Shown piece after piece: positions 1-44,805 of a DNA stretch of 44,805 nt. A program made the position numbers and the translations under genes. Source of the DNA: Sulfurospirillaceae bacterium (GTDB taxonomy: Bacteria > Campylobacterota > Campylobacteria > Campylobacterales > Sulfurospirillaceae); contig JAQUVE010000006.1 of assembly GCA_028693565.1 (NCBI GenBank), positions 1-44,805 on the forward strand, written 5' to 3'. Below the pieces are notes generated by a model, which saw only the letters and a program-made list of their open reading frames with translations, was not told where the DNA came from and did no database searches. The stretch's first letter is position 1. Each line of letters starts with the position of its first letter.

Positions 1-479
1 AGCTTTTTGGTATTACCCCTAAAGAGAATCATATCAAAATGGGAACACTTGGTAAAGCACTTGGAAGTTATGGCGCTTATATTTTATGCAGTGCGCATAT
101 CTGTGAATTTTTAGAGAACCGTGCTAAGGCCATCATTTATACAACAGCACCGTCATTATTTGATATTGCGTTAGGCTATCAAGGGTTATTGTATATTTTG
201 AAACATAAGACACTTCTTCATACTCAAATTATTCAAAAACAAAGAATTGTGGAAGAAAAATTAGCACTTAAGATGCATGGACTCATTGGGGCGTACCCTA
301 TAAGAGCAAGCTTAGATGTATTGATCTTGCAAAAGCAGTTAATAGATAAAGGTTTTTTAGTAGGGGCTATTCGTCCACCAACGGTACCAAATGCAATTTT
401 GCGCATCATACCAAGGATTTGCGAGAGTGATGCTAATTTAGAGTTATTGTGTGATAGCATTAAAGAATTAAGCTTATGA
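1..479 (+). CDS. bioF: 8-amino-7-oxononanoate synthase (BioF-like), 3' part only
   Basis: This is the C-terminal part of a PLP-dependent alpha-oxoamine synthase; the 5' end lies outside the window and the reading frame enters at base 3. The motif GTLGKALGSYGAY carries the lysine that binds PLP in BioF and Kbl. A BioF-type C-terminal region follows, including RPPTVPNAILRI. BioF condenses pimeloyl-thioester with alanine in biotin synthesis. The stop overlaps the next gene's start by 4 bases (ATGA), which suggests translational coupling. In H. pylori a bioF-like gene also sits beside the PBP1A gene (recalled synteny). Kbl (2-amino-3-ketobutyrate ligase) is the main alternative, but bioD further along the window favours biotin. 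Confidence 0.8.
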   Translation, partial: LFGITPKENHIKMGTLGKALGSYGAYILCSAHICEFLENRAKAIIYTTAPSLFDIALGYQGLLYILKHKTLLHTQIIQKQRIVEEKLALKMHGLIGAYPIRASLDVLILQKQLIDKGFLVGAIRPPTVPNAILRIIPRICESDANLELLCDSIKELSL

Positions 480-1171
480 GTCTTACGTGTAAACATTTAG
501 TGATTAAAAGTAAAGAAAAAACACTTTTAGATGTAAATTTTTCTTTTTCACGCTCTTTTGCATTGATCGGGGAGAGTGGAAGTGGTAAAAGCTTAACACT
601 AAAAGCATTATTAGGAATGCTACCCCATGAATTAGAGATGTTATTGGATTTGGAAACCTCTTATGCGCTTGAGCGTGGGAAAAGTATTGCTATGGTGCCT
701 CAAAATCCTTTTACGGCACTTTCTCCTATGACGATGATTAAAAATCAATTTATGTGCGATGCCTCTGTTGCAGAAGCGTACTTGAAGAGCGTTGAATTGG
801 GAGTGGACGTATTGACGCGTTTTCCTTCCGAATTAAGCGGTGGTCAGTTGCAACGTGTTATCATTGCAATGGCACTAGCGATAGAGCCTCGATTATTATT
901 GTTAGATGAGCCTACAACGGCATTGGACGAAGAGAGTAAGCAAACTATTTTGACATTGATTCAGCAATTGCAAGAGCGTTTTGGTTTTGATATCTTGTTT
1001 GTAACGCATGATATTGAAACTATTGAGAGTTTGTGTGAAGATGTGGCTATTTTAAAAAATGGTCTCATTATTGAAAGAGGAAAAACGAAAACTATTTTAT
1101 CTCAGCCCAAAGAATCCTATACAAAGGAACTTTTGGCATCAGGATTTAAACAGAGGAGATTTAGAACGTGA
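476..1171 (+). CDS. ABC transporter ATP-binding protein, peptide/nickel (DppD/OppD-like) type
   Basis: This is a single ABC nucleotide-binding domain of 231 residues. Walker A is GESGSGKS (32-39), the Q-loop Gln is near 76 (VPQNPF), the signature LSGGQ is at 120-124, Walker B LLLLDEP is at 140-146, and the switch His is in THD (178). The PQNPFTALSPM segment is typical of the Dpp/Opp/Nik importer ATPases. The protein lacks the C-terminal oligopeptide-binding extension of about 80 residues usual in that group. No permease or binding protein is next to it: it lies between bioF and the PBP1A gene with 4-base overlaps on both sides. The substrate is unknown, and partners could lie upstream of the window. 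Confidence 0.85.
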   Translation: MSLTCKHLVIKSKEKTLLDVNFSFSRSFALIGESGSGKSLTLKALLGMLPHELEMLLDLETSYALERGKSIAMVPQNPFTALSPMTMIKNQFMCDASVAEAYLKSVELGVDVLTRFPSELSGGQLQRVIIAMALAIEPRLLLLDEPTTALDEESKQTILTLIQQLQERFGFDILFVTHDIETIESLCEDVAILKNGLIIERGKTKTILSQPKESYTKELLASGFKQRRFRT

Positions 1172-3090
1172 AATATCTAGTAACACTTTTTTTTATGGTC
1201 GCTTTTGCCGTTTTAATGGGATTTATCTTTTTATACGCACAAATTCGTTTTGATGCGTATAAGATTATTGATTATACTCCCAAATTAACGACACAAATAT
1301 TTGATCGAAATGGCGAGTTAATTGCTAATTTATACGATGAAGAGCATCGATTGTATGTCGAGTACAAAGATATTCCTCCACGAGTGATTGAAGCGCTAGT
1401 TGCAACGGAAGATACATCGTTCTTTGAGCATAGTGGCGTCAATATTGAAGCTATTTTTAGGGCACTTGTCAAAGATTTGCGTGCGATGAAATTAGTTGAA
1501 GGAGCGAGTACTATCACGCAACAGTTAATTAAAAATACTGTGTTAACTCGCCAGAAAACATTAACACGTAAATTAAATGAAGCTATTTTGGCGTATAAAA
1601 TTGAAACGGAGTTGACAAAAGAGCAAATTTTAGAGCGCTATTTTAATCATGTCTATTTTGGACATGGATACTATGGTATCAAAACTGCTGCACTTGGCTA
1701 CTTTAATAAACCACTTGATGCACTAAGTCTTAAAGAAATTGGTATGTTAATAGGTCTTCCAAAAGCACCTAGTTCCTATGACCCCACCCGCCATATGGAT
1801 CTTTCTTTAAGTAGAGCGAACCAAGTGGTCAATAGGTTGTATTCGCTTGGGTGGATTAGTGAAGCCGAATATACCAAAGCAACACTTGAGCGTCCCATCA
1901 TTTATGATGAGACTTTGAGCCAAAATAAGGCGCCTTATGTTGTTGATGAAGTGATTAAAAATTTGAGTGCGGAATACCCTGATATTAAAAAAGGTGGTTA
2001 TCAAATTTATCTTAGTATTGATTTGAAGTTACAGAATTTAGCTAGAAAAGCCCTTAAAATAGGCTATGATGGAATGGTTGCGCGGGCAAAGGATATGAAT
2101 ACAAGTGAGCTCAATGGTGCCATGGTTGTTTTGGAAAATAATACAGGTAATGTTTTAGCGATGCTTGGGGGTCTTGATTATGCAAAAAGTAGTTTTAATC
2201 GTGCAACACAAAGTAGACGACAACCAGGTTCTAGCTTTAAGCCTTTTTTATATCTAAAAGCTATTGATTGGGGCTATTCACCAATGAGTGAAATCCCCGA
2301 TATTTCTCGCACCTATGTGGATAAAGAGACTGAAGAAGAGTGGAAGCCTAAAAATTATGAAAATGATTTCGAAGGACTCATTACATTAAAAGAAGCATTA
2401 GTACATTCGCGGAACCTTGCAACTATTAATCTTTTATCTTTATTGGGACTTGATAGTGTGCATAAAGAGTTGGCTAAAGATGGTTTTAAAAATGTCCCTT
2501 ATGATCTTTCTATTGCGTTAGGAAGCTTTGGGATTTCTCCATTAGAATTTAGTGGATTTTACTCAATTTTCCCAAATTACGGTACAAAGATAGAGCCTTT
2601 ATTGGTTAAAAAAGTGGTCAATAAAAATGGTGAAGAGAAGGTTTATGAAGCCAAACGACAACAGATAACATCAGCACGCCAAAGTTATTTGATGATTGAC
2701 ATGCTAAAAGAGGTTATCAAGCGTGGTACGGGACGTAATGCTCAAGTAGCTGGTATCGAAGTTGCAGGAAAAACGGGAACAACCAACAGCAGTGTCGATG
2801 CATGGTTCTGTGGTTTTTCTCCCGATATCGAAGTCATCACCTGGTATGGCAATGATAATAACTCTCCACTCAAAAAAGGAGAGACTGGTGGGCGTGCGGC
2901 AGCACCTGCATTTGCCTATTTTATGACTAAATATATCGAATTACATCCTGAAACAACACGTGAATTTAAAATGCCTGAAGGGGTAGGGAGTCGTAAAATC
3001 AATGGTGTAACAGAGTATTTTACTGATATTTCACCATTTCCTAAAAGTAATATCAAACAATCAACACAAGATAGTGGGCTTATATTTTAA
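1168..3090 (+). CDS. mrcA: class A penicillin-binding protein 1A (bifunctional glycosyltransferase/transpeptidase)
   Basis: This enzyme polymerises lipid II and cross-links peptidoglycan at the outer face of the inner membrane. A single N-terminal membrane anchor spans about residues 3-25. The GT51 domain shows EDTSFFEHSG (81-90, catalytic Glu) and GASTITQQ (112-119). The transpeptidase domain shows SSFK (nucleophile Ser355, Lys358), SRN (414-416) and KTGT (535-538), so all key motifs are intact. At 640 residues it is shorter than E. coli PBP1A and close to Helicobacter and Campylobacter PBP1A. The start is GTG, embedded in the stop of the ABC gene (GTGA), with a GAGGAG Shine-Dalgarno at 1153-1158. 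Confidence 0.95.
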   Translation: MKYLVTLFFMVAFAVLMGFIFLYAQIRFDAYKIIDYTPKLTTQIFDRNGELIANLYDEEHRLYVEYKDIPPRVIEALVATEDTSFFEHSGVNIEAIFRALVKDLRAMKLVEGASTITQQLIKNTVLTRQKTLTRKLNEAILAYKIETELTKEQILERYFNHVYFGHGYYGIKTAALGYFNKPLDALSLKEIGMLIGLPKAPSSYDPTRHMDLSLSRANQVVNRLYSLGWISEAEYTKATLERPIIYDETLSQNKAPYVVDEVIKNLSAEYPDIKKGGYQIYLSIDLKLQNLARKALKIGYDGMVARAKDMNTSELNGAMVVLENNTGNVLAMLGGLDYAKSSFNRATQSRRQPGSSFKPFLYLKAIDWGYSPMSEIPDISRTYVDKETEEEWKPKNYENDFEGLITLKEALVHSRNLATINLLSLLGLDSVHKELAKDGFKNVPYDLSIALGSFGISPLEFSGFYSIFPNYGTKIEPLLVKKVVNKNGEEKVYEAKRQQITSARQSYLMIDMLKEVIKRGTGRNAQVAGIEVAGKTGTTNSSVDAWFCGFSPDIEVITWYGNDNNSPLKKGETGGRAAAPAFAYFMTKYIELHPETTREFKMPEGVGSRKINGVTEYFTDISPFPKSNIKQSTQDSGLIF

Positions 3091-3114
3091 AAAAGCGTGA
3101 AGGAAAAAAGAGGG

Positions 3115-3139
3115 AAGAGGAAGCGTAATGCTTCCTCTT
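3115..3139 (-). terminator. hairpin terminator shared by the PBP1A gene and glnA
   Basis: The arms AAGAGGAAGC (3115-3124) and GCTTCCTCTT (3130-3139) pair perfectly around a 5-base loop. They lie between the convergent ends of the PBP1A gene and glnA. Read on the minus strand, a run of six T follows five bases after the stem, so it fits best as the glnA terminator. In the plus direction no T-run follows. Confidence 0.6.
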
Positions 3140-3145
3140 AAAATA

Positions 3146-4576
3146 CTAGCAAGAGAATGTTGATTTAAATTCAAATGCTGTTGGTCTAGCTTCGTCTGGC
3201 CAAACTTGTGTTTCAAATTTGTAATGTTGATAGGTATCAATGAACTCTTTTGTCATAACAGGTGATAAATATTCATTGTCACGAATAAGCGCTTCAAGTG
3301 AACCTCTTAATGTATGAGGCATTTGACTGATACCTTTTTCTCTAATTTCATCAAGTGATAATTCAAACAAGTCTTCATCCATTGGACCAACTGGTTCAGC
3401 TTTTGTATTGATACCATCGATTCCAGCTAATAACATTGCTGCAAACGCAAGGTATGGGCATGATGTTGAATCTGGAAAACGCATTTCAACACGAACTGCT
3501 TTTTCGCCAGCACCGTAAGGGATACGGCAACTAGCTGAACGATTTTGCATAGAATAAGTAAGAATTGATGGTGCTTCAAATCCTGGAATAAGTCTTTTAT
3601 ATGAGTTTGTTGATGGATTTGTAAAAGCGGCAACACTTCTAGCGTGTTTTAAGATACCGCCGATATACCAGCGTGCCATGTCGCTAAGATTGGCGTATTC
3701 TCCCGCTTTAAAGAACATGTTTTTGCCATCTTTCCAGATTGATTGGTGAACGTGCATACCACTACCATTGTCACCGTAAAGCGGTTTTGGCATAAAAGTT
3801 GCAGTCTTTCCGTTAAGGTGTGCTACCATCTTAACAACGTATTTGTATTTTTGAACGTTATCAGCTGCTTCGACCAATGTTCCAAACTTAACGCCGATTT
3901 CACCTTGTGCTTGAGCAACTTCATGGTGAACTACGAATACTTCAAGCCCAATTTGCTTTAAGATTTGAACCATCTCTGCACGTAAATCTACCATACTATC
4001 AATAGGTTGTACTGGGAAATAGCCACCTTTTGTGCCAGGGCGATGACCTGTATTGTAACCATCAGGATAGCTTGTAGCACTATTCCATGCTCCTTCTTCT
4101 GAATCTACTTCATAGTATGAGCAGTTGATATCATCTTTGATTTTGACATCATCAAAGACAAAAAATTCATTTTCAGGACCAAAATAAGCAACATCACCTA
4201 GACCTGTGTTTGCAAGGTATGCTAATGTTTTTTTAGCAATACTTCTTGGACATTTTTCATATAGCTCACCCTTATAAATATCAAAAACATCACAGAAAAC
4301 AACGATAGTTGCATCAGCTGTAAAAGGGTCTAAAAAAGCAGTTTCAGCTTCAGGTTTAAGTAACATATCTGACTTATTAATAGGCTGCCATGCATCAATT
4401 GAAGAACCATCAAAAGGAATACCATTTTTAAATGAATCTTCACTAATCGCTTCAATAGTATAGGTTAGATGATGCCATGCACCTTTCATATCGGTGAAAC
4501 GAAAATCAACAAATTCTACTTCATTGTCAGTACAGTATTTGAAAAATTCTTCAACACTGTTTACGAACTTACCCAT
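3146..4576 (-). CDS. glnA: glutamine synthetase, type I
   Basis: This enzyme makes glutamine from glutamate, ammonia and ATP and is the main ammonia-assimilation step. Its length of 476 residues is normal for bacterial GSI. Visible motifs are [10 protein letters not shown] near the N-terminus, [11 protein letters not shown] (metal-binding Glu), the glycine-rich [10 protein letters not shown] (ATP/metal) and the [11 protein letters not shown] active-site region. The segment that in E. coli reads NLYDLPPEE, with the adenylylated Tyr397, here reads DLFELSLDE with Phe404 (codon 3365-3367), so covalent control by adenylylation is not possible at that site. The same loss has been reported for H. 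pylori GS. The Shine-Dalgarno AGGAG (complement of 4584-4588) sits just before the ATG. Confidence 0.97.
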
Positions 4577-4604
4577 GTATAACTCCTAGCTTTAAATTTT
4601 TAGT

Positions 4605-4610
4605 ATTTTA
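4605..4610 (-). promoter_or_regulatory. putative -10 element of glnA
   Basis: On the minus strand TAAAAT lies about 30 bases before the glnA ATG, in an AT-rich stretch that separates glnA from the upstream phosphatase gene. No convincing -35 was seen, which is normal for Campylobacterota sigma-70 promoters. This is a motif guess only. Confidence 0.35.
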
Positions 4611-4645
4611 TCAGAATGCATCTCAAAAACGACTGAGTTGAGTGA

Positions 4646-5425
4646 TTAAAAATTAACCAATATTCGCTCTCTATTTTTGAATGTTGCACATTTTTTATAC
4701 CCATAATGTTGGGCAAAAGCTCTCATCGCATCTTTTTCTAAACCTATATGGGTAGGTTCATGTGCATCTGAGCCAAAGGTGATAGGAATATCTGCTTCTG
4801 CGATGAGTTCTATAAGTTGTTCGCTAGGGTATTGTTCTCCAATAGGTTTACGAATACCTGCTGTGTTGATTTCAATGGCCATATTGGCTTTTTTAATGGC
4901 TTTAATAGCATTGCTCGCAATGAGGCGTACATCTTTTTTGGGTAAAAATTTAAAGACTTTTATGAGATCTATATGGCCTACAATATCAAAAAGTTTACTC
5001 TTAGCCATTGCTTCAATGGCATCAAAATAACGTTCCCATATCTCATCTATATTTTTGTGGCGATACTCACCAATGAATTCAGGATTATCAAACCCCCAAC
5101 GTCCTAAAAAATGAACGGAACCAATAAGATAATCAACTTCTCGCATCAGTACGCGTTCATCGATGTATCCATCCAAAAAATCAACCTCATAGGCTAATAA
5201 AATCTCAATATCGTTATGGTATTTTTCTTTAACAAGAAGTACTTCTGACTCGTAATCTTCCATCTCATGAAAGCCCATTCTATAATGTGTATCAAAATTC
5301 ATTGGGGCATGGTCTGAAAAACCAAAAATATCTATTCCTTCTTCAATAGCTTTGAGGACAAATGTTTCAATAGAACCAGATGCATGATTGCAAAGCGGAG
5401 TGTGATTGTGTAAATCAACGACCAT
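4646..5425 (-). CDS. PHP-domain phosphatase, histidinol-phosphatase (HisJ/HisK) family
   Basis: This is a trinuclear-metal PHP hydrolase of 259 residues. The metal-binding motifs appear in the family's order: DLHNHTPLCNHA at the N-terminus, SDHAP, a central Glu (AYEVDFLDG), GSVHFLG, GHIDLIKVF, EINTAG and GSDAHEP near the C-terminus. These fit monofunctional histidinol-phosphatases, which dephosphorylate L-histidinol phosphate in histidine synthesis. No other his gene is nearby, so the substrate is inferred from family membership. A Shine-Dalgarno GGAG lies 5 bases before the ATG, and a clear -10 box lies upstream at 5457-5462. Confidence 0.8.
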   Translation of the reverse strand: MVVDLHNHTPLCNHASGSIETFVLKAIEEGIDIFGFSDHAPMNFDTHYRMGFHEMEDYESEVLLVKEKYHNDIEILLAYEVDFLDGYIDERVLMREVDYLIGSVHFLGRWGFDNPEFIGEYRHKNIDEIWERYFDAIEAMAKSKLFDIVGHIDLIKVFKFLPKKDVRLIASNAIKAIKKANMAIEINTAGIRKPIGEQYPSEQLIELIAEADIPITFGSDAHEPTHIGLEKDAMRAFAQHYGYKKCATFKNRERILVNF

Positions 5426-5456
5426 ATTATCTCCAATTTAACGTGTTTTAAAAAGT

Positions 5457-5462
5457 ATTATA
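5457..5462 (-). promoter_or_regulatory. putative -10 element of the PHP phosphatase gene
   Basis: TATAAT on the minus strand lies about 31 bases before the ATG at 5425. It faces away from the cheZ promoter within the same 120-base divergent region (5426-5545). Confidence 0.5.
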
Positions 5463-5507
5463 GCAAGCGAGAATATCATTTAAAGTAAAAATATATAAAA
5501 AGTTTAC

Positions 5508-5513
5508 TATAAT
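5508..5513 (+). promoter_or_regulatory. putative -10 element of cheZ
   Basis: A perfect TATAAT lies 32 bases before the ATG of cheZ. Upstream is AT-rich sequence with no strong -35, which fits Campylobacterota sigma-70 promoters. The Shine-Dalgarno TAGGAGA at 5536-5542 follows. Confidence 0.55.
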
Positions 5514-5545
5514 GAGCCATAATTTGTCATTTTTAGGAGATACCT

Positions 5546-6313
5546 ATGACCCAAGAAGAACTAGATGCTTTAATGGCTGGTGATATAGATGATACACAAG
5601 AAGATGCTCCTGCAGAAATAGAACGAGAAGAAGATGAGCCTTTGGATGAGGAGGTTACATCAACAGACGCAGATGAGGAATCGTGTTGTGAAGAATCAAT
5701 GGATGAAGCGCTTACAGAAGAGGAAGTTATCCATAAGCAAATGCATGAATACAGACCCAATGCTTCAGCCTCATGGCCGCCACCTCCACCCACAGATGAC
5801 CATAAAATGGTTTATCAACTTGATGATGTGACAAAAGATTCTGAAATTAAAGCAGGGCAAGTTTTTGACAGACTGGAAGCCGTCAATAACTTTATGGTTG
5901 AAGCTGAACAAAATGCTAAAGATGTTATTGCTTTGATTGAAAGTAATATTACATTATTTGGAACTTTGGTGACAAAATTCCCTAAAATTGATCAGTTCCA
6001 AGATGCACTCAACGATAATAAATCAATGAAAAACAAAGTTGAAGCGCTCTTGATGAATGCTCAAATGGCTGAAGATGAAATCATGATGACAATGGATATT
6101 ATGCAATATCAAGATATCCACAGGCAAAAAATTGAACGTGTTATCAATGTAATGCGCGCTCTTTCAAAATATATGAGTGCTTTATTTGAAGGGTCTAAAG
6201 ATGATTCAAAACGTGTAGGCTCTGCGGTACATATTCACGGGGATGAAACTACTGAAGACGTTGTAACGAGTGAGGACATAGAAGCCTTGATTGCAAGTTT
6301 AGGAAAAAAATAG
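5546..6313 (+). CDS. cheZ: chemotaxis protein CheZ, remote type (HP0170/Cj0700-like), CheY-phosphate phosphatase
   Basis: The product has 255 residues. An acidic N-terminal region (about 1-75, very rich in Asp/Glu) is followed by a short poly-proline patch (WPPPPPTDD). A long helical part then carries the CheZ active-site pattern DxxxQ in QYQDIHRQKIERV (Asp190, Gln194), matching E. coli Asp143/Gln147. The C-terminus, SEDIEALIASLGKK (242-255), resembles the CheY-binding tail of E. coli CheZ. The N-terminus, MTQEELDALMAGD, resembles the CheY-P-binding N-terminus of FliM/FliY. CheZ removes phosphate from CheY and so sets flagellar switching. The next gene's TTG start follows the stop directly, as in the Cj0700-Cj0701 pair. 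Confidence 0.85.
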   Translation: MTQEELDALMAGDIDDTQEDAPAEIEREEDEPLDEEVTSTDADEESCCEESMDEALTEEEVIHKQMHEYRPNASASWPPPPPTDDHKMVYQLDDVTKDSEIKAGQVFDRLEAVNNFMVEAEQNAKDVIALIESNITLFGTLVTKFPKIDQFQDALNDNKSMKNKVEALLMNAQMAEDEIMMTMDIMQYQDIHRQKIERVINVMRALSKYMSALFEGSKDDSKRVGSAVHIHGDETTEDVVTSEDIEALIASLGKK

Positions 6314-7576
6314 TTGAATAATGTTGAACTGCTTTCTCCGGCTGGAAATTTTGATAAATTAAAAATTGCTTTAGCTTATGGCGCTGATGCTGTTTATGCG
6401 GGGGTAAGTCATTTTTCGCTTCGTATCCGTTCAGGCAAAGAGTTTACGTATGAAAGTTTTGAAGATGCTATCAACTTTACACATACACAAGGGAAAAAAC
6501 TTTATGTGACAGTCAATGGTTTTCCCTTTAATGCTCAAATTGCCCTCTTGGAAAAACATATTGAGCGTGTAGCGGCTATGAACCCTGATGCCTTTATTGT
6601 TGCAGCACCAGGCGTGATTAAATTAGCACAAAAGATTGCACCGCATATTCCGATTCATCTTTCAACACAAGCCAATGTCCTGAGTTATCTTGATGCTGAG
6701 GTTTATTATGATATGGGTGTCAAACGTATTATCGCTGCTCGTGAAGTGAGTTTAAAAGACTTAGAGCAAATCAAAGCGCATTTGCCTAAACTTGAGCTAG
6801 AAGTATTTGTTCATGGATCTATGTGTTTTGCCTACAGTGGGCGATGTCTCATTAGTTCTGTTCAAAGTGGTCGTGTGTCGAACCGTGGAAGTTGCGCCAA
6901 TGATTGCCGTTTTCCCTATACACTTTATGCCCATAATGAAGAGAGTGGGACACTGTTTAGGATGGAAGAGAGCGAAGAAGGCACGCATATCATGAATGCT
7001 AAAGATCTCAATTTAAGCGCTCATATCAAAGATATTTTAGATGCAGGAATTATTGATTCACTCAAAATTGAAGGGCGAACAAAAAGCTCTTATTATGTGG
7101 GTATTACAACAAAAACTTATCGCCAAGCAATTGATGATTATTATGCAAATATATTTGATGCATCAAAATATATGCAGGAGCTAGATACAACCAAAAATCG
7201 TGGTTTTAGTGATGGCTATTTGGTCAACCGCCCGTATGAAAAAAATGATACTCAGAATCTTGCACATTCTATCAGTGAAGGCTCACATCAGGTTGTTGCT
7301 GAAGTTGGAGAAGATGGACAAACGTGTCTTTGCAAAGATAAATTAGCTTTGAATATAAGCTACGAATTGGTTTTACCACAAGAGCATCAATGTGTTTTAG
7401 AGACGGATAATGCAATCGGTAAAATATGTTTGGAAGAGGGAATTTGGAAGATTATGTTCCGCGAACTCAAAACGAGTAATGGAAAGAGCTATGAGGAGAT
7501 TCACAGCGGCAATACCAATGCAATTGTTTTACCATTAACACTTCCTGCATTTACATTTTTAAGAAATAAGATATAA
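6314..7576 (+). CDS. U32 family protein, TrhP/YegQ-like (tRNA uridine hydroxylation)
   Basis: The 420-residue product begins with the U32 hallmark ELLSPAGNFDKLKIAL and has the cysteine-bearing signature running through GSMCFAYSGRC, SNRGSCANDCRFPY and SLKIEGRTKS. Older annotation calls these collagenase-like peptidases (PrtC). E. coli members TrhP and RlhA are now known to be needed for prephenate-dependent RNA hydroxylation, so an RNA-modification role is more likely than proteolysis. The length and C-terminal half fit TrhP better than RlhA. The start is TTG immediately after the cheZ stop, with the A-rich end of cheZ (AGGAAAAAAA) as a possible Shine-Dalgarno. Confidence 0.85.
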   Translation: MNNVELLSPAGNFDKLKIALAYGADAVYAGVSHFSLRIRSGKEFTYESFEDAINFTHTQGKKLYVTVNGFPFNAQIALLEKHIERVAAMNPDAFIVAAPGVIKLAQKIAPHIPIHLSTQANVLSYLDAEVYYDMGVKRIIAAREVSLKDLEQIKAHLPKLELEVFVHGSMCFAYSGRCLISSVQSGRVSNRGSCANDCRFPYTLYAHNEESGTLFRMEESEEGTHIMNAKDLNLSAHIKDILDAGIIDSLKIEGRTKSSYYVGITTKTYRQAIDDYYANIFDASKYMQELDTTKNRGFSDGYLVNRPYEKNDTQNLAHSISEGSHQVVAEVGEDGQTCLCKDKLALNISYELVLPQEHQCVLETDNAIGKICLEEGIWKIMFRELKTSNGKSYEEIHSGNTNAIVLPLTLPAFTFLRNKI

Positions 7577-7584
7577 GGATAAAC

Positions 7585-8079
7585 ATGAAATTTGTGTCAA
7601 TAATCATGGGCAGCAAAAGTGATTATGGTGTGATGGAAGAGTGTGCTAAAACACTTGAAAAATTTGGCGTGATGTATGAAATTATTGTTTCATCAGCCCA
7701 TAGAAGCCCTGAAAGAACGCATAAATATATCAAAGATGCAGAAGTAAAAGGTGCTAAAGTCTTTATTGCAGCTGCCGGTATGGCAGCTCATTTGGCGGGT
7801 GTTGTTGCTTCTTTAACCACAAAGCCCGTTATTGGTGTACCCATGAAAGGTGGTGTTATGGAAGGTATGGATGCACTGTTAAGTACAGTTCAAATGCCTG
7901 GAGGTATGCCTGTTGGCACTGTTGCTATTGGTTCGGCAGGGGCAGTGAATAGTGCCTATTTAGCGATGCAAATTTTAGCAATTGGTGATGAAGAATTAAG
8001 CGCAAAGCTTAAGGAAGATCGTATCTTGAAAGCTAAAAAAGTTGAAACAGATTCAATGGGTATTGAAGTGATAATTTAA
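7585..8079 (+). CDS. purE: N5-carboxyaminoimidazole ribonucleotide mutase, class I PurE
   Basis: PurE converts N5-CAIR to CAIR in de novo purine synthesis. The 164-residue protein shows the substrate-binding motifs GSKSD (9-13) and SSAHRSPER (His39), then AAAGMAAHLAGVVAS and the glycine-rich loop MPGGMPVGTVAIG. The length is normal. The ATG is preceded by AAGGAT at 7575-7580, 8 bases after the U32 gene stop. The partner PurK is not in this window. Confidence 0.96.
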   Translation: MKFVSIIMGSKSDYGVMEECAKTLEKFGVMYEIIVSSAHRSPERTHKYIKDAEVKGAKVFIAAAGMAAHLAGVVASLTTKPVIGVPMKGGVMEGMDALLSTVQMPGGMPVGTVAIGSAGAVNSAYLAMQILAIGDEELSAKLKEDRILKAKKVETDSMGIEVII

Positions 8080-8089
8080 AAGGTAAACA

Positions 8090-8578
8090 ATGCAAACATG
8101 GTTGGAATTAGAAGAATTTAGTACACTTGTGGGCTTAGATCTTTCTGTGATTCAAACAATGATTGATGAAGGGAAGCTGACATCAAAGATGGAAGCAAAT
8201 CAGTGTTATATTGAGGTCAATCGTGATGCTTATGCCATTATTCCTGCGACGCAAGGTGTTGTGCTTAATGAAGATACGCATAATAGTGTCATGGTTGGAA
8301 GCGATTTTGTTGAAAAAACAGTCGGCGCAATTTTAAGTTTACATGAAAAAGTACTGGATGCCAAAGAAGAGACTTTAAATGCGTTAAAAGGCGAAAACCG
8401 TTTTTTAAAAGAAGCTCTTTTTTCAATGCAAGAACTTTATGATGAAGATCGAAAAACGATCGAAACATTAACGAAGCAATTAGCACTCATACAAGATGAG
8501 TTAGAATTTACCAAACGCAAATATAAAATGATGTGGAACAAGGCGGTGGAAGGTTATACTCCGCCATCAAATAAATAA
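8090..8578 (+). CDS. uncharacterised DUF3972-type protein: helix-turn-helix-like N-terminus plus coiled coil
   Basis: The 162-residue product belongs to a family I know only as a conserved Campylobacterota hypothetical found between purE and glyQ (Cj0703; DUF3972 from memory). Residues about 3-50 (LEEFSTLVGLDLSVIQTMID, then EGKLTS and CYIEVN) have the pattern of MerR/excisionase-type winged HTH domains: a helix, a turn, a recognition-like helix, then a short wing with GK and a Tyr-Ile strand. Residues about 75-150 are charged with heptad-like spacing and read as one long coiled coil. A DNA-binding dimer is a reasonable inference. No function is established to my knowledge. Confidence 0.75.
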   Translation: MQTWLELEEFSTLVGLDLSVIQTMIDEGKLTSKMEANQCYIEVNRDAYAIIPATQGVVLNEDTHNSVMVGSDFVEKTVGAILSLHEKVLDAKEETLNALKGENRFLKEALFSMQELYDEDRKTIETLTKQLALIQDELEFTKRKYKMMWNKAVEGYTPPSNK

Positions 8579-8606
8579 ATTTTACATGTAGAAGAAGGAA
8601 GAAACA

Positions 8607-9473
8607 GTGTTAACTTTTAGTCAAATGCTTTTAAAACTCCAAACATTTTGGCAAGATGAAGGTTGTACGATTGTACAGCCTTATGATATGCCTGCAGGTG
8701 CTGGAACATTTCATAATGCGACCTTTTTAAGAAGCTTAAGTAGTAAACCATGGGCAACAGCGTATGTGGCTCCAAGTCGTAGACCTACCGATGGGCGTTA
8801 TGGTGAAAATCCTAATCGACTGGGAAGTTATTATCAATTTCAAGTCTTGATTAAACCAAGTCCCGATAATATTCAAGAGCTCTATCTTAAAAGTTTAGAG
8901 ATGTTAGGACTGGATTTGCACAAGCACGACATTCGTTTTGTTGAAGATAATTGGGAATCGCCAACTCTTGGTGCGTGGGGATTGGGATGGGAAGTGTGGC
9001 TAGATGGTATGGAAGTAACACAGTTTACCTATTTTCAACAAGTTGGAGGCATTCCTTGTAATCCAATTTCAGTTGAGATAACGTATGGGGTTGAACGATT
9101 GGCGATGTATCTTCAAGAAAAAGAGTCAGTATTTGATTTGGTTTGGAATGAAAATAACTATGGTGTAGTAACCTATGGTGATGTGCATAAGCAAAGTGAA
9201 TATGAGTTTAGTCGCTATAATTTTGAAGTGGCTGATGTCGCGATGCTTTTAGAGCAGTTTGAAAATGCCAGAACGGAGTGTAAACGTTGTTTAGATGAAA
9301 ATTTACCACTTCCAGCATATGATTATTGTTTGATGGCATCACATACCTTTAATGTTTTAGATGCACGAAAAGCTATCTCTGTCACGCAAAGGCAAAATTA
9401 TATTTTGAAGATACGTGAACTTGCGAAAGGATGTGCCCTCAAGTATAAAGAAGTTGTTGATGCTCGTTCGTGA
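8607..9473 (+). CDS. glyQ: glycine--tRNA ligase alpha subunit
   Basis: This is the catalytic alpha chain of the bacterial alpha2beta2 glycyl-tRNA synthetase, 288 residues. It shows the class II motif 1 region [21 protein letters not shown], then motif-2-like [19 protein letters not shown] and motif 3 [15 protein letters not shown]. The start is GTG (8607) with GAAGGAA (8594-8600) as Shine-Dalgarno; initiation there gives [12 protein letters not shown], the usual GlyQ N-terminus. The beta subunit gene glyS is not adjacent, as in other Campylobacterota. Confidence 0.97.
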
Positions 9474-10182
9474 GATTTATGACTATTTAAATACGCTTAG
9501 TCCTTTTGTAACACAAGAAACATGGGATAATAGTGGCCTTTTATTAGGTACAATGGATACGGAGATAGAACGTATTTATCTAAGCCTTGATATTGATAGT
9601 GACTTAGTAGGAACACTCGAGCCACATTCATTAGTCATTACGCATCATCCTTTGATTTTTAAGGGGCTAAAACAACTTGATTTTGGATTGTATCCAGCTA
9701 ATGTGATACAAAAATTGATAGCTAAGAACTGTGCGCTTATTGCTATGCATACCAATTTTGATATAAGCCATCTAAATAAATATGTGCTGAAAAACATTTT
9801 AGGGTATGAGCATATTCAGTGTCAAAATCATATTTGCTACTTTGATGTCAATCAGAGCTTTGATGCATTTGCTTTACATGTAAAGAGTGCTTTTTCATTA
9901 GAACATTTACGCGTGGTTCAAGCAAAATCCTTTATTAAACGGTGCGCTTTAACCACCGGTTCGGGAGGAGATTTAATTCGTGAAGTTGAGGCCGATTGTT
10001 TTTTAAGTGGTGATTTTAAATACCACCAAGCTTTAGAAGCAAAAGAAAATAAACTCAGTTTAATGGATATAGGACATTTTGAGAGTGAGTCCTATTTTTC
10101 GGTATGTTTGGGTGAACATTTGAAAAAATTGTCATTAAAGGTTATAATGTCAAATTCTAAAAATCCGTTTGAGTATAAATAG
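9460..10182 (+). CDS. Nif3-like dinuclear metal centre protein (YbgI/Nif3 family)
   Basis: The 240-residue protein has the Nif3 signatures: WDNSGLLLG (22-30), [10 protein letters not shown] (61-70, metal-binding His pair), [20 protein letters not shown] and DIGHFESE with the C-terminal His and Glu ligands. Members form hexamers with two metals; some act in GTP cyclohydrolase-like reactions, but the role in bacteria is unsettled. I chose ATG 9460, which overlaps glyQ by 14 bases. An upstream in-frame start at 9415 would add 15 residues encoded inside glyQ that do not fit the family. It lies directly upstream of flgZ, as in H. pylori HP0959-HP0958. Confidence 0.88.
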
Positions 10183-10196
10183 AGGACACACAAGAT

Positions 10197-10916
10197 ATGA
10201 ATAAATATTTAGAGCAGTTGATTGAACTTTCAAAATTCGATAAAGAAATTGACGATTTTGGACCAAGAATTATTAAAGTTGAGAAGATGTTAAAGCTTTC
10301 TCTGGACAAAGAGAAAGAGCTACGATTGCAAGCTGAGGTATTTCAAGCTGACATTGCAGACGCTAAGCTCAAAAAAGCAAAAAATGAGGCACATTTAGCT
10401 GAACTGTCCGCAAAATTAAAAGAGTTAACTAAAAAAAGTGCTATTGTTAAAACAGCTAAAGAGATCAAAGCACTTCAACTTGAAGAAGAAATTTCTAAAG
10501 AGCAATGTGATTTTGCCAATGAAGAGATCGCACGATTAGATAAAATTATTGAACTTAAACAAAATACAATTTCACAAATTGAAGAAAAAATTGCTTTAGC
10601 GACAGCAGAAGCAGCCGAGATTAAACTCTCTATAGATTCTGAAATTCAGAAAATTGAGCAAGAGCGTAAAGATGTTTATGGTGCTAAAGATGTGTTAGTG
10701 GCTGATATGAGCCAAAAAATCTTAACTTTTTATCAAAAAATTAGAAAATGGGCACAAAATTCAACGGTAGTGCCGGTGCATAAACAAGCGTGTTATGGTT
10801 GTTTTATGCGTATTAATGATAAGACTTATGCAAGTGTATTAAAGCAGGATGATATTATCACATGCCCACATTGTGGTCGTATTTTGTATAAAGAGATTGA
10901 GGTAGTTCAGGCGTAA
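10197..10916 (+). CDS. flgZ: FlgZ (HP0958/Cj0706-type), coiled-coil zinc-ribbon flagellar regulator
   Basis: The 239 residues comprise a long helical hairpin (about 1-180, rich in Lys, Glu, Leu and Ala) and a C-terminal zinc ribbon with CYGC (199-202) and CPHC (223-226). This matches H. pylori HP0958, which binds RpoN (sigma-54) and flagellin mRNA and is needed for flagellar gene expression. The order Nif3 - flgZ - waaA - pseudouridine synthase equals HP0959 to HP0956, so the orthology is strong. Start ATG 10197 has GAGGA about 10 bases upstream. Confidence 0.87.
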   Translation: MNKYLEQLIELSKFDKEIDDFGPRIIKVEKMLKLSLDKEKELRLQAEVFQADIADAKLKKAKNEAHLAELSAKLKELTKKSAIVKTAKEIKALQLEEEISKEQCDFANEEIARLDKIIELKQNTISQIEEKIALATAEAAEIKLSIDSEIQKIEQERKDVYGAKDVLVADMSQKILTFYQKIRKWAQNSTVVPVHKQACYGCFMRINDKTYASVLKQDDIITCPHCGRILYKEIEVVQA

Positions 10917-10920
10917 TGCA

Positions 10921-12075
10921 TTGATTGCAACCCTTTATTATATTGTAGCGATGCTTCTTTATATCGTAGCATCGCCTTTTTTTATTTATCTTCGTTTTAA
11001 ACCAAAATATAAAGATTCACTTCCAGCACGTTTTTTTTTAAAGTCAAATTCTTCCTTTACACAAGGAGGTGTTTGGTTTCATGCGTGTTCGCTTGGTGAA
11101 GTACGCTCTCTTAAGCCTCTGATTGAAAATATCACGACAGAGCATGTACACATTAGTGTCATAACACAAACAGGATTCCATGAAGCTGGAAAAATCAAGA
11201 ATGTTGAAGTGCGTTATCTTCCTTTTGAGATTTTTCTTCCTTTTTGGATACGTGAGGCAAAAGTACTTGTTGTCATGGAGGCTGAGTTATGGCCCTTGCT
11301 TTTTATCGTTGCTAAAGCGAAGGGAATGAAAACAATATTAATGAATGCACGTATTTCTGATAAGTCGTATGCATCGTATCACAGATTTAGGTTCATTTAC
11401 CGATGGATTTTTAGCTACATTGATGTGGTCTTTGCACAAAGTGAGGGTGATAAAGAGCGTTTGGTTGATTTAGGTGCTCAAAGAGTACACATCAGTGGGA
11501 ATATTAAAACATTTCAACAGCTTTCGCTGAGTAGACATTATCCTAAGCGCCCAGGTACAAGAGTGATCGTCTTAGCGAGTACGCATGAAAAAGAAGAAGA
11601 GCTGATACTTGAAAAAATAAAATTACATGCAAATGACCAACTCATTGTTGTGCCTAGGCATCCTGAGCGTTTTAAAAAAGTGAATGATTTTTTACAAGAG
11701 TTTTGTATCAACCATCAGCGTACTTATGCACGAATACAACAAGATGATACGATGCAAGCTGATATCATTTTATGTGATACAATGGGAGAATTAGTAAATG
11801 TGTATGCTATCGCAGATATTGTGATTTTAGGGGGTTCCTTTATTGATGGCATTGGTGGACACAATCCATTAGAACCTGCCTTTTTTGGCGTTAAAATTAT
11901 CAGTGGAAAATATATTTTTAATCAAAAAGTACTCTTTAATTGTATTGAAAATATTGAAATTTGTGAAGAAGAGAACTTAAGGAATGTTTTTGAAAAGGTT
12001 GATACCCTCAAAAATAGTATGATTATCAATAGTGGGCAGATCGAGCCACTAATACAAGAAATTTTAGGAACATAA
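10921..12075 (+). CDS. waaA: 3-deoxy-D-manno-octulosonic acid (Kdo) transferase
   Basis: This GT30 glycosyltransferase moves Kdo from CMP-Kdo to lipid A at the inner membrane. The 384 residues begin with a hydrophobic anchor (LYYIVAMLLYIVASPFFIYL). Conserved blocks follow: FHACSLGEVRSLKPLI (catalytic Glu in SLGEV), VMEAELWP, NARISDKS, FAQSEGDKERL, ASTHEKEEE, VPRHPERF and GGSFIDGIGGHNPLEPA. The start is TTG 10921, 4 bases after the flgZ stop. No in-frame ATG nearby would keep the anchor. Confidence 0.93.
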   Translation: MIATLYYIVAMLLYIVASPFFIYLRFKPKYKDSLPARFFLKSNSSFTQGGVWFHACSLGEVRSLKPLIENITTEHVHISVITQTGFHEAGKIKNVEVRYLPFEIFLPFWIREAKVLVVMEAELWPLLFIVAKAKGMKTILMNARISDKSYASYHRFRFIYRWIFSYIDVVFAQSEGDKERLVDLGAQRVHISGNIKTFQQLSLSRHYPKRPGTRVIVLASTHEKEEELILEKIKLHANDQLIVVPRHPERFKKVNDFLQEFCINHQRTYARIQQDDTMQADIILCDTMGELVNVYAIADIVILGGSFIDGIGGHNPLEPAFFGVKIISGKYIFNQKVLFNCIENIEICEEENLRNVFEKVDTLKNSMIINSGQIEPLIQEILGT

Positions 12076-12077
12076 GA

Positions 12078-12806
12078 ATGGAAAAAGCCTATAAGCTTTT
12101 GGCGTTGCAAGAGGGGATTTCAAATCGTGCAGCCAAAGATTTAATCGATAGAGGTGTCGTATACTCTGGAGGTAAGAAAGTAACCGTTGCCAGAGGTGAA
12201 TTGAGTAATAGTGCAAATTTTAAAGTTGAAAAAATAGCGGATATTAAAACGTTATTTGAAGATGACATGATAGTGGCTGTAGATAAACCTGCCTTTGTAA
12301 CTTCTGAAGAGGTAGCTTTGCAGATGAATTTACCACTATTGCATCGCTTGGACAAAGAGACGAGTGGTGTTTTGTTGCTGACTAAAGATGATGCGTTTCG
12401 TAAAAAGGCGGTTGAGGCATTTAAGAAAAAAGAGGTCTACAAAGAGTATATTGCTATTGTTGAGTCTCGACTTGCCGAAGAAGTAACCATCAATGCTCCT
12501 ATCTTGACAATTAAAAAAGGCAATACTGCTTATAGTAAAATAAGCGATGATGGAAAAGAAGCCATTAGTATTGTAACACCATTGATGGTTGAAGGGAAGC
12601 GAACCAAAGTTAAAGTAGTCATTGAAACAGGTCGAACACATCAAATTAGAGTACATTTACGTAGTATTGGGGCATCTATTCAAGGGGATACTGAGTATGG
12701 CGGGCGACCTTTTAAACGATTGATGTTACATGCCTCTAAAATCGCATTATTGGGTTATACGTTTACGTGTCCAGAACCTATTGACTTCAAAAGATTTGTC
12801 TTGTAA
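12078..12806 (+). CDS. RluA/RluD family RNA pseudouridine synthase
   Basis: The 242-residue product has an S4-like N-terminal part (NRAAKDLIDRGVVYSGGKKV) and then the pseudouridine synthase core, with the catalytic motif HRLDKETSGVLLLTK (Asp within LDKETSG) and ETGRTHQIRVHLRSIG followed by GDTEYGG. It converts specific uridines in rRNA or tRNA to pseudouridine; the target cannot be told from sequence. It starts with ATG 3 bases after the waaA stop and is the counterpart of HP0956/Cj0708. Confidence 0.9.
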   Translation: MEKAYKLLALQEGISNRAAKDLIDRGVVYSGGKKVTVARGELSNSANFKVEKIADIKTLFEDDMIVAVDKPAFVTSEEVALQMNLPLLHRLDKETSGVLLLTKDDAFRKKAVEAFKKKEVYKEYIAIVESRLAEEVTINAPILTIKKGNTAYSKISDDGKEAISIVTPLMVEGKRTKVKVVIETGRTHQIRVHLRSIGASIQGDTEYGGRPFKRLMLHASKIALLGYTFTCPEPIDFKRFVL

Positions 12807-12898
12807 AAGACCAAATTTAAGAATTTATTTAGTTTAAAGTATTTTTTCTGTATTATTGCATTCCTCTGTAATGGGGCATTTTGAATAAGGATAGTTTA

Positions 12899-14239
12899 GT
12901 GTTCGAGGTTTTAACCGATTCGTTTAGAGTAGCAATCAATAAAATTCGTTTTAGTGATGATGAAAAATCATTAAAAAGTGCGCTTGAAAATTTAAAAAAA
13001 GCGTTACTTAAAGCGGATGTTCATCACAAAATTGTACGAGATTTGTTACGCCAAGTTGAAATCGAAACAAAAGCCAAAGGCATTGGGCAAGTCAATTTTT
13101 TACGTTCTTTAAAATCAAATTTAACAGCAATTTTAACTACTCCTGGCAAACAAGGCTTTGTTTTTGCATCAAAACCTCCTACAACGGTTTTGATGGTCGG
13201 CTTGCAAGGAAGTGGTAAGACAACGACAACGGTTAAATTGGCTAATTATTTAAAATTAAGACAAAAAAAAGTCTTAGTCGTTGCGTGTGATCTTCAGCGT
13301 CTAGCGGCGGTTGAACAGTTGCGTCAATTATGTTCTGCAAATGAGATTGATTTATACTCCGAAGAGGGGAATGAGCCAGTAGCGATTGCAAAAAATGCGA
13401 TGAAAAAAGCTAAAGAAGGTCTTTACGATGTTGTACTTGTTGATACTGCCGGTCGATTAGCGATTGATGCAGAATTAATGCAGCAACTTGAATCTATTAA
13501 AAGTGCTGTGAGTCCTGATGAAGTCTTTTATGTCGCGGATTCAATGACAGGGCAAGATGCTGTACGTTCTGCGGTTACCTTCCATGAAAAAGTAACGCTC
13601 AGTGGGGTTATCTTAAGTAAATACGATGGCGATGGTAAGGGTGGTGTTGCTTTAGGTATTGCCGAGCAAACAAAAGTACCATTACGTTTTATTGGTGTGG
13701 GTGAAAAAGTTGCTGATTTAGAGCATTTTATTCCTGATCGTATTGTCAGTCGGTTGATGGGTGAGGGTGACCTTGAAACGTTGGCGGAGAAAACAAGTTC
13801 TATTATTGATGAGAAAAAAGCTAAAGCGATGACTCAGAAAATCAAAAAAGGTGAGTTTAACTTTAATGATTTTTTAGAGCAGATGGAACAGATGAAAAAG
13901 CTTGGGAGTATGAAATCTTTGATTGGTATGATTCCTGGTCTTTCTTCAATGGCTGGGCAGCTTAAAGATGTTGATTTAGAAAATTCGGTTGAAATGAAAA
14001 GAATTAAAGCAATGATTGGCTCCATGACCAAAAAAGAGCGTGAAACACCTGATTTACTCAATAATAGTCGTAAAAGAAGAATTGCTGAGGGTGCAGGCCT
14101 TTCACAACAAGAAGTTAATCGCTTTTTAAAACAGTTTAGTAATGCGGCTAAAATGGCTAAAAAATTCTCAGGGAAACGTGGTATGCAAGATTTGCAAAAT
14201 ATGCTTTCTCAGGCCAAGCAGTCACGAATACCACGATAG
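12899..14239 (+). CDS. ffh: signal recognition particle protein Ffh
   Basis: Ffh binds 4.5S RNA and signal sequences and targets nascent membrane proteins to FtsY. I chose GTG 12899, giving the typical N-terminus FEVLTDSFRVAINKIRF and 446 residues, with AAGGA at 12886-12890 as Shine-Dalgarno. The longer frame from TTG 12881 adds six residues covering that Shine-Dalgarno. The NG domain shows GLQGSGKTTTT (P-loop), CDLQRLAAVEQL, DTAGRLAID, DSMTGQDAV and SKYDGDGKGG. The M domain is methionine-rich (QMEQMKKLGSMKSLIGMIPG) and carries the 4.5S RNA-binding region near RRRIAEGAG (here KRRIAEGAG). The 92 bases before it (12807-12898) are AT-rich and may hold its promoter. Confidence 0.96.
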   Translation: MFEVLTDSFRVAINKIRFSDDEKSLKSALENLKKALLKADVHHKIVRDLLRQVEIETKAKGIGQVNFLRSLKSNLTAILTTPGKQGFVFASKPPTTVLMVGLQGSGKTTTTVKLANYLKLRQKKVLVVACDLQRLAAVEQLRQLCSANEIDLYSEEGNEPVAIAKNAMKKAKEGLYDVVLVDTAGRLAIDAELMQQLESIKSAVSPDEVFYVADSMTGQDAVRSAVTFHEKVTLSGVILSKYDGDGKGGVALGIAEQTKVPLRFIGVGEKVADLEHFIPDRIVSRLMGEGDLETLAEKTSSIIDEKKAKAMTQKIKKGEFNFNDFLEQMEQMKKLGSMKSLIGMIPGLSSMAGQLKDVDLENSVEMKRIKAMIGSMTKKERETPDLLNNSRKRRIAEGAGLSQQEVNRFLKQFSNAAKMAKKFSGKRGMQDLQNMLSQAKQSRIPR

Positions 14240-14246
14240 GTAAGTG

Positions 14247-14291
14247 ACGGTTTATATCTACATGTAAGCTTTACATGTAAATCTAAGCCGT
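14247..14291 (+). promoter_or_regulatory. long imperfect hairpin between ffh and rpsP
   Basis: The two 21-base arms, 14247-14267 and 14271-14291, are separated by GCT. They pair with 18 Watson-Crick pairs, one G-U pair and two mismatches; the core TACATGTAA/TTACATGTA is perfect. It begins 7 bases after the ffh stop and ends 39 bases before rpsP. No T-run follows, so it is not a classic intrinsic terminator. It could block 3' exonucleases, be a processing site, or act as a leader element for the rpsP operon. Confidence 0.6.
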
Positions 14292-14330
14292 AAACACAAA
14301 TAAAAAAGAAAATTTAAGGAGACCATAGAA

Positions 14331-14561
14331 ATGGCAACAGTTGTAAGATTAACAAGAATGGGAAGAAATAAAACTCCATTTTACAGAATCGTCGTAACAG
14401 ACAGTAGAAAAAAGCGTGATGGTGGTTCTATCGAAACATTAGGTTATTACAATCCACTAAGCAATCCTGAGACCATCAAATTTGATGCAGAGCGATTGGC
14501 TTATTGGAAAAGTGTTGGCGCAAAGCTGAGTGACAGGGTTGCTAAAATTACTGGAAAATAA
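14331..14561 (+). CDS. rpsP: 30S ribosomal protein S16
   Basis: The 76-residue product starts [20 protein letters not shown] and includes [19 protein letters not shown], the S16 signatures. S16 is needed for early 30S assembly. It heads the rpsP - khpA - rimM - trmD - rplS cluster that is conserved across bacteria. AAGGAG lies about 9 bases before the ATG. Confidence 0.98.
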
Positions 14562-14563
14562 TC

Positions 14564-14809
14564 ATGATTGATAAATTTCTAGAAGAGTTTGCAAAACTTT
14601 TGGTTGACAATCCAAGTGGTGTCAGAGTTGAGAGAAGTGATGTTGATGAGACATTTTGTGAAGTTGTCATTTTTGCAGATAAAATAGATACGGGTAAGTT
14701 AATTGGCAAAGATGGTAAGATGATTAACTCTCTTAAAACACTGATCTCTGGATGTAAAGCCAAAGATGGCAAATCTTATAGAGTAACTGTTAAAGCTAAC
14801 GATGAATAA
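14564..14809 (+). CDS. khpA: KH-domain RNA-binding protein KhpA (YlqC family)
   Basis: The 81-residue single KH domain has the GxxG loop in LIGKDGKMINSLKTLI. KhpA proteins bind RNA, often with KhpB, and affect small RNAs or cell division in some Gram-positives. Its place between rpsP and rimM is the family's usual position. It starts 2 bases after the rpsP stop and overlaps the first possible rimM start by 8 bases. Confidence 0.9.
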   Translation: MIDKFLEEFAKLLVDNPSGVRVERSDVDETFCEVVIFADKIDTGKLIGKDGKMINSLKTLISGCKAKDGKSYRVTVKANDE

Positions 14810-15338
14810 TATGAACTCACTGATAGAAGTCGCTCAATTAGGGCGGCTTGTGGGTTTAAAGGGTGAGCTTAAACTGCACCTTCATTGTGATTTCCCAGAG
14901 CAATTTAAAAAAGGCAAAACCTTTTTAACTCCCAAAAATGAAACATTAGAAGTATTTTCTTACAATGCCTCCAGAGGGCTTATTTCTTTTGTAGGTTACC
15001 AAAGTAGAGAGGTAGCTGCTAAGCTTGTGAATACTCTTTTGTTAACAACTCAAGAGAACTCTTTAAAAGAGTGTCATTTGGAAGAGGGTGAATATTTTTG
15101 GTTTGATTTAATAGGTGCGCGGGTCATTGATGATGGTGTATGTTTAGGTATTGTTCATGAAATAGAACGCATTGCTGCAAACGATTATCTTCTCATTGAT
15201 ACGGATGAAAAATTGATAAAAACAGGACTGGTAAGAAGCTTTTACATACCATATATTGAGCGCTACATTGTCTCTTTTGATAAAGAAAAGAAAGAGATAA
15301 TTACACAGGATGGATTAGGTATATTGGAGAATTCGTAA
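14802..15338 (+). CDS. rimM: 16S rRNA processing protein RimM
   Basis: RimM binds S19 and helps mature the 30S head. The 178 residues show the N-terminal RimM barrel ([19 protein letters not shown]) and the C-terminal PRC-barrel with [14 protein letters not shown] and PYIERYI. There are two in-frame ATGs, 14802 and 14811. The second gives [11 protein letters not shown], closer to the usual N-terminus and without overlap with khpA. Neither has a strong Shine-Dalgarno, so the start is uncertain by three codons. Confidence 0.93.
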
Positions 15339-16030
15339 TGCTTTTTTCTTACGTTACACTTTTCCCTGCTTTAATTTCTGCTTATTTTGAGGATTCTATT
15401 TTAAAAAGAGCTCTTCAGAGTAAGCTCCTTTTGACAGAATTTTATAATCCAAGAGAGTTTACCACCAATAAACATGGTAAAGTTGATGACCAGCAAACCA
15501 GTGGCGGTGCGGGTATGGTTTTATTTCCTCAGCCTTTATTTGATGTGTTAAAAACAATTAAAGAGAAAAATCCCCAGGCCTATATTATTTTTCCTGTTCC
15601 TTCTGGTAAACCATTCGCTCAAATTGATGCCAAGCGCTTAGCAAAAAAAGAGCATTTAGTTTTTGTATGTGGACGATATGAAGGTATTGATGAACGTGTG
15701 ATTGAAACGTTTGCTGATGAGCTCTTTTCTATAGGTGACTATATCTTAACAGGAGGAGAATTACCTAGCCTTGTTATAAGCGATGCGATTAGTCGTAATA
15801 TAGAAGGTGTACTTGGTAACAGTGAATCTTTGTGTATGGAAAGCTTCGAAAATACTCTTTTAGAAGCGCCTTGTTTTTCAAAACCACCAATATATGAAAA
15901 TAAATCTGTTCCCTCAGAGTTTTTAAAGGGAAATCACGCTAAAATCACAAGCTTAAAAAACAATATGTCTGAAATGAAGACAAAATACTTCAGACCAGAT
16001 CTGTTTTCTCGCTTTAATGCGAAGCATTGA
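15338..16030 (+). CDS. trmD: tRNA (guanine-N1)-methyltransferase TrmD
   Basis: TrmD makes m1G37 in tRNAs and prevents +1 frameshifting. The 230-residue SPOUT enzyme shows the knot motifs [14 protein letters not shown] and [17 protein letters not shown], plus [12 protein letters not shown]. Its ATG overlaps the rimM stop by one base (TAATG), so the two are likely translationally coupled. Confidence 0.97.
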
Positions 16031-16049
16031 CAATGAAAAAGGATAATAA

Positions 16050-16406
16050 ATGAGAAATAAATTTATCGAGGCTTTTGAAGCAGGACAGATTTCTGCGAAG
16101 AATGTTCCAGAATTTAGAGCAGGTGATACACTAAGAGTTGCTGTAAAAATTAAAGAAGGCGACAAACAACGTATCCAAAATTTTGAAGGTATTTGTATTG
16201 CAAGACGTGGTACGGGTACAGGTGAAACTTTTATGGTCAGAAAAATTGGTGCTAATAGTGTTGGTGTTGAGAGAATTTTCCCAATCTACTCTGATAGTAT
16301 TGAAGAGATCGTAGTTCTTAGACGTGGTGTTGTAAGACGTGCGAAACTATTCTATCTTAGAGATAGACGCGGTAAAGCTGCAAAAATTAGAGAACTTAGA
16401 AAATAA
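16050..16406 (+). CDS. rplS: 50S ribosomal protein L19
   Basis: The 118-residue product has the L19 pattern [39 protein letters not shown] and [16 protein letters not shown]19 sits at the 30S-50S interface. It is the last gene of the rpsP cluster, with AAGGAT 6 bases before the ATG, and is followed by an inverted repeat at 16417-16443. Confidence 0.98.
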
Positions 16407-16416
16407 TACTTTTTCT

Positions 16417-16443
16417 GGCAATGATAATGACCCTATCATTGCC
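16417..16443 (+). terminator. inverted repeat after rplS
   Basis: GGCAATGATA (16417-16426) and TATCATTGCC (16434-16443) form a perfect 10-base stem with a 7-base loop, 11 bases after the rplS stop. A T-run is missing downstream, so if it ends transcription it is a weak or factor-aided terminator, or it protects the mRNA 3' end. The gap to the next gene is 78 bases. Confidence 0.5.
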
Positions 16444-16484
16444 ATTCCCGTTTCCCCACTATCTTACAAAAGCAGTATAAGTAT

Positions 16485-17348
16485 ATGAAAATTCACCTTG
16501 ACTGTTTAGCATGTATTGAAAATCAAGCACATCGCGTATGTAATGTTTTATCGCTAAGTCCGAATCATCATGAAGCTATTGTTTCAATCGCTCAAAAGCA
16601 TATTGCACAGTTTGATTTTGAACTTACACCTCCCCATAATGCTACACCCTTATATGAATCCATCGCAACTTACCTTAATGTAACAGATATTTATGCAGCA
16701 TTAAAGGAAGAATCTTCTCAAAAAGCTAAAGCTTTTATTCCTTTGTGTGAAGCGCAGATAAAAAAAAGCAGTAATAGACTTTTAAGTGCTACAAAAACAG
16801 CTGTGGCAGGCAATGTAATAGATTTAGCATCGGTTATGATGTATGATTTAGAAGATGAACTAAAAAAGATTTATGAAACTCCTTTTGCTATTGATGATTT
16901 TAAATTGCTTGAACAAGCTCTGTGTAAAAGTAAAATAGTGGTCTATTTAGCTGATAACGCAGGTGAAGAAATTTTTGATAAAATCTATATTCAAGTTTTA
17001 AAAAATCTCTTTTCAGACTTAAGTATTTATTATTTTGTCAGAGGAAAACCTATCATCAATGATCTTACGAGCATGGATGCATATGCTTCCGGACTCGATG
17101 AAGTTGCCACTGTGGTTGATAGTGGCGTCCCAACTCCTGGTCTTGCGATGGAGTTGATGAATCAAGAGGCTAGCGCTCTTTTTAAAAAAGCAGATTGCAT
17201 TATCTCCAAGGGAATGGGTAATTATGAGTGTTTAGGCGAAACCAAAGGACTTCCCATCTTTTTTTTACTTAAAGTAAAATGTTTAGTTGTGGCCAATGCG
17301 ATTGGCGCACAACTAGGTGATATTGTTTGCAAAAAAGGAATTAGCTAA
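16485..17348 (+). CDS. DUF89/ARMT1-type metal-dependent phosphatase
   Basis: The 287 residues show the DUF89 motifs: N-terminal CLAC (7-10, within MKIHLDCLACIENQ), GNVIDLAS, the metal-binding ADNAGEEIFDK and SKGMGNYECLGE near the C-terminus. DUF89 proteins are metal-dependent phosphatases thought to clear damaged or over-abundant phosphometabolites. This one fits the short archaeal/bacterial AF1104-like subgroup with the N-terminal cysteines. The substrate is unknown. No strong Shine-Dalgarno is visible. Its stop overlaps the convergent aminotransferase gene by 8 bases. Confidence 0.8.
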   Translation: MKIHLDCLACIENQAHRVCNVLSLSPNHHEAIVSIAQKHIAQFDFELTPPHNATPLYESIATYLNVTDIYAALKEESSQKAKAFIPLCEAQIKKSSNRLLSATKTAVAGNVIDLASVMMYDLEDELKKIYETPFAIDDFKLLEQALCKSKIVVYLADNAGEEIFDKIYIQVLKNLFSDLSIYYFVRGKPIINDLTSMDAYASGLDEVATVVDSGVPTPGLAMELMNQEASALFKKADCIISKGMGNYECLGETKGLPIFFLLKVKCLVVANAIGAQLGDIVCKKGIS

Positions 17349-18504
17349 GTTCTTTGTAAGCAAGATGTAGCTTTTCTATGCCATCTTTAATTTGTTCTAA
17401 ACTAGAATTGGTATAGTTGAGTCTTCCATATGAGCTAATGCGTTTATCGGCGAAGAAAACACTCCCTGGTACAAATGCAACCCCTTTTTTGATAGCGACA
17501 TCAAATAGTTTCATACTGTCAGTGCATTTTTTAAAGTTAACCCAGATAAACATACCACCTTCAGGTATGACAAATTCAATGCTATCGCCAAAAAGCTCAC
17601 GTAAAGCGTTTACCATGGCATCGCGTTTAGGACGATAATACTCAATTAACGTTTTTGTATGCTCTTGTAATTCACCATTTTGTAACATAGAAGCACAGAT
17701 AAATTGGAAGAATTTAGAATTCTGCAAATCTGTACTCTCTTTACTAAGTGTTAATGCGCTGATAATCTCTTGAGGTGCTTTTATCCATCCAATACGAAAA
17801 TCAGGTGCTAATGTTTTTGAAAATGTGCCTAATGCGATGGTTAATTCGGGCAAAAGATCAGCGAACGATGTCGTTTGCTCTCCATCATAACGTAGTGCTT
17901 CGTATGGGCTATCTTCAAGCAATATGACGTTGTATTGTTTGGCTAATCGGACAACTTCAAGACGATTTTCCAAAGTATAAGAGTAGCCTGTAGGATTTTG
18001 AAAGATAGGGATAGTATAAAAAAACTTTGGTTCGTATTTTTGAAACAATGTTTCCAATACGACAATATCAACCCCTTCTTTACTTAAAGGAACAGCTTTA
18101 ATTGAGGCATTATACATATGGAACAATCCAAGGGCAGCAAGATAACTTGGATCTTCTACAATAATACAGTCTCCTTCATCTAAAAAAGTTTTACATACTA
18201 AATCAAGACCTTGTTGTGAGCCATTGGTTAGCATAATTTCTGCCGAAGTAGTAAGGGCATATTTTTTAGCGATTTCCACTTTAAGTGCTTCAACACCAGA
18301 GGCATTACTGTATTGAAACAAGCGATTGTCTTGTGTTGCAAAAAGGTTTTTGGCATGCTTCTCAATAGTATCTCTGGGGAAAAGAGCAGCATCTGGTAAT
18401 CCCCCAGCAAAGGAAATAGTTGAGCTTTGTGCTGTTAAATCGAGAATAGTGCGCGTAAAAGAACGTGATGCCGTAGTAACACGTGTAGCAAATTTTGATT
18501 TCAT
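17341..18504 (-). CDS. PLP-dependent aminotransferase, LysN/2-aminoadipate (fold type I) family
   Basis: I chose ATG 18504 (387 residues, MKSKFATRVTTAS), which has AAGG upstream and a -10 box at 18530-18535; a longer frame from 18540 would run through that promoter. Motifs are SFAGGLPDAALFPRD (substrate loop), TNGSQQGLDLV, EDPSYLAALG, IFQNPTGYSY, LEDSPYEALRY and GTFSKTLAPDFRIGWI, with Lys in FSKT as the PLP lysine and the last Arg as the carboxylate binder. The group includes 2-aminoadipate, aromatic and branched-chain aminotransferases; the substrate cannot be set from sequence. It is divergent from an AraC-type regulator that may control it. Confidence 0.85.
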   Translation of the reverse strand: MKSKFATRVTTASRSFTRTILDLTAQSSTISFAGGLPDAALFPRDTIEKHAKNLFATQDNRLFQYSNASGVEALKVEIAKKYALTTSAEIMLTNGSQQGLDLVCKTFLDEGDCIIVEDPSYLAALGLFHMYNASIKAVPLSKEGVDIVVLETLFQKYEPKFFYTIPIFQNPTGYSYTLENRLEVVRLAKQYNVILLEDSPYEALRYDGEQTTSFADLLPELTIALGTFSKTLAPDFRIGWIKAPQEIISALTLSKESTDLQNSKFFQFICASMLQNGELQEHTKTLIEYYRPKRDAMVNALRELFGDSIEFVIPEGGMFIWVNFKKCTDSMKLFDVAIKKGVAFVPGSVFFADKRISSYGRLNYTNSSLEQIKDGIEKLHLAYKELS

Positions 18505-18529
18505 AGAGAGCCTTTTAAAAATGTAGCAT

Positions 18530-18535
18530 ATTATA
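18530..18535 (-). promoter_or_regulatory. putative -10 element of the aminotransferase gene
   Basis: TATAAT on the minus strand lies 25 bases before the chosen ATG at 18504. It is divergent from the plus-strand TATAAT at 18593-18598, with 57 bases between the two boxes. Confidence 0.5.
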
Positions 18536-18592
18536 ATCATTTACATAAAATTATTCTATACAAAAGAAGGGAAAACATTTGTCCATTTGTGC

Positions 18593-18598
18593 TATAAT
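18593..18598 (+). promoter_or_regulatory. putative -10 element of the AraC-type regulator gene
   Basis: A perfect TATAAT ends only 6 bases before the ATG at 18605. If used, transcription would begin at or next to the start codon, giving a leaderless mRNA. No Shine-Dalgarno is seen before that ATG, which fits. Confidence 0.45.
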
Positions 18599-18604
18599 GT
18601 ATTC

Positions 18605-19468
18605 ATGAAACACAAACAAATAACTTTAAATGATCATCAAGAGCGCGTTAATGATGTCTTATTTCTTATTCATGCAGATATGCAACAAAACTATAGTGTG
18701 GATACTTTAGCATCTCATGTAGCGATGTCTCCTTTTCATTTTAATCGAATTTTTAAAGAAATTGTTGGTGAAAGTGTCCATGGATATATCAAACGTGTCA
18801 AATTAGAGCATGCTGCCAATGCTTTGATTTTTAATCCCCACGCAACTATTACTCATGTGTTACAAGAGGTTGGGTTTAGCTCCAATGCCTCTTTTACACA
18901 AGCTTTTAAAGAAGCTTTTGGTGTGACTCCCACCAAGTGGAGAGAAGTTGATCAAGCCAATGATAGAGAAGATTTTTCATTTTCGCAAAAACCTTTAGAC
19001 GTAACCATGATGGTTCAACCTTCATATCATGTTGCATATGTACGGCACACAGGATACGATAGAAGCATCAAAAAAGCATGGCAAAAGCTTTATGTATGGG
19101 CAATGGCAAATCAGATTGATTTTAAACAACAAAGGATGATAGGGTTACATCATAGTAATCCGCGCTTCGTGGAATCTTCCAATTGCCATTATGTTGCATG
19201 CTTAGAATTGCCTAAAAATAAGAAGTTTTATCGTAGTGGCGAGATTGGCATAATGAAAATTCCTGAGATGTTTTGTGCCGTTTTCAATTTAAAAGGTGTT
19301 TATGGAGATTTGAAAAAGTATATGGATGTTATTTATCATGAATGGTTGCCTCAAAGTGACTATGAAAAGGTATCTTTGCCTTCTTATGCTTTATATTATG
19401 AAAATCATTTTATTAATACAAGTGAAGCTTTTAATCTAGATTTTTGTGTACCTGTAAAATTTAAGTAG
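18605..19468 (+). CDS. AraC family transcriptional regulator with GyrI-like effector domain
   Basis: The 287-residue product (from ATG 18605) has an N-terminal AraC-type double HTH (about 10-110): DTLASHVAMSPFHFNRIFKE is the first helix-turn-helix and VLQEVGFSSNASFTQAFKEA, followed by FGVTPTKWRE, is the second. A GyrI-like small-molecule-binding domain follows from about residue 125 (QPSYHVAYVRHTGYDRS to the end). This order is that of Rob/SoxS-GyrI type regulators that bind drugs or metabolites. A TTG at 18587 is in frame but lies inside the -10 region. It is divergent from the aminotransferase, its most likely target. Confidence 0.85.
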   Translation: MKHKQITLNDHQERVNDVLFLIHADMQQNYSVDTLASHVAMSPFHFNRIFKEIVGESVHGYIKRVKLEHAANALIFNPHATITHVLQEVGFSSNASFTQAFKEAFGVTPTKWREVDQANDREDFSFSQKPLDVTMMVQPSYHVAYVRHTGYDRSIKKAWQKLYVWAMANQIDFKQQRMIGLHHSNPRFVESSNCHYVACLELPKNKKFYRSGEIGIMKIPEMFCAVFNLKGVYGDLKKYMDVIYHEWLPQSDYEKVSLPSYALYYENHFINTSEAFNLDFCVPVKFK

Positions 19469-19604
19469 TACGATGAAGTTCATATGTAACATTCTGTATC
19501 ATTGCAGGATGTATTAGGTAGATTTATAAAAATTAAAGTGACATTTTAAAGAAAGCATTGTTACAATTTAATTACATTATAAAGACTGCTTAAGGAGATA
19601 AGAT

Positions 19605-20027
19605 ATGGATGCGCTATATATGATTGTCCCAATAGGGGTATTATTGTCATTATTTGCTTTTTTATTTTTTGAAAAAAGGGCAATACAAGCTAAGAAGTCT
19701 AAAGATGCACAAGGTATCCCACCTCCTAGTGTTGAGGATTTTTATGCGAAATTCAGACGCTACAATACACTGAGTAATATTGTTGGTTTTTTTGTTGCAA
19801 GCTACGCTATCTCTTTTGTTTTGGCCGCACTTAAGTATAATGAAGCTTATGGTTTAATACATGCTTTAACCTATATTTTCTTAACCACGTTTATCGGCTC
19901 AATTATTATCTTTATTTTAAAATTTAATAAAAGTATTTTGGTCAAAGTCTTTGCAGCATTTTTATACGGAGCGCCTCATATCGCAGCAGCCTCTTTGGCC
20001 TTTTTAACACGCTATCTTCTCGCATAA
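19605..20027 (+). CDS. small integral membrane protein of unknown function
   Basis: I do not recognise this 140-residue protein. It has four hydrophobic segments: about residues 4-22, 61-82, 85-108 and 114-137. A charged loop between the first and second (KRAIQAKKSKDAQGIPPPSVEDFYAKFRR region) should face the cytoplasm by the positive-inside rule. A strong Shine-Dalgarno AAGGAGA at 19593-19599 precedes the ATG. It stands alone: 136 bases of AT-rich sequence lie upstream, including CATTATAAAG (about 19574-19583) as a possible -10, and a hairpin lies downstream. It may be a lineage-specific gene. Confidence 0.7.
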   Translation: MDALYMIVPIGVLLSLFAFLFFEKRAIQAKKSKDAQGIPPPSVEDFYAKFRRYNTLSNIVGFFVASYAISFVLAALKYNEAYGLIHALTYIFLTTFIGSIIIFILKFNKSILVKVFAAFLYGAPHIAAASLAFLTRYLLA

Positions 20028-20030
20028 TCT

Positions 20031-20065
20031 TACAAAGCGAATGGCTTATTATCATTCGCTTTGTA
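20031..20065 (+). terminator. 13-base inverted repeat after the membrane protein gene
   Basis: TACAAAGCGAATG (20031-20043) and CATTCGCTTTGTA (20053-20065) are perfect reverse complements with a 9-base loop. They begin 3 bases after the stop of the membrane protein gene. No T-run follows on either strand, so it is either a factor-aided terminator or an mRNA 3'-end stabiliser. Confidence 0.55.
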
Positions 20066-20099
20066 GCCACCTCTTATATTAGACGTCCCGTTTGTATGT

Positions 20100-20105
20100 T
20101 ATAAT
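20100..20105 (+). promoter_or_regulatory. putative -10 element of bioD
   Basis: TATAAT lies 17 bases before the bioD ATG, with an AAAAAGAG Shine-Dalgarno-like stretch in between. A -35 is not clear. Confidence 0.45.
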
Positions 20106-20122
20106 TTCCAAAAAGAGTCTGC

Positions 20123-20785
20123 ATGAAACTAAAACCACTTTTTATTACAGCTACCAATACTAACGTTGGGAAAACACATACAACATTGAAATTGATTGAG
20201 TCACTGAGTGCTCAAGGTCTCAAAGTTGGAGTGATGAAACCTATTGAAACGGGGGTTGAAGATATCCCTTTGGATGCAAATCTTCTTTTTGAAACAGCCA
20301 AACATTATTATCCCGCCTTAGGTGTTTTGAAACTTAAAGATATTGCACCCTATCAATTTGCGCTTCCGGCAGCACCTTATGTGGCAAAAGGTAAGAAAAA
20401 AATCAATTTAGAGATTTTAGAAACGGCCTATGCCAAGATTGAAGCACTATGCGATATTGTTCTCATTGAAGGTGCGGGTGGGTTGTTGGTTCCAATTGAA
20501 GATGATCTTTACATGTATGATTTTATTAGGCTGTTTAATGCTAGAACACTTTTGGTTGGGCATAGTGAGCTTGGATGCATTAATGATATTCTTCTTTCTT
20601 TGCATTTATTGGATGCATTAGGTGTTGATGATTATGAGTGGTGTATTAATTTTAAAGAAGATAGAAGCAATTTTGACAAAACCACTCTGCCGTTTTTTAA
20701 ATCACTTTTTGGCAGAGTGTTAAGTCTTCAAGACGATTGCGAAGAGATTATTCAAAGCTTAGTACCCTACCATGACATTGAGTAA
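20123..20785 (+). CDS. bioD: dethiobiotin synthetase
   Basis: BioD closes the ureido ring of dethiobiotin using CO2 and ATP. The 220 residues show the P-loop variant TNTNVGKTHTT, KPIETGVED (substrate Lys/Thr), LPAAPYVA and VLIEGAGGLLVPI, all typical of BioD. It is a single gene with its own putative promoter, about 20 kb from the bioF-like gene at the window's left end, so biotin genes are scattered here. Its 3' end overlaps the convergent glycine-zipper gene by 27 bases. Confidence 0.93.
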   Translation: MKLKPLFITATNTNVGKTHTTLKLIESLSAQGLKVGVMKPIETGVEDIPLDANLLFETAKHYYPALGVLKLKDIAPYQFALPAAPYVAKGKKKINLEILETAYAKIEALCDIVLIEGAGGLLVPIEDDLYMYDFIRLFNARTLLVGHSELGCINDILLSLHLLDALGVDDYEWCINFKEDRSNFDKTTLPFFKSLFGRVLSLQDDCEEIIQSLVPYHDIE

Positions 20786-21283
20786 GATGTACTCTAAGGG
20801 TTTGTCTGAGTATTTGACAATCGTGTGATCTTTGTAGCGAGCCGTATTGCGATAGCCTATAAATTTTTCAGAACTTTTTTCTTCATAACGTGTTGAGCAG
20901 CGTCGCTCAGTTCTATAGTTTGGTGATGATGCAATATTGTTGTTTTGTTCGGCTAAATTTTTACCTACGAGGGTTCCTACAATTGCTCCACCTACAGTCG
21001 CTGCTGTTTTACCACTACCGCCACCTACTTGATGTCCTAAAATACCACCGGCGACACCTCCAAGAATGCCACCTACCGTGCCACTACCGTCATTGTTTGA
21101 TTGTGGCTGGTAACGTGTTTCGATTTGCTCATCCCAACACTCTTGATAAGGTGTTCGAGTGGTTACCATGCGATATTCTGGTTTACTACTTATAACTTTA
21201 ACTTCTTCTTGAAATGAGAGAGATTCTGCACTTAGTAAGCTACTCAACAGTAAAGTACATGTTAAAATAGATAATTTTTTCAT
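20759..21283 (-). CDS. exported glycine-zipper (Rickettsia 17 kDa antigen-like) envelope protein
   Basis: From ATG 21283 the product has 174 residues and begins with a signal peptide (MKKLSILTCTLLLSSLLSAES, cleavage probably after the Ala). AAGGAG precedes this start; the longer frame from 21322 does not fit. The middle has two glycine-zipper stretches (GTVGGILGGVAGGILGHQVG and TVGGAIVGTLVGK) typical of the glycine-zipper 2TM family that includes the Rickettsia 17 kDa antigen and SlyB. There is no lipobox cysteine, so it is probably not a lipoprotein. A likely role is in the outer membrane or envelope; the function is unknown. It is convergent with and overlaps bioD. Confidence 0.8.
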   Translation of the reverse strand: MKKLSILTCTLLLSSLLSAESLSFQEEVKVISSKPEYRMVTTRTPYQECWDEQIETRYQPQSNNDGSGTVGGILGGVAGGILGHQVGGGSGKTAATVGGAIVGTLVGKNLAEQNNNIASSPNYRTERRCSTRYEEKSSEKFIGYRNTARYKDHTIVKYSDKPLEYILLNVMVGY

Positions 21284-21393
21284 AGAAGACTCCTTTATAT
21301 TTTCGAATTCTATCACAGCCAAGATAATGGAATGTTAACAAAAATTACAGTCAAAATTTGATATTATTTTCTAAATATCTGAAGGAGTCAAAT

Positions 21394-22266
21394 GTGAATC
21401 ATCTTATCAATACGAGAGATTTTTCTCTTGATGAAATAGAAAAGCTTTTTGAAAGAGCTGCAGAGTTTTTAGATGAACAACCAAGAGATATTTTGCAAAA
21501 TAAAACGGTTATAACGATTTTTTTTGAAAATTCAACGCGAACACGTAGTAGCTTTGAAATTGCAGCAAAACGTTTAGGTGCGCATGTCGTGAGCCTTGAC
21601 GTATCCAAAAGCTCATCCAGTAAGGGTGAAACACTTTTTGATACCGCTGCTAATCTTGATGCAATGGGTCCAGATGCAATTGTCGTGCGTCATAAAAGTT
21701 CGGGTGTCCCACACATCTTAGCCAATTATGTTAATTGCCCCATTGTTAATGGAGGAGATGGAAGCCATGCCCATCCAACGCAAGCATTACTGGATCTGTT
21801 TACCATTAAAAAACATTTTGGAAACGTGGAAGGTAAAAAAATTGCAATTGTAGGGGATATTAAAAATTCACGTGTTGCAAATAGTAATATCGAACTTTTA
21901 GGTCGAGCAGGGCTAGAAGTTATTTTAGTAGCACCACCGCACTTTTTACCTAAAACGACACTTCGTACCTCTCATAATATACGTGAAGTTATGGATGAGG
22001 TAGATATTATTATGAGTCTTCGCACGCAGACAGAGCGCCATGCCAATCAAATTTATGCTTCATTGAAAGATTACGCAAATGATTTTTGTATCACTTCTAC
22101 ATTAATGGGTGAGCGAGATATTATCGTCCTTCATCCAGGACCGGTGCACCGAAATGTTGATGTAGATGATGCTATGATGAAAGACCCACGCTCTAAAATT
22201 CTTGATCAAGTAAAAAATGGTGTTGCAGTGAGAATGGCAGTATTGGAGAAATTGATTGGGCATTGA
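21394..22266 (+). CDS. pyrB: aspartate carbamoyltransferase catalytic chain
   Basis: PyrB makes carbamoyl aspartate in pyrimidine synthesis. I chose GTG 21394 (290 residues, N-terminus [19 protein letters not shown]) because AAGGAG (21382-21387) lies 6 bases upstream; a longer frame from 21358 would cover the Shine-Dalgarno. Motifs are [12 protein letters not shown] (carbamoyl-phosphate site), SSSSKGETL (80s loop), [11 protein letters not shown] and [10 protein letters not shown]. No pyrI is next to it. Its 3' end overlaps pabB by 11 bases. Confidence 0.96.
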
Positions 22267-23224
22267 GTTTGCTCAAGCGCTTAATGCTTTTGGTAAGACT
22301 AAAACACCTTTTTTCTTTGTTGTCAATTATGCCAAGGATAACTTTATTGTTGAGCCCTTATCGAGTCTAAGAGATGGTATTTATTATGATTTAAAAGGCT
22401 TCAACAATACTTCTTTAGGCAAGGTACCAATAAATCAAGCTAGACCGTTGTGTAAAGAGTTTATTGCTTATTCTCGATACCAAGAGGCTTTTTCGAGAGT
22501 GATTGAAGAAATCAAAGCAGGGAATACCTATTTACTCAATCTGACGGCACCTACAAAAATAAAAGATTTTCTGGATTTAGAGTTAATTTTTCATCGTGCA
22601 ACTGCGCCTTTTAAGCTTTATATTAAAGATACTTTTGTCTGTTTTTCTCCTGAGCGATTTGTAAAAATAGAGGAGCAAAGGATCAGTACGTATCCCATGA
22701 AAGGAACGATTAATGCGACATTGCCTAATGCAAGAGAAGTGATATTAGCAGATGAAAAAGAGATGGCTGAACATGTCATGGTTGTTGATTTATTGCGTAA
22801 TGATTTATCCATGGTAGCTAAAAACGTTCGTGTCGAGGCATTTCGTTATATTGAAAAAATTCATGCAGGAGATCATGAACTACTACAAATAAGTTCTAAA
22901 ATCGTTGGCGATGTAGACGATACATGGCATCAAAGAGTAGGAGACATCCTCGATACGATGCTACCTGCAGGATCTATCACAGGAACACCGAAGAAAAAAA
23001 GTATTGAAATTATTGCAGATATTGAGGGATATGATCGAGGATTTTTTAGTGGTATTTTTGGGGTTTATGATGGGAAAATGCTTGATAGTGCTGTGATGAT
23101 TCGCTTTATTGAACAGACCCAAGAAGGGTACGTTTTTAAGAGTGGGGGTGGCATAACATTACTTAGTGAATGTCAAAAGGAGTATGATGAGTTGTGTGAC
23201 AAAGTCTACATCCCTTGCGTTTGA
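22256..23224 (+). CDS. pabB: aminodeoxychorismate synthase component I
   Basis: PabB turns chorismate and ammonia into 4-amino-4-deoxychorismate for folate. The 322 residues hold the chorismate-binding core without the longer N-terminal lobe of E. coli Pab[48 protein letters not shown] and [18 protein letters not shown] has the catalytic Lys of PabB where anthranilate synthase has Ala, which favours PabB over TrpE. The start is TTG 22256 with GGAG at 22245-22248, inside pyrB. The next gene, pabC, overlaps its 3' end. Confidence 0.9.
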
Positions 23225-23789
23225 GACGATAAAAGCTATTGATGGCAGGGTGCAACATATTCGGTTTCATCAAGAACGTTTTGATAAAACACGAAAAGAC
23301 CTTTTTAATGCATCGCACCCACTATTACTTGCTTCGCTTTTATCACCACCTAAAGGCGTGATATGCAGAGTACGTGTTTGCTATGGAAAAGATATTGAAA
23401 AAATCGAGTATATCCCTTATGTATCACGCAAGATACAAACATTTCGACTTGTAGAAGCTTCTTTACAATATGATTATAAATTATGTGATAGAGAAGCTAT
23501 TAATCAGTTAATGAATAAGGAAAGTGATGATGTCATTATGGTGAAAGAGGGGGTACTAAAAGATGCGTCTATTGCCAATATTGCATTACAACTTGATGGC
23601 ACATGGTATACCCCAGAAAATCCTCTTTTAAAAGGAACTGTAAGGCAAAGATTACTAGAAAGTCAGGCATTATATGCTAAACATTTAACCATAGAGGATA
23701 TTGAAAAATCGGAGAAATTTGCTATAATGAATGCACTTATAGGATTTGAGATAATAAAAAATTTCCAAATTATAAAGGGAAAACATTGA
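23187..23789 (+). CDS. pabC: class IV aminotransferase, probable aminodeoxychorismate lyase
   Basis: The 200-residue product fits the PLP class IV fold: [23 protein letters not shown] at the N-terminus, the candidate PLP lysine in YDYKLCDRE, KDASIANIAL where the family usually has EGSxSNI (Asp in place of Glu), and PLLKGTVRQRLLE. The neighbour pabB implies the PabC reaction, which releases pyruvate to give 4-aminobenzoate. Candidate starts are ATG 23184, ATG 23187 and GTG 23196; AAAGGAG at 23176-23182 spaces best to 23187. It overlaps pabB by 38 bases in the +1 frame. H. pylori has the two as one fused protein (recalled). Confidence 0.82.
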   Translation: MSCVTKSTSLAFETIKAIDGRVQHIRFHQERFDKTRKDLFNASHPLLLASLLSPPKGVICRVRVCYGKDIEKIEYIPYVSRKIQTFRLVEASLQYDYKLCDREAINQLMNKESDDVIMVKEGVLKDASIANIALQLDGTWYTPENPLLKGTVRQRLLESQALYAKHLTIEDIEKSEKFAIMNALIGFEIIKNFQIIKGKH

Positions 23790-25507
23790 ATTGGGATTTA
23801 TCATCATTGTATGAAAACGAAACAGCTCTGGAGCAAGACTCTATTGATGTGGCTCAACGCGCCATAGGTTTTGAAAGCGTATACAAAAGCAAACTTAAAG
23901 AAATTTCACCGAGGGAGTTTTTAGAAGCAATAAGAGAGTATGAATCGATCAATCAAGTATTGGGCAAAATCATGACATATGCTTTTTTGAAATTTGCACA
24001 AAATAGCAATAACGGGGCATTTTATGCCAAATATCAACAAAAGCAAGCACAGATCGCAGAGCATTTATTATTTTTTGAATTAGAATTTAATAAATTAACG
24101 AAGATAAAACAGGATGAATTCATTAGCTTTTCTCCTCGATACGCCTATTTTTTAAGTTCTCTCGCAGAAGAAAAACCTTATCAATTAAGTCAAAAAGAAG
24201 AACGTATTTTACTCAAAAAAGAGATGACGTCAGCATCTGCTTTTAGTCGTTTGTTTGATGAGCATTTTAGCCGTTTAAAATTTAGTTATGAGGGTAAAAA
24301 AGTCTCAGAAGAAGAGATATTAAGTAAGCTTCAAGACAGTTCGCGTGACGTTCGCAAAAAAGCGGCTGATATTTTCACGAAAGGTCTTAAACCACATCAA
24401 CCACTTCTAGGGTATATCTTTAATATGATTAAAGCAGACCTTGCCAATGAATGTGAGCTTCGTGGGTATAAAAATGCGGAACAACCACGGCATTTGGACA
24501 ATAAAATAACTCAAAAAAGCGTGGATGCTTTAATCAAAAGTGCAGAAGATAGCTTTGGCTTAGTCCATACGTATTATAAAAAGAAAGCAAAACTTTTAGG
24601 ACTTGAAACGCTGTATGAATATGATCGATATGCGCCGTTAGATGAGAGCAAAACTGAGTATGACTTTGAAAGTGCTAAGACGATTGTATTGAATGCTTTT
24701 TACCAATTTAGCCCAAAATTTCATGAAATAGCACTGCGCGCTTTTAATGAAGGGTGGATTGACGTTTTTCCAAAAGATAAGAAAAGAGGAGGGGCATTTT
24801 CGCATCCAGCAACTCCAGATGCACATCCCTATGTGCTTTTAAATCATACTGATACCAGGCGAGATCTTTTTACTTTAGCTCATGAACTAGGTCATGCTAT
24901 TCATCAATATTTATCCTCCGATGTGGGTTATCTAGGAAGCGATACTCCCTTAACAACTTCCGAGACGGCGTCTGTATTCGCAGAAATGTTGGTGTTTGAC
25001 TATATAAAGGAGAGTTTAGAAGGAAGTGAAAAGCTTTCTCTTTATGCCTCTAAAATTGAAGATATCTTTTCGACATTGTATCGACAAATTAACTTTACAA
25101 CATTTGAACGACGTGTTCATTCCCATGAAGGTGAGCTTTCTTTAGAATCTTTCAATGACTATTGGATACAAGAGAGCACAAAGATGTTTGGTGACAGTAT
25201 CACATTGAGTGAAAATTACCAGTTATGGTGGAGTTATATCCCTCATTTTATTCATTCACCTTTTTACTGTTATGCGTATAGTTATGGGCAACTCCTTGTT
25301 TTAGCATTGTATGGGCTTTATAAAAAAAGCAATCAAGAGGATTTCGTCAAAAACTATATTAGTTTTTTATCAGCAGGTGGCAGTCAAAGTCCAAAAACAC
25401 TGATTGAAAAATTTAATTTTGATATTGATGATGTTGGTTTTTGGAAACTTGGCATTGCTGAAATTGAGTCTATACTAGAAGAATTTGAGGGAATGAGTCA
25501 TGCTTGA
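23786..25507 (+). CDS. pepF: oligoendopeptidase F (M3B family metallopeptidase)
   Basis: The 573-residue cytoplasmic zinc peptidase cleaves oligopeptides. It has the HExxH motif in LAHELGHAIHQY and the downstream Glu ligand in TTSETASVFAEML. Further M3 features are PYVLLNHTDTRRDLFTL and a C-terminal HSPFYCYAYSYGQLL with the conserved His and Tyr residues. The start is TTG 23786, overlapping the pabC stop by 4 bases (TTGA), with AAAGGGA at 23774-23780. It lies between pabC and the SspB-like gene; the C. jejuni counterpart is Cj1099. Confidence 0.94.
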   Translation: MNWDLSSLYENETALEQDSIDVAQRAIGFESVYKSKLKEISPREFLEAIREYESINQVLGKIMTYAFLKFAQNSNNGAFYAKYQQKQAQIAEHLLFFELEFNKLTKIKQDEFISFSPRYAYFLSSLAEEKPYQLSQKEERILLKKEMTSASAFSRLFDEHFSRLKFSYEGKKVSEEEILSKLQDSSRDVRKKAADIFTKGLKPHQPLLGYIFNMIKADLANECELRGYKNAEQPRHLDNKITQKSVDALIKSAEDSFGLVHTYYKKKAKLLGLETLYEYDRYAPLDESKTEYDFESAKTIVLNAFYQFSPKFHEIALRAFNEGWIDVFPKDKKRGGAFSHPATPDAHPYVLLNHTDTRRDLFTLAHELGHAIHQYLSSDVGYLGSDTPLTTSETASVFAEMLVFDYIKESLEGSEKLSLYASKIEDIFSTLYRQINFTTFERRVHSHEGELSLESFNDYWIQESTKMFGDSITLSENYQLWWSYIPHFIHSPFYCYAYSYGQLLVLALYGLYKKSNQEDFVKNYISFLSAGGSQSPKTLIEKFNFDIDDVGFWKLGIAEIESILEEFEGMSHA

Positions 25508-25952
25508 ATCGGTCTTATCAAATAAAATTTTTAATCAATTGATGCAAAAGCATGTGCATGAAGTGATCTCCTTTTTACTTAAAGAGGGTGTTAACTTTTC
25601 AATTCTAACCAATATTGTAGATGTGAAATTTGACCCTATTCTTCCGTCACATATTAGTCAAAATTTTAAACCAATTACGATGTTTTTTTTAGCTGGATAT
25701 ACGTTTGACAGTACACATATTGATGAAGAAGTCATGAGTTTTGAAGCAGGTTTTGGAAGTGATAATTTTGGCTCTATTGTGAGTGTACCTATGCATGCAA
25801 TATTGCAAATCATTGTTGAAGAGATCCCTATTTTTATCAATCTAAGTACTCCTCCAAAAATCGAAGAGAAAAAGCCAACAGAAGAGGGAATCAAGCGTTC
25901 CATGGACGCATTGATGTCCAATCCAGAAAATCAAAAATTATTAAAGCGCTAA
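25500..25952 (+). CDS. Cj1100-like protein with SspB-like fold, possible Clp protease adaptor
   Basis: The 150-residue product is annotated as hypothetical in relatives. I see an SspB-like layout: an N-terminal helix (about 8-30), then a beta-rich core (33-116) in which FSILTNIVDVKFDPILP and EEVMSFEAGFG, ending IVSVPMHAILQIIVEE, line up with recalled E. coli SspB segments (HLVVDVTLPGVQVP; DEVRFNARFGG; RQVSVPLAAVLAIYARE). A charged, probably disordered tail (117-150) ends in NQKLLKR, where SspB has its ClpX-binding LRVVK tail. The gene overlaps pepF by 8 bases and lies in the cluster holding smpB, clpS and clpA. The adaptor role is inference. Confidence 0.6.
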   Translation: MLESVLSNKIFNQLMQKHVHEVISFLLKEGVNFSILTNIVDVKFDPILPSHISQNFKPITMFFLAGYTFDSTHIDEEVMSFEAGFGSDNFGSIVSVPMHAILQIIVEEIPIFINLSTPPKIEEKKPTEEGIKRSMDALMSNPENQKLLKR

Positions 25953-25978
25953 ACCTTACAATGAAGGTTTAGGCGCTT
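25945..25978. terminator. bidirectional hairpin between the SspB-like and LysR genes
   Basis: The left arm AGCGCTAAACCTT (25945-25957) pairs with the right arm 25964-25977 with one bulged G at 25972, around a 6-base loop. Both convergent stop codons lie inside it (25950-25952 and 25956-25958). On the minus strand a T-rich stretch (TTTAATAATTTTT) follows, so it fits best as the terminator of the LysR gene; on the plus strand only a short T-rich stretch follows. Confidence 0.65.
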
Positions 25979-26867
25979 GTTTACTCATGATAAAATTAAT
26001 AACGTTATCAATCAGTGCATCGTGTTTTCGATCTTTGATATAACTTAAATAAAGCATCCGTGTTAGCTTAAGACCCTTCAGTTTTGCTGTAAAAAGTTGA
26101 CCATTTTCTACTTCATCTGCAATAATGTATTTTGATAAGATAGAAACAGTTGGAACCCCTTCATCATTTGCTTTAAGAAGCGTTTGCTTGACCGCAGTGG
26201 AGCTTGTAACAATGCTTTTAATGTTAAAACTTTTGCAGTCAACATCTATTTTTTCAAATGATTCATGGATGATTTTCCGAGTACTTGATTCTTCTTCTCT
26301 ACAAATCCAATTGAAGGTAAAAAGATCCTCTTTTTTAATGATTTTTGGAAGTGGTGAACGGCTTGCAATGACCAGTTCATCTTCCATCCATTCTCGGTAG
26401 ATAAGATTTTCATTAAAGACTGGAGCTTCAAGAAGTGCTAAGTCGACTTTTTTATCAATCAATTTTTCAGTAATTTCATTTGCATTGTCTACTCGAAGCA
26501 TAACATTATTGTTGATACCTTCTTGAATGTCATTTAAGAAATCAGGTAAAATATAATTACCGATAACAGGCGATGCACCTAAAATAAAAATTACTTCCTT
26601 ATTAACCAGACGTAACATTTCTCGTTCAGCTGATAAAATATATTTTTCTAATTTAATGGCAACTTTATAAAGCTCTTCACCAGCAGTAGTCAATTTAATG
26701 CCATTTTTTTTACGGTCAACGATTTGAGTATCAAGGTACTCTTCAAGTAATTTTATTTGTTGTGTAACAGCGGGTTGACTAATTCCTAGTTTTTTAGAAG
26801 CTTTAGAGAAGCTTTTTTCTCTAACAACGGTTAAAAAAGTTTCTATTTTAGAGAAATCCTTAAGCAT
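25956..26867 (-). CDS. LysR family transcriptional regulator
   Basis: From ATG 26867 (303 residues, with AAAGGA just upstream) the N-terminus is a LysR winged HTH: FLTVVREKSFSKASKKLGIS then QPAVTQQIKLLEEYL. A periplasmic-binding-like effector domain follows (about 90-300). The longer frame from 26906 covers the Shine-Dalgarno and is rejected. It resembles C. jejuni Cj1000 in its first residues (MLKDFSKIETF, recalled). Targets are unknown. It interrupts the Cj1100-Cj1101 order and faces away from the helicase gene, across a 172-base region that could hold its operator. Confidence 0.88.
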   Translation of the reverse strand: MLKDFSKIETFLTVVREKSFSKASKKLGISQPAVTQQIKLLEEYLDTQIVDRKKNGIKLTTAGEELYKVAIKLEKYILSAEREMLRLVNKEVIFILGASPVIGNYILPDFLNDIQEGINNNVMLRVDNANEITEKLIDKKVDLALLEAPVFNENLIYREWMEDELVIASRSPLPKIIKKEDLFTFNWICREEESSTRKIIHESFEKIDVDCKSFNIKSIVTSSTAVKQTLLKANDEGVPTVSILSKYIIADEVENGQLFTAKLKGLKLTRMLYLSYIKDRKHDALIDNVINFIMSKQAPKPSL

Positions 26868-26986
26868 TGTAATCCTTTGACGAAATAATCGTTTTTTTAT
26901 TTTCATAAAAAATGTTCATTATTATAACTAAAAATAATAGTAAAAACAATAGTTTATTTTTAGAGCTTGTCTTAAATATTTTTCGA

Positions 26987-26992
26987 TATAAT
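26987..26992 (+). promoter_or_regulatory. putative -10 element of the helicase operon
   Basis: TATAAT lies 47 bases before the helicase ATG, in the AT-rich divergent region 26868-27039. TTGTCT at 26967-26972 is only 14 bases upstream, so a true -35 is doubtful. Repeated T/A tracts between 26920 and 26980 could also bind the LysR protein. Confidence 0.4.
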
Positions 26993-27039
26993 AAAATACA
27001 ATTTACATAGTATCTAAACTCAAAAAAAGTAGACAAGCA

Positions 27040-29088
27040 ATGAAACAGATTTTACAATCACTTAATGAAGCACAAATGGATGCTGCAATGTGTGTGGATG
27101 GTCCAATCCTCATTTTAGCAGGGGCTGGAAGTGGGAAAACGAAAACGATTACGACGCGTTTAGCCTATCTTCTTTCTTTAGGAATTGACCCAGCAAGCAC
27201 ACTAACATTGACCTTTTCCAATAAGGCTGCAAGTGAGATGCGAGAACGTGCTATGGGTATGATACAAGCGTGTAATTATCCTCCTTTACTCTGTACTTTT
27301 CATAAATTTGGTTTGTTGTTTTTAAAGTTTCATATCGAAAAATTAGGACGAAAAAATAGCTTTGTTGTGATTGATAATGACGATAAAAAAAGAATTCTAA
27401 AAAGTTTTACAACCAATACTGAGCTTTCAACAGGAATGGTTTCAAGTGAAATTTCACGCTATAAGACATCTTTGATAGAACCAAAAGTGGCTTGGGAAAA
27501 AGCTGAACAAAAAAGTTATCAAGCGATTGCAAAGTTATATGAACAATATGAAAATTATATCGCGATGAATAATTTGGTTGATTTTGATGACTTGTTAGTA
27601 CTTCCTTATAAGATTTTGTGCGATAACGATGAGCTTTGTCGCAGTATGAGCGAGCGATATCAATACATTATGGTGGATGAGTATCAAGATACCAATGAGT
27701 TGCAATATAAGCTATTAAGAAAGTTGTGTTCAACCCATGAAAACCTTTGTGTTGTTGGTGATGATGATCAGAGTATTTATGGTTGGAGGGGCGCTAATAT
27801 TAAAAATATTTTAGAATTTCATGAGTCTTTTAATAATGTTAAAATCGTGAAGCTTGAAAAAAATTATCGCTCCACCAATCAAATTCTTAAAGCTGCCAAT
27901 GAATTGATTGATCATAATCGTGGGCGTATTGGTAAAGTGCTAGAGAGTACAAAAGGCGATGGAAATGTGATTGAAGTGATGGATTCTCATGATGAAAACA
28001 TCGAGTCTCAACATATTGCTAAACGCATAAAAAAATTAATTCAAAGTGGTGTGAACCCTCGAGATATAGCCGTTCTGTATAGAATTAACGCATTAAGCCG
28101 TTCTCTAGAAGAAGGGCTCAATAAAGAGCAAATTCCTTACAATATGGTCGGTGGCGTTAAGTTTTACGAAAGAGCTGAAGTTAAAGATGTCATTAGTTAT
28201 TTACGTGTTATCGCCAACCCTAATGATGATTTTTCAATAAAACGTATCATCAATCGACCGAAGCGAGGACTAGGCAAAGTTACGATTGAGCGGATTATAA
28301 AATCAGCCTATGATAATCAGCAGTCAATATACGAATATATTACCCAAAATGAAGCAAAGATTGAAATAGATGCAACCAAAAAAGCAGCTCTTGCACTCAA
28401 AGAATTTGTTTATAATATTGCACATATGCAAGAGGTACAAGAGCATTCAACCTATGATATGATCGATGCTATTGATGAGTGCTTTGCCTTGAAAGAGTAT
28501 TATTCTAATCAGCCAGATTCTTTAGAGCGCATCTCAAATATAGATGAATTTTATGGACTTTTTAGGGATTATATTAAACAAAACCCGCAAATGGGTGTTG
28601 ATGATTTTTTAAATGAACTCGCACTTCAAAGTGATCAAGACCAAATTGATAGTGAAAATATCTCTATTATGAGTATTCATGCCAGTAAGGGATTGGAGTT
28701 TGAACATCTTTTTGTGATAGGCCTTGAAGAGGGTTTCTTTCCGCTTATTGGAGATGGAAGTGATATCGAAGAGGAGCGTCGCCTTGGATATGTTGCGATT
28801 ACCCGTGCCAAAAAAGAGCTAACACTGAGTTTTTCAGGGAGTCGTTTTTACAAAGGTAGACGAACAGAACTCATTAAAAGCCGATTTTTGAAAGAAGCGG
28901 GTGTTTGCGAAGGAAGTTTGATTTTAGAGAAAACCACATCTTTTAAAAAAGGTGATTTAGTTAAACACAAAATTTTTGGCATCGGACGTATTACAGAAGT
29001 TAGTAAAGTGGGTCGTGAATTTAAATTGCAAATTAACTTTAGTGGCACCAAAAGAGATATTTTAGCCTCATTTGTTGAGAAAATTTAG
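27040..29088 (+). CDS. UvrD/PcrA-type ATP-dependent DNA helicase (SF1A)
   Basis: The 682-residue 3'-5' helicase has the motifs of superfamily 1: LNEAQMDAA (Q motif), AGAGSGKTKTI (I), TLTFSNKAASEM (Ia), VDEYQDTN (II), VGDDDQSIYGWRGA (III), LEKNYRST (IV), MSIHASKGLEF (V) and VAITRAKKEL (VI). The last 45 residues (KKGDLVKHKIFGIGRITEVS onward) match the Tudor-like C-terminal domain by which PcrA/UvrD binds RNA polymerase. Roles in repair and clearing of stalled transcription are likely. The stop abuts the truB start, so they form one operon. The C. jejuni counterpart is Cj1101. Confidence 0.93.
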   Translation: MKQILQSLNEAQMDAAMCVDGPILILAGAGSGKTKTITTRLAYLLSLGIDPASTLTLTFSNKAASEMRERAMGMIQACNYPPLLCTFHKFGLLFLKFHIEKLGRKNSFVVIDNDDKKRILKSFTTNTELSTGMVSSEISRYKTSLIEPKVAWEKAEQKSYQAIAKLYEQYENYIAMNNLVDFDDLLVLPYKILCDNDELCRSMSERYQYIMVDEYQDTNELQYKLLRKLCSTHENLCVVGDDDQSIYGWRGANIKNILEFHESFNNVKIVKLEKNYRSTNQILKAANELIDHNRGRIGKVLESTKGDGNVIEVMDSHDENIESQHIAKRIKKLIQSGVNPRDIAVLYRINALSRSLEEGLNKEQIPYNMVGGVKFYERAEVKDVISYLRVIANPNDDFSIKRIINRPKRGLGKVTIERIIKSAYDNQQSIYEYITQNEAKIEIDATKKAALALKEFVYNIAHMQEVQEHSTYDMIDAIDECFALKEYYSNQPDSLERISNIDEFYGLFRDYIKQNPQMGVDDFLNELALQSDQDQIDSENISIMSIHASKGLEFEHLFVIGLEEGFFPLIGDGSDIEEERRLGYVAITRAKKELTLSFSGSRFYKGRRTELIKSRFLKEAGVCEGSLILEKTTSFKKGDLVKHKIFGIGRITEVSKVGREFKLQINFSGTKRDILASFVEKI

Positions 29089-29916
29089 ATGGAAAACCGC
29101 CTTTTTGTGGGATACAAGCCCGCTAATTTACCATCCAATTTTTTCTTAAGTCGTCTTAAACGCAAATACGGAATCAAAAAAGCTGGATTTTCAGGCACAT
29201 TGGATCCTTTTGCAAAAGGTGTTTTGATTATTGCTTTTGGGCAGTTTACAAAATTGTTCCGTTTTTTAGACAAAGCTCCTAAAACGTATCGTGCGACCTT
29301 GTGGCTGGGGGCAAGCAGTCCTACCCTTGATAGCGAAAAAATTGAATATGTTGAAGAGATGATGCCTTTTGCTCCAATTTCCATCGAGATTGCACTGAAA
29401 AGTGTAATAGGGACAATAACATATTTACCTCCTCGATACAGTGCAAAAAAAATCGAAGGTAAGCGAGCCTATGCATTAGCTAGGGCAGATGAAGCGTTTG
29501 ACTTAGCTAAAATTACAAGTCATGTGTATGATTGCCATTTAGTGCATTATAGTCACCCTTTTATAACATTTGAAATTACAATTTCAGAAGGGGGTTATGT
29601 GCGAAGTATGGGGCAAATTATCGCACAAAAACTTGGCTTTGATGGCTGTTTGAGTGCTCTAGAGAGGCTTCATGAAGGCTCTTTTGTGTATGACAATGAG
29701 AAGGCGTTAAATCCTTTGGAGTACCTGAGTATGTTAGAAAATCGCTATAATGGTCACAAAGATGATATGGACTTAGGAAGAGTTTTGTCGGTTGAAAATT
29801 TTACATTGCAAGAAGATGGTATTTATAAAATCATTCATGATGAGTGGCTAAGTATCATTGAAATTAAAGAGAAAAGAGTAGAATATCTACTCAATAAAAT
29901 ATCATTAAGGTCGTAA
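29089..29916 (+). CDS. truB: tRNA pseudouridine-55 synthase
   Basis: TruB makes pseudouridine 55 in the T-loop of tRNAs. The 275 residues show KPANLPSNFF, the catalytic Asp in FSGTLDPFAKGVLIIAFG, KTYRATLWLGASSPTLD and PRYSAKKIEGKRAYALAR. GGYVRSMGQIIAQKLG is also present. The ATG follows the helicase stop with no gap, so translation is probably coupled. csrA begins one base after its stop. Confidence 0.95.
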   Translation: MENRLFVGYKPANLPSNFFLSRLKRKYGIKKAGFSGTLDPFAKGVLIIAFGQFTKLFRFLDKAPKTYRATLWLGASSPTLDSEKIEYVEEMMPFAPISIEIALKSVIGTITYLPPRYSAKKIEGKRAYALARADEAFDLAKITSHVYDCHLVHYSHPFITFEITISEGGYVRSMGQIIAQKLGFDGCLSALERLHEGSFVYDNEKALNPLEYLSMLENRYNGHKDDMDLGRVLSVENFTLQEDGIYKIIHDEWLSIIEIKEKRVEYLLNKISLRS

Positions 29917-29917
29917 T

Positions 29918-30145
29918 ATGCTCATACTCACACGAAAAGTTGGCGAGGGTGTTGTTTTAAATGAAAATGTTACTGTGCGTATTGTTGAAATATCTAAAGG
30001 TGTGGTAAAACTTGGATTTGATGCACCGAAAGATATGCTTATTTTGCGAGAAGAATTAGAGCTTGCTGTTAAAGAGGCCAATATTGAAGCGAGTAAAAGT
30101 GTCAGTGCTGGCTCTTTATTAGATCTTAGTAAGAAGTTAAAGTAA
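29918..30145 (+). CDS. csrA: carbon storage regulator CsrA
   Basis: The 75-residue RNA-binding protein starts MLILTRKVGEGVVLNENVTV and contains LREEL, whose Arg corresponds to the RNA-contacting Arg44. CsrA dimers bind GGA motifs in mRNA leaders and change translation; in C. jejuni it controls flagellin and metabolism and is antagonised by FliW (not in the window). It is embedded between truB and ispE with 1-base and 0-base gaps. Confidence 0.97.
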   Translation: MLILTRKVGEGVVLNENVTVRIVEISKGVVKLGFDAPKDMLILREELELAVKEANIEASKSVSAGSLLDLSKKLK

Positions 30146-30919
30146 ATGAGTTATAAAGCCTATGCAAAAGTGAATATTTTTTTAAAAATCGTGGGAACGC
30201 GTGGGGCGTACCATGAAATTCAATCACGTTTTATGCTGGTTAAAAATCTCTATGATGTACTAGGTTTTTGTCCCAAAAAAACCGATAATGCTTTTGAGTT
30301 GGTTGGAGATTTTAATTGTTCATTAGAACAGAATACCCTCTATAAAATGTACACGCTTTTACGCAATAAAGGGTATGCTGAGCAAGTGGATGATTTATTT
30401 GACAACGTCGCTTTACATGTGAAGAAAAATATTCCAACAGGTGCTGGTTTAGGTGGTGGAAGTAGCGATTGTGCAACATTTTTGACTATGGTTAATGCGT
30501 ATGCTAATCTTGGGCTTTGTGAAGAACAGATGTATCAATTCTCACAAGCGATTGGCGCAGATGTCACTTTTTTTACTTCAGGTTATGAGAGTGCTAATGT
30601 CAGTGGTATTGGAGAAAAGATTGAGCCTTTTGAAGAACCGCTATTGGAGTTAGAAGTATTGACGCCTCCTATTGAGTGCAATACAGCGTTGGTGTACCAA
30701 ACGTACAGGGAGCACTTTTTGCATAAAGAAGCTCAGGACAATGTAGCGCTTATGCGAACTATGCACAGTGATGCTCTTATGAACACGTTTTGCAAAGAAG
30801 AACTTAACGATTTATTTAAGGCTGCTAAGATAGCCTATCCCGACCTACAAGATTATGTTGAAGAGGGATGGTTTTTTAGTGGGAGTGGAAGTAGTTTTTT
30901 TAGGATAAAAAATGGGTGA
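30146..30919 (+). CDS. ispE: 4-diphosphocytidyl-2-C-methyl-D-erythritol kinase
   Basis: IspE phosphorylates CDP-methylerythritol in the MEP isoprenoid pathway. The 257-residue GHMP kinase has the substrate site [20 protein letters not shown], the ATP loop [17 protein letters not shown] and the C-terminal SGSGSSFF. It begins directly after the csrA stop and overlaps smpB by 8 bases. Confidence 0.95.
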
Positions 30920-31376
30920 AGCAGTTGCGCGAAATAAAAAAGCATTTCATGATTATGAAATACTGGAAAAATACGAAGTAGGCATTGTTCTTGAAGGCAG
31001 TGAGGTAAAAGCTATTCGACAAGGGAGAGTCAATTTAAAAGACTCTTTTGTGCGCATTATCAAAGGCGAGGCATTTTTACTCAATGCACATATTTCTCAT
31101 TTAAGTACGGCAAATTTGCATTATGCTAGAGGTGAGCGAACCGATAGAAAGCTTCTGATGCATGCCAAGGAGATTTTTAAATTAGATGCAAAAGTTGCCA
31201 AAGATGGGCTAACTATCGTGCCTTTGTCAATGTATTTTAATGCTAGAAATCTTGTCAAACTTGAAATTGCTTTAGCAAGAGGTAAAAATTTACATGACAA
31301 ACGTGAAACGTTAAAAGAGAAAGATGCGATTCGAGAAGCTAAAATAGCGATAAAAAATCACATGTATAAAGAGTAG
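30912..31376 (+). CDS. smpB: SsrA-binding protein
   Basis: SmpB carries tmRNA to stalled ribosomes. The 154 residues show [40 protein letters not shown] and [18 protein letters not shown], all family-typical, including the basic C-terminal tail. The ATG lies inside ispE (8-base overlap). The tmRNA gene itself was not seen in this window. Confidence 0.97.
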
Positions 31377-31431
31377 TTTAAAAAGCATTTATCTAAAATT
31401 GATAAAATCAAATAAATATTTGAGGTGAATA

Positions 31432-32034
31432 ATGAAATCATTATTATTTTTACTGAGTATTCTAGTTCCGATACTCTTTTTAGGGTGTGGTAGTGAAGCT
31501 CCCAAGGAAGTAAGCATTGTAAAAGAACTATACAAAGAGGGTGATAAGATAGAGTTAAAAAGCATAGCGGGAAGCAAATTAACGTTAATGCGTCAAAAAG
31601 GAGGGTTTGTTTTGCAAGACGATCCTTCAAAAATAATTATGATCGATATTTTTGGTACTTTCTGTGCCCCTTGCCAAGAAGAGGCTCCTTCGTTGATGGA
31701 TTTTCAATTGCAAAACAGTGATGATGTTGTGCTGATTGGATTGAATTTTCTTGAAGAGGTCAGTGATGAGTATGTGGTTGAGAATTTCGCGTCCAAATAC
31801 AATGCGTATTATTTCATCAGTAATTCGCCAATGAATAAAAAAATAGTAGATACAATAACTTCGGATATCCAGTATAAACCGGCTTTACAAGTCCCCTTTA
31901 AAGTTGTTTTGAAAGAGGGTGAGTATCAAAAAATTACCGATATTTATGCATCCAATCCCGAGAATAAGTTTTATATTGGCAAAGTCGGTTTGGATGTGAT
32001 TCAAAAAGATATTGATGCGATTAAATCAAAATAA
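31432..32034 (+). CDS. thioredoxin-fold (TlpA-like) lipoprotein
   Basis: The 200 residues start with a lipoprotein signal (hydrophobic segment, then FLGC with the candidate lipidated Cys19). The thioredoxin-like active site is CAPC (78-81) in FGTFCAPCQEEAPS. It is likely an envelope thiol-disulfide protein of the TlpA/ResA type (Cj1106 counterpart). The C-terminal half (GEYQKITDIYAS) lacks the usual cis-Pro TTF motif; ALQVPFKVVL may hold the cis-Pro. GAGGTG precedes the ATG. A 55-base gap after smpB contains TAAAAT (31403-31408), a possible promoter. Confidence 0.85.
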   Translation: MKSLLFLLSILVPILFLGCGSEAPKEVSIVKELYKEGDKIELKSIAGSKLTLMRQKGGFVLQDDPSKIIMIDIFGTFCAPCQEEAPSLMDFQLQNSDDVVLIGLNFLEEVSDEYVVENFASKYNAYYFISNSPMNKKIVDTITSDIQYKPALQVPFKVVLKEGEYQKITDIYASNPENKFYIGKVGLDVIQKDIDAIKSK

Positions 32035-32043
32035 GGGTTTAAG

Positions 32044-32352
32044 TTGCATAAACTAGAACATGAGTTTGAAAACGATACGATAGAGCTAAATGATATTAAG
32101 GAGCCGCGACTTTATAAAGTGCTTTTACTGAATGATGATTATAGCAGTATGGATTTTGTCATTAGCGTTTTGATGCAAATTTTTCATCACAGTTATGAAA
32201 AATCAATGGATATTATGTTGAGTGTCCATGAAAAAGGACGTGGTTTATGTGGCATTTATACGTATGAAATAGCCGAGACAAAAGTCTTTCATGTACGAAA
32301 ATCGGCAAAAGAGGCAGGATTTCCGCTTAGAGCCGTGATGGAAGAAGCGTAA
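32044..32352 (+). CDS. clpS: ATP-dependent Clp protease adaptor ClpS
   Basis: ClpS delivers N-degron substrates to ClpAP. The 102 residues show the core YKVLLLNDDYSSMDFVISVL (the NDD segment binds the N-terminal residue), VHEKGRGLCGIY and the C-terminal strand. The start is TTG 32044, 9 bases after the tlpA-like stop, with AAGGGTTTAAG upstream as a weak Shine-Dalgarno. clpA follows after 11 bases. Confidence 0.96.
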   Translation: MHKLEHEFENDTIELNDIKEPRLYKVLLLNDDYSSMDFVISVLMQIFHHSYEKSMDIMLSVHEKGRGLCGIYTYEIAETKVFHVRKSAKEAGFPLRAVMEEA

Positions 32353-32363
32353 AAGGAGAAACA

Positions 32364-34562
32364 ATGGTAAGCCAAGAATTAAATTTTGTTTTTAATGATG
32401 CAGTTGCTTTTGTGCGAAAGCATCGCTATGAATATATTACAATAGACCATGTTTTCTTTGCACTTTTAAGTAATGAACATGTGGCAAAAATTTTGACAAA
32501 TTGTGGGGCGAGTGTACCTTTCTTGTACCGATCACTAGAAAAATACTTTATCGCCAATCCACAGATAGTACCGCAAAGCGAAACATATGAACCCCTTGAA
32601 ACCGTTGCACTTTCACGTGTGATAGAAACTATGATGCTTCATGTAAAAAGCGCAGGTAAACAAGAAGCAACGGTTTTAGATTTATTGGTCGCTATTTTGG
32701 ATGAGACCAATACCTTTTGTGTATCATTATTGATGCAACAAGGTATTGATCGTTTACAAGTGCTAGAGGAAGTAACAGAACAGAGTAACCCGCATGATAA
32801 AGAACACAGTGGTGGCGAAGAGAATGAAAGCGCACTGAAAAAATACACACTCAATTTGATTGAATTATCAGAGAAAAATCAAATAGACCCATTAATTGGG
32901 CGTGTAGAAGAAACGAAACGTTTGATGCAAGTATTGTGTCGTCGAAAGAAAAACAATCCTCTTTTAGTCGGTGAGCCAGGCGTGGGTAAAACGGCTATTG
33001 TTGAAGGATTGGCACAAAAGATTGCACAAAAAGAAGTACCTGCACTGCTTGAAAATGCTTCATTGTATGCTCTTGATATGGGAGCATTACTCTCAGGAAC
33101 AAAATATCGAGGCGATTTTGAAAAGCGTCTCAAAGATATACTCAGTGAGTTAGAAGCGGAAGAAAATTCTATACTTTTTATCGATGAAATTCATACCATT
33201 GTAGGAGCGGGGGCAACCAGTGGTGGTTCAATGGATTTATCCAATCTTCTCAAACCTGCCCTTGCTTCGGGAAAAATTCGTTGTATCGGTGCAACAACGT
33301 ATGGAGAATTTCGTAACTTTTTTGATAAAGATAAAGCACTCAGCCGTCGTTTTGCAAAGATTGATATTTTGGAGCCAAGTATTGAAGATTCATATCTTAT
33401 TTTGAAAGGGCTCAAAGGAAGCTATGAAAAGCATCATGGGGTAAAATATCCATTGCCAGTGATTCGCTCTTCCGTAGAGCTAGCAAAAAAATATATTAAT
33501 GATAAATTTTTGCCTGATTCTGCTATTGATTTGATTGATGAGGTTGGTGCGTCATTTCATCTTCTGAAAAAGAAGAAAAAAGTGGTAGAGATGGCTGATA
33601 TTGAAAGTATCCTAGCCAAAATGGCCAATATTCCTAGTCGTACCGTAGCAAGCGATGAAACTGCATTGATGTTTCATTTAGAAGAGAAGCTGAAAGCCAG
33701 TGTTTTTGGTCAAGATAAAGCGATTGAGGCTTTGGTTCAAGCGATTAAGCGAAGCCGAGCAGGACTTGGAAATCCAACTGCACCGATTGGTTCTTTTTTG
33801 TTTACAGGACCAACAGGTGTTGGTAAAACAGAAGTCGCAAAACAACTTGCATTTGAATTAGGGATTCATTTTGAGCGCTATGATATGAGCGAATACATGG
33901 AAAAACATACCGTAAGTCGTCTAATTGGCGCACCTCCTGGTTATGTTGGATATGAAGAGGGCGGACAGCTCAGTGAGGCGATTAAAAAGCATCCATTTAC
34001 AGTTCTTTTATTGGATGAAATCGAAAAAGCACATCCTGATATGCTCAATATTTTATTGCAGATATTTGATAGTGCAACATTGACAGATAATAATGGCGCA
34101 AAGATAGATTTTCGTAACGTAATCATTATCATGACGTCCAATCTAGGAACCAAAGAAGCTCCGACAATGGGCTTTACGAAAAATGAAAGTTCAAGAACGG
34201 AGTATGCCATTAAAGATTTCTTTTCGCCAGAATTTAGAAATAGGTTAGATGAGATTATTCATTTTGCAGGATTGAGTGAAGAGGTTATGATTCACGTTGT
34301 TGAGAAGTTTTTACGTGAGTTAAACGAGCAATTAGCTGATAAAAAAGTATGTGTCGAAGCAACATTGAGCGCTAAAAAATATCTTGCAAGCGAAGGCTAT
34401 AGCAAGGAAATGGGTGCTCGTGTTATGAAACGTCTGATTCAAGAGCGCATTAAAACACCACTTAGTGAGGAAGTTCTTTTTGGAAAACTCAAAGAGGGTG
34501 GTGTGGCAAAGATTGATTATAAAGCAAAAAAATTGGTTATTAACTATACCGGCGGTTTATAA
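32364..34562 (+). CDS. clpA: ATP-dependent Clp protease ATP-binding subunit ClpA
   Basis: ClpA is the unfoldase of the ClpAP protease. The 732 residues hold an N-domain (1-145) with the ClpS/substrate surface, the D1 AAA+ module with Walker A GEPGVGKT (203-210), Walker B ILFIDEIH and the RDFEKRL pore-loop region, and the D2 module with GPTGVGKT and VLLLDEIEKAH. The ClpP-docking loop that reads IGL or IGF in other ClpA/ClpX proteins appears to be MGF (602-604). AAAGGAG lies before the ATG. Confidence 0.96.
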   Translation: MVSQELNFVFNDAVAFVRKHRYEYITIDHVFFALLSNEHVAKILTNCGASVPFLYRSLEKYFIANPQIVPQSETYEPLETVALSRVIETMMLHVKSAGKQEATVLDLLVAILDETNTFCVSLLMQQGIDRLQVLEEVTEQSNPHDKEHSGGEENESALKKYTLNLIELSEKNQIDPLIGRVEETKRLMQVLCRRKKNNPLLVGEPGVGKTAIVEGLAQKIAQKEVPALLENASLYALDMGALLSGTKYRGDFEKRLKDILSELEAEENSILFIDEIHTIVGAGATSGGSMDLSNLLKPALASGKIRCIGATTYGEFRNFFDKDKALSRRFAKIDILEPSIEDSYLILKGLKGSYEKHHGVKYPLPVIRSSVELAKKYINDKFLPDSAIDLIDEVGASFHLLKKKKKVVEMADIESILAKMANIPSRTVASDETALMFHLEEKLKASVFGQDKAIEALVQAIKRSRAGLGNPTAPIGSFLFTGPTGVGKTEVAKQLAFELGIHFERYDMSEYMEKHTVSRLIGAPPGYVGYEEGGQLSEAIKKHPFTVLLLDEIEKAHPDMLNILLQIFDSATLTDNNGAKIDFRNVIIIMTSNLGTKEAPTMGFTKNESSRTEYAIKDFFSPEFRNRLDEIIHFAGLSEEVMIHVVEKFLRELNEQLADKKVCVEATLSAKKYLASEGYSKEMGARVMKRLIQERIKTPLSEEVLFGKLKEGGVAKIDYKAKKLVINYTGGL

Positions 34563-34565
34563 TCT

Positions 34566-35237
34566 TTGATTCCAAAACTAAATGAGCACAATCACATTTT
34601 CCCAAATCCTGCATATGCAGGTAAAGAGGGTTTAGTTGCTTGGGGTGGGGATTTAAGTGCTGGACGTATATTAAGTGCCTATGAGCGTGGAATCTTCCCT
34701 TGGTTTAATCCGAGTGACCCCATTTTATGGTGGTCACCGGACCCTCGTTTACTTCTTTTCCCTGATGCTATTAAGGTGAGCGCTAGTTTACGCAAAAGCA
34801 TGCGTCATTTTGAGATAACGTACGATAAAGATTTTGAATCAGTGATACGCTTATGTCGAGATACCCGTATTCAAAAAGGAGAAAATAGCTGGATTTTTGA
34901 TGCCATTATTGAGGCGTATATAAGTCTTCATATTGACGGATTTGCGCATAGTGTTGAGTGCTATTGCGAAGGTGAATTAGTCGGAGGTTTGTATGGGCTT
35001 TATCTAGGAGGTGTCTTTTGTGGAGAATCGATGTTTTCCCAAAAAAGAGATGCTTCAAAAGCGGCTTTAGTAGGGTTGTGTCAAAAAGTCAAAGAGCTTG
35101 AAGGTGATTTTATTGATTGCCAAATTCCAACAGCACATTTAAAATCAATGGGTGCTGTGGAAATCAAGCGAGATCTTTTTTTAGTGATGTTAAAAAAAGC
35201 ATTGGAAAAACCAATGCATCATGAATGGGTAAAATAG
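34566..35237 (+). CDS. aat: leucyl/phenylalanyl-tRNA--protein transferase
   Basis: Aat adds Leu or Phe to proteins with N-terminal Arg or Lys and so creates N-degrons read by ClpS. The 223 residues show the signatures FPNPAYAGKEGLVAWGGDLS, YERGIFPWFNPSDPILWWSP, SWIFDAIIEAYISLH and GGLYGLYLGGVFCGESMFS. The start is TTG 34566, 3 bases after the clpA stop. With clpS and clpA it forms a three-gene N-degron operon. Confidence 0.95.
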   Translation: MIPKLNEHNHIFPNPAYAGKEGLVAWGGDLSAGRILSAYERGIFPWFNPSDPILWWSPDPRLLLFPDAIKVSASLRKSMRHFEITYDKDFESVIRLCRDTRIQKGENSWIFDAIIEAYISLHIDGFAHSVECYCEGELVGGLYGLYLGGVFCGESMFSQKRDASKAALVGLCQKVKELEGDFIDCQIPTAHLKSMGAVEIKRDLFLVMLKKALEKPMHHEWVK

Positions 35238-35238
35238 T

Positions 35239-36132
35239 ATGATTGAGCAAATTGCCCCTGTTTTTATTTTTGTTTTACTGGGTTATATATTTAAAATGAT
35301 TAAGCACGATATTTCTGAAGCCTTAACAGAGTTCGTGATTTATTTTTCATTACCCGCTTTAGCCCTTGCAAAGATCAGAAATTTAGATTTTAATGCAGAA
35401 ATAATACACATTATTCTGATTGGATATGTAGTCATGGGATTGGCTTCGATTTTTGCGTATAGTGCTGGAAGGATGTTGAAACTTTCAAAAAAAGATACGG
35501 CAACCTTGATGATGGTTTCCATCTTTGGGAACACTGCGTTTGTTGGATTTTCTTATATTGAATCCTTTTATTCGTTAGATTATGTTGTTTATGCCTTAGT
35601 GTATGATCAAATGGCTAGTTTTATTGCTTTACTCACATTTGGTGTTGTGATAATTGCGTGGGGCAGTGGGGAGGGAAATAATGTTAAAAAGGTTGCAATA
35701 CAAATGTTTACCTCTCCTCCACTCATTGCCATAGGTGCGGCACTTTATTTTCATGGGACTGTTTTTCCTTCGTTTATCGAAGTCATGCTTGATAAATTTC
35801 AAGCTACGCTGATTCCTTTGGTGACGACGATTGTTGGGATGAAATTAGAGATAAGAGCACTGAATCAATATTTTAAAGAGAATATGGTTGCATTGAGTAT
35901 TAAAATGGTTATAACGCCATTTATACTATTAATCTTTTTGTACTTTTTTGCCGATTTATCGCAAAGTTGGTTAAAGGTAACTTTTTTAGAAACAGCTATG
36001 CCGCCAATGACGATGGCTGTAGTTCTTGCCATTCGTGGTGGACTCAATAAAGATTTAGCGATAAATGCATTAGCGCTTGGGATACTATTTTCTTTTGTAA
36101 GCATTGGCCTTTGGAATATGGTAATTTTATAA
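35239..36132 (+). CDS. AEC family (auxin efflux carrier-like) transporter
   Basis: The 297-residue membrane protein has about 9-10 hydrophobic segments spread over its whole length, starting with PVFIFVLLGYIFKMI. The SLPALALAKIRNLDF stretch near residue 37, and FGNTAFVGFSYI and PLVTTIVGMKLE further on, are typical of AEC carriers such as malate or unknown organic-acid exporters. The substrate is unknown. The ATG begins one base after the aat stop, so it may be co-transcribed with the N-degron genes. Confidence 0.85.
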   Translation: MIEQIAPVFIFVLLGYIFKMIKHDISEALTEFVIYFSLPALALAKIRNLDFNAEIIHIILIGYVVMGLASIFAYSAGRMLKLSKKDTATLMMVSIFGNTAFVGFSYIESFYSLDYVVYALVYDQMASFIALLTFGVVIIAWGSGEGNNVKKVAIQMFTSPPLIAIGAALYFHGTVFPSFIEVMLDKFQATLIPLVTTIVGMKLEIRALNQYFKENMVALSIKMVITPFILLIFLYFFADLSQSWLKVTFLETAMPPMTMAVVLAIRGGLNKDLAINALALGILFSFVSIGLWNMVIL

Positions 36133-36167
36133 AAATTAGGATATGATAATCCTTGTCAAAATTAGGT

Positions 36168-36184
36168 GGACTTTTTGAAAGTCC
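36168..36184 (+). promoter_or_regulatory. small hairpin in the metK leader
   Basis: GGACTTT (36168-36174) and AAAGTCC (36178-36184) pair perfectly with a 3-base loop, 35 bases after the AEC transporter stop. T-rich sequence follows after about 10 bases (CTTTTAACTTTTATTTTA). It may terminate the upstream operon or, if transcription starts at the -10-like ATATGATAAT (36141-36150), act in the metK leader. Confidence 0.4.
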
Positions 36185-36239
36185 TAGGTTCAATCTTTTA
36201 ACTTTTATTTTATGTTTCATTCTCTTTCAGAAACCATAA

Positions 36240-36320
36240 ATGGAAAACAAAAGGATGGAAAACAAGTTTGTGGACTTCATGAAGGATTGCGTTAAGCAAT
36301 TGAGCATTGAAGTTTTATAA
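36240..36320 (+). CDS. possible 26-residue leader peptide before metK
   Basis: A short ORF from ATG 36240 to TAA 36320 reads MENKRMENKFVDFM and so on for 26 codons. It lies alone in the 217-base gap before metK. Its first nine codons contain a duplicated MENK unit, and the same ATGGAAAAC string recurs at 36337 and, partly, at the metK start (36350). No strong Shine-Dalgarno precedes it. It may be a leader peptide, a small protein, or chance. Confidence 0.3.
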   Translation: MENKRMENKFVDFMKDCVKQLSIEVL

Positions 36321-36355
36321 GCAGGAAAACAAAGAAATGGAAAACAAAAATGGAA
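36240..36355 (+). repeat. recurring ATGGAAAACAAA-like units in the metK leader
   Basis: Near-identical units occur at 36240 (ATGGAAAACAAA), 36255 (ATGGAAAACAAG), 36323 (AGGAAAACAAAG), 36337 (ATGGAAAACAAA) and 36350 (ATGGAAAAA, the metK start). Three of them contain extra ATG codons that are not in the metK frame. Confidence 0.65.
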
Positions 36356-37564
36356 AAAATACCTCATTATCTCTTTACCAGTGAAGTAGTAAGCCCCGGT
36401 CATCCTGATAAATGTGCTGATATAATCGCAGATAGTATTGTGGATGCGCTTCTTATCAATGACAGTAATTCACGTGTTGCTAGTGAAGTTTTTGTAGCAG
36501 GTAAGCACGTTATTATTGGTGGTGAAGTGGCTACTAAAAGTATTCTCTCTTTTGGCGATTATGAAAAAATCGTCAAAGATGCGCTCATTAAAATCGGTTA
36601 TGATGGAAAGTCAGCTTTTACTAAAGAGCAATGCCTCTATCCAGATGAAGTAAAAGTACAAGTGCTTCTTAATCAACAAAGTAGCGATATTAATCAAGGC
36701 GTTGACCAAGAAAGTGGCGAAATTGGCGCAGGTGATCAAGGAATTATGTTTGGTTTTGCCTCATCTGAAACGGCTGATTTTATGCCCGCAGCAATTAGTT
36801 ATGCCAGAATGTTGTGTGATAAAGTCTATAACTATGCATTAGCGCATAATCATAAATTAGGTGTAGATATTAAAACCCAAGTGACTGTTGATTATGGTAA
36901 TAAACAAAATTTCGAAGAGTGCAAACCTCAAAAAATTCATACTATTGTTGTTTCTGCTCCTTCAACTCAAACAATGCCAATCGAGGAAGTTAGAGCACTG
37001 ATCAAAGGTTTAATTGATGATACAGGGCTTCCTCCAGAGCTTTACGATCCGCAGGATACGATTATTCATATTAATCCAACAGGACGTTACGTCAATCATA
37101 GCTCTTTACATGACTCTGGTTTGACGGGACGCAAATTAATTGTAGATAGCTTTGGTGGTTATTCACCTATTGGCGGTGGAGCACAATCCAGTAAAGATTA
37201 CACGAAAGTGGATAGAAGTGGTTTGTATGCCGCGCGTTGGATTGCAAAGCATATTGTTGCGGCAGGACTTGCTAAAAAATGCTCTGTACAACTCTCTTAT
37301 GCTATAGGTGTTGCAAAACCAGTGTCTGTTTCTGTTGATACCTTTGGAACATTCAGTAGTATTGGGGATGATGAGCTTTCAAACTTTGTGTTGGAAACAT
37401 TTAGTTTAACCCCACGATGGATTACCAAAAAGTTTAATTTAGATAAACCTAGTAGTGAAACATTTTTATATGCGGATGTTGCTGCTCGTGGACAGGTTGG
37501 ACAAAGCGATTATCCATGGGAAAAATTGGATAGTTTAGACTTGTTTTTAGCCCTTAAAAAATAG
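36350..37564 (+). CDS. metK: S-adenosylmethionine synthetase
   Basis: MetK makes SAM from methionine and ATP. The 404 residues show LFTSEVVSPGHPDKCADIIADS, GAGDQGIMFGFA, DSFGGYSPIGGGAQSSKDYTKVDRSG (ATP and metal binding; read in two parts, DSFGGYSP and GGGAQSSKDYTKVDRS) and AARWIAKHIVAAG. It is about 20 residues longer than E. coli MetK, as in other Campylobacterota. The start ATG 36350 is the last of several ATGGAAAA-like units in the leader and has only a weak Shine-Dalgarno, GGAAAAC. Confidence 0.96.
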   Translation: MEKIPHYLFTSEVVSPGHPDKCADIIADSIVDALLINDSNSRVASEVFVAGKHVIIGGEVATKSILSFGDYEKIVKDALIKIGYDGKSAFTKEQCLYPDEVKVQVLLNQQSSDINQGVDQESGEIGAGDQGIMFGFASSETADFMPAAISYARMLCDKVYNYALAHNHKLGVDIKTQVTVDYGNKQNFEECKPQKIHTIVVSAPSTQTMPIEEVRALIKGLIDDTGLPPELYDPQDTIIHINPTGRYVNHSSLHDSGLTGRKLIVDSFGGYSPIGGGAQSSKDYTKVDRSGLYAARWIAKHIVAAGLAKKCSVQLSYAIGVAKPVSVSVDTFGTFSSIGDDELSNFVLETFSLTPRWITKKFNLDKPSSETFLYADVAARGQVGQSDYPWEKLDSLDLFLALKK

Positions 37565-37570
37565 TTGATA

Positions 37571-37600
37571 CGAAAAGGTGGTAGACTTGCCACCTTTACG
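37571..37600. terminator. hairpin between the convergent ends of metK and lnt
   Basis: AAAGGTGG (37574-37581) pairs with CCACCTTT (37590-37597) around an 8-base loop, extended by a CG/CG pair after one A-A mismatch. It starts right after the metK stop (37562-37564), and the lnt stop (37596-37598) lies in its right arm. T-runs are weak on both sides, so it is a probable but not textbook terminator. Confidence 0.55.
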
Positions 37601-38867
37601 GTAAAATAATTCCACTAATCCCACTATTAGCACTATGATAAATCACCGTGTGGTATTTTCGTGCATAGAGTTCTAGAAGTAAATGTTGTAATGTTGGCTC
37701 AATAGAAGGGGTAAACCACGCATTATTGCTGATGGCAATCATCTGCTTTGGCTTGCCTTGATACAGCAAATCGGTTGTGGCTTCAAAACAGATGGCACTT
37801 CTAAAACGCATACCTTCAATCGTAAAATCTTGAGGCTCTTTGGCTTTTTGATAATCTTGCGCACCATCGAAAAAGATACGATTGATGAAGGTGACAATAA
37901 AGTCTGGGAACGGTACTTCTTCTCCAAATGGTACAAGGACAACTTTGTGTGCAATGTGCATTTCACCTTTGGTAAAAAGATAAGATGAATTGTAGAATTT
38001 TTCGTTTTCATAGGTTAAAGAACCCGCTACAATGGCAATTTTCTTTGAATACTCTTTAAGTTGCAGAATCAGCTCTTTTTCTAGGTTGAGATAGAGAGGA
38101 AAGGCACTTTCTGGGAGAATGATCAATATGTCACCCTTGGCAATAGCATTTTCAATAAGTGAGAAATTAAGCATAATCGCATCATGTTGATAGGCTTTAT
38201 CCCAACGCTTAGATTGTTCAATATGCATAGCAGGAATGCTAACAGGTAGCAAAGGTTGATTTACAGAAGATGTGTGTAAAGGAATACTGATTAATACCAA
38301 CCCAACTCCCATTATTTTATAATATTTTGGGAGTGTTTTAAAGAGTGCAATACCTCCTAAAAAGAGAGCAAAGTAGAGTGTATCAGTTGAAAAATATGTC
38401 TTCAATAAAATCAATTCAGGTTTAAACCAATTGAACCCAAATGGAGCGATATAACTGAGTGAGAAAAACATAAAAGCCTGCACAAAGGCTGTGTATCCAA
38501 ATCGTCCAATAATCCAAAACAAGAGACCATAACATAGAGCAACACATAGTATAATCAGGGGAATCAAGAGTGCTAAATCATAGTAAATAAAGCTCAAGCT
38601 AATCCAATAAAACCAAAAAAGTCCTATAAAAAAGCCACTCCAGAACCAGATAATTCTATTAGTGCCGATTAAGAGGTAGAATCCACCTACAGCTAAAAGT
38701 GAATTGAGCCACAAAAGAGTCATATTAAAATAACTACTATAAATAAATGCAGAGAGACAAAAAGCGATAAAAAAGGCTTTTATTAGATAAGAAACGCTAA
38801 AATAATTACTTAAAAAAAATTTTCTAAAGGATTCCCATGCAAGGTTCTTCGAACTTAATTTCTTCAT
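37596..38867 (-). CDS. lnt: apolipoprotein N-acyltransferase
   Basis: Lnt adds the third acyl chain to lipoproteins in the inner membrane. I chose ATG 38867 (423 residues) because a longer frame starts at an in-frame TTG (38894) well inside yajC. Six or so hydrophobic segments (about 30-190) are followed by the nitrilase-like domain with the Glu in ILPESAFPL, the Lys in HKVVLVPFGEEVP and the Cys in RSAICFEATTDLL, matching the Glu-Lys-Cys triad. SNNAWFTPS is also typical. It is shorter than E. coli Lnt. Its 5' end overlaps the divergent yajC by 31 bases. Confidence 0.92.
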   Translation of the reverse strand: MKKLSSKNLAWESFRKFFLSNYFSVSYLIKAFFIAFCLSAFIYSSYFNMTLLWLNSLLAVGGFYLLIGTNRIIWFWSGFFIGLFWFYWISLSFIYYDLALLIPLIILCVALCYGLLFWIIGRFGYTAFVQAFMFFSLSYIAPFGFNWFKPELILLKTYFSTDTLYFALFLGGIALFKTLPKYYKIMGVGLVLISIPLHTSSVNQPLLPVSIPAMHIEQSKRWDKAYQHDAIMLNFSLIENAIAKGDILIILPESAFPLYLNLEKELILQLKEYSKKIAIVAGSLTYENEKFYNSSYLFTKGEMHIAHKVVLVPFGEEVPFPDFIVTFINRIFFDGAQDYQKAKEPQDFTIEGMRFRSAICFEATTDLLYQGKPKQMIAISNNAWFTPSIEPTLQHLLLELYARKYHTVIYHSANSGISGIILP

Positions 38868-39112
38868 TACTCCCACTTGTGGTGCTTTTCGCAATATTTT
38901 ACTTTTTGGTCATCAGACCACAACAAAAACAGGTTAAAAAACACAAAGAGATGCTATCAGCTTTAAAAAAAGGTGATAGAGTCATTACCAATGGCGGACT
39001 TATCTGTGAAGTTGTAAAACCTGAGGATGATTTTATCAAAGTAAAGCTTAATGATGAAGGGACGATGGTTAAGATTTCAAGAGACTATATCGCAAAGAAA
39101 ATCGATGAATAG
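38837..39112 (+). CDS. yajC: preprotein translocase subunit YajC
   Basis: The 91-residue product has one membrane segment (about 10-26, LLPLVVLFAIFYFLVIRPQ) followed by the YajC hallmark RPQQKQVKKHKEML and GDRVITNGGLICEV. YajC associates with SecDF. AAAGGA lies 6 bases before ATG 38837. Its first 31 bases overlap the start of lnt on the other strand, and its last 8 bases overlap secD. Confidence 0.95.
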   Translation: MQGSSNLISSLLPLVVLFAIFYFLVIRPQQKQVKKHKEMLSALKKGDRVITNGGLICEVVKPEDDFIKVKLNDEGTMVKISRDYIAKKIDE

Positions 39113-40685
39113 TGGTGGTTTAAACTACCGCCTCGTTATTTTTTTTATCGCTATTGTATTTGGAGTGGGGATGTCTATGCCCACTTTTTTACAAAGTGAA
39201 AAAGGAGCAAAAATCTCCTTAGGTCTTGATTTACAAGGCGGACTTCATATGCTTTTAGGTGTAAAAACTGATGAAGCGATTAAATCAAAAATTAAATCAA
39301 TTGCGTCAAGTATTAAATTTTTTGCGCAAAGCGGCGACATTATTATTGATGAACTTCGTATTCGAGAAGAGAGTGTGACATTTGCACTTTTAGATAAGGA
39401 TGAGGAGAAAAAAGTCGATGAAATGCTCAAAAAAATTACGGGGCTTAAAGTTTCTAAAGAGAGTTTAAATTTTACGTTAACGTTGGATGAAAAAGAAAAA
39501 GAACATATTAAAGAGTATGCTATTTCTCAAGCCGTTGAAACAATCCGCAATCGTTTAGACCAATTTGGTTTAGCAGAGCCTAATGTTGCTAAACAAGGCA
39601 GTGATAAAATTTTAGTTGAACTTCCCGGTATTAAAACGGCAGAAGATGAACAGCGAGCGCGTGAACTTATCGCAAAAGCAGCGCATTTACAACTTATGGC
39701 AGTAGATGAAAAACGACGTGATCGTGCTAACACAATGAGCCCTATGGAAGCAAGTCAATATGGTGATGTTATTTTACCTGATGCAAGAGGTGAACAGATT
39801 AAACATGTTCTCAAAGAAATACCTGTACTTGATGGAAGTATGCTCACCGATGCTAAAGTGGGTTTTAGCGATATGCAACAACCTGTTATCAATTTTACCT
39901 TGAATTCTGAGGGTGCAAAAATCTTTGGTGATTTTACCGCTAGTAATGTTGGTAATCATCTCGCTATTGTTCTTGATAATCGCGTCTATTCTGACCCTGT
40001 TATTCGAGAGCGAATTGGTGGCGGAAGTGGTCAAATCAGTGGTGGTTTTAGTGTTAAAGAAGCACATGATGTTGCAATTGCACTTCGCAGTGGAGCTCTT
40101 TTGGCTCCAGTTGTTTTATTAGAAAAACGAAGCGTAGGACCCTCTTTAGGAGCTGATAGCATTCAAGCAAGTTTAATTGCTTTGATTTCAGGGTTTATTT
40201 TAGTTGTTGGCTTTATGATGTTTTATTATGGAATGGCAGGTGTTATCGCTAATATCGCTTTGATAGTGAATCTTTTTTTACTTATTGCTGTTATGGCGCT
40301 TTTTGGTGCAACATTGACACTTCCAGGTATGGCTGGAATTGTTCTGACCATTGGTATGGCTGTGGATGCAAACGTCATCATTAATGAACGAGTACGTGAA
40401 TTATTGCGAACGGGGGCAAGTATCAAACAAGCGATTGAACACGGATATGAAAATGCTATGAGTGCTATTGTTGATGGTAACTTGACGACACTTATTACCT
40501 CTATCATCCTTTATGTTTATGGTACAGGACCCATTAAAGGATTTGCAGTAAGTATGAGTATTGGTATTCTAGCTTCAATGTTGACAGCAATACTTGGAAC
40601 CCATGGAATGTATGAGTTTTTAATACCTCGTATGGAAAAGAGTAAAAACCTATCTTTCTGGTTTGGCATGAAGAGAGGCAAATAA
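39105..40685 (+). CDS. secD: protein translocase subunit SecD
   Basis: SecD uses the proton gradient to pull proteins through SecYEG. I chose ATG 39105 (526 residues, MNSGGLNYRLVIFF), overlapping the yajC stop by 8 bases; an in-frame ATG at 39051 lies deep inside yajC. The first membrane segment (about 8-27) precedes LGLDLQGGLHMLLGV, the large periplasmic region (NRLDQFGLAEPNVAKQG, DKILVELPG) and the C-terminal five membrane segments with GMAVDANVIINERVRE. The conserved Asp of this motif serves proton flow. Confidence 0.96.
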   Translation: MNSGGLNYRLVIFFIAIVFGVGMSMPTFLQSEKGAKISLGLDLQGGLHMLLGVKTDEAIKSKIKSIASSIKFFAQSGDIIIDELRIREESVTFALLDKDEEKKVDEMLKKITGLKVSKESLNFTLTLDEKEKEHIKEYAISQAVETIRNRLDQFGLAEPNVAKQGSDKILVELPGIKTAEDEQRARELIAKAAHLQLMAVDEKRRDRANTMSPMEASQYGDVILPDARGEQIKHVLKEIPVLDGSMLTDAKVGFSDMQQPVINFTLNSEGAKIFGDFTASNVGNHLAIVLDNRVYSDPVIRERIGGGSGQISGGFSVKEAHDVAIALRSGALLAPVVLLEKRSVGPSLGADSIQASLIALISGFILVVGFMMFYYGMAGVIANIALIVNLFLLIAVMALFGATLTLPGMAGIVLTIGMAVDANVIINERVRELLRTGASIKQAIEHGYENAMSAIVDGNLTTLITSIILYVYGTGPIKGFAVSMSIGILASMLTAILGTHGMYEFLIPRMEKSKNLSFWFGMKRGK

Positions 40686-41656
40686 TGGAAATTTTTTCAA
40701 AAAATAAAATATATGATTTTATGGCAAAAAGTAAATTATTGATTTCATCATCGATAATTTTAATCTTAGTCTCTTATGCACTTCTCTTTACGAAAGGGTT
40801 GAGTTATGGTATTGATTTTTCAGGTGGAACGCTGGTTCAAGTTAAATATGATACTAAAGCACCTATTGAAAAAATAAGAGATCAAATTTCAAAAGATGAG
40901 TTATTTGCAAATGCACTGATAACAGAATTTGGCTCACCTGAAGAGATTGTTATTCGCTTTTCTTCTGCTACCGATAGTGTAGGGCAAGATTTGAGTGATA
41001 AGGTAAGAAGTCTTCTTGTGGGTACTGGAAATTTTGATATTCGAAAAGTTGATATTGTTGGACCAAAAGTCGGGGGTGAGCTACGTTCAAAAGGCTTAAC
41101 TTCGGCACTTTTATGTATCATTGGAATTTTAATGTATATTGCATTTCGTTTTGAATGGCGTTTTGCAGTTGCTTCTATTATTGCTTTAGTTCATGACGTA
41201 TCAATTACATTAGGTGCTATTGTTCTTTTCGATATTGATATGAGCCTTGATGTGCTTGCAGCAATATTAACGTTAATAGGTTACTCAATTAATGATACCA
41301 TTATCGTTTTCGATAGAATTCGTGAAGAGGTTAAAACTACGAAAAATTTTGATTTATTTGATGTTATTAATCTTTCTGTTTCCAAAACATTATCACGAAC
41401 AACATTGACTTCTTTAACCGTTATGTTGGTAGTTCTCACACTTTTCCTTTTTGGTGGCGAGATAATTCATGGGTTTAGCTTTACCCTTTTATTTGGTGTA
41501 TTTATTGGTACCTATAGTTCGATCTTTGTTGCGGCACCACTTCTTAAATGGTTTGGATTTAGCATTGAAACGTATAAAAATAAGCAAGCAATGAAAGAGA
41601 AAAATAGAATCGAAAAAGAAAAAATGCGTGCAATGTATGAAAAAGGCACAGTATAA
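40685..41656 (+). CDS. secF: protein translocase subunit SecF
   Basis: SecF is the partner of SecD. The 323 residues have one N-terminal membrane segment, then GLSYGIDFSGGTLVQVKYD, a periplasmic part (VGPKVGGELRSKGLTSALL), and membrane segments with YSINDTIIVFDRIREEVK and SLSRTTLTS-like SKTLSRTTLTSLTVML. The ATG overlaps the secD stop by one base. Confidence 0.97.
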   Translation: MEIFSKNKIYDFMAKSKLLISSSIILILVSYALLFTKGLSYGIDFSGGTLVQVKYDTKAPIEKIRDQISKDELFANALITEFGSPEEIVIRFSSATDSVGQDLSDKVRSLLVGTGNFDIRKVDIVGPKVGGELRSKGLTSALLCIIGILMYIAFRFEWRFAVASIIALVHDVSITLGAIVLFDIDMSLDVLAAILTLIGYSINDTIIVFDRIREEVKTTKNFDLFDVINLSVSKTLSRTTLTSLTVMLVVLTLFLFGGEIIHGFSFTLLFGVFIGTYSSIFVAAPLLKWFGFSIETYKNKQAMKEKNRIEKEKMRAMYEKGTV

Positions 41657-41680
41657 ATTTTTGAAATCATGGAGTGTTGA

Positions 41681-44128
41681 ATGCATTATAGTCCGGTAGA
41701 AGTTGAAAAAAAATGGCAAGCGCATTGGGATGAAACCAATGCGTTTGAGCCAAATTCAGATTTTTCACAAAAGAAAAAATATATTTTAAGTATGTTTCCG
41801 TATCCGAGTGGACGAATTCATATGGGACACGTACGCAATTATACTATTGGTGATGCAATAGCAAGACATTATCGAAAACTGGGTTTTAATGTTTTGCATC
41901 CGATTGGTTGGGATAGTTTTGGTATGCCAGCAGAAAACGCCGCGATTAAGCACGGGATTCATCCTAAAAAATGGACTTATGAAAATATCGACTATATGCG
42001 TAAAGAGCTTTCATCCTTAGGGCTTTCTTTTTCAAAAACACGTGAATTTGCAGCCAGTGATGCTTTATATACCAAGCATGAACAACGTATTTTTATTGAA
42101 ATGTTTGAAAAAGGGTTAGTTTATCAAAAAAGCGCAACGCTCAATTGGTGCAATACATGTCAAACAGTTTTAGCCAATGAACAAGTAGAAGAGGGCTGTT
42201 GCTGGCGTTGTGATAATCCTGTAGAACAACGACTACTTCCAGGCTATTACCTTAAAATAACACACTATGCTCAAGAATTACTTGATGATTGTGAAAAACT
42301 ACGTGAAGGTTGGCCAAGTCAAGTTTTAACAATGCAAGAAAATTGGATTGGACGAAGCGAAGGCTTAGAGTTCTTTTTTACGCTGAGTGATGCGTCCAAA
42401 GCAAAATTAGATAATCAATTTGAAAGTTATAAAGTCTTTACAACGCGTCCTGATACAATATTTGGGGTAAGTTATTCAGCCCTTGCGCCTGAGCACCCAA
42501 TTGTTAACTATTTGATGACACATAAGCTTTTATCTGAAGATAAAATTGCGCAGATTAAGAAGATGCAAAGTGTTGGGGCAAGGGATCGCGCACAAGCACC
42601 CAAGGAAGGCGTAAGTTTAGATATTCAGGTTATTCATCCATTGACAGGTAAAGAAGTTCCTGTTTGGGTTGCTAATTTTGTCTTGATTGAGTACGGTGGT
42701 GGCGCGGTTATGGCTGTTCCTGCCCATGATGAAAGAGATTTCGAATTTGCTCAAAAATACCATTTACCGATTCTTCAAAGCATTGAAAATAGCATAGTGT
42801 TTGATGGTTCATGCGCTACAACAGAATACGGTACACTTGTGAATTCTGGAGAGTTTAGTGGCCTTGATTCTAAAAGTGCTCAAAAAAAGATAATTGCCCA
42901 TTTTGAAGCTCAACAAATAGGTACGAAAGTTATTAACTACAAACTTCGCGATTGGGGTATTAGCCGTCAACGTTATTGGGGCGCTCCTATTCCTATGATT
43001 CATTGCCCACAATGTGGTTTAGTCCCTGAAAAAATTGAAAATCTTCCTGTGGCTCTTCCTGATGATGTTGAAATTAAGGGTGAAGGTAACCCCTTGGATA
43101 AACATCCGACTTGGAAATTTACAAAGTGTCCTGTATGTAATGCAGATGCCATTCGTGAAACCGATACCATGGATACTTTTTTTCAATCAAGTTGGTATTT
43201 TTTACGTTATACCACAGACCCTTCTTTTTGGAATGATGTGCCATTTGATAAGCAAAGTGCAAATTATTGGATGAATGTTGATCAATATGTAGGTGGCATA
43301 GAACATGCTATTTTACATCTTCTGTATTCTCGTTTTTTCACCAAAGTACTTCGTGATTTAGGGTATGTCAATTGTGATGAGCCATTTGCTAATTTATTAA
43401 CACAAGGGATGGTGCTTAAAGACGGTTCTAAAATGAGTAAAAGTAAGGGCAATACCGTTGACCCTGATGCTATAATTAAAGAGTATGGCGCGGATACGGC
43501 ACGTCTTTTTATCCTTTTTGCTGCTCCTCCTCAAAAAGAGTTAGAGTGGAATGACAGTGCGGTTGAAGGGGCTTTTAGATTTTTAAAAAAACTGGCTTTG
43601 AAAAGTGAAAACGCTTTTGTATGTAAAGAAATCCCTACCATCAATCATGATGATTTATCTAAAGAGTCTAAATATGCACGTAAAAAAGTCTATGAGGCAT
43701 TAAAAAAATCTCATGATATTTATGATGGTAATTACACTTTTAATACGCTGATTGCTGCGTGTATGGAAGCCTTAAATGCACTTGGAGAACAAGATAATAA
43801 AGTGGTTTGGACAGAGGGGTATTTTATTCTTCTTAATGTACTTGAGCCTATTATTCCGCATATTTGTTGGGAAATGAGTGAAACATTATTTGGATTGATT
43901 AATTTGTCGACAATTGAGATCAAAGAAGAAGTGTTTGTCGAGGACACAATGATTTTGGCCGTCACTATTAATGGTAAAAAGCGCGCAGAAGTAGAAGTAA
44001 GTGCTACAATTTCTAAAGAAGAAGCATTACTTGTTGGTAAGCAAAGTGTTTCTAAGTGGTTAGAAGGCTTTTCGATTGTCAAAGAGATTTACGTGGCAAA
44101 CAAACTAATTAATTTGGTGGTAAAATAA
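41681..44128 (+). CDS. leuS: leucine--tRNA ligase
   Basis: The 815-residue class I synthetase has the HIGH motif as [15 protein letters not shown], a cysteine-rich insertion ([21 protein letters not shown]) that probably binds zinc, the CP1 editing domain with [15 protein letters not shown] and [17 protein letters not shown], and the KMSKS motif in [16 protein letters not shown]. The length is normal for bacterial LeuRS. GGAGTG lies before ATG 41681. It sits 24 bases after secF. Confidence 0.98.
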
Positions 44129-44129
44129 A

Positions 44130-44648
44130 ATGAAGCAATTTTTTCTTGGAATACTTTTAAGTGTTTTACTTCTCAGTGGATGTGGTTATAAACCAACTAC
44201 ACATTATGCTAGAGAGATTCTTGGGCAAAAGATATACGCAGAAGTGATAATTTCAAGAAAAGATCCTCGTAACAGTGTTTTAATTAAAGATGCCGTCAAT
44301 GAAGCTATTGTCAGTCGTTTTGGTGCAAAAATTACAAGTCAAGAAGAAGCTGATACCGTGCTTAACGTTTCTATTGAAGCAGTCAATTTTAGCCCAACAG
44401 TTTATGATCAATATGGCTATGTTATTGCTTATAAAGCCATTGTATCATTGGTTATTTTTTATGAAAATAAAAATGGTAAAAAAGTCAAAACAACAACAAT
44501 GGGTGAATATGATTTTTCAATTGAAGCCAATAGTGTTATCTCCGATAGCAGTCGATTCAATGCGATTAAGTATGCTTCATTAGATGCAATTGATGAATTT
44601 ATCTCAAAAATTGCGATCAAAGGACTCCAAAATGGCAACAACAATTAA
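44130..44648 (+). CDS. lptE: LPS-assembly lipoprotein LptE (Campylobacterota type)
   Basis: The 172 residues begin with a lipoprotein signal and lipobox LSGC (Cys18). The following GYKPTTHYAREIL segment matches the LptE start (CGYxP). LptE plugs the LptD barrel that inserts lipopolysaccharide in the outer membrane. The rest is weakly conserved, as is usual for LptE. It starts one base after the leuS stop, an order also seen in C. jejuni next to leuS, and overlaps the next gene by 17 bases. Confidence 0.8.
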   Translation: MKQFFLGILLSVLLLSGCGYKPTTHYAREILGQKIYAEVIISRKDPRNSVLIKDAVNEAIVSRFGAKITSQEEADTVLNVSIEAVNFSPTVYDQYGYVIAYKAIVSLVIFYENKNGKKVKTTTMGEYDFSIEANSVISDSSRFNAIKYASLDAIDEFISKIAIKGLQNGNNN

Positions 44649-44805
44649 TGAAATTATTCGTGATAGCTTGGAGATGGTTAAGGCTGAACACCTTAATTTA
44701 ACACCTGATAATTATGCAAAAATCTTTTGTAAAGTAGCTAAACAAAAGGGTGTTATTGTTGAAGACTGTCAAAAAGTAGATAAATATATCAAAAAATTGG
44801 ATGCC
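44632..44805 (+). CDS. 5' part of an unidentified gene (possibly a GGDEF-type protein N-terminus)
   Basis: From ATG 44632 an open frame runs to the end of the window (58 codons), starting MATTINEIIRDSLEMVKAEH. It overlaps lptE by 17 bases. The segment LNLTPDNYAKIFCKVAKQKG resembles the N-terminal region of some Campylobacterota proteins annotated as GGDEF diguanylate cyclases (Cj1089c position, recalled). The window ends before any domain that would settle it. Confidence 0.6.
   Translation, partial: MATTINEIIRDSLEMVKAEHLNLTPDNYAKIFCKVAKQKGVIVEDCQKVDKYIKKLDA

Follow-up and report, generated by a model that had tools for sequence, protein, structure and literature searches.

An N-terminal FliM-like motif conserved in the CheZ phosphatases of Campylobacterales, a candidate second handle for CheY

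Introduction

Why should a chemotaxis phosphatase begin with a peptide that resembles the CheY-P-binding end of a flagellar rotor protein? The question is raised by a cheZ gene at 5546..6313 (+ strand) in a stretch of DNA of 44,805 nucleotides from a Sulfurospirillaceae bacterium (assembly GCA_028693565.1, contig JAQUVE010000006.1), referred to here as the window. The preliminary description of this locus read the product as a CheZ with a FliM-like N-terminus and an E. coli-like CheY-binding C-terminal tail, separated by an acidic region and a poly-proline patch, and named conservation of the N-terminal motif in relatives as one test of its reading. CheZ itself is already known, and the FliM-like motif appears to be undescribed: the literature search found no account of such a motif for CheZ, with an earlier remark in the main H. 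pylori CheZ papers being possible.

Results

Identity and neighborhood of the window cheZ

The gene codes for a Campylobacterota-type, and thus remote, CheZ phosphatase of 255 aa, starting with an ATG that has a Shine-Dalgarno-like sequence (TTTTTAGGAGATACCTA) immediately upstream, a good ribosome-binding site. The NCBIfam model NF041271 (Phos_CheZ) matches over its full length (1–242) at 1.1e-64, with a score of 218.3 bits against a curated cut-off of 350, and the Pfam CheZ model PF04344 matches weakly (0.0025; 18.2 bits, cut-off 30.7). The NF041271 cut-off is passed in just 22 of 249 genomes of the class, and these curated cut-offs are naming thresholds, not biological features. Immediately downstream is a U32 peptidase/TrhP-like gene from the ORF list (6314..7576, +), the conserved partner of cheZ; the cheZ-trhP gene order is that of the phylum (PMC9321776). 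The full-length match and the conserved synteny together support orthology with H. pylori CheZ, with which the window protein also has the family, the DxxxQ motif and the C-terminal tail in common. The closest named relatives are in Sulfurospirillum and Sulfurospirillaceae genomes, and no relatives were found among viral contigs.

The catalytic DxxxQ (D190 and Q194, within QDIHRQKIERV; 6113..6127, +) does not vary among 34 aligned relatives, and its residues are the counterparts of D189 and Q193 of H. pylori CheZ (PMC11237671). The H. pylori orthologue has experimentally reported CheY-P phosphatase activity (PMC11237671 and references therein); the same activity is putative for the window protein. 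The relationship to E. coli CheZ is distant: a CheZ-core profile reaches 1KMI at a weak E of 0.025, the catalytic helices being aligned, a whole-protein PDB search with the window CheZ gave no match, and a fold comparison had generic helical hairpins alone among the matches listed, 1KMI not being one of them. The two proteins have in common a catalytic D and Q on the second helix of a long hairpin, a flexible linker and a C-terminal CheY-binding helix.

Architecture of the protein

The first residues are MTQEELDALMAGD, of which residues 1–10 (MTQEELDALM; 5546..5575, +) form a FliM-like, EIDALL-type motif recognized by conservation, by a FliM profile and by structure prediction. AlphaFold2 predicts a helix at residues 3–11 (block pLDDT 73), disorder to about residue 85, a confident hairpin with helices at 88–144 and 149–215, and then a disordered stretch followed by a C-terminal helix at 242–254. 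The motif is thus predicted to be an N-terminal helix on a disordered tether. The tether comprises an acidic, variable linker (residues 11–76; 5576..5773, +; block pLDDT 34–53) and a WPPPPP patch read directly from the sequence (residues 77–82; 5774..5791, +), around which residues 71–86 are moderately conserved (mean major-residue fraction 0.51). The hairpin forms the CheZ core (5807..6190, +; block pLDDT mostly above 90). Judging from the helix spacing, the active site at 190–194 would lie close to where the hairpin opens and both tethers exit. The C-terminal tail (TSEDIEALIASLG, residues 241–253; 6266..6304, +) lies within the terminal sequence TSEDIEALIASLGKK, which aligns with the E. coli CheZ tail ASQDQVDDLLDSLGF (PDB 1KMI). 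Reading of the sequence and a check against the 1KMI tail thus bear out the identification of the gene and of both its ends, and the acidic region and poly-proline patch lie between the two motifs as described.

Conservation of the N-terminal motif

Of 175 CheZ-family ORFs of the Campylobacterales, 165 have the motif or a recognizable trace of it. The ORFs came from genomes of the class and 80 named contigs; the contigs were retrieved with a profile of the core only, so the N-terminus had no influence on their retrieval. The ten ORFs lacking it are accounted for by a masked contig, a contig end, a draft genome whose start codon is disrupted, and seven paralogs that are short or decayed. The draft is that of Campylobacter jejuni 414, where AATAG stands in place of the cheZ start codon before ACTCAAGAA, probably through an indel or an assembly error. 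Among 61 representatives less than 70% identical, positions 1–10 have a mean entropy of 0.43 bits, a value that describes variation where the motif exists, since the representatives were drawn from the motif-bearing set; in the same proteins the catalytic helix has 0.54 bits, the C-terminal tail 1.34 and the linker 2.7–2.8. Conservation of the motif therefore about matches that of the catalytic helix and exceeds that of the tail, and the 60 or so residues that follow it are nearly free to vary. Identical motif residues are specified by different codons in 44% of comparisons; such synonymous variation points to selection at the protein level and rules out a constraint on the DNA or on the start region. 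An order-wide N-terminal motif in Campylobacterales CheZ is real, and the test of conservation set beforehand came out decisively in its favor.

The CheZ of a genus that passes the NF041271 cut-off, probably Helicobacter, also begins MTQEELDALM. By contrast, neither E. coli CheZ (MMQPSIKPADEH...) nor the CheZ proteins of Cupriavidus, Halomonas and Photobacterium have such an N-terminal motif; all of these have a DQVDDLLDSLGF-like C-terminal tail.

Resemblance to FliM

FliM of the same genome begins MADILSQEEIDALLE, and the window CheZ carries the consensus [ST]QxE[IL]DAL[LM] at its N-terminus. The pattern [ST]QEE[IL]DAL[LM] is common to the motif and to the N-terminal EIDALL helix by which FliM (and B. 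subtilis FliY) binds CheY-P, as are the CheY-contacting Q, I/L, D and L and the placement of the helix at the N-terminus on a flexible tether. The host proteins differ, one a rotor protein and the other a phosphatase. The readable part of FliY in the window's genome has no such N-terminal motif.

A profile built from Campylobacterota FliM N-termini, run against 1958 ORFs (the fetched loci and the window), recovered at E<=1 all 30 FliM proteins, 133 of about 147 CheZ proteins and three others, one of them likewise a CheZ. The window CheZ scores E 0.22; taken singly the matches are weak, and the result draws its strength from the enrichment of CheZ. A loose Qx[DE][ILMV][DE]AL-type DNA pattern matches four times in the 2.78 Mb genome and its reversed control not at all, and only in FliM and CheZ is the match placed N-terminally. 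The DNA pattern search and the 1958 ORFs together constitute the genome-wide estimate of chance.

Elsewhere in the genome, a lipoprotein-like ORF (L186, C59), probably non-cytoplasmic, has ILSQTEIDALV in mid-protein at residues 83–93. Its ILSQTEIDAL string seems to resemble the FliM motif by chance, and CheY binding is accordingly not provable from sequence alone.

Contact residues and the CheY groove

The published contact table for FliM and CheY (PMC3774744) pairs FliM Q8 with the backbone of CheY V108 and D12 with K119, and packs I11 and L14 against CheY I95, A99 and Y106. These four E. coli FliM residues (Q8, I11, D12 and L14) correspond to Q3, L6, D7 and L9 of the window CheZ. The upstream FliM contacts D3, S4 and L6 are not matched: the first residue of the CheZ peptide, Met1, is the counterpart of FliM L6, which leaves the D3 and S4 contacts absent, and Met1 itself may be removed before Thr2.

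The partner groove is present in the same genome. Its F3 CheY, encoded next to prmA and very similar to H. pylori CheY of known structure (3.7e-60), keeps K92, V95, Y106, V108 and K119, so that the FliM-binding groove (I95, Y106, V108, K119) is present as V95, Y106, V108 and K119. At the corresponding positions, the CheA receiver has R95, T108 and V119, and CheV-type receivers diverge more; with the groove residues absent, these receivers are disfavored as natural targets of the motif. Nine places in the genome have CheW domains (C217, C230, C74, C99 and C136; L225–L233), so it has multiple chemosensory arrays in addition to the F3 cheVAW set of C230.

Arcobacteraceae-type CheZ, paralogs and remnants

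Thirteen CheZ entries (L193–L205, two being the same gene fetched twice and others near-identical) carry one to four additional EIDALL-like motifs in their linkers, such as TKEIEALL, DNDIDALL and NDDIDDLL, with four copies in the extended disordered linker of L205. The mean is 1.6 extra motifs per linker, versus 0.06 in shuffled linkers, and 152 other CheZ proteins have none. These entries are assigned to an Arcobacteraceae type on the basis of cheY-cheZ lying inside the flagellar gene cluster, which is the Arcobacter arrangement; Arcobacter genomes encode several CheY proteins each (PMC9321776). The CheY adjacent to these CheZ genes keeps the groove.

The same genomes contain short second CheZ paralogs of about 119–162 aa. 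Both end motifs are kept in two of these (L211 and L212), and in the others (L213–L217) the N-terminal motif is gone and the catalytic helix and C-terminal tail are mostly kept. CheZ remnants are also found in genus g33 of family f14: in two (L207 and L208) the N-terminal motif, the catalytic Gln and the tail are lost together, and in a third (L206) the core is degraded and MNQEELDALM is kept. Five genomes of family f18 (G046, G062, G064, G069 and G085) have a divergent FliM and no CheZ match, as would fit a replacement of the flagellar system like the one described for Nitratiruptor.

Discussion

A docking peptide outside the catalytic machinery

We think it probable that the N-terminal motif is an accessory docking peptide for CheY-P, separate from and additional to the catalytic C-terminal tail. 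Campylobacterota CheZ would then be a helical-hairpin CheY-P phosphatase with a short CheY-docking helix at either end, each on a flexible tether. The C-terminal tail would act as in E. coli, docking CheY-P and delivering it to the D190/Q194 active site. MTQEELDALM, a copy-like counterpart of the FliM helix, would most likely bind the same alpha4-beta5-alpha5 groove of CheY. The two peptides cannot share the groove of one CheY simultaneously, which suggests an auxiliary capture site: the N-terminal peptide might raise CheY-P locally around CheZ, hand it to either active site of a dimer, or buffer it in competition with FliM.

Deletion data from H. pylori bear directly on this. CheZ lacking residues 1–39, a region given as of "unknown function", is unaffected in phosphatase activity and in CheZ-dependent biofilm formation and initiation, and loss of the last 12 residues affects both activity and the biofilm phenotype (PMC11237671). 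The N-terminal motif is thus not part of the catalytic machinery, and the difference between the two deletions counts against the docking-peptide reading, as do the short Arcobacter-type paralogs that lack the motif and retain the catalytic helix and tail. The neutral outcome of the N-terminal deletion may, however, reflect saturating conditions, since an auxiliary capture site should make a difference at low CheY-P. The joint loss of motif, catalytic Gln and tail in decayed remnants counts for it. The earlier proposal of two CheY-binding-like motifs in one phosphatase stands in part: both motifs are real, the CheY contacts and their groove are retained, and the N-terminal motif has no place in catalysis. 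CheY binding by the N-terminal peptide is putative, and it could serve either to hold two CheY per chain or to compete with the switch.

A broader version is more tentative. Campylobacterota CheZ could be a multivalent trap for CheY-P, with N-terminal, C-terminal and, in the Arcobacteraceae type, up to six docking helices on disordered tethers, which would compete directly with FliM and set CheY-P buffering and the supply to the phosphatase. Copy number would be adjusted lineage by lineage, perhaps in step with how many CheY paralogs there are.

Other partners and roles

The main alternative, which we regard as unlikely though worth serious attention, is that the motif mimics FliM to bind FlhG, the MinD-like regulator of flagellar number, and so ties CheZ to C-ring assembly or the flagellar pole and not to CheY. 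The N-terminus of FliM mediates its interaction with FlhG (PMC12826062), and flhF with an adjacent MinD-like gene occurs in 18 of 18 genomes checked, so that an attempt to exclude FlhG through its absence in Arcobacteraceae failed and FlhG stays a rival partner. Polar localization of C. jejuni FlhG requires the C ring, but stable contact of FlhG with any C-ring protein was undetected in that organism (PMC6946799). H. pylori CheZ is itself polar, with phosphatase activity independent of the N-terminus (PMC11237671). Against FlhG, the conserved Q and D correspond to CheY contacts, and multiplication of the motif would better suit a diffusible, abundant ligand. The localization of H. pylori CheZ reportedly maps to its central domain and ChePep (Lertsethtakarn, 2015), which also counts against FlhG.

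Somewhat less likely again is binding to another chemotaxis partner, such as ChePep, CheO or the CheA receiver domain, for localization or regulation. ChePep-dependent localization of CheZ runs through the central domain, and the CheA receiver groove is without the residues that contact FliM; both observations count against this. In its favor, C. jejuni CheO binds CheZ, FliM and FliY (PMC9665402) and the motif is common to FliM and CheZ, but the FliY of the window's genome, a protein of a kind bound by CheO, lacks the motif in its readable part.

We give little credence to a self-decoy, in which the motif takes up the CheY-docking position or the partner hairpin and holds CheZ inhibited until displaced by CheY-P. 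Peptides of the same type at both ends, on tethers probably long enough to reach either active site, would allow it; the H. pylori N-terminal deletion is reported as neutral, however, and not activating (PMC11237671). A resemblance by chance, or a constraint on the translational start region with no function in the protein, is scarcely credible: acidic amphipathic helices are easily made and one apparent chance match occurs in the genome, but the conservation and controls rule chance out as the source of the CheZ motif, which is near-invariant across 61 divergent representatives whose synonymous codons differ and whose adjacent linker is free.

Significance

In the group to which Campylobacter and Helicobacter belong, CheZ determines how long the steering signal lasts. 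A motif that exceeds the catalytic tail in conservation, and that can reportedly be removed with activity intact, suggests that a layer of control over CheY-P (or FlhG) has been missed, and makes for a candidate second CheY handle on CheZ that has been overlooked so far. The role of the CheZ N-terminus could be probed directly using a single peptide and four point substitutions, and the repeats in Arcobacteraceae provide a natural series of motif copy numbers.
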